From: Aquificota bacterium
GTDB lineage: Bacteria > Aquificota > Aquificia > Aquificales > Hydrogenothermaceae
Direction: 5' to 3'
Assembly: GCA_013153635.1 (NCBI GenBank)
Contig: JAADDZ010000014.1
Coordinates: 130,341-194,340, forward strand
DNA: 64,000 nucleotides
Positions 1 through 64,000 of this stretch are shown piece after piece. Under the pieces are notes generated by a model. It worked only from the letters and a program-made list of their open reading frames with translations. It searched no databases and had not been told where the DNA came from. Position numbers and translations under genes: made by a program. Positions within the stretch are counted from its first letter, which is position 1. The number at the start of each line of letters is the position of its first letter.

Positions 1-998
1 CAAAATTAGCTAAAAAAGTAGGCAAACTAAAAAAGAAATACAACAAACCTATATATGTTCCCGGTAGAGAACAAGAGATATTCGAAAGATTAGAAAAACT
101 CAACCAAAAATATGGAGAATTTCCCACCAGTTCTATAAAGCCAGTATTTAGAGAGATTATATCAGCATGTAGGTCAACAGAAGAAAACCTAAAAGTCGCG
201 TATTTAGGTCCCAGAGCGACCTTTACCCATTTAGCAAGTTTGAAACATTTTGGACAAGCGGTAGAACATATCCCAGTCTCTACCACAGAAGATGTCTTTG
301 AAGAGCTGATAAAAAATAGAGTAGATTACGGCGTAGTACCTGTAGAAAATACAATAGAAGGAGCTATAAGTCATACATTAGACTTACTTATAGACTACCC
401 TTTAAAAATAACAGGAGAGATAGTGCTAGAAATATCTCTACATCTGATGAGCATGAACCCTAACCTATCCCAGATAAAAAGAATCTATTCCCATAGATTT
501 GGGTTTGCAGAAAGTAAAAACTGGCTACAGAAAAATATGCCAAACGTACAAACCATAGAAGTAGAAAGCACAGCCAAAGCCGCAGAAATAGTAAAAGACG
601 ATTTTGAAGCGGCGGCTATTGCCAGTGAAGCGGCGGCAGAACTATACGGCTTACATATACTAGAGAGGAAGATAGACATACACCCTCAAAACTACACAAG
701 ATTTTTGATAATAGGAAAAAACACCCCACCCCCTTCAGAAAACGACAAAACAACATTCATATTTTCAGTAAAAAATGAAGTGGGAGCCTTGTACAAAGTC
801 CTTGAACCCTTACACAGAAACAAAATAAACATGACCAAAATAGAATCAAGACCCAAGAAAAGAGAAGCTTGGGATTACATATTCTTCACAGATATAGAAG
901 GACATATACAAGAACCCCAAGTCCAAAAAGCATTAGAAGAGCTAAAACAAAAAACACCATTCTTCAAAATATTAGGTTCTTACCCTAAAGCTCAATAA
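1..998 (+). CDS. pheA: Bifunctional chorismate mutase / prephenate dehydratase (P-protein), 5' partial
   Basis: Converts chorismate to prephenate and then to phenylpyruvate in phenylalanine synthesis. The gene enters from outside the window and is open from base 3. The end of an AroQ-type chorismate mutase domain (through about base 175) is followed by a prephenate dehydratase domain starting near VAYLGPRATFTH (about base 197), with the conserved TRF triplet (YTRFLIIG). A C-terminal ACT domain follows (FSVKNEVGALYKVLEPL, then ESRPKK), which in this family binds phenylalanine for feedback control. An internal ATG at 240 is not the start, because homology continues upstream of it. The 3' end overlaps the convergent permease gene by 14 bases. 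tyrA lies separately at 16787. Confidence 0.93.
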   Translation, partial: KLAKKVGKLKKKYNKPIYVPGREQEIFERLEKLNQKYGEFPTSSIKPVFREIISACRSTEENLKVAYLGPRATFTHLASLKHFGQAVEHIPVSTTEDVFEELIKNRVDYGVVPVENTIEGAISHTLDLLIDYPLKITGEIVLEISLHLMSMNPNLSQIKRIYSHRFGFAESKNWLQKNMPNVQTIEVESTAKAAEIVKDDFEAAAIASEAAAELYGLHILERKIDIHPQNYTRFLIIGKNTPPPSENDKTTFIFSVKNEVGALYKVLEPLHRNKINMTKIESRPKKREAWDYIFFTDIEGHIQEPQVQKALEELKQKTPFFKILGSYPKAQ

Positions 999-2058
999 AC
1001 CTCAACCTTAAGAGAGAAAAAATCCCTACAAATAGAAAAACAACATCAACAGCAAGAGTAAATTGATACGGGATAAGTCCAGTAGCAGAAATAGAGGAAA
1101 TCAAAGCTATAAGATACCAGTAAAACATAATCCCAATAAAAATAAAAAAGAGTCTATTCTTTTTTCTCGTCCAAACAAAAGGTACAGCAAAAATAGATAA
1201 AACTGTAGGAGCAAAAATAGATGCCAACTTAGAATAAAACTTACTCCAGTAATAACTATACTTATGTCCATACTCTTGAGCTATTTTCGCAGTCTCATAT
1301 AGTTGAGTCAAAGACACAGGTTTCCTCTTTGCTACTAACTGTTTCAAATCATCTATATCAATCTTAAAAGGTAACGTATACTGTTTAACATACTGGACAT
1401 CTATCTTATCTATATTCTGAATAACTATGACCCTACTAGAAAAAGTCTCTATACTACTTTCAAGTATTTCAAACCTCTTACTCTCTACTCTATACACAGG
1501 ATAATAATTTTTATCAAACTTTATAAGCACAAGATTTTTTCCTCTCTTGTTCTCAAAATCTATAAAATCAAAATACAGAAAAAGGTCTTCTTCTAAGGAG
1601 ACCCATGTATTATACGCAAACGAAACCTCCTCCCCATTTTTATCTTTTTTAGTTTTCAGCTTTTTATATATATCTATAGACTTTGCCTTTGCATCAGGCA
1701 TAAGCAACTCCACATTAACTATCTGAAAAAAAGTTATCAATCCAGTCAAAAATATAAGAGCCACAGACAAAGACCGTACAGAGATACCACTAGTCAAAAC
1801 AGCATAAATCTCATTTCTATTAATCAGTTCTCTTGCCAAAAATATAAGAGCGATAACCGTAGAAATAGGAAGAACATAATAAACCTTTTCTGGAACTTGA
1901 TACAGGATATAAAGCAAAATATCCCCTAAAACCATAACCTTTATCTTTCTCAAAAGCTCTATAACATCAGCAAGCAAAGTAACAGCAACAAAGGAAGGAA
2001 AAATGATAAACAGATACACAAAATACCTTTTATACAGATACATATAAAGCTTTTTCAT
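985..2058 (-). CDS. LptF/LptG-family permease (YjgP/YjgQ)
   Basis: A 357-residue membrane protein of the LptF/LptG family, the permease part of the ABC machine that extracts lipopolysaccharide from the inner membrane and passes it to the periplasmic bridge. The N-terminus (MKKLYMYLYKRYFVYLFIIF) carries the first membrane segment. Two more follow by about residue 120, then a long hydrophilic periplasmic domain (about 125-270), then three C-terminal membrane segments: the usual 3+3 plan. Length is normal. The start has a good ribosome site (GGGAGGG) upstream. LptF and LptG cannot be told apart with confidence here, so no symbol is given. It is transcribed divergently from rpsB and runs into the end of pheA. 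Confidence 0.85.
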   Translation of the reverse strand: MKKLYMYLYKRYFVYLFIIFPSFVAVTLLADVIELLRKIKVMVLGDILLYILYQVPEKVYYVLPISTVIALIFLARELINRNEIYAVLTSGISVRSLSVALIFLTGLITFFQIVNVELLMPDAKAKSIDIYKKLKTKKDKNGEEVSFAYNTWVSLEEDLFLYFDFIDFENKRGKNLVLIKFDKNYYPVYRVESKRFEILESSIETFSSRVIVIQNIDKIDVQYVKQYTLPFKIDIDDLKQLVAKRKPVSLTQLYETAKIAQEYGHKYSYYWSKFYSKLASIFAPTVLSIFAVPFVWTRKKNRLFFIFIGIMFYWYLIALISSISATGLIPYQFTLAVDVVFLFVGIFSLLRLRFIEL

Positions 2059-2162
2059 AAAGCCCTCCCACTACAAACAGACTCTCAACATCAACACAGA
2101 AAACCAACCACAATTCCTCTTTAAAACCTCTGCAAAAATAGGTAAAGACAACAAGACCTCTA

Positions 2163-2191
2163 TTGGAATATATCATCAAATATGATATATT
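2163..2191 (+). promoter_or_regulatory. Sigma-70-type promoter for rpsB operon
   Basis: TTGGAA (2163-2168), 17-base spacer, TATATT (2186-2191), with TG one base before the -10 (extended -10). It lies about 95 bases before the rpsB ATG. The -10 half sits in a 9-base inverted repeat (2168-2176 / 2182-2190). Confidence 0.75.
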
Positions 2192-2195
2192 ATAA
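2167..2195 (-). promoter_or_regulatory. Possible divergent promoter for the LptF/G-type gene
   Basis: Read on the minus strand, the same inverted repeat gives an extended -10 TGATATATT (2175 to 2167). A weak -35-like TTATAA lies 17 bases upstream (2195-2190). This promoter would overlap the rpsB promoter face to face. The weak -35 limits confidence. Confidence 0.4.
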
Positions 2196-2214
2196 AGGTT
2201 AAAATCAAAAAGCA

Positions 2215-2259
2215 CGTCCTTTAGTTCAAAAGGGTTGCCCTTTTGGGTTTTCAGGGACG
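2215..2259 (+). promoter_or_regulatory. Structured leader upstream of rpsB
   Basis: A nested hairpin can form in the 5' leader. The outer stem pairs CGTCC (2215-2219) with GGACG (2255-2259). The inner 8-bp stem pairs CAAAAGGG (2227-2234) with CCCTTTTG (2238-2245) around a TTG loop. An alternative pairing of GGGTTT (2245-2250) with AAACCC (2267-2272) would lie right against the ribosome site AGGAGGA (2274-2280). Such a switch could allow S2 feedback control, but that is an inference from pairing potential alone. Confidence 0.45.
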
Positions 2260-2285
2260 GAAGAAAAAACCCTAGGAGGAAGAAT

Positions 2286-3179
2286 ATGGCTTGTGAAATC
2301 ACAATGAGAGAACTGCTCGAAGCAGGAGTCCATTTTGGACATCAAGTAAGAAGGTGGAATCCTAAAATGTCCCCGTACATCTTCACAAAGAGAAACGGAA
2401 TCCACATAATAGACCTATCCAAAACAATACCCCTTTTCAAAGTAGCTTGCGAATTCATAAGAGACGAAGTCGCAAAAGGAGCAGAAGTCCTCTTCGTAGG
2501 AACAAAAAAACAAGCTCAAACCATAATAGAAGAACAAGCTCAAAGATGCGGAGCTTACTACATGAATCAAAGATGGTTAGGAGGAACCCTTACCAACTTT
2601 AGAACAGTAAGAAAAAGTATCGACAAACTAAAAAGGCTAAGAAGAATAGAAGAAGAAGGAGCATTCGACATACTACCTAAAAAAGAAGTAGTCAGACTAA
2701 AAAAGAAAAAAGAAAAACTTGAAAAATTCCTAAAAGGAATAGTAGACATGGAAAGACTTCCAGACATCATCTATGTAGTAGATACCGTAAGAGAAGAGTT
2801 AGCAGTTAGAGAAGCAAATAAATTAGGCATTCCAGTAGTAGCTATAGCAGATACAAACTCTGACCCAGAACTAATAGACTATCCAATTCCCGGTAACGAT
2901 GACGCAATAAAAGCCATAAACCTTATAACCTCAAAAATTGCAGAAGCAATAATAGAAGGAAAATCAATGAGAGAAAGTATAGGCACAGCAGTAGAAGAGG
3001 CAAAATCAATAGAAGAAGAACTACTAGAAAAAGCAAAAGAAGAAGGTATCGAAGTAGTTGAATCAGGAATACACGGAGCAAATGCCCCAGAAAAAGAAGA
3101 AGCGATAGAAAAAGCCATAGATAAAGAGATAAAAGAAAAACTCCCAGAAGAAATAGAAGAAGCCAAGGAGGAGCTATAA
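2286..3179 (+). CDS. rpsB: 30S ribosomal protein S2
   Basis: Component of the small ribosomal subunit, 297 residues. The start is the ATG at 2286, preceded by AGGAGGA; it gives the canonical N-terminus [21 protein letters not shown] longer reading from 2235 would begin inside the leader hairpin and is not used. Typical S2 signatures are [36 protein letters not shown] and [12 protein letters not shown]. After the conserved core (about residue 230) comes a Glu/Lys-rich helical tail of about 60 residues, longer than in many S2 proteins. It heads rpsB-tsf-pyrH-frr, a widely conserved order. Confidence 0.97.
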
Positions 3180-3779
3180 ATGGCAATAGATGCAAAACTA
3201 GTAAAAAAACTTAGAGAACTCACAGGAGCAGGAATGCTCGACTGTAAAAAGGCATTAGAAGAAACAGGAGGAGACCTAGAAGCGGCAGTGGAACTACTTA
3301 GAAAAAAAGGCATAGCAAAAGCCGCAAAAAAAGCTGGAAGAGAAACAAAAGAAGGACTCATACACGCATATATCCACGCAGGAGGAAGAATAGGAGTATT
3401 ACTAGAATTAAACTGTGAAACAGATTTTGTTGCAAGGAACGAACTATTCAAAGAGTTAGCAAACGAACTAGCAATGCAGATAGCCGCAATGAGACCTAAA
3501 TGGGTAAAAAGAGAAGACATACCAAAAGAAATCATAGAAAAAGAAGGAGAAATAGCAAGAGAAGCGGCTATCGCCGAAGGAAAACCAGAACACATAGCAG
3601 AAAAAATAGCAGAAGGGAAAGTAGAAAAATTCTTCAAAGAAGTATGTTTACTAGAGCAACCATACATAAAAGACGACAAAAAAACAGTAGAAGAACTAGT
3701 CAAAGAATACATCGCAAAACTCGGTGAAAATATACAAGTAAGAAGATTTACCAGATACGAGCTTGGGGAAGAGGATTGA
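3180..3779 (+). CDS. tsf: Elongation factor Ts
   Basis: Nucleotide exchange factor that releases GDP from EF-Tu during translation. It has 199 residues, the short form (as in Thermus) with a single core repeat rather than the longer E. coli form. The N-terminal UBA-like domain ([22 protein letters not shown]) and the TDFVARN motif that contacts EF-Tu are both present. It follows rpsB directly with no gap, and GGAGG at the end of rpsB serves as its ribosome site. Its last codons overlap the TTG start of pyrH. Confidence 0.97.
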
Positions 3780-4486
3780 GCCTCAAATATAAAAGAATCT
3801 TGCTAAAACTATCAGGCGAAGCATTAATGGGAGACCTATCCTACGGGATAGACCCAAAATTTATAAACATACTGTCAAACGAAATAAAAGATGTTTATGA
3901 CCTAGGAGCGCAAATCTCCATCGTCATAGGTGGAGGAAACATATTTAGAGGTATGCAAGGAACAGCTATAGGCATGGATAGAGCTACAGCAGACTACATG
4001 GGAATGTTAGCAACAGTGATGAACGCCTTAGCTCTTCAAGATGTACTTGAAAAAAAAGAAATTCCTACTAGAGTGATGTCTGCAATAGAGATGAGACAGA
4101 TAGCAGAACCATACATAAGAAGAAGAGCAATAAGACATCTAGAAAAAGGAAGAGTAGTAATCTTTGCGGCAGGGACAGGAAGTCCCTTTTTTACCACAGA
4201 TACAACAGGAGCATTGAGAGCGGCAGAAATAAAAGCAGATGTTCTGCTAAAAGGAACAAAAGTAGATGGAATCTATGATAAAGACCCTGAAAAATACCCA
4301 GATGCAAAACTCCTAAAAAAAATATCCTATATGGACGCCTTAAATAAAGGTATAAAAGTTATGGATCACACAGCTATAACCCTGTGTAAAGAAAACAACC
4401 TACCAATCATAGTTTTTAACATAAAAAAACCCGGAAACCTAAAGAAGATAGTTCTTGGAGAAGACATAGGCTCACTAGTAAACTAA
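3776..4486 (+). CDS. pyrH: UMP kinase
   Basis: Phosphorylates UMP to UDP in pyrimidine nucleotide synthesis. It has 236 residues and belongs to the amino-acid kinase superfamily. Motifs include [12 protein letters not shown] (phosphate-binding N-terminus), [11 protein letters not shown], the [17 protein letters not shown] segment and [10 protein letters not shown]. Start is TTG at 3776, overlapping the tsf stop (TTGA), so translation is probably coupled. No ATG would give the conserved N-terminus. The pyrH-frr neighbourhood is common in bacteria. Confidence 0.96.
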
Positions 4487-4505
4487 AACTACACGGAGGG
4501 GTAAA

Positions 4506-5060
4506 ATGATAGAGGAGTATCTCAAAGAAGCAGAATCTAGAATGAAAAAAGCGGTAGAAAAATTTAAAGATGAGATAGCTGGAATAAGAACAGGTAGAGC
4601 GTCTACAGCAATAGTAGAAAACATAAAAGTCGACTACTACGGTTCTCAAATCCCCCTCAAACAGATAGCATCTATAACTATCCCAGAACCAACCCAGATA
4701 CTAATACAAACTTGGGACAAGAACGCTACCCCAGCCATAGAAAAAGCCATATTAGAAGCAAATATTGGAGCAACCCCTCAAACAGAAGGAAACACAATAA
4801 GACTAAACCTACCACCACTCACAGAAGAAAGAAGAAAAGAGATAGTAAAAATGCTCAATAAACTAGCAGAAGAAGCTAGAATAGCAGTAAGAAACATAAG
4901 AAGAGATGAAAAAGACAATATAGAAGAACTAAAAAAAGAAGGTTTTTCAGAAGACGAAGTTAAAAAAGCCATAGACAAACTCCAAAAAATTACAGACAAA
5001 TATATAGAAGAAATCAATAAATCATTGGAAGCAAAAGAAAAAGAAATCCTATCCCTTTAA
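4506..5060 (+). CDS. frr: Ribosome recycling factor
   Basis: Splits post-termination ribosomes together with EF-G. It has 184 residues, the standard length. Recognisable segments are EAESRMKKAVEKFKDE near the N-terminus, IRTGRAS and VDYYGSQIPLKQIA, followed by the long helices of the three-helix domain (LTEERRKEIVKMLNKLAEEARIAVRNIRRD). Start ATG is preceded by GGAGGGG. It is the last gene of the rpsB operon; a new promoter follows at 5069. Confidence 0.97.
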   Translation: MIEEYLKEAESRMKKAVEKFKDEIAGIRTGRASTAIVENIKVDYYGSQIPLKQIASITIPEPTQILIQTWDKNATPAIEKAILEANIGATPQTEGNTIRLNLPPLTEERRKEIVKMLNKLAEEARIAVRNIRRDEKDNIEELKKEGFSEDEVKKAIDKLQKITDKYIEEINKSLEAKEKEILSL

Positions 5061-5068
5061 ACCTACAT

Positions 5069-5096
5069 TTGAAATTCCCAAAAAAGATTTTATATT
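5069..5096 (+). promoter_or_regulatory. Promoter for the rimP-nusA-infB operon
   Basis: TTGAAA (5069-5074), 16-base spacer, TATATT (5091-5096), in the 80-base gap between frr and rimP. It separates the ribosomal-protein operon from the nusA-infB operon, although read-through remains possible because no clear terminator is visible. Confidence 0.6.
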
Positions 5097-5140
5097 AATT
5101 CCAGTAAATTACAATTTTAGTGAGGTGTTGTTAAATTATC

Positions 5141-5581
5141 ATGATAGAAGACAAAGTTAAAGAACTAGTCTTACCTATATTAGAAGAAAGAGATTTCAAA
5201 CTAGTAGACATAGAATTTATAAAAGGTGCAAGACCAGTACTAAGGATATACATCTACAATCCAGAAGGAACTACTATAGAAAACTGTGAATGGGTTAGTA
5301 GAAGAATTGGAGCTTTATTAGACATAGAAGACATAATCCCGTACTCTTACATATTAGAAGTCTCTTCCCCGGGACTAAACAGAAAACTAAAAAACAAAGA
5401 AGAATTCAATATCTTTAAAGATAGAGACATCAAGATTCACACAAAAGAACCTATTAACGAAAAAACATCTTTCAAAGGAAAACTAAAAGGAATAAATGAT
5501 GATATGATAAAATTAGAAGAAGAGGGGAAAACGATAAACATACCCTATGATAAAGTTTCATCAGCGAAACTTGAATTTTAA
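5141..5581 (+). CDS. rimP: Ribosome maturation factor RimP
   Basis: Needed for late assembly of the 30S subunit. It has 146 residues, the normal length, with the N-terminal alpha/beta domain (LVDIEFIKGARPVLRIYIYNPEG, then ISSPGL-like VSSPGLNRKLK) and the C-terminal SH3-like domain (FKGKLKGINDDMIKLEEEGKTINIPYDKVSSAKLEF). ATG 5141 is used: TTG and GTG codons nearer the GAGGTG ribosome-site-like sequence are out of frame or followed by a stop. It heads rimP-nusA-ylxR-infB, a very conserved bacterial order. Confidence 0.93.
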   Translation: MIEDKVKELVLPILEERDFKLVDIEFIKGARPVLRIYIYNPEGTTIENCEWVSRRIGALLDIEDIIPYSYILEVSSPGLNRKLKNKEEFNIFKDRDIKIHTKEPINEKTSFKGKLKGINDDMIKLEEEGKTINIPYDKVSSAKLEF

Positions 5582-5598
5582 ATAGGAGACCTTAGAAG

Positions 5599-6723
5599 AT
5601 GTCAGTTAAACTAAAGAACGTTATAGAAACAGTAGCAAAAGAAAAGAATGTTCCAGAAGAAATCATAGAAAAAGCATTAAAAGAAGGTATAATCACTGCA
5701 GTAAGAAAAGAATACAAAATTCCCAGAGAATTCATAAAAATAAATTTCGACAAAGAAAATGACATACTAAAAGTATACGTAAAAAAGAAAGTTACCCCCT
5801 TTGTAGAAGACCCAAGAAAAGAAATATCCCTACAAGAAGCAAAACAATACGAACCAAACGCAGAAGTTGGAAAATACGTATATATCCCCCTTGACCTAGA
5901 AGAACTCGGAAGAATCGCACTATCAGCGGCAAAAGAAGTTATATCCAAAAAAGTATCAGAAGTAGAAAAAGATATACTTTTTAGAGAATTTAAAGAACTA
6001 GAAGGCAAAATAGTAACAGGAACAGTGAGAAGATTCGAAGATGGAGACATAATAGTAGATTTAGGAAGAGTAGAAGCAGTACTTCCAGAAGAAGAACAGA
6101 TAAAAAAAGAGAACTACAAAATTGGAGATAGAATAAGAGCTTTAATATTAAAAGTACTAAAAGATGGTTCATACGCCATATATAGAAAAGGAAAAGTAAA
6201 GAGATACATAAAATCCCAAAATGGTCCCCTTGTGATACTATCAAGAACACACCCAAACTTCTTAAAAAAACTACTAGAAATAGAAATACCAGAAATTCAA
6301 GAAGGAGAAATAGAAGTAAAAGCTGTAGCTAGAGAGCCGGGAGAAAGAGCAAAAGTAGCAGTATACGCAAAAGACAAAAACATAGACCCAGTAGGCGTAG
6401 TAGTAGGATTAAAAGGCAGTAGAATCCAAAGCGTATCAAACGAGCTTTCTGGAGAAAAGATAGATGTTATAGAGTGGGACCCAGACCCAGCCAAATTTAT
6501 ACTAAAAGCTCTCTCTCCAGCAAAACCTACAAAATGGAGAGTCTTAGAAGACGAAAAGAGAATAGAAGTAGCCGTACCAAAGGAAGAACTGTCCCTAGCC
6601 ATAGGAAAACATGGAATAAACGCCAAACTAGCCAACAAACTCACAGGTTGGCATATAGACATACTTAGTGAAGAAGACTTTGACAAAATCCAACAGCTAC
6701 CAAGAGGAAAAGAAACTGTCTAA
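5599..6723 (+). CDS. nusA: Transcription termination/antitermination protein NusA
   Basis: Binds RNA polymerase and modulates pausing, termination and antitermination. It has 374 residues: an N-terminal polymerase-binding domain (about 1-130), an S1 domain (GKIVTGTVRRFEDGDIIVDLGRVEAVLP, about 135-205) and two KH domains (LEIEIPEIQEGEIEVKAVAREPG; VGVVVGLKGSRIQSVSNEL; then LAIGKHGINAKLANKLTGWHIDI). There are no C-terminal acidic repeats, as is usual outside gamma-proteobacteria. The stop overlaps the next start as TAATG, suggesting coupling. Confidence 0.96.
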   Translation: MSVKLKNVIETVAKEKNVPEEIIEKALKEGIITAVRKEYKIPREFIKINFDKENDILKVYVKKKVTPFVEDPRKEISLQEAKQYEPNAEVGKYVYIPLDLEELGRIALSAAKEVISKKVSEVEKDILFREFKELEGKIVTGTVRRFEDGDIIVDLGRVEAVLPEEEQIKKENYKIGDRIRALILKVLKDGSYAIYRKGKVKRYIKSQNGPLVILSRTHPNFLKKLLEIEIPEIQEGEIEVKAVAREPGERAKVAVYAKDKNIDPVGVVVGLKGSRIQSVSNELSGEKIDVIEWDPDPAKFILKALSPAKPTKWRVLEDEKRIEVAVPKEELSLAIGKHGINAKLANKLTGWHIDILSEEDFDKIQQLPRGKETV

Positions 6724-7258
6724 TGAAAAAACCAATAAGAACCTGTATAATCTGTAAAAAAAAATTGAAAAACAAAATCTATTAAGGTTCCTAAAAACCT
6801 CAAAAGAGTTTGACCCTTTAAAAAAACTTAAACACAGAGGATTTTATATCTGTTTAGAATGCATGAAACACAAAGGGAAAATAATAGAGAAAAAGATGAA
6901 AATAGATAAAAACCAGACAAAAGAAAAACTACAAAAAAGTGTTATAAATATGATACAGCTAGGTTGGCGTTCAGGACAGATAAAAATAGGATACACAGAG
7001 TTAGAAAAAGCATCAAAAAAAGGAGAAAAAGGATTTATCATAATCGCCACCGATATAGCACAAAGAACAAAAAGGCATATTTTTAGAGTGTTTAATGGAG
7101 ACTGTTTTGAAATATTTACAAAAGAAGAACTTGGACAGTTTTTAGGAAAAAAAACCATAGGTGTAATCTTTGTAAAAGAGAATAAATTTGGTTTAAAATT
7201 AAAGAATTTAATTAAGCAGTATTTACAGTTAGAAGGAGGTAATAGTAGTTGCCAATAA
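6723..7258 (+). CDS. YlxR (DUF448) - YlxQ (L7Ae-like) fusion, -1 frameshift required
   Basis: Two reading frames together make one protein. The ATG at 6723 (overlapping the nusA stop) encodes MKKPIRTCIICKKK, the start of a YlxR nucleic-acid-binding domain, then hits a stop 21 codons in. Shifting back one base within the A9 run at 6756-6764 continues as IEKQNLLRFLK and FYICLECMKH, completing YlxR. An L7Ae/YlxQ-like domain follows (MIQLGWRSGQIKIGYTELEKA, GFIIIATDIAQRT). The joined product is about 178 residues. Without a shift, only an ATG at 6863 is available, and that loses the N-terminal cysteine motif. The gene may use transcriptional slippage or a programmed frameshift, may be a real mutation, or may reflect a sequencing error. 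It sits in the usual nusA-ylxR-infB slot. Confidence 0.8.
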
Positions 7259-9879
7259 AGGTATCAGAACTAGCAAAAGAACTTAACGTCTCTTCAAAAG
7301 AAATAATAGAAGCTATAGAACAGCTAACAGGAGAAAAAATCAAATCTGCATCAAAAAAAATTAGCGATGACATTGCAGATTTGATAAGAGCTACCTTAGG
7401 AGAAACTTCACAAGAACCAGAAGAAACAATACAAGAACCACCAAAAGAAGAAGAAGGACACAAACTCTTTGATGTCTCTCATCAGCTAGGAATACCTTTT
7501 GATGAACTAGCAGATAAATTAAAAGCTATAGGCTTCTCAAAAGAGATAACAAACTTTACCGAAATAGACGAAGAGACCTATAAAAAACTTAAGCAGTACA
7601 TAGAAGAAGAGAAAAAACTAGAGGAAGAGAAGAAAAAAGAGTTAGAAAAACAGAAAAAAGAAAAACAAAAAAAATTAGAAGAACTAGCATCAAGAAAACT
7701 AAAAGAAAAAACTCAAAAAAGAGAAACACCACGAAAACCAGCAGAAGAGCCAAAAAAAGAGAAAAAAATAGAGAAAAAACCTATCCCCACCCAAGAAAAG
7801 CCACAAGAAAAACCAAAAGAAGAAAAACCAAAAGAAAAAATCATACAAAAGCAAGAGCCTAAAAAAGAAGAAAAGGTACACCCAAAACCAACCACCCCTA
7901 CCCCAAGTCAGAAAGAAGAAAAATCAAAAGAAACAGAAGAAAAGCCAAAATTTATAGAAAAACAACCAATAAGAGAAACAAAAGAAGAAAAAGAAGAAAG
8001 AGAAGCCCTTAGAAAATTACTAGGAACTCAACCAAAGAAAAAGAAAAAAAAGAAAAGAAAAGAAAAAGAAAAGGAAAAACAGCAGGTAGAAGCAACTGTA
8101 GAAGAAGACGAAGTCAAAATAGTGATTATCCCAGAAATAATCACTGTACGAGAGCTAGCAGAACTACTAAACCTACCAGTAAATCAAATAATGGCTGACC
8201 TTCTAAAAAGAGGAATCCTAGCAACAGTAAACGATAACATAGACCCAGAAATAGCACTTCAAATCGCAGAAGAACACGGATTTTTGGCTGAAATAAAAAA
8301 AGAAGGGGAAGAGATAGAAAAATTAGAAGAACTACCAGAAGAGCTAAAGAAAAAATTAGAAGAAGAAGAAAAAGAAGGAAAATTAGTAGAAAGACCCCCT
8401 GTAGTAGTTATAATGGGACATGTAGACCACGGTAAAACCACCCTCCTAGATACAATAAGAAAAACAGACATAGCTCTTAGAGAAAAAGGGGGAATAACCC
8501 AGCATATCGGTGCCTATAAAATAAAACTAGAAAATGGAAAAGAGATTACATTCTTAGATACACCGGGACACGAAGCTTTTACCACTTTAAGAGCTAGAGG
8601 GTCAAAAGTAGCAGATACAGCAGTCCTCGTTGTAGCCGCTGATGACGGAGTAAAACCACAAACCGTCGAAGCTATAAACCATGCAAGAAGTGCTGGTCTT
8701 CCTATAATAGTAGCAATCAACAAAGTGGACAAACCCGGTGCAGACCCAGATAGAGTAAAAAGAGAACTAACCCAATATGAACTCATACCTGAAGACTGGG
8801 GCGGAGATACAATAATGGTACCTATCTCTGCAAAAACAGGTCAAAACTTAGATGAACTTTTAGAGATGATACTCCTCGTGTCAGAGATGCTAGAGCTAAA
8901 AGCAAATCCTGATAGACTCGCTATAGGGACGATAATCGAATCAAAACTAGACCCAAAAAGAGGACCTGTAGCTACTGTTTTAGTAGAAAACGGTACTTTG
9001 AAAATCGGAGATTATTTTGTTGCAGGAACTACATGGGGAAAAGTTAGAGCCATGTACGATGACAAAGGCAACTTAGTTAAAGAAGCTCCTCCAGGTTCTC
9101 CAGTAGAGATTCTAGGATTCAATGAAGTTCCTCAAGCAGGAGACAGATTTGTAGTTATGAAATCAGAAAGAGAAGCTAGACAGCTAGCAGAGCAAAGAAA
9201 GCAGAAGCTAGAAGAGGAACTTCAAGCAAAAAGAAGAGCCAGACTAGAGAGTCTCAAAGGAGCAAAAGAAGTAAATATCATACTAAAAGCTGATACACAA
9301 GGTTCTTTAGAAGCTATCATCAAAGCCATAGAAGAACTCTCAAACAAATTCGAAGATTTAGCTATAAATGTAGTTCATGCTGGGCTTGGAAAAATAACAG
9401 AGAGCGATGTTATGCTTGCGGCCGCATCAAACGCTATAATCATAGGATTCAATGTTAGACCAGATTCAGCGGCTAGAAGGATAGCAGAAGAAGAAGGAAT
9501 AGAAATCAAAACATACGGAATAATATACGAAATAGTAGAAGACTTAGAAAAAGCACTAAAAGGTCTACTTGAACCAAAGATAAAAGAAGTAGTAACAGGA
9601 ACATGTGAAGTAAAACAGATATTTAGGATAAAAGGAATTGGAACAGTAGCAGGTTGTATAGTTACCGACGGAGTAATAAAGAGAAACTCTAAAGCAAGAT
9701 TAGTAAGAGATGGAGTAGTTATATACGATGGAGAGATAAACTCTCTAAAAAGATTCAAAGAAGATGTCAAAGAAGTTTCAAAAGGTTACGAATGTGGACT
9801 AACACTAAAAGACTTTAATGACATAAAGCCGGGGGACATTATAGAGGCTTATGAACTTGTTGAAGAAAAAAACGAATAA
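7249..9879 (+). CDS. infB: Translation initiation factor IF-2
   Basis: GTPase that brings initiator tRNA to the 30S subunit. It has 876 residues. The N-terminus carries an IF2 N-domain (KVSELAKELNVSSKEIIEAIE) and a second similar helical segment. A highly charged Lys/Glu/Pro linker follows (about 120-290), with the second IF2_N region before the G domain. The G domain starts with GHVDHGKT (390-397), then DTPGHEAF and NKVDKPGA. Domains II, III and IV follow. Start is TTG at 7249 with AGAAGGAGGT just upstream; it overlaps the end of the ylxR/Q gene by 10 bases. Confidence 0.97.
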   Translation: MPIKVSELAKELNVSSKEIIEAIEQLTGEKIKSASKKISDDIADLIRATLGETSQEPEETIQEPPKEEEGHKLFDVSHQLGIPFDELADKLKAIGFSKEITNFTEIDEETYKKLKQYIEEEKKLEEEKKKELEKQKKEKQKKLEELASRKLKEKTQKRETPRKPAEEPKKEKKIEKKPIPTQEKPQEKPKEEKPKEKIIQKQEPKKEEKVHPKPTTPTPSQKEEKSKETEEKPKFIEKQPIRETKEEKEEREALRKLLGTQPKKKKKKKRKEKEKEKQQVEATVEEDEVKIVIIPEIITVRELAELLNLPVNQIMADLLKRGILATVNDNIDPEIALQIAEEHGFLAEIKKEGEEIEKLEELPEELKKKLEEEEKEGKLVERPPVVVIMGHVDHGKTTLLDTIRKTDIALREKGGITQHIGAYKIKLENGKEITFLDTPGHEAFTTLRARGSKVADTAVLVVAADDGVKPQTVEAINHARSAGLPIIVAINKVDKPGADPDRVKRELTQYELIPEDWGGDTIMVPISAKTGQNLDELLEMILLVSEMLELKANPDRLAIGTIIESKLDPKRGPVATVLVENGTLKIGDYFVAGTTWGKVRAMYDDKGNLVKEAPPGSPVEILGFNEVPQAGDRFVVMKSEREARQLAEQRKQKLEEELQAKRRARLESLKGAKEVNIILKADTQGSLEAIIKAIEELSNKFEDLAINVVHAGLGKITESDVMLAAASNAIIIGFNVRPDSAARRIAEEEGIEIKTYGIIYEIVEDLEKALKGLLEPKIKEVVTGTCEVKQIFRIKGIGTVAGCIVTDGVIKRNSKARLVRDGVVIYDGEINSLKRFKEDVKEVSKGYECGLTLKDFNDIKPGDIIEAYELVEEKNE

Positions 9880-10522
9880 CCTAGAAACTGAAAAAATAAA
9901 AGTTGTAGAAATCTTTAGAACAGTAGAAGGAGAAGGAAGATGGGTAGGTCTTCCTATCTCTTTTGTAAGATTAGAAGGTTGCAATCTAAGATGTTCTTGG
10001 TGTGATACTACCTACTCTTACGATGGAAAATCATACACAGAACTAACCGTATCACAGACTATCAAAGAGGTAGAAAAATTAGGATTAAAGAGGGTGTGCA
10101 TCACTGGAGGAGAGCCTTTTCTCTCTCCATCTCTTCCTCGTTTAGTACAGCTACTCCTTGAAAAAGGATACAAAATCTTCATAGAGACAAACGGAACATT
10201 ATGGAACGAAGAACTTGGAAAAGTGATTAATGAAAATGTATATATAACCTGTTCTCCAAAACCACCTGTCTACTTTGTACACCCAAAACTGATACCTTTT
10301 ATAGATGAATTAAAGTTCGTTATTGACAGTAACATAAAAGTAGAAAACATATTAAATCCACAGATACTACAGTTTTTAAAAAATGACACAATCGTTTTGC
10401 AACCAGAGAGTAACAAAGAACAAATGGTAAAAAAGGCTCTTTATATCCAAGACCAGCTTTTAAAGCTAGGAATAGAAAGTAGAATTATACCCCAATGCCA
10501 TAAAGTATTAGGATTACCTTAG
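9851..10522 (+). CDS. queE: 7-carboxy-7-deazaguanine synthase (radical SAM)
   Basis: Radical SAM enzyme of the queuosine precursor pathway: converts 6-carboxytetrahydropterin to 7-carboxy-7-deazaguanine. It has up to 223 residues. Motifs are FRTVEGEGRWVGLPISFVRLEGCNLRCSWCDT, which holds the CxxxCxxC-type 4Fe-4S ligands, and CITGGEPFLSP, the SAM-binding glycine segment. The ATG at 9851 overlaps infB by 29 bases; the real start could be one of the next codons, since the conserved part begins about 20 residues in. The stop overlaps the dprA GTG start as TAGTG. No other queuosine gene lies in the window. Confidence 0.88.
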   Translation: MNLLKKKTNNLETEKIKVVEIFRTVEGEGRWVGLPISFVRLEGCNLRCSWCDTTYSYDGKSYTELTVSQTIKEVEKLGLKRVCITGGEPFLSPSLPRLVQLLLEKGYKIFIETNGTLWNEELGKVINENVYITCSPKPPVYFVHPKLIPFIDELKFVIDSNIKVENILNPQILQFLKNDTIVLQPESNKEQMVKKALYIQDQLLKLGIESRIIPQCHKVLGLP

Positions 10523-11592
10523 TGGAAATAGTAAAAGCTCTACAACTTTCCTTTGTATCTGGTATAGGAAATGTAACCATAAAAAAAATCCTAGAGAGAT
10601 TTGGAAGTTTTGAAAATGTGTTTGAACTATCATTTGAAGAGCTGTCCCAGTTCATAGGTACAAAAACAGCAAACCTTATCCTAAACAGCAAAGATTTAGA
10701 AAAAAGGGCGGTTGAAGAGTACAAAAGAGCAAAAAAAGAAGGAGTTAGGCTAGTACCCCTTACAGACAAAAACTACCCAAACAACCTCAAAAACATCAGC
10801 GACCCTCCCTCTATTTTGTATGTAAAAGGTATCTTTCCAATAAATGAAAAAGCTGTATCAATTGTAGGTACAAGAAAAGTATCCTCTTACGGAAGATACA
10901 CTTCAGAAAAATTCTCAAAAGAGTTAAGTGAAGACGGGATAAACATAGTTTCTGGTCTGGCAACAGGAGTAGATACTATTGCTCACAAATCAGCTATTGA
11001 AACAGGAGGTTTCACTACTGCGGTACTAGGAAGTGGTATAGATATAGTTTTTCCTATAGAAAACAAAAAATTATATGAGAAGTTATACATGCAAGGCTGT
11101 ATAATTTCAGAATTTCCGATAGGTACTAAGCCTACAAAATATACATTTCCCCAGAGGAATAGGATAATAGCTGGACTATCATACGCTACAGTAGTAACAG
11201 AAGCTTCTAAAAAATCTGGAGCTTTAATAACAGCTAAATATGCAAATGATTATGGGAGATTAGTTTTTGCAGTTCCATCAAATATTAATAATATCAATGC
11301 ACAGGGCAGTAACCTCTTGTTAAAAGAAGGAGCTTTCCCACTGACAGAGACACAGGATATTTATACCCAGATTCCTTACCTAAAACCTGAAAAACATTCA
11401 AAACTGAAAGAAGAGCTACCTTTAAACGAGATAGAAAGACAGATACTACAACTATTAAACGAACCTACCCATATAGACCTATTGGTGGAAAAAACAGATT
11501 TAAACATTTCACAGCTTTCTACAATACTATTTGACCTTGAGTTTAAAGGTTTGATAAAAAACGACAACGGTATCTATATAAGGTTGGTGTAA
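10522..11592 (+). CDS. dprA: DNA processing protein DprA
   Basis: Protects incoming single-stranded DNA and loads RecA during natural transformation. It has 356 residues: an N-terminal helix-hairpin-helix-like region (LSFVSGIGNVTIKKILERFGS), the Rossmann-like core (VSIVGTRKVSSYGRYTSEKF, IVSGLATGVDTIAHKSAI, TTAVLGSGIDIVFP, FPQRNRIIAGLSYATVVTEA) and a C-terminal winged-helix-like domain (IERQILQLLNEPTHIDLLVEKT). Start is GTG at 10522. It is the last plus-strand gene before the convergent pnp. Confidence 0.95.
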   Translation: MEIVKALQLSFVSGIGNVTIKKILERFGSFENVFELSFEELSQFIGTKTANLILNSKDLEKRAVEEYKRAKKEGVRLVPLTDKNYPNNLKNISDPPSILYVKGIFPINEKAVSIVGTRKVSSYGRYTSEKFSKELSEDGINIVSGLATGVDTIAHKSAIETGGFTTAVLGSGIDIVFPIENKKLYEKLYMQGCIISEFPIGTKPTKYTFPQRNRIIAGLSYATVVTEASKKSGALITAKYANDYGRLVFAVPSNINNINAQGSNLLLKEGAFPLTETQDIYTQIPYLKPEKHSKLKEELPLNEIERQILQLLNEPTHIDLLVEKTDLNISQLSTILFDLEFKGLIKNDNGIYIRLV

Positions 11593-11601
11593 ACTATAAA
11601 G

Positions 11602-13728
11602 TCATTCTTCAAAAAAGTATTTATTCTTTGGCTCATCTTCTTCTTTTACATCTTTTAATGAAACTTTTGCTCTTCCCATATCATCTATATCTATAACTTT
11701 TACCTTTAGAACATCTCCTACTTTTACTGCATCTTTTGCTGACTTTAATCTTTGGTTTGATATTTGAGACACATGGAGTAAAGAAAGTTTTCCCGGTAGA
11801 AGTTCCACAAACGCTCCATAATCTTCTACCCTTGTTACTTTTCCAAGATAAACATCTCCTACTTCCATTTGGGAGATAAGCTCATTAATCATGTCTATCG
11901 CTTTTTGAGCCATCTGCTTATGAATAGCATATATCTTTATCAAACCGTCTGGTTCTATATCTATCTTTACTCCAGTTTCTTCTATGATTCTTTTGATATT
12001 CTTTCCTGCAGGACCAATAATAAGAGGTATCTTGTCTGGAAGAACTCTTAATTTTACAACAGAAGGAGCATAAGGAGACACTTCTGGTCTTGGTTTAGGA
12101 AGTGCTTGATACATTATATCAAGAATATGAAATCTTCCTTCTTTTGCTTGTTTTAGGGCTTGTTCTAATATCTGCTTGGATAGTCCTTTTATTTTTATAT
12201 CCATCTGAATCGATGTAACCCCATCTCTTGTCCCAGCAACCTTAAAATCCATATCTCCTAAGTGGTCTTCATCTCCAAGAATATCTGATAAGACTACAAA
12301 ATCTTCTCCTTCTTTGATAAGACCCATAGCTATTCCAGCTACATGTTTTTTCATTGGAACACCTGCATCAAATAAAGATAAAGAGCCTCCACAAACAGTA
12401 GCCATAGAAGTAGAACCATTTGATTCTAGTATTTCAGAAACTACCCTTATAACGTAAGGGAACTCTTCTTCTGGAGGTATTAACGGCTCTAAAGCTCTCT
12501 CTGCAAGATTTCCATGCCCTATCTCTCTTCTAGAAGTGGCTCTTGGGGGTCTTGCTTCTCCTACACTAAACGGTGGGAAGTTATAATGGAGCATAAATCT
12601 TTTTTTCTCTTCTCCCTCTTCTATACTTTCTTCTATCTGTTCTTCTCCCGGCGCTCCTAAGGTAGTAGCAACAAACGCTTGAGTCTCTCCTCTTGTAAAC
12701 ACTGCTGAACCGTGAACTCTAGGGAACAGGTTCACTTTTATCCATATAGGTCTTATCTCATCAGGTTTCCTTCCGTCTATTCTAACTTTTTCTTTTAGTA
12801 TCATCTCTCTCATTATTTCGCTTTCTATCTCTTTAAATAGGGTAGAGACTTTTTTCAGCTCTTCTTCGGGTATTTCTAAGTCTTGAACCATCTGCTCAAA
12901 AAGTCTTTCTATGTATTTCTTTCTCTCTCTTTTTTCCTTTATACTGAAGGCTTCTTTTAACTTTTGCTTGGCATATTCTCTTATCTTCACTTTTAGCTCT
13001 TCTAAAGAGGTATCTTCCTCAACAGTGTACTTTTCTACTCCTACCTCTTCTCTTAATTTTTCCTGTATCTCTATTAACTTTTGTAATTCTTGATGTGCGC
13101 TAAATATAGCCTCTAAAAGGTCTTCTTCTGGTACTTCTTCAGCACCTCCCTCTACCATAACAACCGCATCTTTCGTCCCTGCTACTACAATATCAAAATC
13201 AGAATTATTTCTCTGCTCATATGTAGGATTAAAAACAAGCTCTCCATCTACTCTACATACTCTAACAGCTCCTATAGGTTCTTCTAAAGGAATCCTAGAT
13301 ATATGCAAAGATGCTGATGCTCCAACAATCGCTAAAATATCTGGGTCGTACTTATCGTCTGCAGATAAGGTAAGGGCTGTGATTACAACATCATTAAAAA
13401 ACCCTTTCGGAAAAAGGGGTCTTATAGGTCTGTCTATAAGCCTTGATACTAGTATCTCTCTTACACTTGGTTTTCCTTCTCTTTTAACAAATCCACCGGG
13501 AATCTTACCATATGCATAGGTTTTTTCTCTATAGTCAACAGTCAACGGTAGAAAGTCTACATCTGGTTGAGGTTCATCTGCCATTACTGCGGTAACTAAG
13601 ACTGCTGTATCTCCTTGTCTTACAATAACAGCTCCGTCAGCCTGTCGTGCAAACCAACCAGTTTCTATTTTGTAAGATTCGTTGTTTATAACTGTTTCTA
13701 CTATAACAGGCTTTGGAGCTTCTACCAT
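11602..13728 (-). CDS. pnp: Polyribonucleotide nucleotidyltransferase (PNPase)
   Basis: 3'-to-5' phosphorolytic exoribonuclease of mRNA decay. It has 708 residues: two RNase PH domains (first begins IETGWFARQADGAVIVRQGDTAVLVTAV; second KVRIDGRKPDEIRPIWIKVNLFPRVHGSAVFTRGETQ), an alpha linker between them, a KH domain (LPDKIPLIIGPAGKNIKRIIEETG) and an S1 domain (GDVYLGKVTRVEDYGAFVELLPGKLSLLHVS). Catalytic-site residues in the second core (GDEDHLGDMDFKVAG) are present. It follows rpsO with a 1-base TAATG overlap, the classic rpsO-pnp pair. Confidence 0.97.
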   Translation of the reverse strand: MVEAPKPVIVETVINNESYKIETGWFARQADGAVIVRQGDTAVLVTAVMADEPQPDVDFLPLTVDYREKTYAYGKIPGGFVKREGKPSVREILVSRLIDRPIRPLFPKGFFNDVVITALTLSADDKYDPDILAIVGASASLHISRIPLEEPIGAVRVCRVDGELVFNPTYEQRNNSDFDIVVAGTKDAVVMVEGGAEEVPEEDLLEAIFSAHQELQKLIEIQEKLREEVGVEKYTVEEDTSLEELKVKIREYAKQKLKEAFSIKEKRERKKYIERLFEQMVQDLEIPEEELKKVSTLFKEIESEIMREMILKEKVRIDGRKPDEIRPIWIKVNLFPRVHGSAVFTRGETQAFVATTLGAPGEEQIEESIEEGEEKKRFMLHYNFPPFSVGEARPPRATSRREIGHGNLAERALEPLIPPEEEFPYVIRVVSEILESNGSTSMATVCGGSLSLFDAGVPMKKHVAGIAMGLIKEGEDFVVLSDILGDEDHLGDMDFKVAGTRDGVTSIQMDIKIKGLSKQILEQALKQAKEGRFHILDIMYQALPKPRPEVSPYAPSVVKLRVLPDKIPLIIGPAGKNIKRIIEETGVKIDIEPDGLIKIYAIHKQMAQKAIDMINELISQMEVGDVYLGKVTRVEDYGAFVELLPGKLSLLHVSQISNQRLKSAKDAVKVGDVLKVKVIDIDDMGRAKVSLKDVKEEDEPKNKYFFEE

Positions 13729-14015
13729 TATTTCCCTCTCCCTGCAGTTTCTCTAATTCCTAAAGTTTTTATTATGTCTTTGTATCTTTCTGGACTTGTC
13801 TTTTTTAGGTATTTAAGGAGTTTTCTTCTTCTGTTTACCATACCTATGAGACCTCTTCTAGAGTGAAGGTCTTTTTTGTGCTGTTTTATATGCTCTGTTA
13901 AATTGTTTATCCTCTCTGTTAAAATTGCGATTTGTACTTCTGGAGAACCTGTATCTCCTTCGTGTCTAGCGAACTGTTTGATGATTTCTTGTTTTTTGTC
14001 TGGAAGAATAGACAT
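13728..14015 (-). CDS. rpsO: 30S ribosomal protein S15
   Basis: Primary binder of the central domain of 16S rRNA. It has 95 residues counted from ATG 14015. A TTG just upstream (14018) is only 2 bases from AGGAGGT, so the ATG with 5-base spacing is preferred. Conserved segments are [36 protein letters not shown] and [10 protein letters not shown]. It is expected to be co-transcribed with pnp. Confidence 0.97.
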
Positions 14016-14060
14016 CAACTACCTCCTGTTTATCTTCTAAGTTTTATAAGCTAATTGGAT

Positions 14061-14069
14061 ATTATACCA
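14061..14069 (-). promoter_or_regulatory. Extended -10 promoter for rpsO-pnp
   Basis: Minus-strand TGGTATAAT (14069 to 14061), a consensus TATAAT with an upstream TG, about 46 bases before the rpsO ATG. No good -35 is visible; it would lie in the tail of purB. Confidence 0.6.
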
Positions 14070-14078
14070 TAACAAATA

Positions 14079-15389
14079 TTAATATTTACCAAAAACTCTT
14101 TTGTATATATGAGGTACGTTCTTCAGAAAATTATTTATATCAAAAATCTTTTCTATCTCTTCTTGAGAAAGTTTTGACATCACTTTCGGGTCTTGCAAAA
14201 GAGCGTCTTTAAACATGAGACCTTCTGTATCCCACGCTTTTAGAGCATTTCTTTGAACGATGTCATAAGCTTCATCTCTAGACAGACCTTTTTCAACTAG
14301 AGCAACTAAGACTTTTGATGATACATACAGACCTTTTGATAGCTCTATATTTTTTTTCATTCTGTCTGGATAAACTACAAGCCCTTCCATAACTTTTTTG
14401 GTTAGGTTCAGTATGTAGTCTAAAGCTATAGATGAATCTGGCATAACTACTCTTTCTACAGATGAATGGGATATATCTCTTTCATGCCACAACGCTATGT
14501 TCTCCATTGCTGGTAGAGCGTTGGCTCTTATGACTCTTGCTAAGCCGGTTATTCTCTCACAGGTTATAGGATTTTTTTTGTGAGGCATTGCTGATGACCC
14601 TCTTTGCCCTTTTTTAAAAGGTTCTTGGGCTTCTAAAACTTCTGTTCTTTGAAGGTGTCTTATCTCTACTGCTATCTTCTCTAAAGATGATGCTGTTATA
14701 GCCATAGCTGTCATAAATTCAGCATGTCTGTCTCTTTGCACTACTTGATTTGATACTGGCTCAACCTCTAAACCTAGCTCTTTAAGGGCTATAGATTCTA
14801 CTTCAGGGGGTATATTAGAGTAAGTACCTACAGCTCCAGAGATTGCACCTACTGAAGTCGATTTTTTCGCATTTAACAGTCTTTCTCTGTTTCTTTTCAT
14901 TTCTTGATACCACAGTGCAAATTTAAGCCCAAATATCATAGGTTCTGCATGTACTCCGTGAGTTCTTCCCATTATTACTGTATCTTTGTACTTGAAGGCG
15001 TTCTCTTCAAGAATAGGTAAAAGCTGGTCAATATCTTCTATCAATATGTCTATGGCTTCCTTTATGAGAAGACCTAAAGCTGTATCAATCACATCTGACG
15101 ATGTAACTCCTAAATGTATATACCTCCCATACTCTCCTACCTGTTCTGCTACTGCGGTAACAAAAGCTAATACATCATGATTATAGATTTGGTCTAATTC
15201 GTGTATTCTTTCTACTACCTTTTCATCTATGTATGTTTTTTCTATAATCTCCTTTAGAGCTTCATCAGGGATTTTTCCAAGTTTGTTCCACGCCTTGCAT
15301 ATGGCTATTTCTACATCAAGCCATTTTTGGAATTTGTTAACTTCACTCCAAACTTTTCCCATTTTTTCTCTGGTATACCTTTCTATCAT
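14079..15389 (-). CDS. purB: Adenylosuccinate lyase
   Basis: Cleaves SAICAR and adenylosuccinate in purine synthesis. It has 436 residues and belongs to the fumarase/aspartase superfamily. Signature segments are TSSDVIDTA, GRTHGVHAEPMIFG, and the conserved loop GQRGSSAMPHKKNPI, which includes the catalytic serine and SxxMPxKxNP motif. Start ATG 15389 has GGAG at good spacing. It lies upstream of rpsO on the same strand, with a separate rpsO promoter at its 3' end. Confidence 0.96.
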   Translation of the reverse strand: MIERYTREKMGKVWSEVNKFQKWLDVEIAICKAWNKLGKIPDEALKEIIEKTYIDEKVVERIHELDQIYNHDVLAFVTAVAEQVGEYGRYIHLGVTSSDVIDTALGLLIKEAIDILIEDIDQLLPILEENAFKYKDTVIMGRTHGVHAEPMIFGLKFALWYQEMKRNRERLLNAKKSTSVGAISGAVGTYSNIPPEVESIALKELGLEVEPVSNQVVQRDRHAEFMTAMAITASSLEKIAVEIRHLQRTEVLEAQEPFKKGQRGSSAMPHKKNPITCERITGLARVIRANALPAMENIALWHERDISHSSVERVVMPDSSIALDYILNLTKKVMEGLVVYPDRMKKNIELSKGLYVSSKVLVALVEKGLSRDEAYDIVQRNALKAWDTEGLMFKDALLQDPKVMSKLSQEEIEKIFDINNFLKNVPHIYKRVFGKY

Positions 15390-15465
15390 AGAGCATCTCC
15401 AAAATTTAAAATTTTAGATTAGATTTGATAGGCTTAGTAAAGATTACCTACTTTTAAACTCTGTG

Positions 15466-15475
15466 TATAATTATA
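15466..15475. promoter_or_regulatory. Palindromic -10 between divergent purB and the 15569 gene
   Basis: TATAATTATA reads as a consensus -10 on both strands in the 179-base divergent gap. No convincing -35 was found on either side, so use in either direction is tentative. Confidence 0.35.
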
Positions 15476-15568
15476 GCAAAATTTAGTAGTAAGATTTAAA
15501 ACTATTAGAAAATAAAAAATTTTTTTATAAATTTAAACTTTGAGAACAATATATATGAGGTTAAGAGA

Positions 15569-15871
15569 ATGGCTGATTTTACAAAAGCTGGAAGTGATAA
15601 AGGTGATGTAGAAAAACAACTAAAACATCTGCTTATCTCTGCAAATTTGACATATCACTCTTATATTGCCGTTATAGAAGACCTGTCTAAGGAAGAACTA
15701 GAAGGAGACCTAAGAGAGTATGTAGAGCAGTACACTTTAGAGATATTACCTATGGTAAAAAAGATAGAAGCAGAAGAAAATGACAAACTAATAGAAAAGG
15801 CAAATGAGATAAAGAAAATCTACGAAAATCTGATAAAAGAGATTAAAGATAAGATTAAAGAAACTAACTGA
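15569..15871 (+). CDS. Small helical protein of unknown function
   Basis: 100 residues with good coding character and a ribosome-site-like GAGG 12 bases upstream. It is acidic and almost entirely helix-favouring: a first half around QLKHLLISANLTYHSYIAVIEDL and a charged C-terminal helix (ENDKLIEKANEIKKIYENLIKEIKDKIKE) that could form a coiled coil. No signal peptide, membrane segment or cysteine is present. I do not recognise the family. A universal stress protein gene lies 70 bases downstream on the same strand, so a role in a stress response is possible but not shown. Confidence 0.7.
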   Translation: MADFTKAGSDKGDVEKQLKHLLISANLTYHSYIAVIEDLSKEELEGDLREYVEQYTLEILPMVKKIEAEENDKLIEKANEIKKIYENLIKEIKDKIKETN

Positions 15872-15941
15872 TAATTTTTTATCTTTGTCTAATTTAGGTT
15901 AGAATATTCTACAAATACATATTGAGTTTGTGGAGATTTTT

Positions 15942-16784
15942 ATGATTAAGCGTATTTTGGTAGGTTTAGATGGCTCTGAACAGTCTAAAATTGCTGGAAA
16001 GTATGGGATTTATCTGTCTAAGAAACTAAAAAAACCTGTTATAGGTATCCATATTATAGATATTAGACTGTTAGAAGGTCCCTTTATAGAGGACATCGCT
16101 GGAGCTTTGGGATTTACAGTGTATTCAGATTTTACCCCAAAAATAAAAGAAGCTTTAGAGAAGAGAGCAGATATTATTTTAGATGCTTTTGCTAAAGAAT
16201 GTAGAGAAGAAGGAGCTGACTGCTCTATAGTATCTGCATACGGGATTGTAGTAAATGAGATTGTTAATATGGCAGACCCAGAAGATTTGATAATCGTTGG
16301 AAAAAAAGGACAGCATAGCGAGTTTACTGCACTACTTCTAGGTTCTACATCTGAAGCTATCGCTAGAAAAGCTCCTTGTCCTGTAATGGTAACCCATGAG
16401 ATTTTTAAAGAAATCCAAAATATCGTTTTAGCTTTTGACGGTAGAGAAAAATCTATCCATGCATCGCAGTACATATCTGACACATTAAAAGATTTGGACA
16501 TAAAGAAAGTAACTGTTATATCTGTATTAGAAGAAGACAGTCCTGAAAAGAAAAAACATATACAAGAGCTGTTAGAAGAATATCTAAAAGTAGATTTTGA
16601 ACTAAAATTTATGTACGGTTATCCAGAAGAGGAAATTACTGAATTTATAAACTCAAACTTAGACAAATATGACCTGTTAGTTATGGGAGCTTACGGAGAA
16701 AGTAAAATAAAAGAGCTTATTTTAGGAAGTACTACTTCTTACATTCTAAATCATACCCAGATAGCTACTCTTTTAGTAAAGTAA
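15942..16784 (+). CDS. Universal stress protein, tandem UspA domains
   Basis: 280 residues with two UspA domains. The first begins IKRILVGLDGSEQSK and ends with the ATP-loop pattern VGKKGQHSEFTALLLGSTSEAI...PCPVMV. The second begins IQNIVLAFDGREKSIHASQ and ends LVMGAYGESKIKELILGSTTSYI...IATLLVK. Both keep the G-x2-G-x9-GS/T-type nucleotide loop. ATG 15942 is chosen over GTG 15930 because GGAG lies six bases before the ATG. Tandem Usp proteins are cytoplasmic stress or signalling proteins; the exact role is unknown. tyrA follows within 2 bases. Confidence 0.9.
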   Translation: MIKRILVGLDGSEQSKIAGKYGIYLSKKLKKPVIGIHIIDIRLLEGPFIEDIAGALGFTVYSDFTPKIKEALEKRADIILDAFAKECREEGADCSIVSAYGIVVNEIVNMADPEDLIIVGKKGQHSEFTALLLGSTSEAIARKAPCPVMVTHEIFKEIQNIVLAFDGREKSIHASQYISDTLKDLDIKKVTVISVLEEDSPEKKKHIQELLEEYLKVDFELKFMYGYPEEEITEFINSNLDKYDLLVMGAYGESKIKELILGSTTSYILNHTQIATLLVK

Positions 16785-16786
16785 CA

Positions 16787-17662
16787 ATGAGTAAAGATTT
16801 TGGAAATTTTGACAGTATTCTTATCATAGGGCTTGGACTTATAGGTGGTTCTTTGGCTCTTTCTCTGAAAGAGGAAGGTTTTACAGGAACCATATATGGA
16901 TACGACCTTAGCAAAGAAAGAATTCAAACTGCCCAAGAGTTAAACGCTATTGATAAAGGTTTTAGCAAGCTAGAAGAGATACCTTGGGACAAGATAGATT
17001 TGGTCATACTAGCTACCCCAGTAAGAACATTTGAAAAGATAGCAAAACAGATAAAGCCTTTTTTAAATTCTAGTACTGTAGTTTCTGATGTTGGAAGTGT
17101 AAAAGGAGACCTTATTGAAAATCTATCTAATATCCTAAAACCAAACACCTTTATAGGTATTCACCCAATAGCTGGAACAGAAAAAGAAGGTATAGAAAAT
17201 GCGGTAGTGGGACTTTTCAAGGGAGCAAAAGTTATCATCACTCCTACCAAAGAAAGCAAAGATGCTCAAAGATTAAAAAAGCTATGGGAAGATTTAGGTT
17301 CAAAAGTAGAAGTTATGAACCCACACACCCATGATTTTGTTTTTGCAAGTGTATCTCATTTACCTCATGCGGTAGCATTTGCTCTCGTTGATGCTCTTAT
17401 AAAACTCTCAAAAGAAACAGGTATCGACCTTTTCTCTTACCCCGGAGGAGGTTTTAAAGATTTTACAAGAATTGCCGCTAGCTCTCCTACAGTATGGAAA
17501 GATATTTTTATAGAAAACAAAAAAGATGTGATTCATGCTATAGATGAGTTCACAAAGTCCCTTCAAGAACTAAAAAAGTACATACAAGAAGAAAACCAAG
17601 AAAAATTAATAGAACTTCTATCAGAAAGTAGAGAAAAGAGGTTGTCCCTTGATAAAAGCTGA
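16787..17662 (+). CDS. tyrA: Prephenate dehydrogenase
   Basis: Oxidative decarboxylation of prephenate to 4-hydroxyphenylpyruvate in tyrosine synthesis. It has 291 residues. An N-terminal Rossmann fold ([21 protein letters not shown]), the DVGSVKG segment and the substrate-binding histidine in [13 protein letters not shown] are visible, followed by the helical C-terminal domain ([13 protein letters not shown]). There is no fused chorismate mutase or ACT domain. It lies tightly after the Usp gene and overlaps pyrD by 14 bases. Confidence 0.93.
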
Positions 17663-18593
17663 AAAAGACTCTCTATCCTATGAACTCTTTGGTATAAAGT
17701 TTAAAAACCCTATCTGGACTGCTTCTGGCTGTTTTAGTTACGGCTTAGAAGTATCAAAACTGTACGATTTATCAAAACTTGGAGCTATCGTAGTAAAGGG
17801 TCTGTCTTATAAAGAGAGGAAAGGAAATCCCCCAGAAAGGATAGTAGAGACCCCTGCTGGAATGTTAAACTCTATAGGACTTCAAAATCCGGGAGTAAAA
17901 AAATTTGTTGATGAAATACTACCAAGTTTGAGACAGTACGATACTGTTATCTTTGCCAATGTTTTTGGAGAAGACGAGGAAGAATATATAGCGGTAGCTG
18001 AAGAATTAGACAAAGCTGATGGGGTACATGGACTAGAGCTGAATGTATCCTGTCCAAATGTAAAAAAAGGAGGAATTGCATTTGGAAGTGACCCCCAAAC
18101 CCTTTATGACCTAGTTTCTAAACTGAAAAAGGTAACTCAAAAACCTCTTCTTGTAAAACTAAGCCCAAATGTTACAAACATACTAGATACAGCCCAAGCC
18201 TGTATTAGTGCTAACGCCGATGGTCTTGTACTGATAAATACCCTTCTTGGCATGGCTATAGACACAGAAAAAGAAGAGCCAATTTTAGCTACAAAAACAG
18301 GAGGTTTGTCTGGACCAGCTATCCTTCCCATCGCTGTTAGAATGATATACCAAGTGTACGAAAAATACAAAACCAGCACCACAATAATAGGTGTAGGAGG
18401 GATAACTACAACTCAAGATGCTCTCCAGCACATACTAGCAGGAGCGATAGCTGTCCAGATAGGAACTGCCAACTTTTATGACCCTTATTCTCCTCTAAAA
18501 ATCATAGAAGGACTAAAAGAACATATCCATAAAAAAGGATATTCTCACTATCTAGAATTAGTAGGAAAAGCTCACAAACTAAAAATAAAATAA
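17649..18593 (+). CDS. pyrD: Dihydroorotate dehydrogenase, class 1B catalytic subunit
   Basis: Oxidises dihydroorotate to orotate in pyrimidine synthesis, using FMN. It has 314 residues. Class 1 features are [39 protein letters not shown] and the active-site cysteine in [14 protein letters not shown]. The Cys, rather than Ser, places it in class 1. The 1B assignment, which normally needs a PyrK electron-transfer partner, comes from overall pattern; pyrK is not in the window. Start is TTG 17649, inside the end of tyrA. Confidence 0.92.
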
Positions 18594-18597
18594 ATCC

Positions 18598-19095
18598 CTA
18601 TATGTGAGCTTTTATCAAAGATATAATCTCATTGATGTCTTCATCACTTAACTTTCCACTTTTTTTGTATATGAGCTTACCATCTTTATCGAAGATAAGA
18701 ACATTGTAGTCATCGTCCTTTAATCCCCATTTTTTCACAAAAACTTTGTTATTATCTTTTACATATATGGTATCTGGAAACTCTTTTTGTTTCTTTTTGA
18801 GAATTTTACTTAGTACAAATTTTGGAAGCCATGTTGCCTTCATATTGATAATCACGATAGAGCCGAATTTTTCTTTGTCAAAATTTTGTTTTTTTAAAAT
18901 CTCTATAAGATTTTTGTTTAATTTTCTCACATCAGGGTCAACGTAAAGAACGAGATACACTTTTCCCTTTATCATCTGCGTAGAAAAAGGTTTTCCATCT
19001 ACAAAACCTCCCTCTTTGCCAGAGAGTTTTATCTCTGGTGGAACAAAACCTACACTCAACGTAAAAGCCATAACTAATGAAAGAAAAAGCCCCAT
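18598..19095 (-). CDS. YtfJ-family periplasmic protein
   Basis: 165 residues. The start at ATG 19095 follows AAGGAGA and yields a clean signal peptide (MGLFLSLVMAFTLSVGF); a longer reading from 19152 would bury it. The rest matches the thioredoxin-fold YtfJ family: GKVYLVLYVDPD, IINMKATWLPKFVLSKILKKKQKEFP (split here only for length), and the C-terminal FDKDGKLIYKKSGKLSDEDINEIISLI. No CxxC is present, so it is not a classical thioredoxin. The family's function is poorly defined. It is convergent with pyrD, four bases apart. Confidence 0.75.
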   Translation of the reverse strand: MGLFLSLVMAFTLSVGFVPPEIKLSGKEGGFVDGKPFSTQMIKGKVYLVLYVDPDVRKLNKNLIEILKKQNFDKEKFGSIVIINMKATWLPKFVLSKILKKKQKEFPDTIYVKDNNKVFVKKWGLKDDDYNVLIFDKDGKLIYKKSGKLSDEDINEIISLIKAHI

Positions 19096-19130
19096 ACTTA
19101 TCTCCTTAAAATTTTTATTAAATTTTAACT

Positions 19131-19139
19131 TGATATAAT
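19131..19139 (+). promoter_or_regulatory. Extended -10 promoter for ilvE
   Basis: TGATATAAT, a consensus -10 with upstream TG, 38 bases before the ilvE start, in the divergent gap with the ytfJ-like gene. No clear -35 is present. Confidence 0.55.
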
Positions 19140-19176
19140 AATTTAACCACAAGAAATTTTTGGAGGAATTAGAATC

Positions 19177-20082
19177 TTGGAGTACATATACTTTGAGGGG
19201 AAACTAGTACCTGAAAACGAAGCAAAAATCAGCATCAAAACAAACTCCTTCCACTACGGTACTGCTGTTTTTGAAGGGATAAGAGCTTATTACGACCATG
19301 AAAAAGACAAGATGTACGGTCTTTTTTTTAAAGAACATTACCAAAGGCTTTTTCAAAATATGAAAGTTCTGAATATGAAAATAGATGAAAGCATCGACCA
19401 ACTAGTTGATATTACAAAAGAATTAATAAGAAAAAATAATATAAAAAATGATATATACATAAGACCTATCGTTTACTTTTGTGACCTAAAAATAAGTCCT
19501 AAGCTAATAGGATACAACGCCAAAATAGCCATCTACACATATCCTTTAGGGGATTATATAGACATCAATCAAGGAGTAAAAGCGGTAGTATCTTCATGGA
19601 AAAGATTAAATGACAATATGATACCCCCTAGGTTAAAAGTAGCTGGAGCTTATGTAAATAGTGCTTTCTCAAAAACAGAGGCTATCCTAGCAGGAGCAGA
19701 TGAAGCTATAGTACTTAACGAAAAAGGTTTTGTTTCTGAAGGGAGTGCAGAGAACATATTTATCGTGAGAAATGAAAAACTCATAACCCCTCCTGTAAGT
19801 GATGATATTTTAGAAGGCATTACTAGATGGGCGGTTATCCAGATAGCCAAAGACTTAGGATACAAAGTAGAAGAAAGGCATATAGCGAGAACAGAACTGT
19901 ACGTAGCAGACGAAGTCTTTTTCTGTGGTACTGGCGCTCAAGTGTCTCCTGTAGTAGAGATAGACCATAGGAGTGTAGGAGATGGGAAACCGGGAAAAAT
20001 CACAAAAGAGATACAGAATGTATATTTCAAGGCTGTAAAAGGAAAAATCGAAAAATATAAAAACTGGATAATAGAAATCTAA
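19177..20082 (+). CDS. ilvE: Branched-chain amino acid aminotransferase
   Basis: PLP enzyme for the last step of Val, Leu and Ile synthesis; fold class IV. It has 301 residues. Segments include SFHYGTAVFEGIRAYY, the YIRPIVY region, KVAGAYVNSAFSKTEAILAGADEAIVLNEKGFVSEGSAENIF (given in parts; the Lys of KVAG is not the PLP lysine) and DDILEGITR. Start is TTG 19177 with GGAGG upstream. Two genes of unknown function follow within 1 base each. Confidence 0.93.
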   Translation: MEYIYFEGKLVPENEAKISIKTNSFHYGTAVFEGIRAYYDHEKDKMYGLFFKEHYQRLFQNMKVLNMKIDESIDQLVDITKELIRKNNIKNDIYIRPIVYFCDLKISPKLIGYNAKIAIYTYPLGDYIDINQGVKAVVSSWKRLNDNMIPPRLKVAGAYVNSAFSKTEAILAGADEAIVLNEKGFVSEGSAENIFIVRNEKLITPPVSDDILEGITRWAVIQIAKDLGYKVEERHIARTELYVADEVFFCGTGAQVSPVVEIDHRSVGDGKPGKITKEIQNVYFKAVKGKIEKYKNWIIEI

Positions 20083-20083
20083 A

Positions 20084-21091
20084 TTGAAACTAGACAGATA
20101 TATAAAACAAGACCTAGAAAAGACTTTTAATATAAAAATAAATAGGGAGATTTTCTCCAAAGAGATATTTTTCTACCAAAAGACAAAATCTTCGAAAGAA
20201 AAACTAAACTCCAGATTTGGAGTTCTATATCCAAAAGAGATAAACAATCAAAGCAGTTTTCAAATTGAAAAGGTTTTCCCTTTTATACTTAATGAAAAAC
20301 CTAAGATGCTAGAACACAGACTCTTAATAACTCCCTATCTATCAGAAAGGGAGCTAAAATTTTTAACCCTCTTTAATATAGATAGTGTAATTACTGAAAA
20401 ATTACAGATAAATACACCTTTAAAGGTTTTTGACATTCCTGTCCTAGAAACCAAAAATATAGAAAAACTGAATATAGAAAAACTATCCTATAAAAGGAAA
20501 ACAAAAGAGATAAGCGGAACAAACCTGTTTTTTGATTTTGGTTATGGAAATTACTATTTCCTCATAGTACTACCTTACGATTCTCTAGAACAGTCTCTAA
20601 AAAATCTCAACTTTATTGGAAGCTACAAAGTTACAAAAGAGTTAATAAGACGAATCTTTGAAGTATCTGCACCAAAAGGTTACAGAATAAGATTTTTGTT
20701 TTGTGACCATGCTTATCACAACAACATTGGACTAGTAGAGCATATCAAAAATATAAACACAGATAAGATATTGGCTGTAATGAATCTACAAGATACTGGA
20801 TTAGGAAATGAAAAACTGATAACCAAAAATTATAGATACTTACTTGATGAGTACACCCAAAGGAAGATAATCAAAATAGCAAACAAAATAGGAGAAAGTA
20901 TAAAAAGTACAGTAATGGACGATTTTTCAAATATAGATTTGATAATAAAGGATATTCCTATTATCTGGTTCTACTCTTTCCCAAATAGATACAAAACATC
21001 TCTCCATTACAATTTTTTACCAAAAATTTATACCAAAAAAATTTCCTATATACTATTTTCAATAATAAAAAATCTATACAGAGACATCTAA
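20084..21091 (+). CDS. M28-peptidase-like protein, metal ligands apparently lost
   Basis: 335 residues, TTG start two bases after ilvE. No signal peptide. I do not recognise it outright, but the second half follows the layout of M28 aminopeptidases: a strand then PYDS where M28 has HxDS, IRFLFCDHAY where M28 has IRFVFFDxEE, KILAVMNLQDTGLG where M28 has VINLDMVG, and near the end IKDIPIIWFYSFPNRYKTSLHYN where M28 has GIPAxxFFTGxHxDYHT. Most zinc ligands are replaced, so if the relationship is real it is probably not a peptidase. The resemblance is judged by eye. It forms a unit with the membrane protein after it. Confidence 0.65.
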   Translation: MKLDRYIKQDLEKTFNIKINREIFSKEIFFYQKTKSSKEKLNSRFGVLYPKEINNQSSFQIEKVFPFILNEKPKMLEHRLLITPYLSERELKFLTLFNIDSVITEKLQINTPLKVFDIPVLETKNIEKLNIEKLSYKRKTKEISGTNLFFDFGYGNYYFLIVLPYDSLEQSLKNLNFIGSYKVTKELIRRIFEVSAPKGYRIRFLFCDHAYHNNIGLVEHIKNINTDKILAVMNLQDTGLGNEKLITKNYRYLLDEYTQRKIIKIANKIGESIKSTVMDDFSNIDLIIKDIPIIWFYSFPNRYKTSLHYNFLPKIYTKKISYILFSIIKNLYRDI

Positions 21092-21976
21092 ATGGTTTTT
21101 GACATAGGAATTCGAATATTAATAGTACTAACAACACTACTTTTGATATTTTATGAACAGTTAGACTATAAGATACCCTTTTTAGTGTTAACCTTATTTT
21201 ATATATCATCTATTTTTGTTTTACTATCTTTCTCAAGAGAAAAACCTTTAAAATTCCTCATATTCCTAGTAGATATCATATTTATATCAACTTTTTCTTA
21301 CCTTACATCTTACCCAGAAATCGCTCTTTTTATATTCCCATTGGCTATAAATTTCTTAGAAAACAAAAAAAACATTATACAGTTCTCTATCTTTGCTTTG
21401 ATTCCTGTCCTAGTAGGTATATATATATCTGGATTTTCAGAAATAGCTTTTATAACTATATATCTAGCCTTTATCATTTCTTTTATAGGTTTTTATTCCA
21501 AACTAAACAAAGAAAAGCAGACCATAGATAAAATAAAATCAAACATGGAAAACCTATACGTACAAAATCTGGAACTTCAAGATGAAATAACCAAATACAA
21601 ACATCTACAAGATATATATGACCTAACTATAAAACTAAACGAAAGGAAAATATCCTTACAAGCATACCTAACAGCTGTATATGAACTAACAAACACAAAA
21701 GGAATAGTCTTTTATGACTTTTTAGGAAAAAAATGTATATCTATAGGGAATCTAGAGTGTAAAAAAGATATTCCAAAATATCTAACTACCGGTTTTAATG
21801 TTTTACAAGATACCAAAGTAAACAAAGAACTGCTCACAAAGTACATAATATCCTTTTCTGTAGAAAACAAAAACAACATTCACGGCTTTCTACTATTAGG
21901 TTACGAATCTTTAGACGAAGAAGAGCTAAATATTATAAAAACGATATTTATAGGAATAAAATCTTATCACTGCTAA
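21092..21976 (+). CDS. Membrane protein with coiled coil and possible GAF-like domain
   Basis: 294 residues. About five hydrophobic segments fill residues 5-150. A predicted coiled coil follows (KEKQTIDKIKSNMENLYVQNLELQDEITKYKHL, about 155-190). The soluble C-terminal part (about 195-294: LTAVYELTNTKGIVFYDF ... NIHGFLLLGYESLDEEELNIIKTI) has the feel of a GAF domain, without a kinase, GGDEF or phosphatase output. It starts immediately after the M28-like gene, so the pair may form one membrane-associated complex. Function unknown. Confidence 0.65.
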   Translation: MVFDIGIRILIVLTTLLLIFYEQLDYKIPFLVLTLFYISSIFVLLSFSREKPLKFLIFLVDIIFISTFSYLTSYPEIALFIFPLAINFLENKKNIIQFSIFALIPVLVGIYISGFSEIAFITIYLAFIISFIGFYSKLNKEKQTIDKIKSNMENLYVQNLELQDEITKYKHLQDIYDLTIKLNERKISLQAYLTAVYELTNTKGIVFYDFLGKKCISIGNLECKKDIPKYLTTGFNVLQDTKVNKELLTKYIISFSVENKNNIHGFLLLGYESLDEEELNIIKTIFIGIKSYHC

Positions 21977-22626
21977 TAAAGAGTTACAGCTACTTTTAAC
22001 TCGTCTAAAAATCTATCTCTTGGAATCTCCACCGCTCCAAAATTAGCTAGATAGTTAGAAGAGACCTGACAGTCTATAAAATGAAAACCTTCTTTCTCTA
22101 ATTTTTTAACAAGATGTACAAACGCAACTTTTGATGCATCTGAAACCCTAGAGAACATAGACTCTCCAAAGAACACTTTTCCAATAACAACCCCATATAA
22201 ACCACCTACTAATTGACCATCTAGATACGTTTCTACACTTTGAGCATAACCAAGAAGATAGAGTTTTTTGTATGCTTCTATAATCTCTGGTAATATCCAT
22301 GTACCATTTTGCCCCTTTCTAGGGATTTTTGAACAGTTCCTTATCACCTGTTCAAAATCTCTATTAAAATAAACTTCAAATTTATCCTTTTTTAGAACCT
22401 TTTTTAAACTTCTAGAGATTTTTAAATCTTTGGGATAGAGTACCATTCTTGGGTCTGGACTCCACCACAAAATAGGGTCTCCTTCACTATACCACGGAAA
22501 GATGCCCATTTTGTAAGCATCAAGAAGAGTTTGAGGAGATAAATCTCCTCCAATAGCAACTAAACCATTCTTCGATGCAAATCTAGGGTTAGGAAAGCTA
22601 TCTTCTAAATCTAGTATCTTAATCAT
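21973..22626 (-). CDS. aat: Leucyl/phenylalanyl-tRNA-protein transferase
   Basis: Adds Leu or Phe to N-terminal Lys/Arg of proteins, creating N-end-rule degradation signals. It has 217 residues from ATG 22626; a TTG two codons upstream is less likely. Family hallmarks are FPNPRFASKNGLVAIGGDLSPQTLLDAY, GIFPWYSEGDPILWWSPDPRMVL and GLYGVVIGKVFFGESMFS. It is convergent with the preceding gene, with a 4-base overlap. Confidence 0.95.
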   Translation of the reverse strand: MIKILDLEDSFPNPRFASKNGLVAIGGDLSPQTLLDAYKMGIFPWYSEGDPILWWSPDPRMVLYPKDLKISRSLKKVLKKDKFEVYFNRDFEQVIRNCSKIPRKGQNGTWILPEIIEAYKKLYLLGYAQSVETYLDGQLVGGLYGVVIGKVFFGESMFSRVSDASKVAFVHLVKKLEKEGFHFIDCQVSSNYLANFGAVEIPRDRFLDELKVAVTLY

Positions 22627-22672
22627 AAACAAAATTTAATCTTTTTATTAAAATTTTGCAAAATTTTCATAT

Positions 22673-22678
22673 TATAAT
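22673..22678 (+). promoter_or_regulatory. Probable -10 of the thrC promoter
   Basis: A consensus TATAAT 40 bases before the thrC ATG, in the divergent aat-thrC gap. The best -35-like sequence (TTAAAA, 22648-22653) is at a loose 19-base spacing. The short leader holds no visible attenuator or riboswitch. Confidence 0.4.
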
Positions 22679-22717
22679 AATATCTCTTACATAATTTACT
22701 TCGGAGGCTGTAACTAA

Positions 22718-23956
22718 ATGGCAAAAATCAAAGGATTAGCATGCAAAGAATGCGGAAGAGAATATCCAATAGAACCTATACATGTGTGTGAATTCTGTTT
22801 TGGACCACTAGAGGTAGTATATGATTACGAAGAAATCAAAAAAAATATATCAAGAGAAAAGATAGAAAAAGGTCCAAAATCATTATGGAGATACATAGAC
22901 CTACTTCCTGTAGAAAATGCTACAGTAGGTCTTTCAGCAGGATTTACCCCATTAATAAAAGCTGAAAATCTTGGAAAAGAATTAGGATTAAAAAATCTAT
23001 ACATAAAAGATGATTCTGTAAATCACCCTACCTTATCTTTCAAAGATAGAGTAGTAGCGGTTGCCCTATCCAAAGCAAAAGAGTTTGGATTTGATACAGC
23101 CGCTTGTGCTTCTACTGGGAATTTAGCAAACTCTGTATCAGCTCTGGCTTCGTCATCAGGAATGAAATGTTTTGTATTTATACCTTCAAACTTAGAAACC
23201 AATAAAATAATCGGTTCTCTAGTGTTTGACCCAGTTGTCGTTGCAGTAGACGGGAATTATGACGATGTAAACAGGCTATCATCAGAAATAGCAAATGAAT
23301 TTGGGTGGGCATTTGTAAACATAAACGTGAGACCTTACTATTCAGAAGGCTCAAAAACTCTAGCTTTTGAGGTGGCAGAACAGCTTGGGTGGAAATCCCC
23401 AGATGCAGTAGTAGCTCCACTAGCTTCAGGTTCTCTATACACCAAGATATGGAAAGGTTTTAATGAGCTAAAAGAAGTAGGTTTGATAAATGATAAACCT
23501 CCAAGAATGTACGGAGCCCAAGCATCTGGTTGCAGTCCAATATACGAAGCATTCAAAGAAGGTAGAGATTGGATAAAGCCTGTAAAACCAGACACAATAG
23601 CAAAATCTATAGCTATTGGAAACCCTGCAGATGGTCCTTATGCAGTAAAAGTCGCTAAAGAAAGCAAAGGAGACATGGAAATCGCAACAAATGAAGAAAT
23701 CATAGAAGGAATCAAACTCCTAGCAAAAACAGAGGGTATCTTTACAGAGACCGCTGGAGGTACAACGATAGCGGTACTAAAAAAATTCGCAGAAAAAGGT
23801 GTATTCAATCCAGAAGAAATCATAGTAGCCTATGTAACAGGAAACGGTTATAAAACAATGGAAGTCCTTGAAGGACATCTAAAATCACCTATACATATAA
23901 AACCATCTCTTCACGAATTTAAAGAAAAAGTTATCGGTCAAACAGTAAAAGGATAA
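22718..23956 (+). CDS. thrC: Threonine synthase
   Basis: PLP enzyme converting O-phosphohomoserine to threonine. It has 412 residues. It opens with a zinc-ribbon-like segment (LACKECGREYPIEPIHVCEFCFGPLE), seen in many bacterial and archaeal threonine synthases. The PLP lysine lies in HPTLSFKDRVVAVAL, with SCxSTGN-type CASTGNLANS binding phosphate. The downstream ubiquitin-like and NIL genes suggest that this operon also touches sulfur amino-acid synthesis, since homoserine derivatives feed both threonine and methionine. Confidence 0.95.
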   Translation: MAKIKGLACKECGREYPIEPIHVCEFCFGPLEVVYDYEEIKKNISREKIEKGPKSLWRYIDLLPVENATVGLSAGFTPLIKAENLGKELGLKNLYIKDDSVNHPTLSFKDRVVAVALSKAKEFGFDTAACASTGNLANSVSALASSSGMKCFVFIPSNLETNKIIGSLVFDPVVVAVDGNYDDVNRLSSEIANEFGWAFVNINVRPYYSEGSKTLAFEVAEQLGWKSPDAVVAPLASGSLYTKIWKGFNELKEVGLINDKPPRMYGAQASGCSPIYEAFKEGRDWIKPVKPDTIAKSIAIGNPADGPYAVKVAKESKGDMEIATNEEIIEGIKLLAKTEGIFTETAGGTTIAVLKKFAEKGVFNPEEIIVAYVTGNGYKTMEVLEGHLKSPIHIKPSLHEFKEKVIGQTVKG

Positions 23957-23969
23957 AAGGAGGAATGAA

Positions 23970-24248
23970 ATGGCAGTAACAGTAAGAATACCAACAGCTT
24001 TAAGGAGAATAACCCAAGGACAAGGAGAAGTCCAGATAGAAGCTTCTACAATAGGTGAACTTATCGAAAAACTAGAAGAAGAATTCCCGGGAATAAAAGA
24101 AAGACTAGTAGACGAAAATGGAGAAATTAGAAAGTTTGTAAACTTTTTTGTAAACGACGAAGACATAAGGTTTTTACAAGGCAAAGACACACCACTAAAA
24201 GAAGGAGATGTAGTATCTATAATACCTGCAATAGCAGGAGGAAAATGA
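23970..24248 (+). CDS. MoaD/ThiS-family ubiquitin-like sulfur-carrier protein
   Basis: 92 residues with a beta-grasp fold: TVRIPTALRRITQGQGEVQIEA, IGELIEKLEEEFPGIKERL, and a C-terminal GDVVSIIPAIAGGK. The Gly-Gly needed for thiocarboxylate formation is present, but followed by a lysine, so a terminal residue may have to be removed for activation. Sulfur carriers next to threonine or cysteine/methionine genes (CysO- or HcyD-like) are known in several bacteria. It overlaps the next gene by 4 bases. Its exact target pathway (methionine, cysteine or molybdopterin) cannot be set from sequence alone. Confidence 0.85.
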   Translation: MAVTVRIPTALRRITQGQGEVQIEASTIGELIEKLEEEFPGIKERLVDENGEIRKFVNFFVNDEDIRFLQGKDTPLKEGDVVSIIPAIAGGK

Positions 24249-24490
24249 TGAACTCTATGAAACTTAAATTAATCTATCCAGAAGAAAAAATAAAAGAGCC
24301 AATCCTAAGCAAGTTATGTAAAACCTTCGATGTAGACATCAACATCAGAAAGGCAAATGTACAAGAGAATATCGGTTGGCTAGAACTAGAACTAATAGGA
24401 ACAGAAGAAGAGATAGAAAAAGCTATGGACTGGCTTATAAAACAAGGTATAGAAGTATCCCCTTTAGAAGGACAGGTATTTACTGAATAA
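24245..24490 (+). CDS. NIL-domain protein
   Basis: 81 residues forming a single NIL domain: KLKLIYPEEKIKEPILSKLCKTFDVDINIRKANVQENIGWLELELIGTEEEIEKAMDWL, here read as a ferredoxin-like fold. The domain is otherwise found at the C-terminus of MetN methionine importers and in homocysteine-forming DUF39 proteins, where it is thought to sense or handle sulfur amino acids. Overlaps of 4 bases upstream and 1 base (TAATG) downstream place it tightly in the thrC operon. Confidence 0.85.
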   Translation: MMNSMKLKLIYPEEKIKEPILSKLCKTFDVDINIRKANVQENIGWLELELIGTEEEIEKAMDWLIKQGIEVSPLEGQVFTE

Positions 24491-25461
24491 TGCCACTGAA
24501 AATAGCGGTAATAGACATAGGAACATACTCTACAAGACTACTTATAAGTGGGATACATATCAAACAAACCTTTGAAGAAACTATCAAAAATATAGAAGAC
24601 ATTCTGTCAGTAGGGAGAATTACAGCCCTTGGTAGAGGAGTAAAAGAAACCAAACTCCTCCAAGAAGAAGCGATAAATGAAACTCTAACCATACTAAAAG
24701 AGTATGTACTCATAGCTCAAGAGCATCAGGTAGACAAAATTATTGGGTTTGCTACCCAAGCATGTAGAACAGCAAAAAATGGAGAAGAATTTTTAAAAAA
24801 AGTAAGAGAACTAGGAATAGATGTAACCCTTATAGATGGAGAAAAAGAGGCTTGTCTCTCTTTTTTAGCCACTGCCTTTGGCGTTTTACCAAAAAGTAGT
24901 TTTGTAGTAATAGACCAAGGAGGAGGGAGTACTGAATATGCATATGGAAAAAAAGATAATACTAACTACAAGCTGTTAAAATCTGAATCCTTTCCTTTTG
25001 GTATTGTAAATCTAACAGAACAATTTGTTAAACACGACCCTCCACTACAATCTGAACTAAGCCAGATGAAAAATCAGATAAAACCTTACATAGAAAAAGC
25101 CTATAGAGAAATGAAAGAAGCAGAAGAACTAATCGGACTTGGAGGAACGATAACCACCCTAGTAGCCCTAGAACATAACATATACCCATATTCTTCTCAA
25201 AAAGTCCATGGACAGATACTAACCAAAAAAACCATAGAAAAATGGCTAAAAAAACTCTCATCTTTAACCATAAAGCAAAGAAAAGCTATCCCAATAATAG
25301 AAGACAAAAGAGCAGAAGCGATAATAGCTGGTATAGTTATATTTGATACAACATTAGAAGTGTTCAAAAAAGAGAAACTAAAAGTTAGCGACTGGGGATT
25401 GAGACATGGAGCAGTGATAAAAGAAGTGATGAAGATTTTTGGGAGAAATAACACATGTTAA
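24490..25461 (+). CDS. Ppx/GppA-family phosphatase
   Basis: 323 residues of the ASKHA fold: KIAVIDIGTYSTRLLI (phosphate 1), IDQGGGSTEYAYG (phosphate 2, with the family's GGGS), and LIGLGGTITTLVAL. The family hydrolyses polyphosphate or the stringent-response nucleotide pppGpp; the two activities cannot be separated here. It is the short form lacking the HD-like C-terminal domain of long exopolyphosphatases. The 3' end overlaps hisC by 7 bases. Confidence 0.88.
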   Translation: MPLKIAVIDIGTYSTRLLISGIHIKQTFEETIKNIEDILSVGRITALGRGVKETKLLQEEAINETLTILKEYVLIAQEHQVDKIIGFATQACRTAKNGEEFLKKVRELGIDVTLIDGEKEACLSFLATAFGVLPKSSFVVIDQGGGSTEYAYGKKDNTNYKLLKSESFPFGIVNLTEQFVKHDPPLQSELSQMKNQIKPYIEKAYREMKEAEELIGLGGTITTLVALEHNIYPYSSQKVHGQILTKKTIEKWLKKLSSLTIKQRKAIPIIEDKRAEAIIAGIVIFDTTLEVFKKEKLKVSDWGLRHGAVIKEVMKIFGRNNTC

Positions 25462-26558
25462 ACATTCCACCGTATCTAAAATCTATAAAACCTTACAAAT
25501 CAGGAAAACCAATAGAAGAACTAAAAAGAGAGCTAGGACTTACAGAAATCATAAAACTAGCATCAAACGAAAATCCTTTTGGCTGTTCTCTGTTAGTTAA
25601 AAGAGCTATAGAACAGCAAACAGTACATATAAACAGATACCCAGACGGAAAAGCATATTACCTACGAGACCAGCTCTCTAAATTTTTAGAGATAGACCAA
25701 GATGAAATCATATTTGGTAACGGCTCAAACGAAATAATAGATTTAACAGCAAGAGTATTCCTATCTCCAGATGCAGATGCTTTAGCATTTCAAGGGTCTT
25801 TTCCTATCTATAAGCTAGTTAGTAAAACAGTTGGAGCAAACTTTATAGAAGTCCCTTTAGAGTGTGACTTCTCTAGAAATTTGGAAAAATTATTAAACGC
25901 TATCACTCCAAAAACGAAAGTGATATTCATAGACAACCCTTGTAACCCTACAGGTTTTGCAAACAAAAAAGAAGAATTTGACCAGTTTATAAAAGCCTTA
26001 CCTAACGATGTAGTCCTAGTTTTAGATGAAGCTTATCATGAATATACAAAAGGACATAATATCCCTAATGGACTAAATTACATACACCCGATAAATCCAA
26101 ATATCCCAAAAAAAAATGTGATACTGCTTAGAACTTTCTCAAAAGCTTACGGTCTGGCTGGCTTAAGAATAGGATACGCAGTAGCCCAAAAAGAGATTGT
26201 CGAAATTTTAGAAAAAGTGAGACAGCCATTTAACACAAACCTTCTAGCTCAAATAGGAGCTTTAGAAGCTCTAAAAGACCAGAATTTCGTAGAGTTCTCT
26301 GTAAAAGAAAATGAAAAAGGCAAAATTCAGCTTTACGAAGGCTTTGAACAGCTTGGGATAAAATTTTTACCCACATATGCAAACTTTATCATGTTCCAAG
26401 TAGAAGACGCAGACAAAGTATACAATCAGCTACTAAAAGAAGGTATCATAATAAGACCCGCTTTTGGTTTCGATAACTGGCTTAGGGTTTCCATCGGTAC
26501 AAAAGACGAAAACATAAAATTTTTATCAGCATTAAAAGGTATTTTAGAAAAATGTTAA
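25455..26558 (+). CDS. hisC: Histidinol-phosphate aminotransferase
   Basis: PLP fold-type I enzyme of histidine synthesis; HisC-family members may also transaminate aromatic precursors. It has 367 residues. Typical segments are IKLASNENPFGCS, NRYPDGKAYYLRDQL, FGNGSNEIIDL, IDNPCNPTG, the PLP lysine in LRTFSKAYGLAGLRIGYA and a C-terminal IRPAFGFDNWLRVSIGT. No other his gene is nearby. The next start lies inside its last codons. Confidence 0.92.
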   Translation: MLNIPPYLKSIKPYKSGKPIEELKRELGLTEIIKLASNENPFGCSLLVKRAIEQQTVHINRYPDGKAYYLRDQLSKFLEIDQDEIIFGNGSNEIIDLTARVFLSPDADALAFQGSFPIYKLVSKTVGANFIEVPLECDFSRNLEKLLNAITPKTKVIFIDNPCNPTGFANKKEEFDQFIKALPNDVVLVLDEAYHEYTKGHNIPNGLNYIHPINPNIPKKNVILLRTFSKAYGLAGLRIGYAVAQKEIVEILEKVRQPFNTNLLAQIGALEALKDQNFVEFSVKENEKGKIQLYEGFEQLGIKFLPTYANFIMFQVEDADKVYNQLLKEGIIIRPAFGFDNWLRVSIGTKDENIKFLSALKGILEKC

Positions 26559-27223
26559 AAAATAAAGTTACCCTGATAACTGGTTCTAGCATAGGTATAG
26601 GTAGATACACAGCTTACGAGTTTGCAAAAGAACAAGCGATTGTAATAATCACATATTACAAAGATAAGGAAGAAGCGATAAAAACTTATAAAAACTGCTT
26701 AGAGTTAGGCATGCCAGAAGGGAAAATCTTATATTTGAACCTCAAAGACAACCAAAGTATAAAAAATTGTGTCAAAGAAGTGGTTGACAGTTATGGACAG
26801 ATAGACATTTTGATAAACAACGCAGGAGTTCTTGCATGGAAACCTCTAAGAGAACAATCCTTTGAAGAGATAGAAAATCAAGTGAGGGTAAATCTAGAAG
26901 GCTTAATAAAATTCACAAAAGAATCTTTACCGTTTATAACCCAATCAATAATAAACATTGGAAGCGGTGCAGGAAAAACAGCTTTCCCTGAACTTACCAC
27001 TTATTGTGCTACCAAATTTGGAGTAAGAGGGTTTACCCAAGCCTTAGCTTTAGAAGAGCCTCATATAAACATATATGTGGTTAATCCGGGAATGACAGCA
27101 ACGAAGATGACAGGATACAAAGGGGTAAGTCCAAAAATAGTAGCAAAAGTTATACTAAATACAGCCAAAGGTATCTATAAAAAACCTTCTGGCTCTGATA
27201 TAGATGTATGGGAATATTACTAA
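26552..27223 (+). CDS. Short-chain dehydrogenase/reductase
   Basis: 223 residues with an NAD(P)-binding Rossmann fold. The cofactor loop TGSSIGIG, the NNAG motif (ILINNAGVLAW), the catalytic Ser in INIGSGAG and YxxxK in TYCATKFGVRG are all present. The substrate is not predictable. Overlaps hisC by 7 bases and is convergent with the next gene, with a 4-base overlap. Confidence 0.9.
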   Translation: MLKNKVTLITGSSIGIGRYTAYEFAKEQAIVIITYYKDKEEAIKTYKNCLELGMPEGKILYLNLKDNQSIKNCVKEVVDSYGQIDILINNAGVLAWKPLREQSFEEIENQVRVNLEGLIKFTKESLPFITQSIINIGSGAGKTAFPELTTYCATKFGVRGFTQALALEEPHINIYVVNPGMTATKMTGYKGVSPKIVAKVILNTAKGIYKKPSGSDIDVWEYY

Positions 27224-27597
27224 GCTTTCTTTTTTCTAATACCAAAAAGCAACTGGTCAGTAAATTTTATAAGCCAGTCTTCGAAATTCTCCTGATTAGG
27301 GTTTTTTGAGTATATCCATTCTTCATCATACAAAATCACTGAATCAAAATGCTTTTCTAACTCTTCATCTCCAAAATTCACAACTATAGTCTCATCTACA
27401 ACCACGAGTTTTGGACTAGAATCTAAGATTCCTTTCTCTTTTAAGATAGTTTGATAATCTTTATCCATCTCATCGTAGGTCAAAATCGTATAAGTATGCT
27501 TTAGATGTTCGTTTTCATCTACAAGGTAGTATATATCTATAACTTTCTCTACTACTGGTTTTAAAAACTTTACACTTCCAACCGTTATCTTTTCCAT
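27220..27597 (-). CDS. Conserved-looking protein of unknown function
   Basis: 125 residues, acidic, soluble, without cysteines, signal peptide or membrane segments. Alternating strands and helices (KLVVVDETIVVNFGDEELEKHFDSVILYDEEW in the middle) suggest a small alpha/beta fold. I do not recognise the family. It starts 10 bases after the DsrE-family gene and is likely co-transcribed with it, so the two may act together in sulfur trafficking; that is an inference from position only. Confidence 0.65.
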   Translation of the reverse strand: MEKITVGSVKFLKPVVEKVIDIYYLVDENEHLKHTYTILTYDEMDKDYQTILKEKGILDSSPKLVVVDETIVVNFGDEELEKHFDSVILYDEEWIYSKNPNQENFEDWLIKFTDQLLFGIRKKKA

Positions 27598-27607
27598 ATG
27601 ATTTCCC

Positions 27608-28081
27608 TCAAAATGTCATTACTATTGGCTTATCAGAACTATTTACAAAATTTAAAAAAGTGGCGGCTCCTGCTGGTTTCTGTACACCTTCTATCAAGTC
27701 TTCTTTCTTGTAACCAAACATCTGCATAGCAGTTTGGCAGGGGAAAAGTTTCACATCAAGCTCCAAAGCCTGATTTATCAACTCTTCTAAAGAAGGTATC
27801 TTGTTTTTTTTCATCATCTTTTTCATCATATTTGTTGCAAAATCCATCATTCCCGGAAGAATAGTTACTATCTGTGGAACAGATACAGGCATAGCAGGAT
27901 TTCCTATAGGGGATACTTTGAGATTTTTTAGTTTTTCCTTATGAATAACATTTATTCCATAAAAACTAAAAAACATACCTGTTTCCATACCCATAGCGGC
28001 GGCAGTAGTAGCAAGCATAAAAGGAGGAAGTACTTTGTCAAGAGTTCCACTTAAAACGATAATTCCTACTCGTGTTTTCAT
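27608..28081 (-). CDS. DsrE/DsrF-like (DsrE2-type) protein
   Basis: 157 residues. It opens KTRVGIIVLSGTLDKVLPPFMLATTAAAMGMETGMFFSF (beta-alpha nucleotide-like fold of the DsrE family). A single conserved cysteine lies in KLFPCQTAMQMFGY, the position that carries persulfide in sulfurtransferases of this family. The hydrophobic loop with repeated Met (MMDFATNMMKKMMKKNK) fits the DsrE2 type, which is often membrane-associated. Such proteins move sulfane sulfur in sulfur-oxidising bacteria. No rhodanese, TusA or Hdr genes are nearby. Confidence 0.8.
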   Translation of the reverse strand: MKTRVGIIVLSGTLDKVLPPFMLATTAAAMGMETGMFFSFYGINVIHKEKLKNLKVSPIGNPAMPVSVPQIVTILPGMMDFATNMMKKMMKKNKIPSLEELINQALELDVKLFPCQTAMQMFGYKKEDLIEGVQKPAGAATFLNFVNSSDKPIVMTF

Positions 28082-28095
28082 AAATATCCTCTCTC

Positions 28096-29421
28096 TTAGG
28101 ATAAAGCTCTTAATATATCATTGAATATCACAAATATCATCAGCGTTCCTAGTAATGCAAAACCAAGATAAGCAAGATACTCTTTTGCTTTTTCAGGTAT
28201 AGGTCTTCTTAATATAGATTCTATAAGAAGAATAGCGATAAGCCCTCCATCTAAAACAGGTATAGGAAGTAGATTCAAGTATCCTAACTGAAGGGATATA
28301 AAAGCAACTGTAAGTAAAAACGCTGATAGACCTGTTTCAAGAGCTTGTCCAGAAAACTGTGCTATCGCTATAGGTCCTCCTAGCGTTTTTAAAGAAATCT
28401 CACCTGTTACTAGCCCTTTTATAACAGTACCTATTGCAACTGTTAACTCCCATGTTTTTTCAAGCCCTTTTTTGACAGCTTCGAAGAATGGGTACTTTAT
28501 AGTTTTTGTTTCTATAACAGGAGTGATACCTAACACATACCTGTTTAGTTTTTCATCTTTTTTCGGCTTAACAACAACGGTAAAAATCTTATCCCCTCTT
28601 TTTACTGTAAGAGCTAATTTTTTATCATCTTTAAGAGACGATAAAATCTCCACTATCTCAAACCATGTCTTTATAGGTTTGCCATTGATAGCTAAGATTA
28701 CATCTCCCGGCTTTAAACCTGCCTGCTCTGCTGGAGACCCTTCTAAAACCTTATCTACAACTGGAGGTAGTAGAGGGGATATTCCCAAAGATTCCTTAGT
28801 TATATTCTCTGGTATCTTAACAGGTATGATTAACTCTTTTCCATTTCTTATAACTTTAAGATGGGCTACCTTTCCAGCTTTCATTCCAATCATCATAGTA
28901 AACTCTTTCCAGTTTTTGACAGGGTGGTCATCAACAGCAACAATTTTGTCAAAAGGTTTTAGCCCAGCTTTTGAAGCGTAAGAATCAGGCTGAACATATC
29001 CAATAACTACCGGTTCTTCCATATAAGCTGGCTCTTTTATACCCATCATATATACAGCAGAAAATAAAAATATAGCAAGAAGTATATTAAATAAAGGTCC
29101 AGCAAAAGCTATAAGTATCTTTTGCCATCTAGGTTTAGCATGAAAAGAACGAGGGTCATTTAGGGCATTTTCATCTACCTTTCCTTGAACAGGTTCAGTC
29201 ATAGAGTCCTCGCCATACATCTTTACATATCCACCAAGAGGGATAAGAGCTATCTGGTATACAGTTTCTTTTCCTTTCCATCTAATTATGGGAGGTCCAA
29301 AACCTATAGAAAATACTTCAACTTTTACTCCAAAAAGTCTGGCAAAAAGAAAATGTCCAAATTCGTGAATAGTGATTAACACACCTATCATTATCAAAAA
29401 TGCAACTATACTCGTTAACAA
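28096..29421 (-). CDS. rseP: RseP-type site-2 membrane metalloprotease
   Basis: Intramembrane zinc protease that cleaves anti-sigma factors and leftover signal peptides. It has 441 residues. HEFGH sits in the first membrane segment (ITIHEFGHFLFARLFGVKVE). Two PDZ domains follow (VIGYVQPDSYASKAGLKPFDKIVAVD; VLEGSPAEQAGLKPGDVILAINGKPI). The last part has the LDG motif (LLPIPVLDGGLIAI). Start is TTG 29421, directly after the dxr stop. The dxr-rseP order is widely conserved. Confidence 0.95.
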   Translation of the reverse strand: MLTSIVAFLIMIGVLITIHEFGHFLFARLFGVKVEVFSIGFGPPIIRWKGKETVYQIALIPLGGYVKMYGEDSMTEPVQGKVDENALNDPRSFHAKPRWQKILIAFAGPLFNILLAIFLFSAVYMMGIKEPAYMEEPVVIGYVQPDSYASKAGLKPFDKIVAVDDHPVKNWKEFTMMIGMKAGKVAHLKVIRNGKELIIPVKIPENITKESLGISPLLPPVVDKVLEGSPAEQAGLKPGDVILAINGKPIKTWFEIVEILSSLKDDKKLALTVKRGDKIFTVVVKPKKDEKLNRYVLGITPVIETKTIKYPFFEAVKKGLEKTWELTVAIGTVIKGLVTGEISLKTLGGPIAIAQFSGQALETGLSAFLLTVAFISLQLGYLNLLPIPVLDGGLIAILLIESILRRPIPEKAKEYLAYLGFALLGTLMIFVIFNDILRALS

Positions 29422-30558
29422 CTAAAAAACCTCCTTTTCTACCTGTTTAAAAATCTCTTGAGTTTCTTCCATTATTTGGATAATATCTTCCAATTTTTTT
29501 GGTTTCCCAAAGTTAGCTCTTTCTATTACTTTCTGTATCAAGACAGGTATTTTATCAAAAGTTATCTTTTGAGATAAAAATCTATTAACAGCCAGTTCAT
29601 CGGCAACTGTTAAAACTATAGGATAAGCTTCTCCTTTTATTCCAACCTCTTTTGCAAGTTTTAAGAGAGGAAATTTTTGATAATCTGGCTCAAAAAATTC
29701 TATCTTATGAAGATTCTTAAAATCTACAGAAGGTACATCTGTTTCCCATCTGTCTGGATAGGATATAGCATATGTTATTGGTATCTTCATGTCAGGTACA
29801 GATATGTTAGATATGATAGTGCCGTCTATATATTCAACCATACCATGAACTAGACTCTGTGGGTGAATCAGAACATCTATATGTGAGTAAGGTGTATCAA
29901 ATAGATAATGAGCTTCTATGATTTCTAATCCTTTATTCATAAGGGTTGCACTATCTATAGTTACTTTTTCTCCCATTTTCCACTTTGGGTGCTGAAGAGC
30001 TTCCTCTACAGAAACATCTTTGAAAGATTCTATAGGTAGGTTTAAAAAAGGTCCCCCTGATGCAGTAAGGACAATTTTTTTTATGTTTTTAGTTTTTTCT
30101 CCTTTCAAAGATTGAAATATAGCTGAATGCTCACTATCGATAGGAATTATTTTTTTGTACTGCTTTTTTAGAATTTCTCCAAGACATATGATAGCCTCTT
30201 TGTTTGCTGTAGCTAGATTTTTTTTATGCTCTAAGATGTAATAGGTAGGTAATATTCCTGCAATACCTGCTATACCTACTACATACAAATCGACAAAAAG
30301 GTCTGTTATATGGAGTAACCCTTCTTCTCCTGTTAAAAAAATCAAATCATATTTTTTGATAAGCTCTTTTGGTATCGTTTCATAATGGTGAACATAGACA
30401 TATTTTGGTCTAAATTCTTCTATCTGTTCTTTAAGTTTTTGTGAAAATTTAGATGAGGCTAAAGCCTTTACCTTTACCTTTCCTGTATGTTGCCTCACTA
30501 TATCTAGAGTCTGTGTTCCTATAGAACCTGTAGAACCTAAAACCGCTATCTCTTTCAA
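29422..30558 (-). CDS. dxr: 1-deoxy-D-xylulose 5-phosphate reductoisomerase
   Basis: Makes 2-C-methyl-erythritol 4-phosphate in the non-mevalonate isoprenoid pathway. It has 378 residues. N-terminal NADPH site IAVLGSTGSIGTQTLDIVRQH, then the metal and substrate region IPIDSEHSAIFQ, TASGGPF, HPKWKMGEKVTIDSATLMNKGLE (conserved block, shown in part) and a C-terminal helical domain. Start is TTG 30558 with GAGG upstream. It lies directly before rseP. Confidence 0.95.
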   Translation of the reverse strand: MKEIAVLGSTGSIGTQTLDIVRQHTGKVKVKALASSKFSQKLKEQIEEFRPKYVYVHHYETIPKELIKKYDLIFLTGEEGLLHITDLFVDLYVVGIAGIAGILPTYYILEHKKNLATANKEAIICLGEILKKQYKKIIPIDSEHSAIFQSLKGEKTKNIKKIVLTASGGPFLNLPIESFKDVSVEEALQHPKWKMGEKVTIDSATLMNKGLEIIEAHYLFDTPYSHIDVLIHPQSLVHGMVEYIDGTIISNISVPDMKIPITYAISYPDRWETDVPSVDFKNLHKIEFFEPDYQKFPLLKLAKEVGIKGEAYPIVLTVADELAVNRFLSQKITFDKIPVLIQKVIERANFGKPKKLEDIIQIMEETQEIFKQVEKEVF

Positions 30559-30562
30559 TCTA

Positions 30563-31180
30563 TTATGCCTCTAGAGCTTGCAAGATATAACCAAAAAATT
30601 CGTTATCCTCTTTGGCTCCAAAAAATTCTACTTTATTATTAATAACTATTTTTGGGACTGTGACAACGTTATATTTCATAGCTATATGAGGAAAAGTATA
30701 ACTATCAATCACTACAGTTTTGATAAAACTGTTAACAAGCGCAAAGCTGTAAGCGATTTTTATCGCTGGCGCACAAAACCCACAGGAAGATGTGGTAAAA
30801 ACTTTTATTTCTATATCTTTGTCTACCTGTTTTACTAACTCTTCTATCCGTGGAGATATTTTGTGATTTTTCGTAGATACCATAACAATAGTATCTATTA
30901 TAGTCTGAATTTCTCCACCATTTATTTCTCCCATATATCTTATCCCTAAGTCCTCTTCAGCAGTAGGATAGATACTAAAACATGGGGGTTCTATACAATC
31001 TAAGTCTAGGTTATGTTCAAATTCTAATTTAGGATTCAAAGAGACAAGCTCTCTTAGAACCTGCTCTGTTTTGTTTGAAATAGAGTCGCCCTTGCCTTTA
31101 AATGCTATAGTTACAGGATATTTTAACTTTTTTGCAAAAATCTTTTCTATATTCTCTTTAACTTTCTCTCCAATCAGCAT
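30563..31180 (-). CDS. Glutaredoxin/thioredoxin-like protein with CGFC motif
   Basis: 205 residues that appear to hold two thioredoxin-like folds. The first (about 1-110) lacks CxxC but has DCIEPPC (61-67). The second has the redox motif FTTSSCGFC (Cys 133 and 136) and a cis-proline loop (VVTVPKIVINNK). The layout resembles archaeal/thermophile protein disulfide oxidoreductases, although those usually carry two CxxC sites. There is no signal peptide, so it is cytoplasmic. It sits between ybeY and dxr, with 1- and 4-base gaps. Confidence 0.78.
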   Translation of the reverse strand: MLIGEKVKENIEKIFAKKLKYPVTIAFKGKGDSISNKTEQVLRELVSLNPKLEFEHNLDLDCIEPPCFSIYPTAEEDLGIRYMGEINGGEIQTIIDTIVMVSTKNHKISPRIEELVKQVDKDIEIKVFTTSSCGFCAPAIKIAYSFALVNSFIKTVVIDSYTFPHIAMKYNVVTVPKIVINNKVEFFGAKEDNEFFGYILQALEA

Positions 31181-31181
31181 T

Positions 31182-31634
31182 CTATTTTCCAGTTATATTT
31201 TTATCTAATATATGTTTTATCAATTTTTCTTGTTTGTCAAACATTAATCTCGCTTCTTTTTGTGATTTTTCATGGTCATACCCAAGAAGATGTAAAAGCC
31301 CATGAGCTATAAGTCTAACAAGCTCTTCATAAAAGGAAACTCCTAAGTTTTCCGCCTGTTTTTTTGTATATGGAACGCTGATAACAATATCTCCTAAAAC
31401 TTTGTATCTGTAGCCGGGAATCTCTCCAGCGGGAAAAGATAAAACATCTGTAGGTTTATCCTTGTCTCTCCATTCCTTGTTTAACTGTCTTATGTTAGTG
31501 TTATCTGTTAAAGTCAGCCCTACTTCTACATTATCTATACCTAGATATTCAAGCATCTGTGCCAAGATTTGATGTAACTGTTCTTTTTTTATTTTCGTTG
31601 TTCTGTAGTCTTTATTTATAAAGATGTTATTCAC
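31182..31634 (-). CDS. ybeY: Endoribonuclease YbeY
   Basis: Metal-dependent RNase for 16S rRNA 3'-end maturation and ribosome quality control. It has 150 residues. The zinc site HGLLHLLGYDHEK (H3xH5xH) is intact. Upstream conserved segments are NTNIRQLNKEWRDKDKPTDVLSFP and LGDIVIS. Start is GTG 31634, overlapping the end of phoH by 8 bases; phoH-ybeY is a standard pairing. Confidence 0.95.
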   Translation of the reverse strand: MNNIFINKDYRTTKIKKEQLHQILAQMLEYLGIDNVEVGLTLTDNTNIRQLNKEWRDKDKPTDVLSFPAGEIPGYRYKVLGDIVISVPYTKKQAENLGVSFYEELVRLIAHGLLHLLGYDHEKSQKEARLMFDKQEKLIKHILDKNITGK

Positions 31635-32595
31635 TTTCTTGTTCCTGCTCGTACTTTTCGTAAGCCATTATTATTTTCTGCACTACTGGGTGGCGTACTA
31701 CATCTTTTTCTGTAAATTTTGTAAAACCTATACCTTCTACATCTTCTAAAACTTTTACCGCTTCAACCAAACCAGATTGGGATATTTTTGGTAGGTCTAT
31801 CTGGGTTATATCTCCAGTAACTACTGCTTTTGAACCAAACCCTATCCTTGTTAGAAACATTTTCATCTGTTCTCTTGTTGTATTTTGTGCTTCATCTAGT
31901 ATTATAAAAGCATCGTTTAGAGTTCTTCCTCTCATAAAAGCCAAAGGAGCTATCTCTATCACTTTTTTTTCTAGCATATCGTTTGCTTTGTCTGCATCTA
32001 CCATATCGTAAAGGGCATCATAGAGGGGTCTAAGGTATGGGTCTACTTTTTCCGTGAGAGTTCCCGGAAGGAAACCTAATTTTTCCCCCGCTTCTACAGC
32101 TGGTCTCGTTAGGATAATCCTGTTCACTTTATTTTCCTTTAGATAAGATACTGCAACCGCCATAGCGAGATAGGTTTTTCCTGTGCCTGCTGGTCCTATT
32201 CCGAATGTTATATCATTCTTCTTTATAGTATCTACATACAGTTTTTGAGTTGGAGTTTTAGCTACTATTGGCTTTCTTTTTGAGGTAAATAAGATAACAT
32301 TATCTCCTTGGAAAACAGGTTTTTTATTTTCTTCTACATCTAATTTAAAACCAAGAGCTAATCCTCGAACATCAGCGGAACTTAGATTGTGACCTACTTC
32401 AAAAAGTGAAGCTACTTTTTCCATAAATTTTTCAAACTTATCAAGGGCTTCTTCAGAACCTTCTGCTATTAGTTTTGTTCCCCGTGCAAATATCTTTATA
32501 TCAAAGATTTGAGAGAAATACTTCAAGTTTTCATCTCGATTTCCTACGATGTTAAAAAATGCTTCTGATGGAATTTCTACTTCTAATGTAAAAAT
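31627..32595 (-). CDS. phoH: PhoH-like ATPase, apparent ATT start
   Basis: Cytoplasmic ATPase of the PhoH family, linked to RNA metabolism with YbeY. The nucleotide-binding loop FGIGPAGTGKTYLAMA and the Walker B region FIILDEAQNTT are present. A TTG at 32526 has no ribosome site, and 23 codons of family-like sequence (FTLEVEIPSEAFFNIVGNRDEN) lie upstream in frame. A perfect AGGAGGT (32610-32604) is followed eight bases later by ATT at 32595, so ATT is proposed as the start. This gives 322 residues, close to normal for the family. No in-frame ATG, GTG or TTG lies between the ribosome site and that segment. Confidence 0.9.
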   Translation of the reverse strand: MFTLEVEIPSEAFFNIVGNRDENLKYFSQIFDIKIFARGTKLIAEGSEEALDKFEKFMEKVASLFEVGHNLSSADVRGLALGFKLDVEENKKPVFQGDNVILFTSKRKPIVAKTPTQKLYVDTIKKNDITFGIGPAGTGKTYLAMAVAVSYLKENKVNRIILTRPAVEAGEKLGFLPGTLTEKVDPYLRPLYDALYDMVDADKANDMLEKKVIEIAPLAFMRGRTLNDAFIILDEAQNTTREQMKMFLTRIGFGSKAVVTGDITQIDLPKISQSGLVEAVKVLEDVEGIGFTKFTEKDVVRHPVVQKIIMAYEKYEQEQESE

Positions 32596-32679
32596 TTTGA
32601 TATACCTCCTAACAAATTTTCTACATGAAGATAAATTTATACAAAAATTTTAATTTTCAAATAAAATTTTCGACCTTTG

Positions 32680-32690
32680 TATGATATATT
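32680..32690 (+). promoter_or_regulatory. Extended -10 promoter for the mog/moaB gene
   Basis: TATGATATATT, an extended -10 with the hexamer TATATT at 32685-32690, 31 bases before the ATG. It shares its sequence with promoters before rpsB and the ATP synthase genes. No good -35 is seen. Confidence 0.55.
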
Positions 32691-32721
32691 TTGAAAATTA
32701 ACAAAGCATAAGAGGTTTGGT

Positions 32722-33255
32722 ATGGACAAAAAGGCAAAAATAGGTGTCTTAACTATATCTGATAGGGCTAGTAAAGGCATTTATGAGGATATAAGTGGAA
32801 AAGCTATCGTACAGTATTTGGAAGATATATTAATCACTCCCTTTGAAACTGTTTATAAGATAATTCCTGATGAGCAGGATTTGATAGAAAAATCTCTTGT
32901 ATATATGGCAGATGTGGAAAAGTGTAGTCTCATACTTACTACAGGCGGAACAGGACCAGCCCCTAGAGATGTTACTCCAGAAGCTACGGAAAATGTATGT
33001 CAAAAGATGATGCCCGGTTTTGGAGAACTGATGAGACAGGTATCTTTAAAACAAGTTCCTACAGCTATCTTATCAAGGCAAACAGCAGGTATTCGAGGTA
33101 GCTGTCTTATTATAAATTTACCCGGAAAACCTCAATCAATAAAGCTTACTCTTGATGCTGTATTTCCTGCTGTTCCTTACTGTATTGACTTAATTGGTGG
33201 TGCTTTTATAGATACGGACCCCAAAAAACTACAAGCTTTTAGACCTAAGAAGTAA
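32722..33255 (+). CDS. MoaB/Mog-family molybdopterin adenylyltransferase
   Basis: Adenylates molybdopterin before molybdenum insertion. It has 177 residues. It begins IGVLTISDRASKGIYEDISG, and the substrate-binding signature LTTGGTGPAPRDVTPEAT is intact, with LPGKPQSI near the end. Mog and MoaB cannot be separated safely. It ends two bases before the convergent molybdenum hydroxylase gene, which likely needs this cofactor. Confidence 0.92.
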   Translation: MDKKAKIGVLTISDRASKGIYEDISGKAIVQYLEDILITPFETVYKIIPDEQDLIEKSLVYMADVEKCSLILTTGGTGPAPRDVTPEATENVCQKMMPGFGELMRQVSLKQVPTAILSRQTAGIRGSCLIINLPGKPQSIKLTLDAVFPAVPYCIDLIGGAFIDTDPKKLQAFRPKK

Positions 33256-33257
33256 CC

Positions 33258-35363
33258 TTATATATGTTTTATTAGTGGAAGGTCTCTTATCCTTTTTCCA
33301 GTTGCCCAGAAAACAGCATTAGTTAGAGCAGGGATAACTGGGGGAAGCCCCGGTTCTCCTACTCCTCCCATTCTTCCTTGAGAGTTTAGTATATACACTT
33401 CTATCTTGGGAGTTTTATCTATCCTTAATAGTCTGTAAGTATCAAAGTTAGTAGATGATATTTTGCCGTCTTCGAACTGAACTTCTTCGTAAATGGCACT
33501 GCTTAGACCCATTATTACAGCACTTTCTATCTGCATTTTAACTAGCTCTGGATTTACAGTTATTGGACCTAAATCTATAACGGTTACTACTTTGTGTACT
33601 TCTATATCTTTTTTCTCTTCATCTACAGATACTTCTACAACTTGAGCTACATGGGAACGAAAAGATTTGTAGTATGCTATTCCCATAGCTTGTCCGTTTT
33701 TTGATTTTTTCCAATTTGCTTTTTCTGCAACTGTTTCAATTACTCTAGAGGCTCTTATGTTTGAGAATAGGTGCTGTAGCCTAAACTCTACTGGGTCTTT
33801 TTTTGCATGGTAAGCTATTTCATCTATAAATGATTCAATGGTAAATGCATTATGAGAACTGGCTACAGAGCGCCAATACCATAATGGTACAGGAAGGTCT
33901 ACTTTTACATATTCTACTAAGAGGTTTGGAACTTCATATGGTAGGTCTTTTACTCCGTGTACTACTTGAGGGTCTACTTTGTAACTTCTCTTTTTGGTAA
34001 ATTCTGAAAGCGATGGAGAAGCTATTCTATGTTTCCATGCAGTAATATTTCCTTCTTTGTCTAAAGAGGCTTCTATCTTGGCAGTATGTATAGGTCTGAA
34101 GTGAGCAGAACTTATGTCATCTTCTCTAGAGTAGAAGAGTTTTATAGGTCTTTTTATTTTTTGAGCTATTTCTACTGCATCTGTAACAAAGTCTACAGCT
34201 GACTTTCTTCCAAAACCTCCTCCTAAAAAAGTGGTATATATCTCTATGTTTTCTTCTGGAAGACCTGTTAATCTTTTTACAGTTTTTAGGGTATTTGTTT
34301 GAGCTTGGGTTGGTATCCATATTTGGGCTTTTTTCTCTGTTATATTAACTACACAGTTTAGAGGCTCTGCAGTGGCATGGTAAAGATAGGGAAGAGAGTA
34401 TTCAGCTTCTATTTTTTTGTGTCCTGTTTTAAGAGCTTTTTCTACATTTCCTCTTTTTTTGGCTACTGCTCCTTTCTTTCTCAAGGCTTTTTTGCATACC
34501 CTAATCATATCTTCGTGAGTCATTCCTTGGATTTTGCTTTTTGACCATTTTGTATGTATCTTTCGTTTTGTATCCCAAACTGCCTGTATCTCTTTCCCAC
34601 ATACAGCGACTCCAGAAGTTATAGGGAATATGTCTATAATCTTAGTAGATACAGGTTTATTTACAGAGTAGTACTTTAATTTACTTCCCCATCTTACTGG
34701 TTTTATAACTGATGCATATACCATACCTTCTATATATATGTCAGTACCATATAAGGCTTTGCCGTTTACTTTCTCTTCTGTATCTAATTTTTTTACAGAT
34801 TTTCCTATGTATTTCCAATCTTCTGGGTTTTTTAGTTTCACAGTTACAGGTATAATCAATTTTTTTGTTATCTCTATCAGCTCTCCGTATGTTACATTTT
34901 GGTTGGTTGGTTTATGTATAACTCTACCGTCCTTTGCTATACACTCCTCTTTTTTTACTTTTAAAGCTCTAGCTCCTGCTTCCAAAAACAGTTCTCTAGC
35001 CACAGCTCCAGCTTTTCTCATAGGCATGAACATATTTCTTATACTGGTACTTCCTCCAGTGAGCATAGAGTTCATTTTTGGGTCTAAATAAGGTTTTCTT
35101 GGTTGAGGGAACTTTACAGTTATCCTATCTATAGGAAATTCCATTTCATCAGCTAAAATAGAGGTTAATCCTGTGTATACTCCTTGTCCCATTTCAGACT
35201 TGTTTATGTATATAGTAGCTGTGTTATTTTCTTTTATATTAATCCATGCATTAACTTTGAAGGATTCTGCATCTTTAGAATGTAGGATTCTATATCCTGA
35301 AGGGGTTAAGGCTATAACAAGGGTTAGACCTGATAGTTTTAAAAATTCTCTTCTACTTATCAT
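33258..35363 (-). CDS. iorB: Molybdenum hydroxylase large subunit (isoquinoline 1-oxidoreductase beta type)
   Basis: 701 residues of the xanthine-oxidase family, binding molybdopterin cytosine dinucleotide. A Tat-type signal (ISRREFLKLSGLTLVIALTPSG) opens the protein, suggesting export of the folded complex. Features of the IorB/aldehyde-dehydrogenase-like group include SEMGQGVYTGLTSILADEME, LTGGSTSIRNMF, a central DTEEKVNGKALYGTDI and the C-terminal GRMGGVGEPGLPPVIPALTNA with the catalytic Glu (GEPG). The true substrate, an N-heterocycle or aldehyde, is unknown. It overlaps the iron-sulfur subunit gene by 11 bases. Confidence 0.88.
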   Translation of the reverse strand: MISRREFLKLSGLTLVIALTPSGYRILHSKDAESFKVNAWINIKENNTATIYINKSEMGQGVYTGLTSILADEMEFPIDRITVKFPQPRKPYLDPKMNSMLTGGSTSIRNMFMPMRKAGAVARELFLEAGARALKVKKEECIAKDGRVIHKPTNQNVTYGELIEITKKLIIPVTVKLKNPEDWKYIGKSVKKLDTEEKVNGKALYGTDIYIEGMVYASVIKPVRWGSKLKYYSVNKPVSTKIIDIFPITSGVAVCGKEIQAVWDTKRKIHTKWSKSKIQGMTHEDMIRVCKKALRKKGAVAKKRGNVEKALKTGHKKIEAEYSLPYLYHATAEPLNCVVNITEKKAQIWIPTQAQTNTLKTVKRLTGLPEENIEIYTTFLGGGFGRKSAVDFVTDAVEIAQKIKRPIKLFYSREDDISSAHFRPIHTAKIEASLDKEGNITAWKHRIASPSLSEFTKKRSYKVDPQVVHGVKDLPYEVPNLLVEYVKVDLPVPLWYWRSVASSHNAFTIESFIDEIAYHAKKDPVEFRLQHLFSNIRASRVIETVAEKANWKKSKNGQAMGIAYYKSFRSHVAQVVEVSVDEEKKDIEVHKVVTVIDLGPITVNPELVKMQIESAVIMGLSSAIYEEVQFEDGKISSTNFDTYRLLRIDKTPKIEVYILNSQGRMGGVGEPGLPPVIPALTNAVFWATGKRIRDLPLIKHI

Positions 35364-35814
35364 TGTTTTCTCTCATATATTTTGAAGCTAGTTTTATAGC
35401 TTTTAATATTCTTTGGTACGTTCCACATCTACAAAGATTTCCATACATACTAGATATTATGTCGTCAGTGGTAGGATTTTTATTTTGAGAAAGGAGATAT
35501 ACTGCCTGCATAATTTGTCCAGCTTGACAGTAACCGCATTGGGGTACATCTAATTCTATCCAAGCTTTTTTTACATGATGCTCTTGGGGGATACCTTCTA
35601 TTGTGATTATAGGTTTATTCTCTACTTGAGAAACTGTGATTTGACAGCTTCTAACAGCAACCCCATCTACTAAAACTGTACAAAATCCACAGAGAGATTT
35701 TCCACAACCGTATTTTGTTCCAGTAAGTTTGAGGTCTTCTCTAAGAACCCACAGAAGTTTCTTATCTTTTTCTACATCTACTTTGTATAATTTTCCATTT
35801 ACTATAATCTCCAT
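35353..35814 (-). CDS. iorA: Molybdenum hydroxylase iron-sulfur subunit (IorA type)
   Basis: 153 residues with two 2Fe-2S domains. The plant-ferredoxin-like cluster uses GCGKSLCGFCTVLVDG plus a later cysteine; the second, helical domain has CGYCQAGQIM and LCRCGTYQRI. It passes electrons from the molybdenum subunit to an acceptor. There is no FAD subunit gene nearby, consistent with two-subunit IorAB enzymes that donate to a cytochrome. No signal peptide: it would be carried across with the Tat-tagged large subunit. Confidence 0.9.
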   Translation of the reverse strand: MEIIVNGKLYKVDVEKDKKLLWVLREDLKLTGTKYGCGKSLCGFCTVLVDGVAVRSCQITVSQVENKPIITIEGIPQEHHVKKAWIELDVPQCGYCQAGQIMQAVYLLSQNKNPTTDDIISSMYGNLCRCGTYQRILKAIKLASKYMRENNDK

Positions 35815-35846
35815 AGAGATAAAAATGCTTTAAGGAAAGGATAAAT

Positions 35847-36224
35847 TCAAGTACCAAATATCTCTTTTGGAGTGAGCCATGGGTGTAAAAGTTCTGCCTT
35901 GCCCTCATAATACTTACCATCTACCCACAGCTTGTAATGTTCCATAGTCTCTTGAGGTGGAATCTCTATTTTGACTTTAAACATGTGGGGGTCTGTTATC
36001 ACTTCTCCTTTTTTTATATCTATGAGCATATCTGATATAGGATTTTCCTCTTCATCTAGGAATAGGACGAGGATATGCTCTTTGCCTAACAGGTAAACAG
36101 TAGCTCCAGCAAACTTTAAATCTGGTTTGGCTTCTTTTATCGCTTCTTTTACTGCGTCTAGAAAACCTTTCTTTTTGAGATATTTTTTGACTACTTCTTT
36201 TGAGATATGTACCCTTTTTTCCAT
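35847..36224 (-). CDS. Unknown protein upstream of the molybdenum hydroxylase genes
   Basis: 125 residues, soluble and without cysteines. It begins with a basic helical part (SKEVVKKYLKKKGFLDAVKEAIKEAKPD), then a strand-rich part (VYLLGKEHILVLFLDEEENP, VKIEIPPQETMEHYKLWVDGKYYEGKAELLHPW). I do not recognise the family. It lies 32 bases before iorA on the same strand, so it may be a chaperone or accessory for that enzyme, or merely a neighbour. Confidence 0.65.
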   Translation of the reverse strand: MEKRVHISKEVVKKYLKKKGFLDAVKEAIKEAKPDLKFAGATVYLLGKEHILVLFLDEEENPISDMLIDIKKGEVITDPHMFKVKIEIPPQETMEHYKLWVDGKYYEGKAELLHPWLTPKEIFGT

Positions 36225-36244
36225 GTTGCTTCTCCTTATTTATT

Positions 36245-36979
36245 TTATTCTATCCATTTTTGCTTTGCTATTTCCCAAAGAGCTATTGATGTAGCAGAAG
36301 ATACATTCAAAGAGGTAACTTCTCCTTTCATTGGAATTGTTGCTATGATGTCAGAGGTCTCTAGAACTGTTTTAGAAACGCCTTTTCCTTCAGAGCCAAC
36401 GACTACAGCGAGAGGAAATGGAAAAACTATTTTATGTATAGGCTTTCCCCCTTTTTCTACAGAAACTACCCAACCATTTTTTTTCTTGAATCTATCTAAA
36501 AACCCTCTCAAACTTCCTACTTTCGCTATAGGTATATGAAAAATAGCTCCTGCTGACGCTTTAACTACTGTTTCATTTATCGGAGAACTTCTCTCTTTTG
36601 GGAGTATAATTCCATTAGCTCCTAAAACTTCAGCTGTTCTGATAATATTTCCAACATTTTGTGGGTCTGTTATGTGGTCTAACACAACCAAAACTCCTTC
36701 TTCTTGGAGTATTTTTTCCATTAGGTCATTTTCTTTCCAATACTTGATTGGAGATAGTAGAGCTACAACCCCTTGAGTTTTTTTTGTTCCTGCTAGCTCT
36801 TCTACTTTTTTTCTTGGTACTTTTTGGATTTTTATCTTATTTTTTTCTGCTAGTTTTACAAGCTCTTTTGGTGGGTGAGAGTCATGAGCTATAAGGATTT
36901 TTTCTAGATGTTTTCCTGCTTTTATAGCCTCTATAACAGGGTTTCTTCCCCAAATTACGAATCTATTTTCTCTTTCCAA
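36245..36979 (-). CDS. rlmB: 23S rRNA (guanosine-2'-O)-methyltransferase RlmB / TrmH family
   Basis: SPOUT-class methyltransferase of 244 residues. An N-terminal substrate-binding domain (FVIWGRNPVIEAIKAGKHLEKILIA) precedes the knotted SAM domain with motifs VLDHITDPQNVGNIIRTA, VVGSEGKGV and LNVSSATSIALWEI. Start is TTG 36979. The specificity (G2251 of 23S rRNA) is assigned by family resemblance and the N-terminal domain; other TrmH-type targets cannot be excluded. Confidence 0.88.
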   Translation of the reverse strand: MERENRFVIWGRNPVIEAIKAGKHLEKILIAHDSHPPKELVKLAEKNKIKIQKVPRKKVEELAGTKKTQGVVALLSPIKYWKENDLMEKILQEEGVLVVLDHITDPQNVGNIIRTAEVLGANGIILPKERSSPINETVVKASAGAIFHIPIAKVGSLRGFLDRFKKKNGWVVSVEKGGKPIHKIVFPFPLAVVVGSEGKGVSKTVLETSDIIATIPMKGEVTSLNVSSATSIALWEIAKQKWIE

Positions 36980-36981
36980 AC

Positions 36982-37458
36982 TTACTCCTTTAAAAATTTT
37001 TCTATCAGTTTTTCTAATGTCTCTAATTTCTGTTCTCCAAATAGGATTTTACCAACTGTTAAGTCTTTTCTCAAAATGTAAAAGGTAGGAGTTCCCGGAA
37101 CGAAATATTTCTTTATCACTTTACTATCTGGAAGTAATACAGGAAAACCAAAGTTCCATTTTTGGATTACCTTTTTTATTTTCTTTTTGTTGTGAGTATC
37201 TACTACTATTGTAAGGATTTTTACATTTTTGTTTTTGTATTTTTCTTGATACCATTTCCACAGTTTTGGTAGCTCTCTTTCACATGAGGGACATTTTGTA
37301 GACCAGAATATAAGGATTACTACGTTTCCTTTGTAATCAGACAGTTTTACTGTTTTTCCATCAATCGTTTTTAAAGTAAAATCAAAGGCTTTAAGTCCGG
37401 CGGTACTTGGGGTGGCAATAAAGAAAACTATCACTAAATTTAATACAATTTTCCACAT
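36982..37458 (-). CDS. TlpA/ResA-like thioredoxin-fold protein, exported
   Basis: 158 residues. An N-terminal signal peptide (MWKIVLNLVIVFFIATPSTA) leads to an AhpC/TSA-Redoxin-like domain: FDFTLKTIDGKTVKLSDYKGNVVILIFWSTKCPSCERELP, given here only as a landmark, with the redox pair C56-P-S-C59. A cis-proline loop is present (VPGTPTFYIL). Such proteins reduce disulfides in the periplasm, often for cytochrome c maturation. It directly precedes rlmB on the same strand. Confidence 0.87.
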   Translation of the reverse strand: MWKIVLNLVIVFFIATPSTAGLKAFDFTLKTIDGKTVKLSDYKGNVVILIFWSTKCPSCERELPKLWKWYQEKYKNKNVKILTIVVDTHNKKKIKKVIQKWNFGFPVLLPDSKVIKKYFVPGTPTFYILRKDLTVGKILFGEQKLETLEKLIEKFLKE

Positions 37459-37528
37459 ATGTACCCTCTTTTCGAATTTTATTTTATAAATTTAGGGGTT
37501 TTTTGATAAAAATACTATCTTTCCTATA

Positions 37529-37557
37529 TTGACAAAAAAAAGGAGATGTACTAGACT
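37529..37557 (+). promoter_or_regulatory. Promoter of tRNA-Phe with overlapping palindrome
   Basis: Consensus TTGACA (37529-37534), 17-base spacer, TAGACT (37552-37557). A perfect 16-base palindrome (TAGACTATATAGTCTA, 37552-37567) starts at the -10 and ends four bases before the tRNA. Confidence 0.7.
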
Positions 37558-37571
37558 ATATAGTCTAATAA

Positions 37572-37644
37572 GGCCAGGTAGCTCAGTTGGTAGAGCACGC
37601 GGCTGAAAACCGCGGTGTCGGCGGTTCGATTCCGCCCTTGGCCA
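37572..37644 (+). tRNA. tRNA-Phe (GAA)
   Basis: 73 bases, full cloverleaf. The seven-base acceptor stem GGCCAGG pairs with CTTGGCC through one G-U. The anticodon stem CGCGG/CCGCG closes the loop CTGAAAA with anticodon GAA. The T-arm loop is TTCGATT. The 3' CCA is not encoded; the discriminator is A. It lies three bases before the end of gpsA on the other strand. Confidence 0.97.
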
Positions 37645-37647
37645 TCT

Positions 37648-38637
37648 TTAGAACTCTTCTTTTAGCTCTCTTTTCATCAATATTTTCACTGCTTCTATAG
37701 GTTTTAAACCTTGGTATAGTACTTTGTATACAGTGGAAGATATAGGTAACTCCAAGTTATACTTTTGTTGAAGCTGATTTATAGCTTTCACTGTTTCTAA
37801 GCCTTCTACTACTTGACCCACCTCTTTTAGAGCCTGTTTTAATGATAGCCCTTTTCCTATTAGTAATCCTAACTTTCTGTTTCTTGATAAATCACCTGTA
37901 GCAGTTAATACTAAATCTCCCAATCCAGATAGTCCGTATAGGGTCTCTGGTTTTGCACTGTATAGATGAGCTATCTTTCTCATCTCATTTAGACCTCTTG
38001 TTATTATGCTAGCCCGAGCATTGTTCCCAAGACCAATCCCATCACTTATCCCTGTCGCTATAGCGATAACATTCTTAACAGCCCCTCCTATCTCTACCCC
38101 TTCTCTATCGCTGTTAGTATATACACGAAAGTTTTGCGTAGATAACAGTTTTTGAATTTCTCTTCCTTTACAAATGTCTCCTCCCAAAACCACTGCTGTC
38201 GGTAGACCTTCCAATACTTCTCTCGCAAAAGAGGGTCCTGATAGAGCAAAGATATTTTCATCTTTTATTGAGAGTATTTCAGAAAGTATCTGGGTAGTCA
38301 GCTTTAAAGTTCCTATTTCTATACCTTTAGATGCGGAGATAACAGGCTTTTCCACTTTTTGGTCTGTTAGATTTCCTAGCACTTCTCTTATCGCTTGTGT
38401 TGGGATAACTACAATAATCATATCTCCGTGAAGGAAGGCTTCATCTATATCTGTGGTAGCTTTTATATTCTCTGGAAGCAAGATATGAGGAAAATATTTA
38501 GGATTTGTATGGTTTTTGTTTATAGCATTTGCAATACTTTGATTTTTTGTCCAAAGCAAAATAGAATCAAAATTTACCGAAAATAGTTTTGCAAGAGCGG
38601 TTCCCCAACTTCCAGAGCCTATAATACTTAAATTCAA
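37648..38637 (-). CDS. gpsA: Glycerol-3-phosphate dehydrogenase [NAD(P)+]
   Basis: Reduces dihydroxyacetone phosphate to sn-glycerol 3-phosphate for phospholipid synthesis. It has 329 residues. The N-terminal dinucleotide loop IIGSGSWGTALAKLF, the ISASKGIE and LSGPSFAREV segments, and the catalytic-lysine region GAVKNVIAIATGISDG with GNNARAS are all typical. It ends three bases from tRNA-Phe, convergently, and is divergent from the tonB-like gene. Confidence 0.96.
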   Translation of the reverse strand: MNLSIIGSGSWGTALAKLFSVNFDSILLWTKNQSIANAINKNHTNPKYFPHILLPENIKATTDIDEAFLHGDMIIVVIPTQAIREVLGNLTDQKVEKPVISASKGIEIGTLKLTTQILSEILSIKDENIFALSGPSFAREVLEGLPTAVVLGGDICKGREIQKLLSTQNFRVYTNSDREGVEIGGAVKNVIAIATGISDGIGLGNNARASIITRGLNEMRKIAHLYSAKPETLYGLSGLGDLVLTATGDLSRNRKLGLLIGKGLSLKQALKEVGQVVEGLETVKAINQLQQKYNLELPISSTVYKVLYQGLKPIEAVKILMKRELKEEF

Positions 38638-38684
38638 AGTAATTCTCCTTGCACAGAGCTTGTTACTGACCTATAATACTCTTC

Positions 38685-39458
38685 ATGAACATAATCATTT
38701 CTGAAAATTACTACATAAATAAGCGTGTATTAATTATAGCACTTGTATTAGGTCTCTTTTTAAATTTGGGACTTCTTGGACTGTTTGAATATTACATATC
38801 AAAAGTGCCTCCTTTAGAACCCCCTAAAGAGCCTGTTATTAAGTATGTCGAAATAAAAAAACCTAAACCTAAGAAAAAGAGAATAATTAAAAAAGTAAAG
38901 AGAAAAAAAGTTGTAAAAAAGAAGACGTTTAAAACAAAGAAAAAAGTATATGCAAAAAAAGCAACTTCCCCAAAAACTTCCAAAAAAGAGGTTCTACCTG
39001 CGGCTACAGTACCTCTACCAAAAGTAGAGAATCTCGAGGAAAAAGAGATAGCTCTGCCAGAAAAAGAGGTAGATGTAGGTCTAAATGTAGATATTCCTTT
39101 GAAGTCTAAAGATTTAGGAGAGCTAAAAACAGTATCTTTTGGAGTTTTCTCTCCAAAGTTTGGACAAAAACTATCCAAATTTGATAGTACAGCTTTTGGT
39201 ACTGCTACAGAGAGATATTTGGTGTACAAACCTGACCCTCCTAGAATAAAAACCAAAAGACCTCCTCCTAGTGTAAAGGTAAAAATATGGGTCAATCCTG
39301 ACGGTACAGTAGGTCGTGTAGAACCTATAACCACAACCAATGATAAAAAGATAGACAGTATCATATGGAACTATGTAAAAAAGTGGAAATTCAATGAGAT
39401 TCATAGCAATGAAAAACAATGGGCAGTGGTTACTATAAGATTTAGACCAGAAAGCTAA
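38685..39458 (+). CDS. TonB-like energy-transducing protein
   Basis: 257 residues in the TonB plan: a short cytoplasmic start, one membrane anchor (VLIIALVLGLFLNLGLLGLF, about 15-34), a Pro/Lys-rich periplasmic linker (EPPKEPVIKYVEIKKPKPKKKR and onward) and a C-terminal TonB domain (VKIWVNPDGTVGRVEPITT ... IIWNYVKKWKFNEI). It would couple inner-membrane proton motive force to outer-membrane receptors. No exbB/exbD or receptor genes lie nearby. rluD follows 17 bases later. Confidence 0.85.
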   Translation: MNIIISENYYINKRVLIIALVLGLFLNLGLLGLFEYYISKVPPLEPPKEPVIKYVEIKKPKPKKKRIIKKVKRKKVVKKKTFKTKKKVYAKKATSPKTSKKEVLPAATVPLPKVENLEEKEIALPEKEVDVGLNVDIPLKSKDLGELKTVSFGVFSPKFGQKLSKFDSTAFGTATERYLVYKPDPPRIKTKRPPPSVKVKIWVNPDGTVGRVEPITTTNDKKIDSIIWNYVKKWKFNEIHSNEKQWAVVTIRFRPES

Positions 39459-39475
39459 TAAAACCTTCATGTAAA

Positions 39476-40492
39476 ATGAATTCAAATCTAAAAAACCTTC
39501 CTGACTTAGAAGAAGAGCTTACTTTTAAGGTTGATAAACATTTTAACAGTAAAAGATTGGACCAGTTCTTGTCAGAAGTATATCCAGAATATTCTAGAAA
39601 CTACTACCAGAACCTTATAAAAGAAGGACTAGTTTTTAGTGAAAAAAAGCCGATAAAAAAACCTTCAAAAAAGATAAAAGAAGGAGAAGAATACACAGTT
39701 CTTATACCAAAACCTCAAAATCTAGAGATAAAACCTGAAAAGATACCTTTAGATATTCTGTACGAAGACGAAGACATAGCTGTAGTTTTTAAACCAGCAG
39801 GAATGGTTGTTCACCCCTCTGTAGGACACACATCGAAGACTCTCGTAAACGCTTTATTACACCATTTTAAAAATGTATCTCAATACGGAGGAAAAAATAG
39901 AGCAGGTATCGTTCATAGATTAGATAAAGATACAGCTGGCTTGCTTATCACAGCTAAAACAGAATTCGCACATAAAGAGCTTCAAAAACAGTTTCAAAAC
40001 AAAGAGGTAGACAAACGGTACAAAACCATAGTTACTGGAAAACCAAAACAGCATGAAATTATAGACCTTCCTATAGGAAGAAGTATTTTCAATAGAAAAA
40101 AGATGGGAACTACTTCTACTAATCTAAGAGATGCCATAACTGAATACTGGCTAGAAAATTATGACAGCAAAAGTAATATATCTTTGGTGGATATTAAGTT
40201 GTATACAGGTAGAACCCATCAGATAAGGGTTCATATGTCAAGTATCGGACACCCTATATTAAATGACAGAACTTATGGATTTAAGCTCTCTAGTGTAAAA
40301 GACCCTAAAATAAGAGAATTTTTAAAAACTGTTCCGTACCATTATCTAATCGCTTACAAAATTGGTTTCTCTCACCCAAGGACTAAACAGTACATAGAAG
40401 TTGAACTAGACAAGTTTCCAGAATATTTTAATGTTGTACAGAATATTTTAAAAGGGAGGGACAACGCCCTCAAACAATCACGGGAGGATTAA
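39476..40492 (+). CDS. rluD: RluD-family pseudouridine synthase
   Basis: Isomerises uridines in 23S rRNA. It has 338 residues: an N-terminal S4 RNA-binding domain (RLDQFLSEVYPEYSRNYYQNLIKEG), then the RluA-type catalytic domain with the active-site aspartate in AGIVHRLDKDTAGLLITAKT and the later GRTHQIRVHMSSIGHPILND. RluD is chosen because of the S4 domain and length; RluC-type specificity is possible. It is convergent with ftsH. Confidence 0.9.
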   Translation: MNSNLKNLPDLEEELTFKVDKHFNSKRLDQFLSEVYPEYSRNYYQNLIKEGLVFSEKKPIKKPSKKIKEGEEYTVLIPKPQNLEIKPEKIPLDILYEDEDIAVVFKPAGMVVHPSVGHTSKTLVNALLHHFKNVSQYGGKNRAGIVHRLDKDTAGLLITAKTEFAHKELQKQFQNKEVDKRYKTIVTGKPKQHEIIDLPIGRSIFNRKKMGTTSTNLRDAITEYWLENYDSKSNISLVDIKLYTGRTHQIRVHMSSIGHPILNDRTYGFKLSSVKDPKIREFLKTVPYHYLIAYKIGFSHPRTKQYIEVELDKFPEYFNVVQNILKGRDNALKQSRED

Positions 40493-40559
40493 AGATGAAG
40501 TATCTAACACTCAATAATCCTTTCGACTTATATAAAAAAAACTTTAGTTAAAAATTTTT

Positions 40560-42452
40560 TTATGCTGGGGCAGGTAATCCCCCGGGAGGAGCATCAGGAG
40601 CAGAAGAATCTGTAATAACGGTCACTTCTGTTTTTCTACATTTATTTACTACAGGCACATCGTACTCCTTTAATATAGAGAACATCTCTTCACAAGTTAT
40701 AGTCTCTTTATCAAGGAGTAATTCTACTATAGCCATAACAGCATCTTTATATGTTTCTATGATATTTCTTGCTTTGTGGTAAGCCTCTCTAAGAAGTCTG
40801 TTAACCTCATCATCTATTTTTTTCGCAGTTGCTTCACTTATCTCTGGTGCCATACTAGGCATAAAAGGATTGTTTCTAGAGGTAGATACATGGATAGGTC
40901 CTATCTCATCAGACATTCCCCACGCGGCAACTATCCTATAGGCAAGCTCTGTAGCTCTCATTAGGTCATTTTCCGCTCCTGTAGTTATACCATCTTTCCC
41001 ATAGAAAACCTCTTCAGCGGCTCTTCCTCCAAATAGAGTAAGTATCCGTGCCATCAAATCCTTTTTTGAATAGATATGTCTATCTTCTTCTGGTAGGTTT
41101 ACTGTAACTCCTAATGCCATACCTCTAGGTATGATAGATACTTTGTGTAATGGGTCTGCCTCTTCTAACATAACACTTACTAAGGCGTGTCCTACCTCAT
41201 GGTAAGCTATTTTTTCTTTCTCTTTCGGTGTTATCGCCATACCTTTCCTTTCAAGACCCATCATAATTCTATCCATCGCATCTTCAAACTCTTTCATAGT
41301 CACTTTGTCTTTTCTTCTTCTTGCGGCTAACAATGCCGCCTCGTTCACCAAGTTTGCCAAGTCTGCTCCTGAAAAGCCGGGAGTTCCTCTTGCTATTATC
41401 ATCAAATCAACATCATCACCAAGAGGTATCTTTTTCTGTTTAACATGGACTTTTAGTATCTCAAATCTTCCTTTTACATCAGGTTTTGGTATGGCTATCT
41501 GTCTATCGAATCTACCGGGTCTAAGTAATGCTGGGTCTAAAATATCTGGTCTATTTGTAGCCGCAATTACTATTATTCCTTCATTAGAGTCAAAACCATC
41601 AAGCTCAACTAGCAACTGGTTTAAGGTCTGTTCTCTTTCATCGTGTCCACCGCCAAAGCCAACCCCACTTCTCGCTCTACCTACCGCATCTATCTCATCT
41701 ATAAAAATCAAGCAAGGAGCATGTTTTTTTGCAGTTTCAAAAAGGTCTCTCACTCTAGCCGCACCTACTCCAACGAACATCTCAACAAAATCTGAACCAG
41801 AGATAGATATAAACGGAACATTTGCTTCCCCAGCTATAGCCTTGGCTAGTAGCGTTTTACCTACTCCCGGGTCTCCATAAAATAGAACCCCTTTGGGCGC
41901 TCTTCCTCCTAGCTTTTGAAATCTTTGAGGGTCTTTGAGATAGTCGATTATCTCTTTAACTTCTTCTTTTACCTCGTCCATTCCAGCAACGTCTTCTAGT
42001 TTTACATTTGGTTTTTCTTCTAAGTAGACCTTTGCTTTACTTTTTGCAAAAGAAAAAGCTCTATTAGCTCCTCCTGACATCTGCCTCATCATAAATATCC
42101 ATAGTCCAATAAACAGTAAAATCGGTAGCCATGATATTAGCAAAGTGGCAAGCCAGCCATTATTTTCTACTGGTATAGCTTTTACTTTTACTCCATTTTC
42201 AGTCAATATATCCACTATTTTGCTGTATCCTTGAGGAATTACTGTTTCTACTCTTTTACCATCAGTAGTTATAGCTGTAACTTCTTCTCCTTTTATTGTA
42301 GCTTCTTTTATTTTTCCTTCTTCTACTAAAGATATAAACTCTGTAAATGAAATCTTATTGTCTACATGAGGTCTAGAACCAAACATATTAAAGGCAAATA
42401 TCATAAATGCACCAATTAAAAACCATATTAGTATACTTTTAGAGAACTGCAT
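40560..42452 (-). CDS. ftsH: ATP-dependent zinc metalloprotease FtsH
   Basis: Membrane-anchored AAA+ protease for quality control of membrane and short-lived proteins. It has 630 residues: two membrane segments (about 8-22 and 101-122) around a small periplasmic domain, Walker A GDPGVGKT (193-200), Walker [12 protein letters not shown], second region of homology with [20 protein letters not shown], and the zinc site HEVGH (418-422). The C-terminus ends in an Ala/Pro-rich tail. It overlaps tilS by 14 bases; tilS-ftsH is a conserved pair. Confidence 0.97.
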
Positions 42453-43815
42453 TCTTAACCTCCTTTACTTCGAAGCAAACTAATTTAGCACTTTTTTCAT
42501 TGACAGGAAAATATCCTGAACGCTTATAACCAATAATCCACAATATTTTATCTCTAAAAACAAGAACTGGTATGCTTTCTCTCATATTTTTAGGTATCTT
42601 CAGTTCTATCATAACATCTTTTAGTTTCTTCTCTGTACTTTTACCAAACGGTAAAAATCTATCTCCTTCTCTTCTATTTCTTACTATGAACTCTTCATCA
42701 TTAGAAAAATCTGGTATATCAAAGCATACCATCTTTTTTTCATCTTTTAGATTTTTAATATTTCCTTTATCTACAATATAGGAATTTAACACTATACCTG
42801 CTTCCTTTATATATACAGACTGACCAACTTTAAATTTATACTCAAAATCCCTTTTTTCACTATCAGTTATAGATTTGATGAACAGTTTGTCGTACTCTTT
42901 TACAAGAGATACAGAATCGCTTATATAGATGGTTTTTGTACCTCCTTTTTTTATCATGTTCAAAATATCCAAAACAGTAGCATAAGATAGGTAAATCCCC
43001 GTTTTTTCATAGACCCATTTTTGGAGCAGTCTATAAAGGATAGGAGTTGGAATTTCCTTTGTATCTATGTAATCTTCATGTACATACATCTCAAAAAGTC
43101 TTTCTGCCTCTTTTTGTAGATATTCTTCGTCAAGAGATAAAAAATACGAAAGAACCATCAAAGAATTTTCTAAAGAAGGATTTATAAGTTTCATTTTTGG
43201 TATTACCAGTTTTCTTACTTTATTTCTTAGATAATCTAAAGATTCATTAGAAGAATCTGTTTTATACAGGATATTTTTCTCTTTTGCATATCTTTTTATC
43301 TCTTCTTTTAGGGCATAATACAAAGGTCTTACTATACGATTCTCTTTTGGTTTAAAACCTTTTACCCCTTTTTTGTTACCTTGTATAAACCATAAAGTCA
43401 TAGTTTCTGCTAAATCAGATAGATGATGACCTGTTGCTATTTTTTCTGCGTTGTATTTTTTTCTTATCTCTTCCAAAAAAGAGTATCTTACCTGCCTAGC
43501 TAAAAACTCTATAGATTTTTTTTCTCTTTGAGCCAAAGAATTAATATCTACTCTTAATATTTCTATTTTTAAGTTATGTTTTTGAGCAAATTCCCGACAA
43601 AAACGCTCTTCTTCGTCAGATTCTTTTCCTCTAAGCATATGGTTTATATGGGCAAGAATAATATCTGACAGACCTAGATACTCTTTAAATTTTAAAAGTA
43701 GATATGTTAAAACGGTAGAATCTACTCCACCAGAGAAAGCTACCACAACTTTATCATTTTTACTAAAAAGGGAAAAATCTGATTGAGCTTTTAAAAATTT
43801 TTTTTCTAAATCCAT
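42439..43815 (-). CDS. tilS: tRNA(Ile)-lysidine synthetase
   Basis: Converts C34 of tRNA-Ile(CAU) to lysidine so that it reads AUA. It has 458 residues from ATG 43815. A longer reading to 43854 would start inside the tRNA gene and is rejected. The PP-loop [14 protein letters not shown] and the HINHMLRG and [11 protein letters not shown] segments are present, followed by the TilS C-terminal domains. The start lies six bases after the tRNA 3' end and has no Shine-Dalgarno sequence, which is unusual for this window. Confidence 0.94.
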
Positions 43816-43821
43816 TTTAAA

Positions 43822-43898
43822 TGGTGGCGGTAGGAGGATTCGAACCTCCGACACCGCGGATATGAGCCGCGTGCTCTAACCGACTGAGCTATACCGCC
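43822..43898 (-). tRNA. tRNA with CAU anticodon (elongator Met or Ile2)
   Basis: 77 bases including an encoded CCA. The acceptor stem GGCGGTA/TACCGCC is fully paired, so this is not the initiator tRNA. The anticodon stem CGCGG/CCGCG holds the loop CTCATAT with anticodon CAT. It lies between rpsT and tilS on the same strand. Because TilS acts on tRNA-Ile(CAU), the neighbour makes Ile2 worth testing, but sequence alone does not separate Met from Ile2 here. Confidence 0.93.
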
Positions 43899-43908
43899 AC
43901 TTTCAGTT

Positions 43909-44178
43909 TTATGAAGATTTTTTTGAGTTTACTAGTTTTGAAACTCTAGATATTCTTCTAGATGCTTCATTTTTTGGTATAGCACCTTTTGCCGCCGCTC
44001 TATATGCTAGCTTTTGGGCAAGGGGTAATAGATTTTCGGCTGTCTCAATGTCACCTTTTTTAAGTGCTTCACGAATCCTTTTTAGTGTAGTTTTCATTCT
44101 AGAGATATGATACCTATTTAACAATCTTCTCTTTTGAGACTGTCTTATTCTTTTCCTTGCGGATTTTGTATGAGCCAT
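43909..44178 (-). CDS. rpsT: 30S ribosomal protein S20
   Basis: Binds the 5' domain of 16S rRNA. It has 89 residues, strongly basic and helical: AHTKSARKRIRQSQKRRLLN near the start and YRAAAKGAIPKNEASRRISRVSKLVN at the end. Start ATG is preceded by AAGGAGG. It is followed after 10 bases by tRNA(CAU), then tilS and ftsH, and all four are probably in one transcript. Confidence 0.96.
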   Translation of the reverse strand: MAHTKSARKRIRQSQKRRLLNRYHISRMKTTLKRIREALKKGDIETAENLLPLAQKLAYRAAAKGAIPKNEASRRISRVSKLVNSKKSS

Positions 44179-44203
44179 AACTCCTCCTTGTGTGGTTTAA
44201 AAA

Positions 44204-44230
44204 TTTATAACCTATGGGTAATCTTGTCAA
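44204..44230 (-). promoter_or_regulatory. Promoter of the rpsT-tRNA-tilS-ftsH unit
   Basis: Minus-strand consensus TTGACA (44230-44225) followed by TATAAA (44209-44204) at 15 bases, or TAAATT at 17 bases, shortly before the rpsT start. Confidence 0.65.
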
Positions 44231-44257
44231 GAGACAGATATTATAATCCAAAATATC

Positions 44258-44286
44258 TTAACTTGTAAATATCATAAAAATATATT
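44258..44286 (+). promoter_or_regulatory. Promoter of the archaeal-type mat gene
   Basis: TTAACT (44258-44263), 17-base spacer, TATATT (44281-44286). The remaining leader of about 40 bases is too short for a SAM riboswitch and none is visible. Confidence 0.55.
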
Positions 44287-44327
44287 ATTGTATTTGTTTG
44301 TTTTAATTATCTTCGGAGGTCTTAAAC

Positions 44328-45530
44328 TTGGCAAACATTAATGTAGGAAGCCTTGATTTTCCAAAAGTAGCTAGCCAACCAGTAGAAATCGTTGAAAGAA
44401 AAGGAGTAGGACACCCAGATACTATCTGTGATGCTTTAGCAGAAGAACTATCTATAGCTTTATCAAAAATGTATATAGATGAATGTGGTGCTATTATGCA
44501 TCACAATGTAGACAAAGCTCTACTTATAGGTGGCGTAGCAGAACCTAGATTTAACGGTGGAATCATGATAGCCCCTATAAAAGTCTATCTTACTGGAAGA
44601 GCTTTAGACGAGATAAATGGAAAAAGACTGCCAGTTAGAGAGCTAGCGGTAGAAACTGCCCATAACTGGCTAAAAGACAATATCCCAAACTTAGATATAA
44701 CAAATCACATAATAATAGAACCAGAGTTAAGACCCGGAAGTAAAGACTTGGTAGAACTCTTTGAAAGATTTCAAAAAGAAGGAGAAGTACCTCTAGCAAA
44801 CGACACTTCATTTGGAGTAGGATATGCTCCTTTTGATGACACTGAAACGATAGTCTACGAATTAGAAAGAGCCTTGAATCATAAAGATTTTAAAAAAGAA
44901 CACCCGTATGTAGGAGAAGATATAAAAGTTATGGGCGTAAGAACTGAAGATTACATAAAGATAACAATAGCAATGGCTTTTGTAGACAAATATATTAGCT
45001 CTTTGAAAGACTACATAGAAAAAAAAGATATTGTGTCTAATTATGCATACTCTATAGCAAGAAAGCTAACAACCCATGAAGTAGATGTTTTTATAAATAC
45101 TGCAGATGACCCAGAAAACAACTCTGTATACATAACAGTTACAGGTACATCTGCCGAAGCTGGTGATGACGGAGAAGTAGGTAGAGGAAATAGAGTGAAT
45201 GGACTTATAACACCGTACAGACCAATGAGTCTAGAAGCGGCGGCAGGAAAAAATCCAGTAAGTCACATAGGAAAAATATACAATACTGCCGCAATGGACA
45301 TGGCAGAGAGAATCGTTGCAGAGTTTGAAGAAATAGATGAAGCTTATGTCTACCTTGTAAGTCAAATAGGAAAACCTATCACAGAGCCTCAAGTATGTGA
45401 TATAAAGCTAAGAACAAACAAGGATATTAAAACTTTAGAAGAAAAGGTAAAAAAGATAGCTCAAGAAGAGATTGAAAAATTACCTTCTACATGGAAAAAG
45501 TTTTTAAAAAGACATTTTAGAATTTATTAA
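44328..45530 (+). CDS. mat: S-adenosylmethionine synthetase, archaeal type
   Basis: Makes S-adenosylmethionine from methionine and ATP. The 400-residue protein matches the archaeal AdoMet synthetase family rather than bacterial MetK: it opens with [25 protein letters not shown] and has [47 protein letters not shown] (shown only as landmarks). Start is TTG 44328 with CGGAGGT upstream. Aquificota are known to use this form, which points to an old exchange with archaea. Confidence 0.94.
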
Positions 45531-45538
45531 GTTCCCTT

Positions 45539-46645
45539 ATGATAGAAGGGTTATATATCCATATCCCCTTTTGTAATACGAAATGTCCTTACTGTGATTT
45601 TGTTTCTTTTGTAAATGAAGATAAATCTATCATAAAAAAGTACATAGATACGCTAAAAAAAGAGTTAAATTTATATCTTGAAAAAGAGTTAAATTTTAGA
45701 CTAAAGACTATATATTTTGGAGGAGGTACTCCCTCCTTAATAGAGCCAGAATACATAAAAGACCTTATAGAATTCATAAAAAATAACATAAAGCACGAAT
45801 CTTCTATAGAAATAACCGTAGAATGTAATCCAGAAACTTATAGATACCAACAGTTTAAAATCTTAAAAGATGCAAAAGTCAACAGAATAAGCATAGGAAA
45901 CCAGTCATTTTTAAAGAAGAATCTACAAGTTCTTGGAAGAAAACATAAACCAGAAGATACTATTGAGATGATATACTCTGCAGTAGATTCTGGAATAGAT
46001 AACATAAATTTAGACCTTATATACGCAATACCAAACCAAACTACAGATGAATTAGAATTTGACCTAAAAAGGTATACAACCCTTCCAATCACCCACATAT
46101 CTGCGTATATGCTTACAGCTTACGAAAATACTGTATTTGGTGAGTTGGTTCAAAACAACCGTTTAACACTGCCAGATGAAGAGCTATCTAGTAAAATGTT
46201 TTTTCTAATAGACAGATTTTTGGAACACAACGGTTTTGAACGGTACGAGCTGTCTAACTGGTCGAAAAAAGGATACCAATGTAAACACAACCAAGGATAC
46301 TGGAATCACAAAGAGTTTTTAGGCATAGGAGTATCTGCATGGTCTTTTATAAAAAATAAACGATTCGGTAACGAAAAAAATTTTCAAAAATATATAGACT
46401 CTCTAAAAGAAAACAAACTTCCCATCAGCTTTGAAGAAACCTTAAACGATACAGAATTTGAAAAAGAAAAAATCTTTTTAGGTCTTAGGACAAGTAGGGG
46501 TATTCCCAAAAATATCATAAAACATGAGGAAAAAATAGTAGAGCTACAAAAAAATGGATACATAAAAGTCCTAGATGATAAAATTTCCTTAACCCCTAGA
46601 GGACTTATGGTTATAAACCAGATAGTAAAATTTTTAATAGATTAG
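45539..46645 (+). CDS. hemW: HemW-like radical SAM protein (coproporphyrinogen oxidase-like)
   Basis: 368 residues. LYIHIPFCNTKCPYCDFVSF carries the CxxxCxxC iron-sulfur motif followed by the Asp-Phe typical of HemW; IYFGGGTPSLIEPEYI and NLDLIYAIPNQT are also present. The C-terminal domain is shortened and lacks clear HemN-only features. HemW is thought to be a heme chaperone rather than a coproporphyrinogen dehydrogenase. It starts 8 bases after mat, so the two are probably co-transcribed. Confidence 0.88.
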   Translation: MIEGLYIHIPFCNTKCPYCDFVSFVNEDKSIIKKYIDTLKKELNLYLEKELNFRLKTIYFGGGTPSLIEPEYIKDLIEFIKNNIKHESSIEITVECNPETYRYQQFKILKDAKVNRISIGNQSFLKKNLQVLGRKHKPEDTIEMIYSAVDSGIDNINLDLIYAIPNQTTDELEFDLKRYTTLPITHISAYMLTAYENTVFGELVQNNRLTLPDEELSSKMFFLIDRFLEHNGFERYELSNWSKKGYQCKHNQGYWNHKEFLGIGVSAWSFIKNKRFGNEKNFQKYIDSLKENKLPISFEETLNDTEFEKEKIFLGLRTSRGIPKNIIKHEEKIVELQKNGYIKVLDDKISLTPRGLMVINQIVKFLID

Positions 46646-46663
46646 TTATATGAGGAAACAGAT

Positions 46664-47266
46664 ATGAAAATACTAATGATTGACAACTATGATTCATTTA
46701 CCTACAACATCGTTCAGTATCTATTTGAACTAGGAGCAGATGTAATAGTTAAAAGAAACGATGAAATCAAAATCCAAGAGATAAAGGATTTACCAAATCT
46801 TAATGCAATCGTTATATCACCGGGACCCTGTACCCCAAATGAAGCTGGAATATCAGTAGAAGTTATAAAAACATACAAAGGTAAATATCCTATCCTTGGA
46901 GTGTGTTTAGGACATCAATCAATAGGAACAGCCTTTGGCGCCAAAATAATAAAAGCAAAATGCCTAATGCATGGAAAAACCTCAAAAATCTATCACAACA
47001 GAGAAAATCTATTCAAAGGTATCCCCTCTCCCTTTGAAGCGGTGAGATACCACTCCTTAGTCATAGACGAGAAAACCTTACCTCAAAATATAAAAATAAC
47101 CGCAAGAAGCGAAGATAACGAAATAATGGCAATAGAACACAAAGAATATCCAATATGGGGAGTTCAATTTCACCCAGAATCAGTACTCACAAGATATGGA
47201 AAAAAGCTCCTAAAAAACTATCTAGAACTCGTAAAAAAAACTAAACACAATTTTCAAAAATCATAA
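46664..47266 (+). CDS. Glutamine amidotransferase of anthranilate / aminodeoxychorismate synthase
   Basis: 200 residues, class I glutamine amidotransferase. ILMIDNYDSFTYNIVQYL opens the protein; the nucleophile cysteine lies in ILGVCLGHQSIG, and the His-Glu pair in WGVQFHPESVL. It supplies ammonia for either tryptophan (TrpG) or folate (PabA) synthesis; many bacteria use one protein for both, and no partner subunit gene is close enough to decide. Its last 26 bases overlap the convergent metallo-hydrolase gene. Confidence 0.92.
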   Translation: MKILMIDNYDSFTYNIVQYLFELGADVIVKRNDEIKIQEIKDLPNLNAIVISPGPCTPNEAGISVEVIKTYKGKYPILGVCLGHQSIGTAFGAKIIKAKCLMHGKTSKIYHNRENLFKGIPSPFEAVRYHSLVIDEKTLPQNIKITARSEDNEIMAIEHKEYPIWGVQFHPESVLTRYGKKLLKNYLELVKKTKHNFQKS

Positions 47267-48125
47267 TTTGATTTGGCTCTATTATAAAAGCTCTAGAAGA
47301 CATACCCTTTTTTTCTATCTCCTCTTTAAAATACTTTAAAGGAGCTTCTATCTTTACAAACTTAGGAATGGTATGAAAAGTAGCATAATGAATAGGTATG
47401 ATAAACTCTGCCTTTAACTCTACAAAAGCTTGAACCGCCTCCCAAGGACTCATATGTACATTTTTCAAAAATAAAGTAGGTTCATACCCACCCACAGGTA
47501 ACAGAGCAATCTCAATTTTATGACTCCTCCCAATCTCCCTAAATCCTTCGAAATAAGCGGTATCCCCTCCAAAATAAAAACTCTTATCTCCTATTTCAAA
47601 ATAATAACTAACTGTTTCAGTATTTGGGAAAAGTATAGACCTACCTTTATTATGTTTAACTGGAAGAGCATGAATCTTAATATTGCTATCTTGATACTCA
47701 TCAAAGAGCTTTAACTCCCTTATATGTGAAAATTTAGTCATTCCAAATACTGCTTTTACATTTTCAGGAACGATAACTTTAGCACCTCTCTTTAATCGCC
47801 TTAGAGTTCTCATATCAAGATGGTCATAATGAGCATGAGAGATAAGTATATAATCCATTTCAGGAAGTAAATCAGGTCTAAGAGCTGGTTTTTGTCTCCT
47901 TATCCCAAAGATATGAGGACTTAAAAAAGGGTCTGTAAGAACCTTGACCCCTTTATAAAAGATAAAAAACGTAGAATGTCCCAAATTCGCCACAAAATCT
48001 AAACCATGATTTAGAGCATAGATTATCTCTCGATAAATAAAACTTTTCTCATCTAAAAAAAACCTTTTATGTAATCTATAATCCTTTACTCTTTGCCTCT
48101 TCCCAAAGTCTATCCATCTCTTCAA
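47241..48125 (-). CDS. Metallo-beta-lactamase-fold hydrolase
   Basis: 294 residues with the zinc signature LISHAHYDHLDMRTLRRL (HxHxDH), a later FYFGGDTAYFEGF and the final IPIHYATF. It resembles the UlaG/NAPE-PLD-like branch of the fold, so a phosphodiester or lactone substrate is possible but not known. The start overlaps mazG by 50 bases, so the first codons are uncertain; the conserved part begins near residue 45 (GHSTFFI). Confidence 0.85.
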   Translation of the reverse strand: MKRWIDFGKRQRVKDYRLHKRFFLDEKSFIYREIIYALNHGLDFVANLGHSTFFIFYKGVKVLTDPFLSPHIFGIRRQKPALRPDLLPEMDYILISHAHYDHLDMRTLRRLKRGAKVIVPENVKAVFGMTKFSHIRELKLFDEYQDSNIKIHALPVKHNKGRSILFPNTETVSYYFEIGDKSFYFGGDTAYFEGFREIGRSHKIEIALLPVGGYEPTLFLKNVHMSPWEAVQAFVELKAEFIIPIHYATFHTIPKFVKIEAPLKYFKEEIEKKGMSSRAFIIEPNQIMIFENCV

Positions 48126-48861
48126 GACTCATCTCCTCAAGACTTTTATTTTGTTCTTTTGCCTTTTTCTCAATATACTGAAATCTCCTTATAGTCCTAT
48201 CTATAGCCTCATGTAGAGCCTCCTCCGGGTCTATACCAGTTAACCTGCCCAAATTAGTAACCGCAATCAGTATATCCCCAAGCTCATGCTTCATCTCTTC
48301 TTTTGATTTTGCCTCTTTAAACTCTTGTATCTCTTCCTCTATCTTCTCTAAAACCTGCTCAATCCTTTCCCAATCAAAACCAACCTTTCTCATTCTATCT
48401 TGTACCTTTACCGCTCTAATCAAAGCAGGCATTCTTCTAGGAATTCCATCAAATATAGACTCTCTTTTTTCCTCTTCTTGTTTTATTTTATGCCACTGAT
48501 TCAAAACCTCACTAGTAGAGCTTACATCTTTATCCCCAAAAACATGAGGGTGTCTCCTTATCAATTTTTCAATAAGATGATTAATAACATCATTAATATC
48601 AAAAGCTCCTTCATCTTTCTTTATCTGGGCATGGAAGACAACCTGAAGTAAAACATCACCAAGCTCTTCCAACATAGCTGTATCATCATTCTTCTCTATC
48701 GCCTCCAAAAGCTCATATGCCTCTTCTATAAGATTATTTTTGATAGTTTGATTTGTTTGCTCCCTATCCCACGGACATTCTCTTCTTAGTTTCTCTACTA
48801 TATCTACCAACCTCTGGAAATTTTTACCTTCCTCTCTACAGTCTTGATACATCTCCTCCAT
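48076..48861 (-). CDS. mazG: MazG nucleoside triphosphate pyrophosphohydrolase
   Basis: 261 residues with two MazG helical domains. The first has LRRECPWDREQTNQTIKNNLIEEAYELLEAI and EELGDVLLQVVFHAQI; the second has EEIQEFKEAKSKEEMKHELGDILIAVTNLGRL. The ExxE(x12)ExxD metal ligands are visible in both. It removes non-canonical or excess NTPs and can lower ppGpp levels. It is divergent from the ATP synthase operon. Confidence 0.94.
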   Translation of the reverse strand: MEEMYQDCREEGKNFQRLVDIVEKLRRECPWDREQTNQTIKNNLIEEAYELLEAIEKNDDTAMLEELGDVLLQVVFHAQIKKDEGAFDINDVINHLIEKLIRRHPHVFGDKDVSSTSEVLNQWHKIKQEEEKRESIFDGIPRRMPALIRAVKVQDRMRKVGFDWERIEQVLEKIEEEIQEFKEAKSKEEMKHELGDILIAVTNLGRLTGIDPEEALHEAIDRTIRRFQYIEKKAKEQNKSLEEMSLEEMDRLWEEAKSKGL

Positions 48862-48919
48862 TTATCAATCCTCCTTTAATAAATAAAGATATTAGAATTT
48901 ATACTCTATAGTTTTTGAA

Positions 48920-48948
48920 TTCAAAATTTTTCTTTGATATGATATATT
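48920..48948 (+). promoter_or_regulatory. Promoter of the ATP synthase operon
   Basis: TTCAAA (48920-48925), 17-base spacer, TATATT (48943-48948) in the extended -10 context TATGATATATT, 39 bases before the first start. Confidence 0.65.
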
Positions 48949-48987
48949 ATTAGAGCTTTTGTACGAGCATAAACAGGAGGAAAGGCA

Positions 48988-49425
48988 TTGGTTCATGTAA
49001 TTCCAGACATTACTATCTTTGTACAATTAGTACTATTTTTGATATTTATGGTAGTTATGAAAAAAGTATACTTTGACCCATATCTAGAGGGGCTACAAGA
49101 AAGAGAAGAAACTATAGAGAAACTATTCAAAGAAGCAGAAGAAAACAACCAAAAAACCCAAGAGATACTAGAAGAAGTTAACAAAATACTAGAACAAGTA
49201 AAAGCAGAATCCAAAAAGGTACTTGACGAAGCAAGAAAAGAAACAAACGAACAAGTTGCGGCAATTCTAAAAAAAGCCCAAGAAGAAGCTGAAAAAGAGA
49301 TAGAAGATGCAAGAAAAGAAGTAGAAAGAGTAGTAGAGATAGAGAAGAAAACTATGGACGTAATAATTAAAAAACTAGCAGAAGAAATCGTACAGAAAAT
49401 ACTTCCAAAGGAGAAAGCCGCATGA
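48988..49425 (+). CDS. ATP synthase F0 subunit b'
   Basis: 145 residues. One membrane segment near the N-terminus (ITIFVQLVLFLIFMVVMKKVYF, about 7-28) is followed by a long charged helix rich in Glu/Lys, the peripheral stalk of F0F1. It is the first of two b-type genes, which together make the heterodimeric b/b' stalk known from photosynthetic and other bacteria. Start is TTG 48988 with AGGAGG upstream. It overlaps the next gene by 4 bases. Confidence 0.88.
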   Translation: MVHVIPDITIFVQLVLFLIFMVVMKKVYFDPYLEGLQEREETIEKLFKEAEENNQKTQEILEEVNKILEQVKAESKKVLDEARKETNEQVAAILKKAQEEAEKEIEDARKEVERVVEIEKKTMDVIIKKLAEEIVQKILPKEKAA

Positions 49426-49973
49426 AAAAAAGCCTAATTACAATAACATTAGGTATTTCTATACTATTAGTAGATTACAGCTTTGCCTCTGGAGACTTGG
49501 TAAATCCAAAATCTCTATTTTGGAAAGGGGTAAACACCCTACTTATGCTGGCGATTCTTTACTTTGTAGCATGGAAGTTTATAAAAAAATTCTTCTTAGA
49601 TAGAAGAGAAAGTATAAAAAACATAGTGGAAGAAGCTAAAAAAGCTAGAGATGATAGTAGAAAAGCCCTAGAAGAAGCTAATCAAAAACTAGAAGAAGCA
49701 AAATATAAACTAGAAGAAAGTCTAAAAATAGCAGAAGAAACTGCAAAACTAGAAAGAGAACAAGCCCTAAAAGAAGCAAAAGAAATAGCAGAAAGAATAA
49801 AAAAACAGGCAAAAGAAGCAGTCCTAATAGAAATAAAAAGAGGAGAACAAGAACTAAAAAAATATGCAGTTCAAAAAGCTCTCGAAATATCAGAACAACT
49901 CCTAAAACAAAACATAAACCCTCAAGTGAACAAAGCTATACTAGAAGAAACTCTTAAAAAACTGGAGGCATAA
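49422..49973 (+). CDS. atpF: ATP synthase F0 subunit b
   Basis: 183 residues. Two hydrophobic stretches open the protein: KKSLITITLGISILLVDYSF, resembling a signal peptide, then the anchor NTLLMLAILYFVAWKFI (about 37-53). A long coiled helix follows (DRRESIKNIVEEAKKARDD and on). It pairs with the b' protein in the stator. The signal-like N-terminus is unusual for E. coli-type b but is seen in other Aquificota-like and epsilon-proteobacterial forms. Confidence 0.88.
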   Translation: MKKSLITITLGISILLVDYSFASGDLVNPKSLFWKGVNTLLMLAILYFVAWKFIKKFFLDRRESIKNIVEEAKKARDDSRKALEEANQKLEEAKYKLEESLKIAEETAKLEREQALKEAKEIAERIKKQAKEAVLIEIKRGEQELKKYAVQKALEISEQLLKQNINPQVNKAILEETLKKLEA

Positions 49974-49975
49974 GG

Positions 49976-50524
49976 GTGAAAGTAGATAAAAAAGTACTAA
50001 AAAGAGTGACAAAAATACTCCTAAACAAAGTACCTAAAGAAGAAGAAGTTATACTAAAAGTACTAAAAGACCTAGAGATTATATCAGCCTTGTACAAAAA
50101 AAGCACTGAATTTAGAAACCTTATCCTAAGTCCATCTATAGAACTGCAAACCAAAGAAAAGATACTAAATCAGCTTTTTCAAGAACTAAAAATAAACGAC
50201 ATAGTAAAGCAAGCTGTATTTTACCTAGTAAAAATAGGAAAAGGAAACATTATAAAAGAGCTAGACAAATCTTTCAAATTTGAAGTAGAGAGATTTTTTG
50301 CTACAGTACAAGGAGAAATCATAACAGCGTATCCATTAGAAGAATCTTACATAAACAAAATAAAAAACCTCGTTGAGAAACGAATAGGCAAAAAAGTAGA
50401 ATTTGAAATAAAAGAAGACAAATCCCTAATAGGTGGAGTAGTAGTAAAAGCAGGTAGTTATGTACTAGACGCATCTATCAGATTTTTTATCAAAAAACTT
50501 CAGCAACAATTAACACAAGTTTAA
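49976..50524 (+). CDS. atpH: ATP synthase F1 subunit delta
   Basis: 182 residues, joining the peripheral stalk to the alpha3beta3 head. The N-terminal helical domain is KRVTKILLNKVPKEEEVILKVLKDLEIISALYKKS and the C-terminal signature is EFEIKEDKSLIGGVVVKAGSYVLDASIRFFIKKLQQQL (the conserved GG-V-x-x-G-x6-D-x-S). Start is GTG 49976, two bases after atpF. Confidence 0.93.
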   Translation: MKVDKKVLKRVTKILLNKVPKEEEVILKVLKDLEIISALYKKSTEFRNLILSPSIELQTKEKILNQLFQELKINDIVKQAVFYLVKIGKGNIIKELDKSFKFEVERFFATVQGEIITAYPLEESYINKIKNLVEKRIGKKVEFEIKEDKSLIGGVVVKAGSYVLDASIRFFIKKLQQQLTQV

Positions 50525-50536
50525 AGGAGGTAAAGA

Positions 50537-52051
50537 ATGTCAATAATAAGAGCAGATGAAGTAGCAGAAATATTAAAAAAACAGCTACAAGAGTTTGAAG
50601 TCTCTGCCGAGTTAGAAGAAGTAGGAACAGTTATCCAAGTGGGAGATGGAGTAGCAAGAGTATACGGACTAGAAAAGTCTGTAGCAGGAGAGATGTTAGA
50701 ATTTGAAAACGGTGTAACAGGAGTTGTATTTAACCTAGAAGAAGATAACGTAGGTGCAGTTCTCCTTGGAGAAGAATCACTGATAAAAGAAGGTTCTATA
50801 GTTAAAAGAACAGGAAAAATACTTGAAGTGCCTGTAGGAAAAGGACTATTAGGGAGAGTAGTTGATGGACTTGGAAGACCTATAGATGGAAAAGGACCCA
50901 TAGAAGATATAGCCTACTACTCCCCTGTAGAAAAAATCGCTCCGGGAGTCGTAGCAAGAAAATCTGTTCATGAGCCTCTCCAAACAGGAATAAAAGCTAT
51001 AGATGCAATGATTCCAATTGGGAGAGGGCAAAGAGAACTGATAATCGGGGATAGAGCTACTGGAAAGACAACTATCGCTATAGATACAATACTAAATCAA
51101 AAAGAAGAGAATGTTTTTTGTGTATATGTAGCTGTAGGTCAAAAAAGAGCGCAAGTTAGAAGAGTGGTAGAGATACTCCAGCAAAATGGAGCAATGGAGT
51201 ATACAGTAGTGGTTGCGGCTACTGCGTCTGAACCTGCAACAATGCAGTATATAGCTCCATTCGTTGGTTGTACCATTGGAGAATACTTTAGAGATAACGG
51301 CATGCACGCCTTAGTTATATATGACGACCTTTCAAAACATGCACAAGCATACAGACAGCTATCTCTACTACTTAGAAGACCTCCCGGTAGGGAAGCTTAT
51401 CCCGGTGATGTATTTTACCTCCACTCAAGACTCTTAGAAAGAGCGGCTAAACTAAACGATGAGCTTGGTGCAGGTTCACTAACAGCATTACCAATCATTG
51501 AGACTCAAGCTGGAGACGTTGCGGCTTATATACCTACAAACGTAATATCCATAACAGACGGACAGATTTTCTTAGAAACAGACCTATTTAACAAAGGGAT
51601 AAGACCCGCTATTAACGTAGGTCTATCAGTATCAAGGGTTGGTGGTGCGGCTCAAATAAAAGCTATGAAACAAGTAGCAGGAACTCTAAGGCTAGAATTA
51701 GCCCAATTTAGAGAGCTAGAAGCTTTTGTTCAATTTGCATCAGAATTAGATAAAGCAACACAACAACAGATAGCCCGGGGACAAAGAATGGTTGAACTCC
51801 TAAAACAACCTCCTAACAAACCAATCCCTGTAGAAAAACAAGTAGCTATCATATATGCAGGAGTTAATGGATACCTAGATGATGTTCCCGTTGAATCAAT
51901 ACAAAAATTTGAACAGGAGTTTTATGTATTCCTTGATACTGAACACCCAGAAATCCTAGAGTTAATCAAAGTAGAAAAAGTACTAACTGACGACATCAAA
52001 GCAAAATTAGACATGGCAATAAAAGAATTCAAGCAAAAGGTAGCTTTCTAA
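50537..52051 (+). CDS. atpA: ATP synthase F1 subunit alpha
   Basis: 504 residues, the regulatory nucleotide-binding subunit. P-loop GDRATGKT, the [11 protein letters not shown]-like [34 protein letters not shown] and the arginine-finger region [16 protein letters not shown] are all intact. AAGGAGGT precedes the ATG. Its position between delta and gamma is standard for F-type operons. Confidence 0.97.
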
Positions 52052-52063
52052 GAGAGGTAAAAA

Positions 52064-52945
52064 ATGGCAAAACTTTCACCAAGGGATATAAAAAGGAAGA
52101 TAAACGGAATTAAAAATACCCAGAGAATCACCAAAGCCATGAAAGCGGTTTCTGCCGCTAAACTTAGAAAAGCCCAAATCCAGCTTAACGCTACTAGACC
52201 TTACTCAAATAAACTATATGAGCTTATATCAGACCTTGGATTATATGCAGACAGAGAAGCACACCCCCTTTTAGAAATAAGAGAAGAAAAAAACAGTGTA
52301 GATTTTATAGTAGTTACAGCAGATAGAGGATTAGCAGGAGCTTTTAACTCATACGTTATCAAAACAGCAATAAAAGAAGTAGAAAAACTAAAACAAGAAG
52401 GAAAAGATGCCCATCTGATACTTATAGGAAGAAAAGCAGTACAGTTCTTCAAAAACAAAGATTTCTCTATTATAGATGCTTACGAAGATGTCTATAGAGC
52501 TAACATGAATCTATCATTTACTTCTAAGATTGGAGAAATCATAGCAAACAGATATACAGAAAAAAAATCTGACGCAGTATTTATCATAAACAATGAACTA
52601 CTAACTACAGTCAAATACGAAACCAAAATAAGAAAGTTACTTCCTATAGAAGCACAAATAGTAGAACCTACAAAACTAGATACATATGCCAAATACAATA
52701 TAGAACCAACAAAAGAAGAAGTATTAGAACATCTACTAAAGATGTATATAAATTTCCAAATTTACAGAGCGATGGTAGAATCTGCTACAGCAGAACACGC
52801 CGCTAGAATGATAGCTATGGACAACGCTACAAAAAATGCAGACGAAGCCATAAGAAAATGGACTATCATTTTTAACAAAGCTAGACAAGAAGCTATAACC
52901 ACAGAACTCATTGATATTATAAATGCGGCAGAAGCTATCAAGTAA
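52064..52945 (+). CDS. atpG: ATP synthase F1 subunit gamma
   Basis: 293 residues, the central rotor shaft. The N-terminal helix PRDIKRKINGIKNTQRITKAMKAVSAAKLRKAQ and the C-terminal helix ARMIAMDNATKNADEAIRKWTIIFNKARQEAITTEL form the coiled shaft; TADRGLAGAFN is the typical domain segment. It is followed 20 bases later by atpD. Confidence 0.97.
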   Translation: MAKLSPRDIKRKINGIKNTQRITKAMKAVSAAKLRKAQIQLNATRPYSNKLYELISDLGLYADREAHPLLEIREEKNSVDFIVVTADRGLAGAFNSYVIKTAIKEVEKLKQEGKDAHLILIGRKAVQFFKNKDFSIIDAYEDVYRANMNLSFTSKIGEIIANRYTEKKSDAVFIINNELLTTVKYETKIRKLLPIEAQIVEPTKLDTYAKYNIEPTKEEVLEHLLKMYINFQIYRAMVESATAEHAARMIAMDNATKNADEAIRKWTIIFNKARQEAITTELIDIINAAEAIK

Positions 52946-52965
52946 AAAATTTAGGAGGAACATAA

Positions 52966-54411
<1,446 letters not shown>

Positions 54412-54423
54412 ATCATCTTCTCT

Positions 54424-54441
54424 AGGGGCTTTTAAGCCCCT
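54424..54441 (+). terminator. Rho-independent-type terminator after atpD
   Basis: AGGGGCTT / AAGCCCCT hairpin with a very short TT loop, followed by a T-rich run interrupted by C (TTCTTACCTCTCTTTT). It lies 13 bases after the atpD stop and separates the ATP synthase genes from the CRISPR-Cas operon. Confidence 0.75.
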
Positions 54442-54530
54442 TCTTACCTCTCTTTTAATATCCCCTTTTGTTAAAAGTCAGATTTTTATAATCTAAATCG
54501 TTTTTAGACTTAAAAGTTAGTAATTAATAA

Positions 54531-54560
54531 TTGACATGTTTTATAGTTTTGTACTTAAAT
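54531..54560 (+). promoter_or_regulatory. Promoter of the csm operon
   Basis: Consensus TTGACA (54531-54536) with TTAAAT (54555-54560) at an 18-base spacing, about 30 bases before the csm1 ATG. The -10 is imperfect, but the -35 is exact and the position suits. Confidence 0.55.
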
Positions 54561-54590
54561 ATATTTGTGATAATAAGGGGGATATACTAA

Positions 54591-57173
54591 ATGGACAACC
54601 AAAAACAAAAGTACCTCACAGCCCTAGCTGGTCTATTTCACGACATAGGAAAGTTCTACCAAAGAGCAACTAATACAAAAACATCTACAGAAGAAAAAAG
54701 TCAGTTCGGCTACGCCCACGCAGTTTTATCTGCAAAAGCAATAAAAGAAGAACTCAACGAAGGTCTATCTGCCGTATTTTCTCCAGAAGAGATTGATTTT
54801 ATCCTTGAAGGCACATACCATCACAAGCCTAAAAATCCTATCCAGTATCTAATGCAAAAAGCTGACTGGGTTTCTTCATCTGAAAGAGAAAAAGCAGAAG
54901 CAGAATATCTACTAACTATTGATGAACTAAAAGAAGAGATAAAAAATCTATCCGAAAAGAATCCCCGTCTAAGAAGTATATTCGAAAGGTTAGAACTTGG
55001 GAAAAACTTAGAAAAAAGAGGGTTCGTCTACAAAATAACCCCTCTTGAGCTAAATGATGATATATTCCCTCTACATCTAGAAGAAGATGTTCACAACGAA
55101 ATCGCCAAATCTTTCAAAGAAATAGAACAACTTCTTGGAAGTTACAAAACCCACTGGAATGCTTTTAAGGAAGAGTTTAACCAAAAGCTAAAAGACTCAA
55201 AACTGAAATTTAGTGAGAATCCTGAAAAAGTGTTTAGTCTTATTTATCATATATTTTACAAATACCTATGGTGTATCCCCGCCTCTACTTATGATAGAGA
55301 GAACTACTCAAGTCATTATCCGGATATATCCCTTTTTGATCACTCAAGGGTCTTGTCTGCAGTAGCTTGCTGTTTTTATGATTACGATAAAGATGGTTTT
55401 CAGCAGAAAACCCCCGCAGAATTTGAAGAAAAGTTAAAAGATAAAAATGTGTTTCTACACCTAAAGGGAGATATAAGCGGAATTCAAAAATTTATCTACA
55501 ATGTTTATCAAGGAAAAGGAGGTATCGCCAAAACTCTTAGAGGAAGGAGCTTTTATGTGGCAATGCTTCCTGAAGTACTATCTAGATACATTTTAAATGA
55601 ACTTGGTTATCCTATCTCAAATCTTCTATACTCTGGCGGTGGTATATTTGAAATATTGGTCGCTAATACAGAGGAAAACAGAAAAAAGCTAAAGGAAATA
55701 GAGGACAAAATAAATGAATTTTTAGCCAGAAAATTTGAAGCTGATTTGGGACTTTCAATTGGAACTTATGAGTATTCCCCAGTTGAACTGATGACAAATT
55801 ATGAAAACATTTTAGAACGGCTAAATGAGAGTTTAGATAACGCTAAAAAACAAAAATTTAAGGTAATTATAGAAAGTGGAAATATCTTTAAATTATTGAA
55901 CTCAAATTCCAAAAAATTAGAAGAAGAAAATAAAAAGAAAAAGAAATGTCCAGTTTGCCAAACATACCTAATTGATGAAAATTTAGAAGGAGATAATGAA
56001 CTTTGTGCTGTTTGTAAAGAATTTAGAGACATCGGAGATAATCTTCCACGAACAGAAACTTTAGTCTTTGCAAAAGAAAGCACCCAAAATTTTGTAGAGA
56101 ATAAAAAATTAATTGATTTTGGAGATTTTGGTATTGTCTATCTACTAACGAAGGATAACTTTACTGATTTACAACCTATATATTTTGATAAAAAAACAAC
56201 GGAAATTTTAGATATAAATGATACAAAATTAGATAAATACATAACAGGTTTTAAGTTTATAGGCAAATCTGTTCCAGAGGTAAAAGAAAAAGAAAAATTA
56301 TCTCCAGAAGAAACAGGAGAGGAAGAACCTATACATAGCGGTCAGATAGCACCTTTTACATATCTTGCAAAACTGTCAGATGGAGATGAAAGAATAGGGA
56401 TTCTTAGAATGGACGTTGATAACCTTGGAAAGCTATTTAGCAAAGGACTCAAAGGAAAAATATCCATTTCACGAATTGCTACATTAAGCCGTTCGTTAGA
56501 CCTGTTTTTTGCAGGTTATTTAAATAAAATAACCCAAAAACTTACCGATAGGTACAAGGACAAAATAGAAAACCTAAAAGTGGATAACCTGTTTTACATA
56601 CTCTATTCTGGTGGAGATGATGTATTTTTAGTCGCACCTTGGGATAAAGCCATAGAAATATCACAAAAGATAAATGAGGAATTTTCTAAATATACGTGTA
56701 AAAATCCCAATGTTTCCATTTCAGCCGGATACTTACAAACAAAACCAAAATTCCCAATAAGAGTATCTGCTGAGATGGCAGGTGAAACAGAAGATAGAGC
56801 CAAAAAGGCTGGAAAAGATAGAATTTGTGTTTTAGGTGATGTTTTCAAATGGGAGGAGCTAAAGGATATAAAAGCAAAAGTAGAAGAATGGGCAAAAAAG
56901 ATAAAAGGTGACCAACTTCAAAGAGGTTTTATCTATGCAGTCCACAGACTAAAAGAACAGTTTTTAAAAGATGAACAAGAAAGGTCAAAACTAGTTTTCC
57001 CTTATAAAAGAGAAGAAAATCCAATGTTTTACCCATACGCTCAATACTACATAGCAAGGAATATAAAAAGTGAAGAGCTAAAAGAAGAAATTGCTAAGTT
57101 TTTGTTAGATAAGAAAAATTTCAACAAGTTAACTTTTACTGTTAACTATGTAGCACTTAAAACAAGAAAATAA
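54591..57173 (+). CDS. csm1: Type III-A CRISPR Cas10/Csm1
   Basis: Signature subunit of the Csm interference complex, 860 residues. The N-terminal HD nuclease domain has LFHDIGKFYQ (H17, D18). A treble-clef-like zinc site has CPVC (453-456) and CAVC (472-475). The second palm domain has the cyclase motif YSGGDDVFL (GGDD 674-677). HD and GGDD intact means both DNase and cyclic oligoadenylate synthesis should be possible once target RNA is bound. It heads the operon; csm2-5 follow, with two unrelated small genes inserted. Confidence 0.95.
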   Translation: MDNQKQKYLTALAGLFHDIGKFYQRATNTKTSTEEKSQFGYAHAVLSAKAIKEELNEGLSAVFSPEEIDFILEGTYHHKPKNPIQYLMQKADWVSSSEREKAEAEYLLTIDELKEEIKNLSEKNPRLRSIFERLELGKNLEKRGFVYKITPLELNDDIFPLHLEEDVHNEIAKSFKEIEQLLGSYKTHWNAFKEEFNQKLKDSKLKFSENPEKVFSLIYHIFYKYLWCIPASTYDRENYSSHYPDISLFDHSRVLSAVACCFYDYDKDGFQQKTPAEFEEKLKDKNVFLHLKGDISGIQKFIYNVYQGKGGIAKTLRGRSFYVAMLPEVLSRYILNELGYPISNLLYSGGGIFEILVANTEENRKKLKEIEDKINEFLARKFEADLGLSIGTYEYSPVELMTNYENILERLNESLDNAKKQKFKVIIESGNIFKLLNSNSKKLEEENKKKKKCPVCQTYLIDENLEGDNELCAVCKEFRDIGDNLPRTETLVFAKESTQNFVENKKLIDFGDFGIVYLLTKDNFTDLQPIYFDKKTTEILDINDTKLDKYITGFKFIGKSVPEVKEKEKLSPEETGEEEPIHSGQIAPFTYLAKLSDGDERIGILRMDVDNLGKLFSKGLKGKISISRIATLSRSLDLFFAGYLNKITQKLTDRYKDKIENLKVDNLFYILYSGGDDVFLVAPWDKAIEISQKINEEFSKYTCKNPNVSISAGYLQTKPKFPIRVSAEMAGETEDRAKKAGKDRICVLGDVFKWEELKDIKAKVEEWAKKIKGDQLQRGFIYAVHRLKEQFLKDEQERSKLVFPYKREENPMFYPYAQYYIARNIKSEELKEEIAKFLLDKKNFNKLTFTVNYVALKTRK

Positions 57174-57233
57174 TGTCAGAAATTTATAAAGTATAGCGTT
57201 TTTAAAAAATAAATTCTAAGGAGGTTAATACTT

Positions 57234-57581
57234 ATGGATTACTTTAAAAAACCTCTGTCTTTAGGAGAACTTTATGATATGTTTGGTGAAGATTTACATT
57301 ACAGTGAAATCAAAAAGATGGAAGGAATAACTTTAGAAGATTTATACTACATAGAAAAACTACAACCTAAAGTAAGAACAGTAATAAATTCAGATTTCGT
57401 TAAATTCCTAAAACTTATAAAAAATTGTAAGAACCCAAGAGATGTCAAAATTCTATCAGAACGATTCTTTCATGTATTAATAGACCCAAAAGAAATAGAT
57501 AAAGAAACATCATTAGAAGAAAAATATGACCTAGCTTATAAAGAAGCGATAAGAATTTGGGAAATTAAAAAGGAGGATTAA
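57234..57581 (+). CDS. Unknown protein encoded between csm1 and csm2
   Basis: 115 residues with a strong ribosome site (AAGGAGGT). Soluble, acidic-to-neutral and rich in helix: LSLGELYDMFGEDLHYSEIKKMEG, then DFVKFLKLIKNCKNPRDVKILSERFFHVL and an acidic C-terminal helix. It has one cysteine, and no signal peptide or CARF, HEPN or RAMP signature that I can see. It is shorter than Csm2 (the next gene) and not obviously its duplicate. Four bases separate it from csm2, so it is part of the operon. Function unknown; candidates are a complex accessory or regulator. Confidence 0.75.
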   Translation: MDYFKKPLSLGELYDMFGEDLHYSEIKKMEGITLEDLYYIEKLQPKVRTVINSDFVKFLKLIKNCKNPRDVKILSERFFHVLIDPKEIDKETSLEEKYDLAYKEAIRIWEIKKED

Positions 57582-57584
57582 CCA

Positions 57585-58019
57585 ATGGGCAATAACCCAA
57601 TCGAAGAATTTACACAAAAAATAGAAAGAGCCTCTTCTTTATCTGAAGTTCTATTACCAAAGGAATTTGCTCCATTTGAAACGGGTTGGGCTTTTAAGAT
57701 AGTTAAACAACTAAAGGAGCAACATAAAGATGATAAAAGAAAATATCCTGAATTCAAGACAACACAACTAAGAAAAATATTTACGGAAATTAAGGAAATA
57801 TGCCAAAGAAAAGACAAGGAACGCCTTTACTTACTTTATCCGAAATTAGCATATTCAAAGGGTAGGAAATTAATCCCTGATAACTTTTACAAATTGATTG
57901 TAGCTTGCTTGGATAAATTAAAAACAAGTAATAATGAAGAAGATTTTGAAAGATTTGAAGAATTTATTACCGCAATCGTGGCTTATAACAAATATGAAGA
58001 AAGTAATGAAAATCAATAA
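57585..58019 (+). CDS. csm2: Type III-A small subunit Csm2
   Basis: 144 residues, helical and basic. The family signature is the C-terminal stretch KERLYLLYPKLAYSKGRKLIPDNFYKLIVACLDKL (landmark only). Csm2 forms the inner small-subunit filament of the Csm complex. Four bases after the preceding orphan gene; ribosome site AGGAGG. Confidence 0.9.
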   Translation: MGNNPIEEFTQKIERASSLSEVLLPKEFAPFETGWAFKIVKQLKEQHKDDKRKYPEFKTTQLRKIFTEIKEICQRKDKERLYLLYPKLAYSKGRKLIPDNFYKLIVACLDKLKTSNNEEDFERFEEFITAIVAYNKYEESNENQ

Positions 58020-58041
58020 ATATTAGGAGGTACAAACAAAA

Positions 58042-58461
58042 ATGAAATATTTTTCTTCGTTTTTAATGGTACTTTTCCTTATAGGATTTTCCTTTTCTGA
58101 AGAAAAAAAAGAGCCTATTTTTTTAGGAGTAGTGAAAAATAATGCCATTCCTTATCTAAAGGAGATTATACCTTCTATAAAGATAAAAGATGTAACATAC
58201 ATGAGTATAAGTAGGTTTGGAGGAAGTCTCTTTATACTTAAAAACTATAAAAACCCTGTAGATTTTTATATAGATTTTGAGGAAAAAGCAGTAAAAGAAT
58301 TAAAAGATTTTGCAAAAACTAAATGCAAAGAGAATCATTTTTATATGTTAGATAACTTTGACATTTCTATAACAGAAGTAGAACAAGGTGGTATGTTTTT
58401 TAAAGCTACCTGTAACGTTATCTGTGCAAATATCAACTTAAACCTAGGAGGAAAAAAATGA
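58042..58461 (+). CDS. Exported protein of unknown function inside the csm operon
   Basis: 139 residues with a clear N-terminal signal peptide (KYFSSFLMVLFLIGFSFS, likely cut before EEKKE) and no lipobox cysteine. The mature part has strands and two helices and three cysteines in all (KCKEN; TCNVIC). The C-terminal half (KELKDFAKTKCKENHFYML ... GGMFFKATCNVICANI) loosely recalls small YbjQ-like periplasmic folds, but I cannot assign a family. AGGAGGT lies 10 bases before the ATG, and its 3' end overlaps csm3 by 4 bases, so it is translated within the operon. A secreted product among cytoplasmic interference genes is odd. Confidence 0.75.
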   Translation: MKYFSSFLMVLFLIGFSFSEEKKEPIFLGVVKNNAIPYLKEIIPSIKIKDVTYMSISRFGGSLFILKNYKNPVDFYIDFEEKAVKELKDFAKTKCKENHFYMLDNFDISITEVEQGGMFFKATCNVICANINLNLGGKK

Positions 58462-59285
58462 GTTTTAACTATCAAGGCACTTACATAATTAAAACCAATT
58501 TAAAATGTATAACAGGTCTTCATATAGGCGGTTCTAAAGAAAGTTTCGAAATCGGTGGAATTGACAATCCTGTTATAAAAACTCCAATATCAATCAAACT
58601 TGAAGACAGAGAGATAAAAGAAGGAATGCCCTACATACCCGGTTCATCTTTAAAAGGCAAAATACGAAGCTTACTTGAATGGCAGTATGGATTAGTAGGA
58701 GTAAAAAAGAATGATGGAAAAATAAAACACAAAATTAAATATGTTCAAGATGAAAACACCCTTAATGATGTAGCCATTGTTTTTGGAATCGGAGCTAACC
58801 TCGAAGACGAGCTTAAAAATAAAAAACTACACCCACAACCAGTAAGAATAAAATTCTATGACGCATATCCAACTAAAGATACGATAAATAAATGGGAAGA
58901 AGAATTAGGAGCAGGCTTATACACAGAGATAAAAACAGAAAACGCCATTGACAGAATAACTTCCGCCGCAAATCCAAGACAGCAAGAAAGAGTACCAGCA
59001 GGTTCAGAATTTGAAGTTGAGATAATTTATGAAGTATTTGATGATAATGACCACAACAGATTAAAAATAGTTTTTGAAGGTATGAAAAGACTTGAAGACA
59101 ACTTCTTAGGCGGTGGTGGTTCAAGGGGAAACGGTAGAGTGAAGTTTGGCAATATAAAAATCAAATTCAAAAGTAAAGAAGCATATACAAATCCATCTAT
59201 CCAACCAAAGGAAGAAGAATTCGGGTCGGTAGATAAAGCTATAGAAAATTTTGAAAAGATTAAAAAACTTACAGAAGGTAAATAA
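58458..59285 (+). CDS. csm3: Type III-A RAMP protein Csm3 (target RNA nuclease)
   Basis: Backbone subunit that coats crRNA and cuts target RNA every six bases. It has 275 residues. The catalytic-loop segment LHIGGSKESFEIGGIDNPVIK contains D36, aligning with the active-site Asp of known Csm3 proteins. RAMP glycine loops are PGSSLKGKIRSLLE and LGGGGSRGNGRV. It overlaps the exported-protein gene by 4 bases. Confidence 0.94.
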   Translation: MSFNYQGTYIIKTNLKCITGLHIGGSKESFEIGGIDNPVIKTPISIKLEDREIKEGMPYIPGSSLKGKIRSLLEWQYGLVGVKKNDGKIKHKIKYVQDENTLNDVAIVFGIGANLEDELKNKKLHPQPVRIKFYDAYPTKDTINKWEEELGAGLYTEIKTENAIDRITSAANPRQQERVPAGSEFEVEIIYEVFDDNDHNRLKIVFEGMKRLEDNFLGGGGSRGNGRVKFGNIKIKFKSKEAYTNPSIQPKEEEFGSVDKAIENFEKIKKLTEGK

Positions 59286-59288
59286 AAA

Positions 59289-60236
59289 ATGAATCTTTAC
59301 AAAATAGACATTAGCCCCTTGTCTTTATTCAGAGATTACCCATCTTCTTATACACTATTTGGGGCGATAAGCTGGGGATATTATTTACTCTTTGGAGAAG
59401 AAAAATTAAAAATTCTACTTGAAAACTTTGCAAATAATAATCCATCTTTTCTTATAAGCTCCATTCTACCAAGAGAAGATAATCAATACTTTTTCCCAAA
59501 ACCAAACCTAAGAGCAGAAAGAGAAAAAGATTCTGATATTGATTATAAAAGATTAAAGAAAATCCAATATATCAGCTTAGACATTCTAAAAATGATTTTA
59601 GATAACCAAATAAAAACAGAACTAGAACTTAACAAAATATTGAATAAAATTCAACCAAAAGAAATCTCATTAACAGCAAAAGACTCGATACCCCATGCTT
59701 CCATTGACAGACTCTATAATACTACAGAAGGAGCAGGGGGGCTTTTCTTTGAAGAAATAGTAGCATTGGAAGAAGGATTTATTTTAATAGCGGTCAAAGA
59801 CAAAGAAACTAAAAAAGAGCTTCAAGCAATTTTTAACCTTTTAGAAGATATTGGTATTGGTGGAAACCGTTCAGTAGGTTATGGAAGAGTTATATTTGGC
59901 AAATTTGAACCCTTTAAAGAAATAGATATATATTTTTCTAAAAAAACAGATAAAATTTTAACCCTTTCTCCTATAATTCCAGAAAAAAACACCTATGATT
60001 TATCAGATAGCTATTATGATTACTTCACATTTAGAGGAGCGATTGATAATAATTATAACTTTAAAGACGTAGATATATGGAAAGATAAGGTTATTTACCT
60101 AAAAGAAGGTTCAACCTTAAAAATTAAAAACCAAAAAGAAACCTATGGACAATTTTACTTAGCAAAAAATCTAAACGGCAAGAAAATCTTTCAATACGGA
60201 CTTGCATTTCCTTTATTTATTCAAGGGGGAACATAA
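59289..60236 (+). CDS. csm4: Type III-A RAMP protein Csm4
   Basis: 315 residues, Cas5-like subunit that caps the 5' handle of crRNA and contacts Cas10. The N-terminal SPLSLFRDYPSSYTLFGAISWGYYLLFG and the glycine-rich loop LLEDIGIGGNRSVGYGRVIFG are typical for Csm4. It lies three bases after csm3 and three bases before csm5. Confidence 0.92.
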   Translation: MNLYKIDISPLSLFRDYPSSYTLFGAISWGYYLLFGEEKLKILLENFANNNPSFLISSILPREDNQYFFPKPNLRAEREKDSDIDYKRLKKIQYISLDILKMILDNQIKTELELNKILNKIQPKEISLTAKDSIPHASIDRLYNTTEGAGGLFFEEIVALEEGFILIAVKDKETKKELQAIFNLLEDIGIGGNRSVGYGRVIFGKFEPFKEIDIYFSKKTDKILTLSPIIPEKNTYDLSDSYYDYFTFRGAIDNNYNFKDVDIWKDKVIYLKEGSTLKIKNQKETYGQFYLAKNLNGKKIFQYGLAFPLFIQGGT

Positions 60237-60239
60237 AAA

Positions 60240-61442
60240 ATGAAGTATACATTAACAACCCTTTCACCAATTCACATAGGAAACGGAGACCAAATTAGCA
60301 ACTGGTCTTATGGATATGATGAAAAAGAGAAACTCATAAGCGTTTATGACTTTGATAAAGTAGTAAAAGCATTAAAAAATAATCCTCAAAGACTTTTAAA
60401 CCTTTCTGCAGAAATCGAAAGAAATCCATTAAATAAAAGTCTAGGGAAAATTTTAAAAAATTATAATTTGAATTTAAATCCAGAATACAAGATAAAAATA
60501 AGAGGTGAAATTAAAAATCGCAGATACAAACACATCTGGGAATTTATAAAAGAAAACGGAAAAGTTTACATTCCCGGAACAGAAATAAAAGGAGCAATAA
60601 GGACAGCCCTTTTTTACAAAATACTAAAGGATAAGTTTAAAGAAAACACCAAATTAAAAGAACAATTCTTAAAAGAATATGAAAAATGTTTAGATGTAAA
60701 AAATTACAGAGATGATAAGGATAGAAAAAAGCAGATACAAAAAAAGTTTTCAAATTTGGAGAAAAGATGGGAAAGTATAGTTTTTAGAGCTGGATTTGAA
60801 AAAGTTTTTGATAAAGAATTTAAATTTGAAGATGCTAAAAAAGACATACTGAAAATACTTCTAATATCCGACTCAAATTTTAAAAATCCAGAAGAAGTTT
60901 TAGAAGTTAAAGACATTACACCTATTGGAGTTTCAAAGAAATTTAAAGATTTACACGAAATTGTTAAAACTAGTAGCAAATTTTATATAGATATGAGAAT
61001 ACCATTCCAAAATGAATATAAAGAGATATTTCCAGAAACTTACAAATACTTGGGTATGAAAAAGCTTAGAGAAGCCTGCTCTGATTTTGCAATTAGTCTT
61101 TTAGAAGCAGATATAGAATACTTAAAAAAAACAGAAGAATTAGAACCAAAGATAAAAAGCGAAATTATCAAAAGATTAGAACAAAGAAAAGAAATTGCAC
61201 AAATAGCAATAGAAACACAAGACCCCCAGAAAAAATATTTTCTCCTCCGCCTTGGCAAACATCAAGGATTCTTAAGCACTACTATTAATCTTTTAGTGAA
61301 AGAATTAGACTCTGATTTATACTCAAAAGCATATAAGTATTTAGTTCATATAGGTTATCCTGAATTTCCAAACAAATCCAGAAAAATAACTATAGACAAT
61401 GAACTTTTAGGCTGGTGTGTTTTAATACCAAAGACCACTTAA
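60240..61442 (+). CDS. csm5: Type III-A RAMP protein Csm5
   Basis: 400 residues, located at the 3' end of crRNA in Csm complexes and linked to crRNA trimming. The N-terminal LTTLSPIHIGNGDQISNWSYGYD and the glycine loop YIPGTEIKGAIRTALFYKIL are characteristic. It is the last csm gene. No csm6 or cas6 follows; the CRISPR array begins 75 bases downstream, and the gap between them shows no clear feature. Confidence 0.93.
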   Translation: MKYTLTTLSPIHIGNGDQISNWSYGYDEKEKLISVYDFDKVVKALKNNPQRLLNLSAEIERNPLNKSLGKILKNYNLNLNPEYKIKIRGEIKNRRYKHIWEFIKENGKVYIPGTEIKGAIRTALFYKILKDKFKENTKLKEQFLKEYEKCLDVKNYRDDKDRKKQIQKKFSNLEKRWESIVFRAGFEKVFDKEFKFEDAKKDILKILLISDSNFKNPEEVLEVKDITPIGVSKKFKDLHEIVKTSSKFYIDMRIPFQNEYKEIFPETYKYLGMKKLREACSDFAISLLEADIEYLKKTEELEPKIKSEIIKRLEQRKEIAQIAIETQDPQKKYFLLRLGKHQGFLSTTINLLVKELDSDLYSKAYKYLVHIGYPEFPNKSRKITIDNELLGWCVLIPKTT

Positions 61443-61517
61443 TATAAAATTCATTAATGCTTTGCACCTTATCCATGCACTAAGATTTCATATCTTTATT
61501 CACTTCTAGAAACACCC

Positions 61518-62009
61518 CTTTCTATCCCACTTCGTTCAGATAAAACAAGAACTTTAATTTAAGTCCCCCCTCTGTTTGTTAGACTTTCTATCCCACTTCG
61601 TTCAGATAAAACATTAGCCAAAATAAATAACAACATAATAATCATATAAGGCTTTCTATCCCACTTCGTTCAGATAAAACTGATAGTACAATTTTGACAA
61701 AGTTAAAAAATGTAGACTTTCTATCCCACTTCGTTCAGATAAAACCACTGGTACTCTACAAAATGTATCTCCATAAGTGTCCTTTCTATCCCACTTCGTT
61801 CAGATAAAACTCTAAGAGAATATCTGTTATAGCCCATCTATCTGCTAGCTTTCTATCCCACTTCGTTCAGATAAAACTTTTTATAAAAAGAAGGAAGCAA
61901 AGCTACTGCTTCCTTCTTTCTATCCCACTTCGTTCAGATAAAACAAACACTGCATCGTCTATAACATTTTTTATTCTCAACTTTCTATCCCACTTCGTTC
62001 AGATAAAAC
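61518..62009 (-). CRISPR. CRISPR array, 8 repeats of 29 bases and 7 spacers
   Basis: Eight repeats, identical over 29 bases (plus strand begins CTTTCTATCCCAC and ends TTCAGATAAAAC), start at 61518, 61584, 61652, 61717, 61782, 61849, 61916 and 61981. Spacers are 37, 39, 36, 36, 38, 38 and 36 bases. The likely transcribed strand is minus. Read that way, repeats run from GTTTTATC to GATAGAAAG, ending in ATAGAAAG, much like the 8-base crRNA handles of type III systems, and a promoter lies to the right. S7 (61945-61980) would then be the newest spacer. No degenerate terminal repeat is seen at either end. Confidence 0.97.
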
Positions 62010-62319
62010 CCGTTAAAAACGGTTAATAAAAAAATAAAGCAAAGAATCAATAAAGTCAATATTTTCAGCAGATAAAAATTTCTATACCGAATAACCGCAA
62101 AAGGCACTTTTTTGCATCGTGTCGGCAGTAATGCAATTATATTTCCTGTTATATCCTTGCTACTGCCTATTGCAAGCCATTTCACGCAAAAATATATTTC
62201 CTATTAAAAATGCAAACTCCTATTCAACTGTCAAGTAGCCCAGTTTATAACACTTTTATAAACCTTATATAAGTATGAATATAAATTATTCGAAAAATTT
62301 GTTCAACCTTTTTATTACA
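62010..62319 (-). other. Leader-like region between the array and cmr3 (310 bases, no gene)
   Basis: AT-rich and gene-free. It holds the array promoter (62031-62059), a small CCGTT/AACGG dyad (62010-62022), a second TTGACA on the minus strand (62234-62229) without a well-spaced -10, and a repeated 10-mer TATATTTCCT (62138-62147 and 62193-62202). A 66-codon minus-strand reading frame here runs into repeat 8 and is not credible. It is suitably placed for a CRISPR leader. Confidence 0.55.
62031..62059 (-). promoter_or_regulatory. Promoter of the CRISPR array
   Basis: Minus-strand TTGACT (62059-62054), 17-base spacer, TATTTT (62036-62031), ending about 22 bases before the first repeat. Transcription would start almost at the array, giving a very short untranslated leader RNA. 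Confidence 0.6.
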
Positions 62320-63441
62320 TCATTCCACCTGTGCCACTCCGATTATTGATAAACCAAAACCAAGTGGATTTATTTTTATTTTTTCTTTAGACTGTGGGTT
62401 TTCTTCCTCTTTTTCTTCAAAATATGGATACTCTTTCACAAAAAACGCAGGTTTTAGCCAGTATTTATCAAAAATATCATCTAATTTACTCTCATCTTTT
62501 AACTCATAATAAAATACAGAACCAGCAGGAATAAGCTTGAACAATCTAGAAGGAAAACTATCTATTTTTTTGCCGTCATCATACACATTAAACCAACCAC
62601 TAAAAGCTATTGGTTTACCTATTAGCTGGGCTACCAGTTCAGCTCCTTCTATTTTTGGTGGATAGTTTGTTGGAGTTAAAAGAATGATTTTGAAGTATTG
62701 GTTTTCCTTTATTTTTTCTTTTATATCTTCTTCTGGTAAGCTTAATTCATTAAATTCTTCTATCTCATCTATAAATATTTGAGCTGTTTTACTTTCCCCA
62801 GCAAAATCCACTATATAATCATTCTTATCAAAAGACTTTTTGGATTTACCACTAAAAGCAACTATAATGTCTATATCAACATATCCTTTTTCCGAAGAAA
62901 AATAACTTCTACTTTCTATATAAAGATTTCCCTCTTTTGCGGTATTTGTTTTTCTGTCTATTTCTAATCCTGTTTCTAACTTTATAGATAAAATTTTGAA
63001 TTCTTTTAAAGAATTTAATTTTTCTTTAACTTTTTTTAAATTATGTTTATCTTTCCTCCAAATTTTTAATCTTTTAGTTTTTAAACTTGTTATACCAAAC
63101 TCACCCTTAAAATGTTCTCCTTTTAAATATATACGAAAATCATCTTCTTTAAGTATTTCTATGTTAGGTATTTTTATATTTGCTATAGGTTTTGGAATTC
63201 CATGTTTAGAGAGATAATAAATATAGTCAATAGGAAAAGGGAAATAAAAGGTATTATATAAAAATTTATGAATGCCTATAAAATTAATATTCAAAGAAGA
63301 AAATCTTTTCTTTAAAGCAGAATAAATATGTGTATTCAAAATTATAACATCATTAAATCTAAATACATTTTCTCCTGCATTAAAAGGTTTCCCATTTCCA
63401 AAAACAAAATAATCTTGAGCTAAAATTTTTGCTTTAAACAT
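62320..63441 (-). CDS. cmr3: Type III-B RAMP protein Cmr3
   Basis: 373 residues. It matches the Cmr3 plan: an N-terminal DYFVFGNGKPFNAGENVFRF followed by THIYSALKKRF; a middle FSGKSKKSFDKNDYIVDFAGESKTAQI; then IAFSGWFNVYDDGKKID, LFKLIPAGSVFYYELKD and the closing NPLGFGLSIIGVAQV. Cmr3 binds the 5' handle region and Cas10 in type III-B complexes, the role Csm4 plays in III-A. It lies on the strand opposite to the csm genes, 11 bases after the HEPN gene. Other cmr genes would have to be to the right, outside the window. Confidence 0.87.
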   Translation of the reverse strand: MFKAKILAQDYFVFGNGKPFNAGENVFRFNDVIILNTHIYSALKKRFSSLNINFIGIHKFLYNTFYFPFPIDYIYYLSKHGIPKPIANIKIPNIEILKEDDFRIYLKGEHFKGEFGITSLKTKRLKIWRKDKHNLKKVKEKLNSLKEFKILSIKLETGLEIDRKTNTAKEGNLYIESRSYFSSEKGYVDIDIIVAFSGKSKKSFDKNDYIVDFAGESKTAQIFIDEIEEFNELSLPEEDIKEKIKENQYFKIILLTPTNYPPKIEGAELVAQLIGKPIAFSGWFNVYDDGKKIDSFPSRLFKLIPAGSVFYYELKDESKLDDIFDKYWLKPAFFVKEYPYFEEKEEENPQSKEKIKINPLGFGLSIIGVAQVE

Positions 63442-63452
63442 ATTTACAACCC

Positions 63453-64000
63453 TTATAATAAATTTTTTATAGATTGTGGTATATTTCTGTATAAACCTCT
63501 TATAAAGCTTTCATATTTCAGATTATTAAGAAAGTTTTTATATTCATCTTTACAATTTTCATCTAATATATTTTTTACCTGTTCCTGCCTTTCTCCTTCT
63601 CCTAAATTATGACTACCAGCATTTCTTAAATTTGTTAACAGACACCAATATTTTATACATTCATTTTCTTCTTTTTGTAATTCATTATTACAGCAGTTAA
63701 ATTTATCCTCGTCTCTTAAATTTTCCCCTAATCTTCTATATAGTTTTCGTTTTCTTAAAAGAAAATCTACCCCGAACTTATATTGATTTCTTTTATCATA
63801 TGAAAACATTTCACTTTCACTTATCCCTTCATCTTCCATATATTTAGACCTGATACTTTCCTGAAGTGTTATTAGTCCAAGCAATAATCTATCATTTTTT
63901 AAATGCCATATTGCCAGTTCTAATTGTTTCTCAGAAATTTTGCTTTTATCATTAATTTTCTTTATAAAATCTTTTAAATCTTTGTGAATGATGTTTAAAG
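63453..64000 (-). CDS. HEPN-domain protein, C-terminal part (probably CARF-HEPN, Csx1/TM1812-like)
   Basis: The reading frame is open to the window edge, so the N-terminus is missing; at least 182 residues are seen. The segment is helical (LELAIWHLKNDRLLLGLITLQESIRSKY) and carries LLTNLRNAGSHNLG, an R-x4-H motif typical of HEPN RNases. The pattern of a helical domain ending in RNxxxH next to type III genes fits the C-terminus of Csx1/Csx2 (TM1812) proteins, whose N-terminal CARF domain binds cyclic oligoadenylate. The CARF domain itself is not visible, so this is an inference. It precedes cmr3 by 11 bases. Confidence 0.72.
   Translation of the reverse strand, partial: LNIIHKDLKDFIKKINDKSKISEKQLELAIWHLKNDRLLLGLITLQESIRSKYMEDEGISESEMFSYDKRNQYKFGVDFLLRKRKLYRRLGENLRDEDKFNCCNNELQKEENECIKYWCLLTNLRNAGSHNLGEGERQEQVKNILDENCKDEYKNFLNNLKYESFIRGLYRNIPQSIKNLL

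Follow-up and report, generated by a model that had tools for sequence, protein, structure and literature searches.

A gene for a predicted exported protein occupies an optional position between csm2 and csm3 in type III-A operons of Aquificota

We analyzed a 64,000-nucleotide stretch of an Aquificota bacterium genome (GCA_013153635.1, contig JAADDZ010000014.1; hereafter, the window), in which a complete type III-A operon carries a gene for a small protein with a signal peptide between csm2 and csm3. Judged from its sequence, this protein is most likely exported to the periplasm and folds there. It is an optional, probably co-expressed envelope passenger or accessory and not a core Csm subunit, because ten copies of its family are found away from CRISPR loci and the presence of the family does not follow that of csm genes genome-wide. 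Taken as a whole, the explanation toward which we lean is that of a Sec-exported periplasmic protein from an Aquificota family, residing in the csm operon as a cassette and acting independently in the envelope.

A conserved gene inside a complete csm operon

The gene is co-oriented with cas10 and csm2–csm5, begins 22 nt after the csm2 stop codon and ends with a 4-nt overlap between its own stop and the csm3 ATG (Table 1). A real gene at this position, with its own ribosome site and a 4-base csm3 overlap, had been proposed in a first-pass annotation and is confirmed here. Curated profiles identified the full III-A set of cas10, csm2, csm3, csm4 and csm5, followed by a CRISPR array, with the identities of csm2 and csm3 backed by Pfam, NCBIfam and PADLOC. 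In comparisons among the csm-linked copies, substitutions are rarest at codon position 2 and most frequent at position 3; the frame is, therefore, under protein-level constraint. Because of this substitution pattern and the conservation of the frame in four assemblies at the same position, a chance open reading frame (ORF) is excluded. An assembly artefact was likewise rejected, as four separate assemblies contain the gene in the csm2–csm3 slot. The gene would be co-transcribed and translationally coupled with csm3.

Table 1 Features of the csm operon and the exported-protein gene (window coordinates)
Feature	Position	Strand	Basis
cas10/csm1, HD and GGDD motifs	54591..57173	+	TIGR02578, E 5.5e-182; motifs in sequence
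csm2	57585..58019	+	PF03750, E 4.8e-18
AGGAGG ribosome site of exported-protein gene	58025..58030	+	Sequence; 11 nt upstream of ATG
Exported-protein gene (cassette), 139 aa	58042..58461	+	ORF and translation; homologues with identical layout
Predicted Sec-type signal peptide, residues 1–19, inferred cleavage between SFS and EE, no lipobox	58042..58098	+	Sequence; conserved in 14 aligned relatives
Mature domain, predicted beta-alpha-beta-alpha-beta-beta, RcsF/DUF1471/YbjQ-like fold	58099..58458	+	AlphaFold2 and fold searches
Cys95, invariant in family	58324..58326	+	A4 alignment
C124-N-V-I-C128; C128 invariant, C124 only in four csm-linked copies	58411..58425	+	Alignment
AGGAGG ribosome site of csm3	58446..58451	+	Sequence; inside 3' end of exported-protein gene
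csm3	58458..59285	+	TIGR02582, E 2.6e-64
csm4	59289..60236	+	TIGR01903, E 1.1e-47
csm5	60240..61442	+	TIGR01899, E 1.9e-27
CRISPR array, 8 repeats	61518..62009	+	Rfam RF01352 and direct repeats

Predicted signal peptide and conserved cysteines

Inspection and hydropathy assigned a classical-looking signal peptide to the N-terminus (MKYFSSFLMVLFLIGFSFS, followed by EE), without a lipobox. A signal peptide is present in 14/14 aligned relatives, nearly all of which display a short positive n-region, a hydrophobic core and a small-residue end, followed by a charged stretch. The clean signal peptide noted in the first pass is, thus, retained as a predicted Sec-type sequence kept in all full-length relatives. 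If the protein is exported to the periplasm, it cannot belong to the Csm complex, which is cytoplasmic.

In an alignment of 14 members that includes the full-length copy from genome G030 and was used for the cysteine counts (A4), Tyr38, Cys95 and Cys128 are invariant (14/14). A CN[IV][IV]C motif near the C-terminus occurs in 4/4 csm-linked copies and 0/10 others, a post hoc contrast among related copies for which the Fisher test (p = 0.001) serves as a guide. Cys95 and Cys128 may form a disulfide that stabilizes the protein in the periplasm. Of two oxidation-related families searched for in the source genome, VKOR gave no match and thioredoxin-4 (DsbA-like) gave one. The cleavage site being only inferred, the N-terminal helix might instead be a membrane anchor, or the protein might stay in the cytoplasm as a Csm subunit; the signal-peptide-like architecture of nearly all relatives and the invariant cysteines make this reading very improbable.

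Predicted fold of the mature domain

Neither Pfam, NCBIfam nor PADLOC returned a significant match for the window protein, and PDB sequence searches yielded only chance matches. A PDDEXK_14 hit (E 0.039) was rejected because it fell below the cut-off, involved one member only and conflicted with predicted export. AlphaFold2 models were built, on alignments of only three sequences, for the window protein (pLDDT 73) and its homologue from genome G018 (pLDDT 82.5); both show a single domain with a beta-alpha-beta-alpha-beta-beta arrangement. YbjQ/DUF74 structures rank first for both models (Z 7.8 and 8.4; Foldseek E 6e-4 and 2e-3), with 3qkb, 1y2i and 1vr4 as best matches (Z 7.2 to 8.4; Foldseek probability 0.93–1.00 for the best chains); this comparison with the PF01906 fold rests on two predicted models, and a Z near 8 may reflect a common arrangement. 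Below them appear DUF1471 domains, the IgaA periplasmic domain, FvfA and RcsF, amid many unrelated capsid entries with similar Z. YbjQ, DUF74, DUF1471 and RcsF share one fold, and an initial short strand plus helix is characteristic of its DUF1471 and RcsF versions (PMC4092069). The predicted models contain both elements, the strand being weaker in the G018 model than in the window model. The models, thus, make an RcsF/DUF1471/YbjQ-like fold likely, as distinct from membership of those families.

Profile comparisons with YbjQ, RcsF and YdgH revealed no sequence kinship. The YbjQ_1 profile (PF01906) gave no match at E 10 for the window protein and none at E 5 for other members, and an hhalign comparison with seven family members returned P 0.039. 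While YbjQ/UPF0145/DUF74 proteins provide the best structural matches, the window protein differs from them in its predicted export and in having no Pfam match. The DUF1471 proteins SrfN, YdgH and BhsA resemble it as exported, stress-linked domains with the first short strand and helix (PMC4092069; Z 6.8 to 7.1 to the model) but lack conserved cysteines; DUF1471 had no Pfam match, and hhalign to YdgH covered the signal peptide only. RcsF and the IgaA periplasmic domain, which serve envelope stress sensing in E. coli, resemble the window protein in its predicted export, small alpha+beta domain and predicted topology (Z about 5 to 6.5 to the models; 4.8 to 6.4 for the RcsF periplasmic domain), and RcsF also has cysteines. 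Sequence inspection, however, placed the cysteines of the window protein at positions other than those of RcsF, and it lacks the RcsF lipobox. The mature domain, initially described as unassignable, accordingly stays unassigned by sequence, while a fold can now be proposed from AlphaFold prediction.

A small family in Aquificota

Whole-genome searches located the family in 14/136 Aquificota genomes, after one of 15 listed entries, a weak signal-peptide match, had been left out. No convincing member was found in ~255 genomes outside Aquificota, where the weak matches that were opened mainly reflected signal-peptide similarity or unrelated genes. Viral contigs and phage and plasmid records contained no detectable relative; two staphylococcal phage matches (E 0.2–0.3) were dismissed as chance. 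The family is small and fast-evolving and, by these sequence searches, so far known only from Aquificota.

Ten family copies lie outside CRISPR loci in varied contexts. A second member in the source genome adjoins birA, as does one in G001, and G002 retains a fragment of the birA-side member. Others adjoin sbcD, proC, mnmE, or dnaA together with a DEAD-box helicase gene (names read from translations). The family, therefore, also occurs without any link to CRISPR. We also observed that dnaA lies immediately upstream of the csm operon in two genomes and that a non-CRISPR family member abuts the dnaA 3' end in two others (L117, L120, L029 and L009 for both observations). A divergent probable member with extra cysteines and a YGTAFC end was noted at L050:1387-1821 (-).

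Filled and empty csm2–csm3 sites

The slot is filled in 4/56 csm2–csm3 pairs from 48 genomes, and the four filled sites belong to four genera, with two of the carriers being a Hydrogenothermus and a Persephonella metagenome-assembled genome. Profile-based gaps between csm2 and csm3 measure 443–474 nt in filled sites and 25–83 nt in the remaining pairs, except for one apparent large gap in G101 that proved to be an incomplete profile match with no insert. An empty site comprises the stop codon of csm2, a ribosome site and the ATG of csm3, to which a filled site adds one further ribosome site; the csm order is unchanged in all four carriers. Presence in 4/56 pairs falls well short of the general presence in III-A operons expected of a core Csm subunit, and 8/12 related III-A operons lack the gene. 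A literature search, mostly covering papers outside subscription journals, turned up no description of a csm operon that contains a gene for a signal-peptide protein.

As for a type III accessory, the slot is shared by four genera, yet the family does not co-occur with csm3 genome-wide (csm3 in 7/14 genomes with the family and 42/122 without; p = 0.26). The recurring CRISPR neighbourhood that the first-pass annotation had proposed to look for was found, always at the same slot, but the linkage is not exclusive. Scattered homologues without recurring linkage had been named as the outcome that would speak against a CRISPR association, and of these two elements only the scatter was observed.

Evolution of the csm-linked copies

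In a csm2–csm5 tree, the carriers do not form a clade (p-AU 4e-12). The window operon is sister to the empty G030 operon, G019 to the empty G023 and G018 to the empty G013, with G003 outside; three of the four carriers, thus, have an insert-free sister. Parsimony requires a minimum of four changes, either one gain and three losses or four gains. Monophyly of the csm-linked protein copies was not rejected (p-AU 0.46) in a poorly resolved protein tree, which, like the first identity matrix, was computed with the G030 copy lacking its last 9 residues. The window, G003 and G018 copies are 45–51% identical, compared to 71–76% for csm3, making this the fastest-evolving gene of the operon; the G019 copy shares 26–36% identity with the other csm-linked copies, while its csm3 shares 67–72%.

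We favor one capture followed by losses or exchange between csm operons, because CN[IV][IV]C is shared by all four copies and a single origin was not rejected; the gene would have been lost or moved repeatedly since its capture. A mobile single-gene cassette that inserted repeatedly and independently at the csm2–csm3 junction could also account for the non-clade distribution and the divergence of the G019 copy relative to its csm3. The shared motif runs counter to this, no integrase or repeats were seen at the junctions, and a single slot would hardly be struck four times in the absence of a targeting mechanism, so that repeated insertion appears improbable.

A plausible alternative, somewhat less likely than not, is that an envelope gene entered the operon once, has no immune role and is being lost. 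Its patchy presence through repeated loss or gain, its rapid evolution and the scatter of relatives across unrelated operons are as expected for such a neutral passenger, but all four csm-linked copies keep the frame and cysteines, change least at codon position 2 and have CN[IV][IV]C in common.

Possible roles of the exported protein

Among the possibilities raised in the first pass, an unrelated gene captured by the operon fits best; an accessory function is possible. As the most tentative steps of the preferred explanation, the exported protein would act alone in the periplasm, in the manner of related folds under envelope stress, being neither a Csm subunit nor a cyclic-oligoadenylate effector, and the cassette would be carried because expressing it together with the immune operon is tolerated or slightly beneficial. 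Enterobacterial proteins of the RcsF/DUF1471/YbjQ fold sense or modulate envelope stress. No CARF, SAVED or other known sensor or effector domain was significantly matched in Pfam, NCBIfam or PADLOC.

The same annotation had also suggested an envelope arm of immunity. Such a protein would be selected within the III-A response and might, for instance, sense or limit envelope damage caused by phage, or block entry as Csm degrades transcripts. Predicted export agrees with this suggestion, as do the recurrence at an identical slot in four genera with conserved csm order, the cysteine motif specific to csm-linked copies and the predicted RcsF- and IgaA-like fold. In Serratia, CRISPR and surface immunity are under coordinated control of the Rcs envelope response (PMC8450108), and RcsF-dependent signalling responds to mechanical compression in phage predation work (PMC10746221); we treat these parallels as analogies. 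Since the gene is optional and lacking from most related operons, has been gained or lost repeatedly, differs between sister operons and has ten relatives outside CRISPR loci, with no genome-wide co-occurrence and carriers that form no clade, an envelope arm seems unlikely. Marginally less likely still is the specific form in which a soluble periplasmic protein of RcsF-like fold is a functional III-A accessory that detects or limits cell-surface damage caused by phage.

The type III membrane effectors Csx23, Cam1 and CorA (PMC11229360) offer another precedent for an envelope-related gene tied to a type III locus. Nucleotide second messengers activate these effectors, which are integral membrane proteins (PMC11229360), whereas the window protein is predicted to be soluble, exported and devoid of a sensor domain. 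Known type III envelope effectors are, thus, membrane proteins driven by cytoplasmic signals, and a soluble exported protein kept in the csm operons of four genera would, if functional, represent a different link between RNA-guided immunity and the envelope. Even as a passenger, it clearly illustrates how a compact cas operon can naturally accommodate an optional cassette, the site being filled in one operon and empty in its sister.

Neighbouring genes

Several further genes were noted in or near csm operons. In the window, the operon begins 180 bp downstream of atpD, which encodes the beta subunit of F1 ATP synthase on the same strand (52966-54591) and is not followed there by atpC. A 115-aa hypothetical ORF lies between cas10 and csm2 (57234-57581, +) and had no convincing homologue among 41 genomes of the host family. 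Two csm operons encode a small protein with one likely membrane helix upstream of cas10 (L111:49-450 and L112:168-551), featuring a conserved DP.YC.LP.NI.H..C stretch and an Asp/Trp-rich tail. Lastly, a Cmr3-like gene and a Csx1-like gene represented by its C-terminal part (62320-63998, -) run off the contig end, which suggests that a second locus, of type III-B, lies opposite the csm operon.
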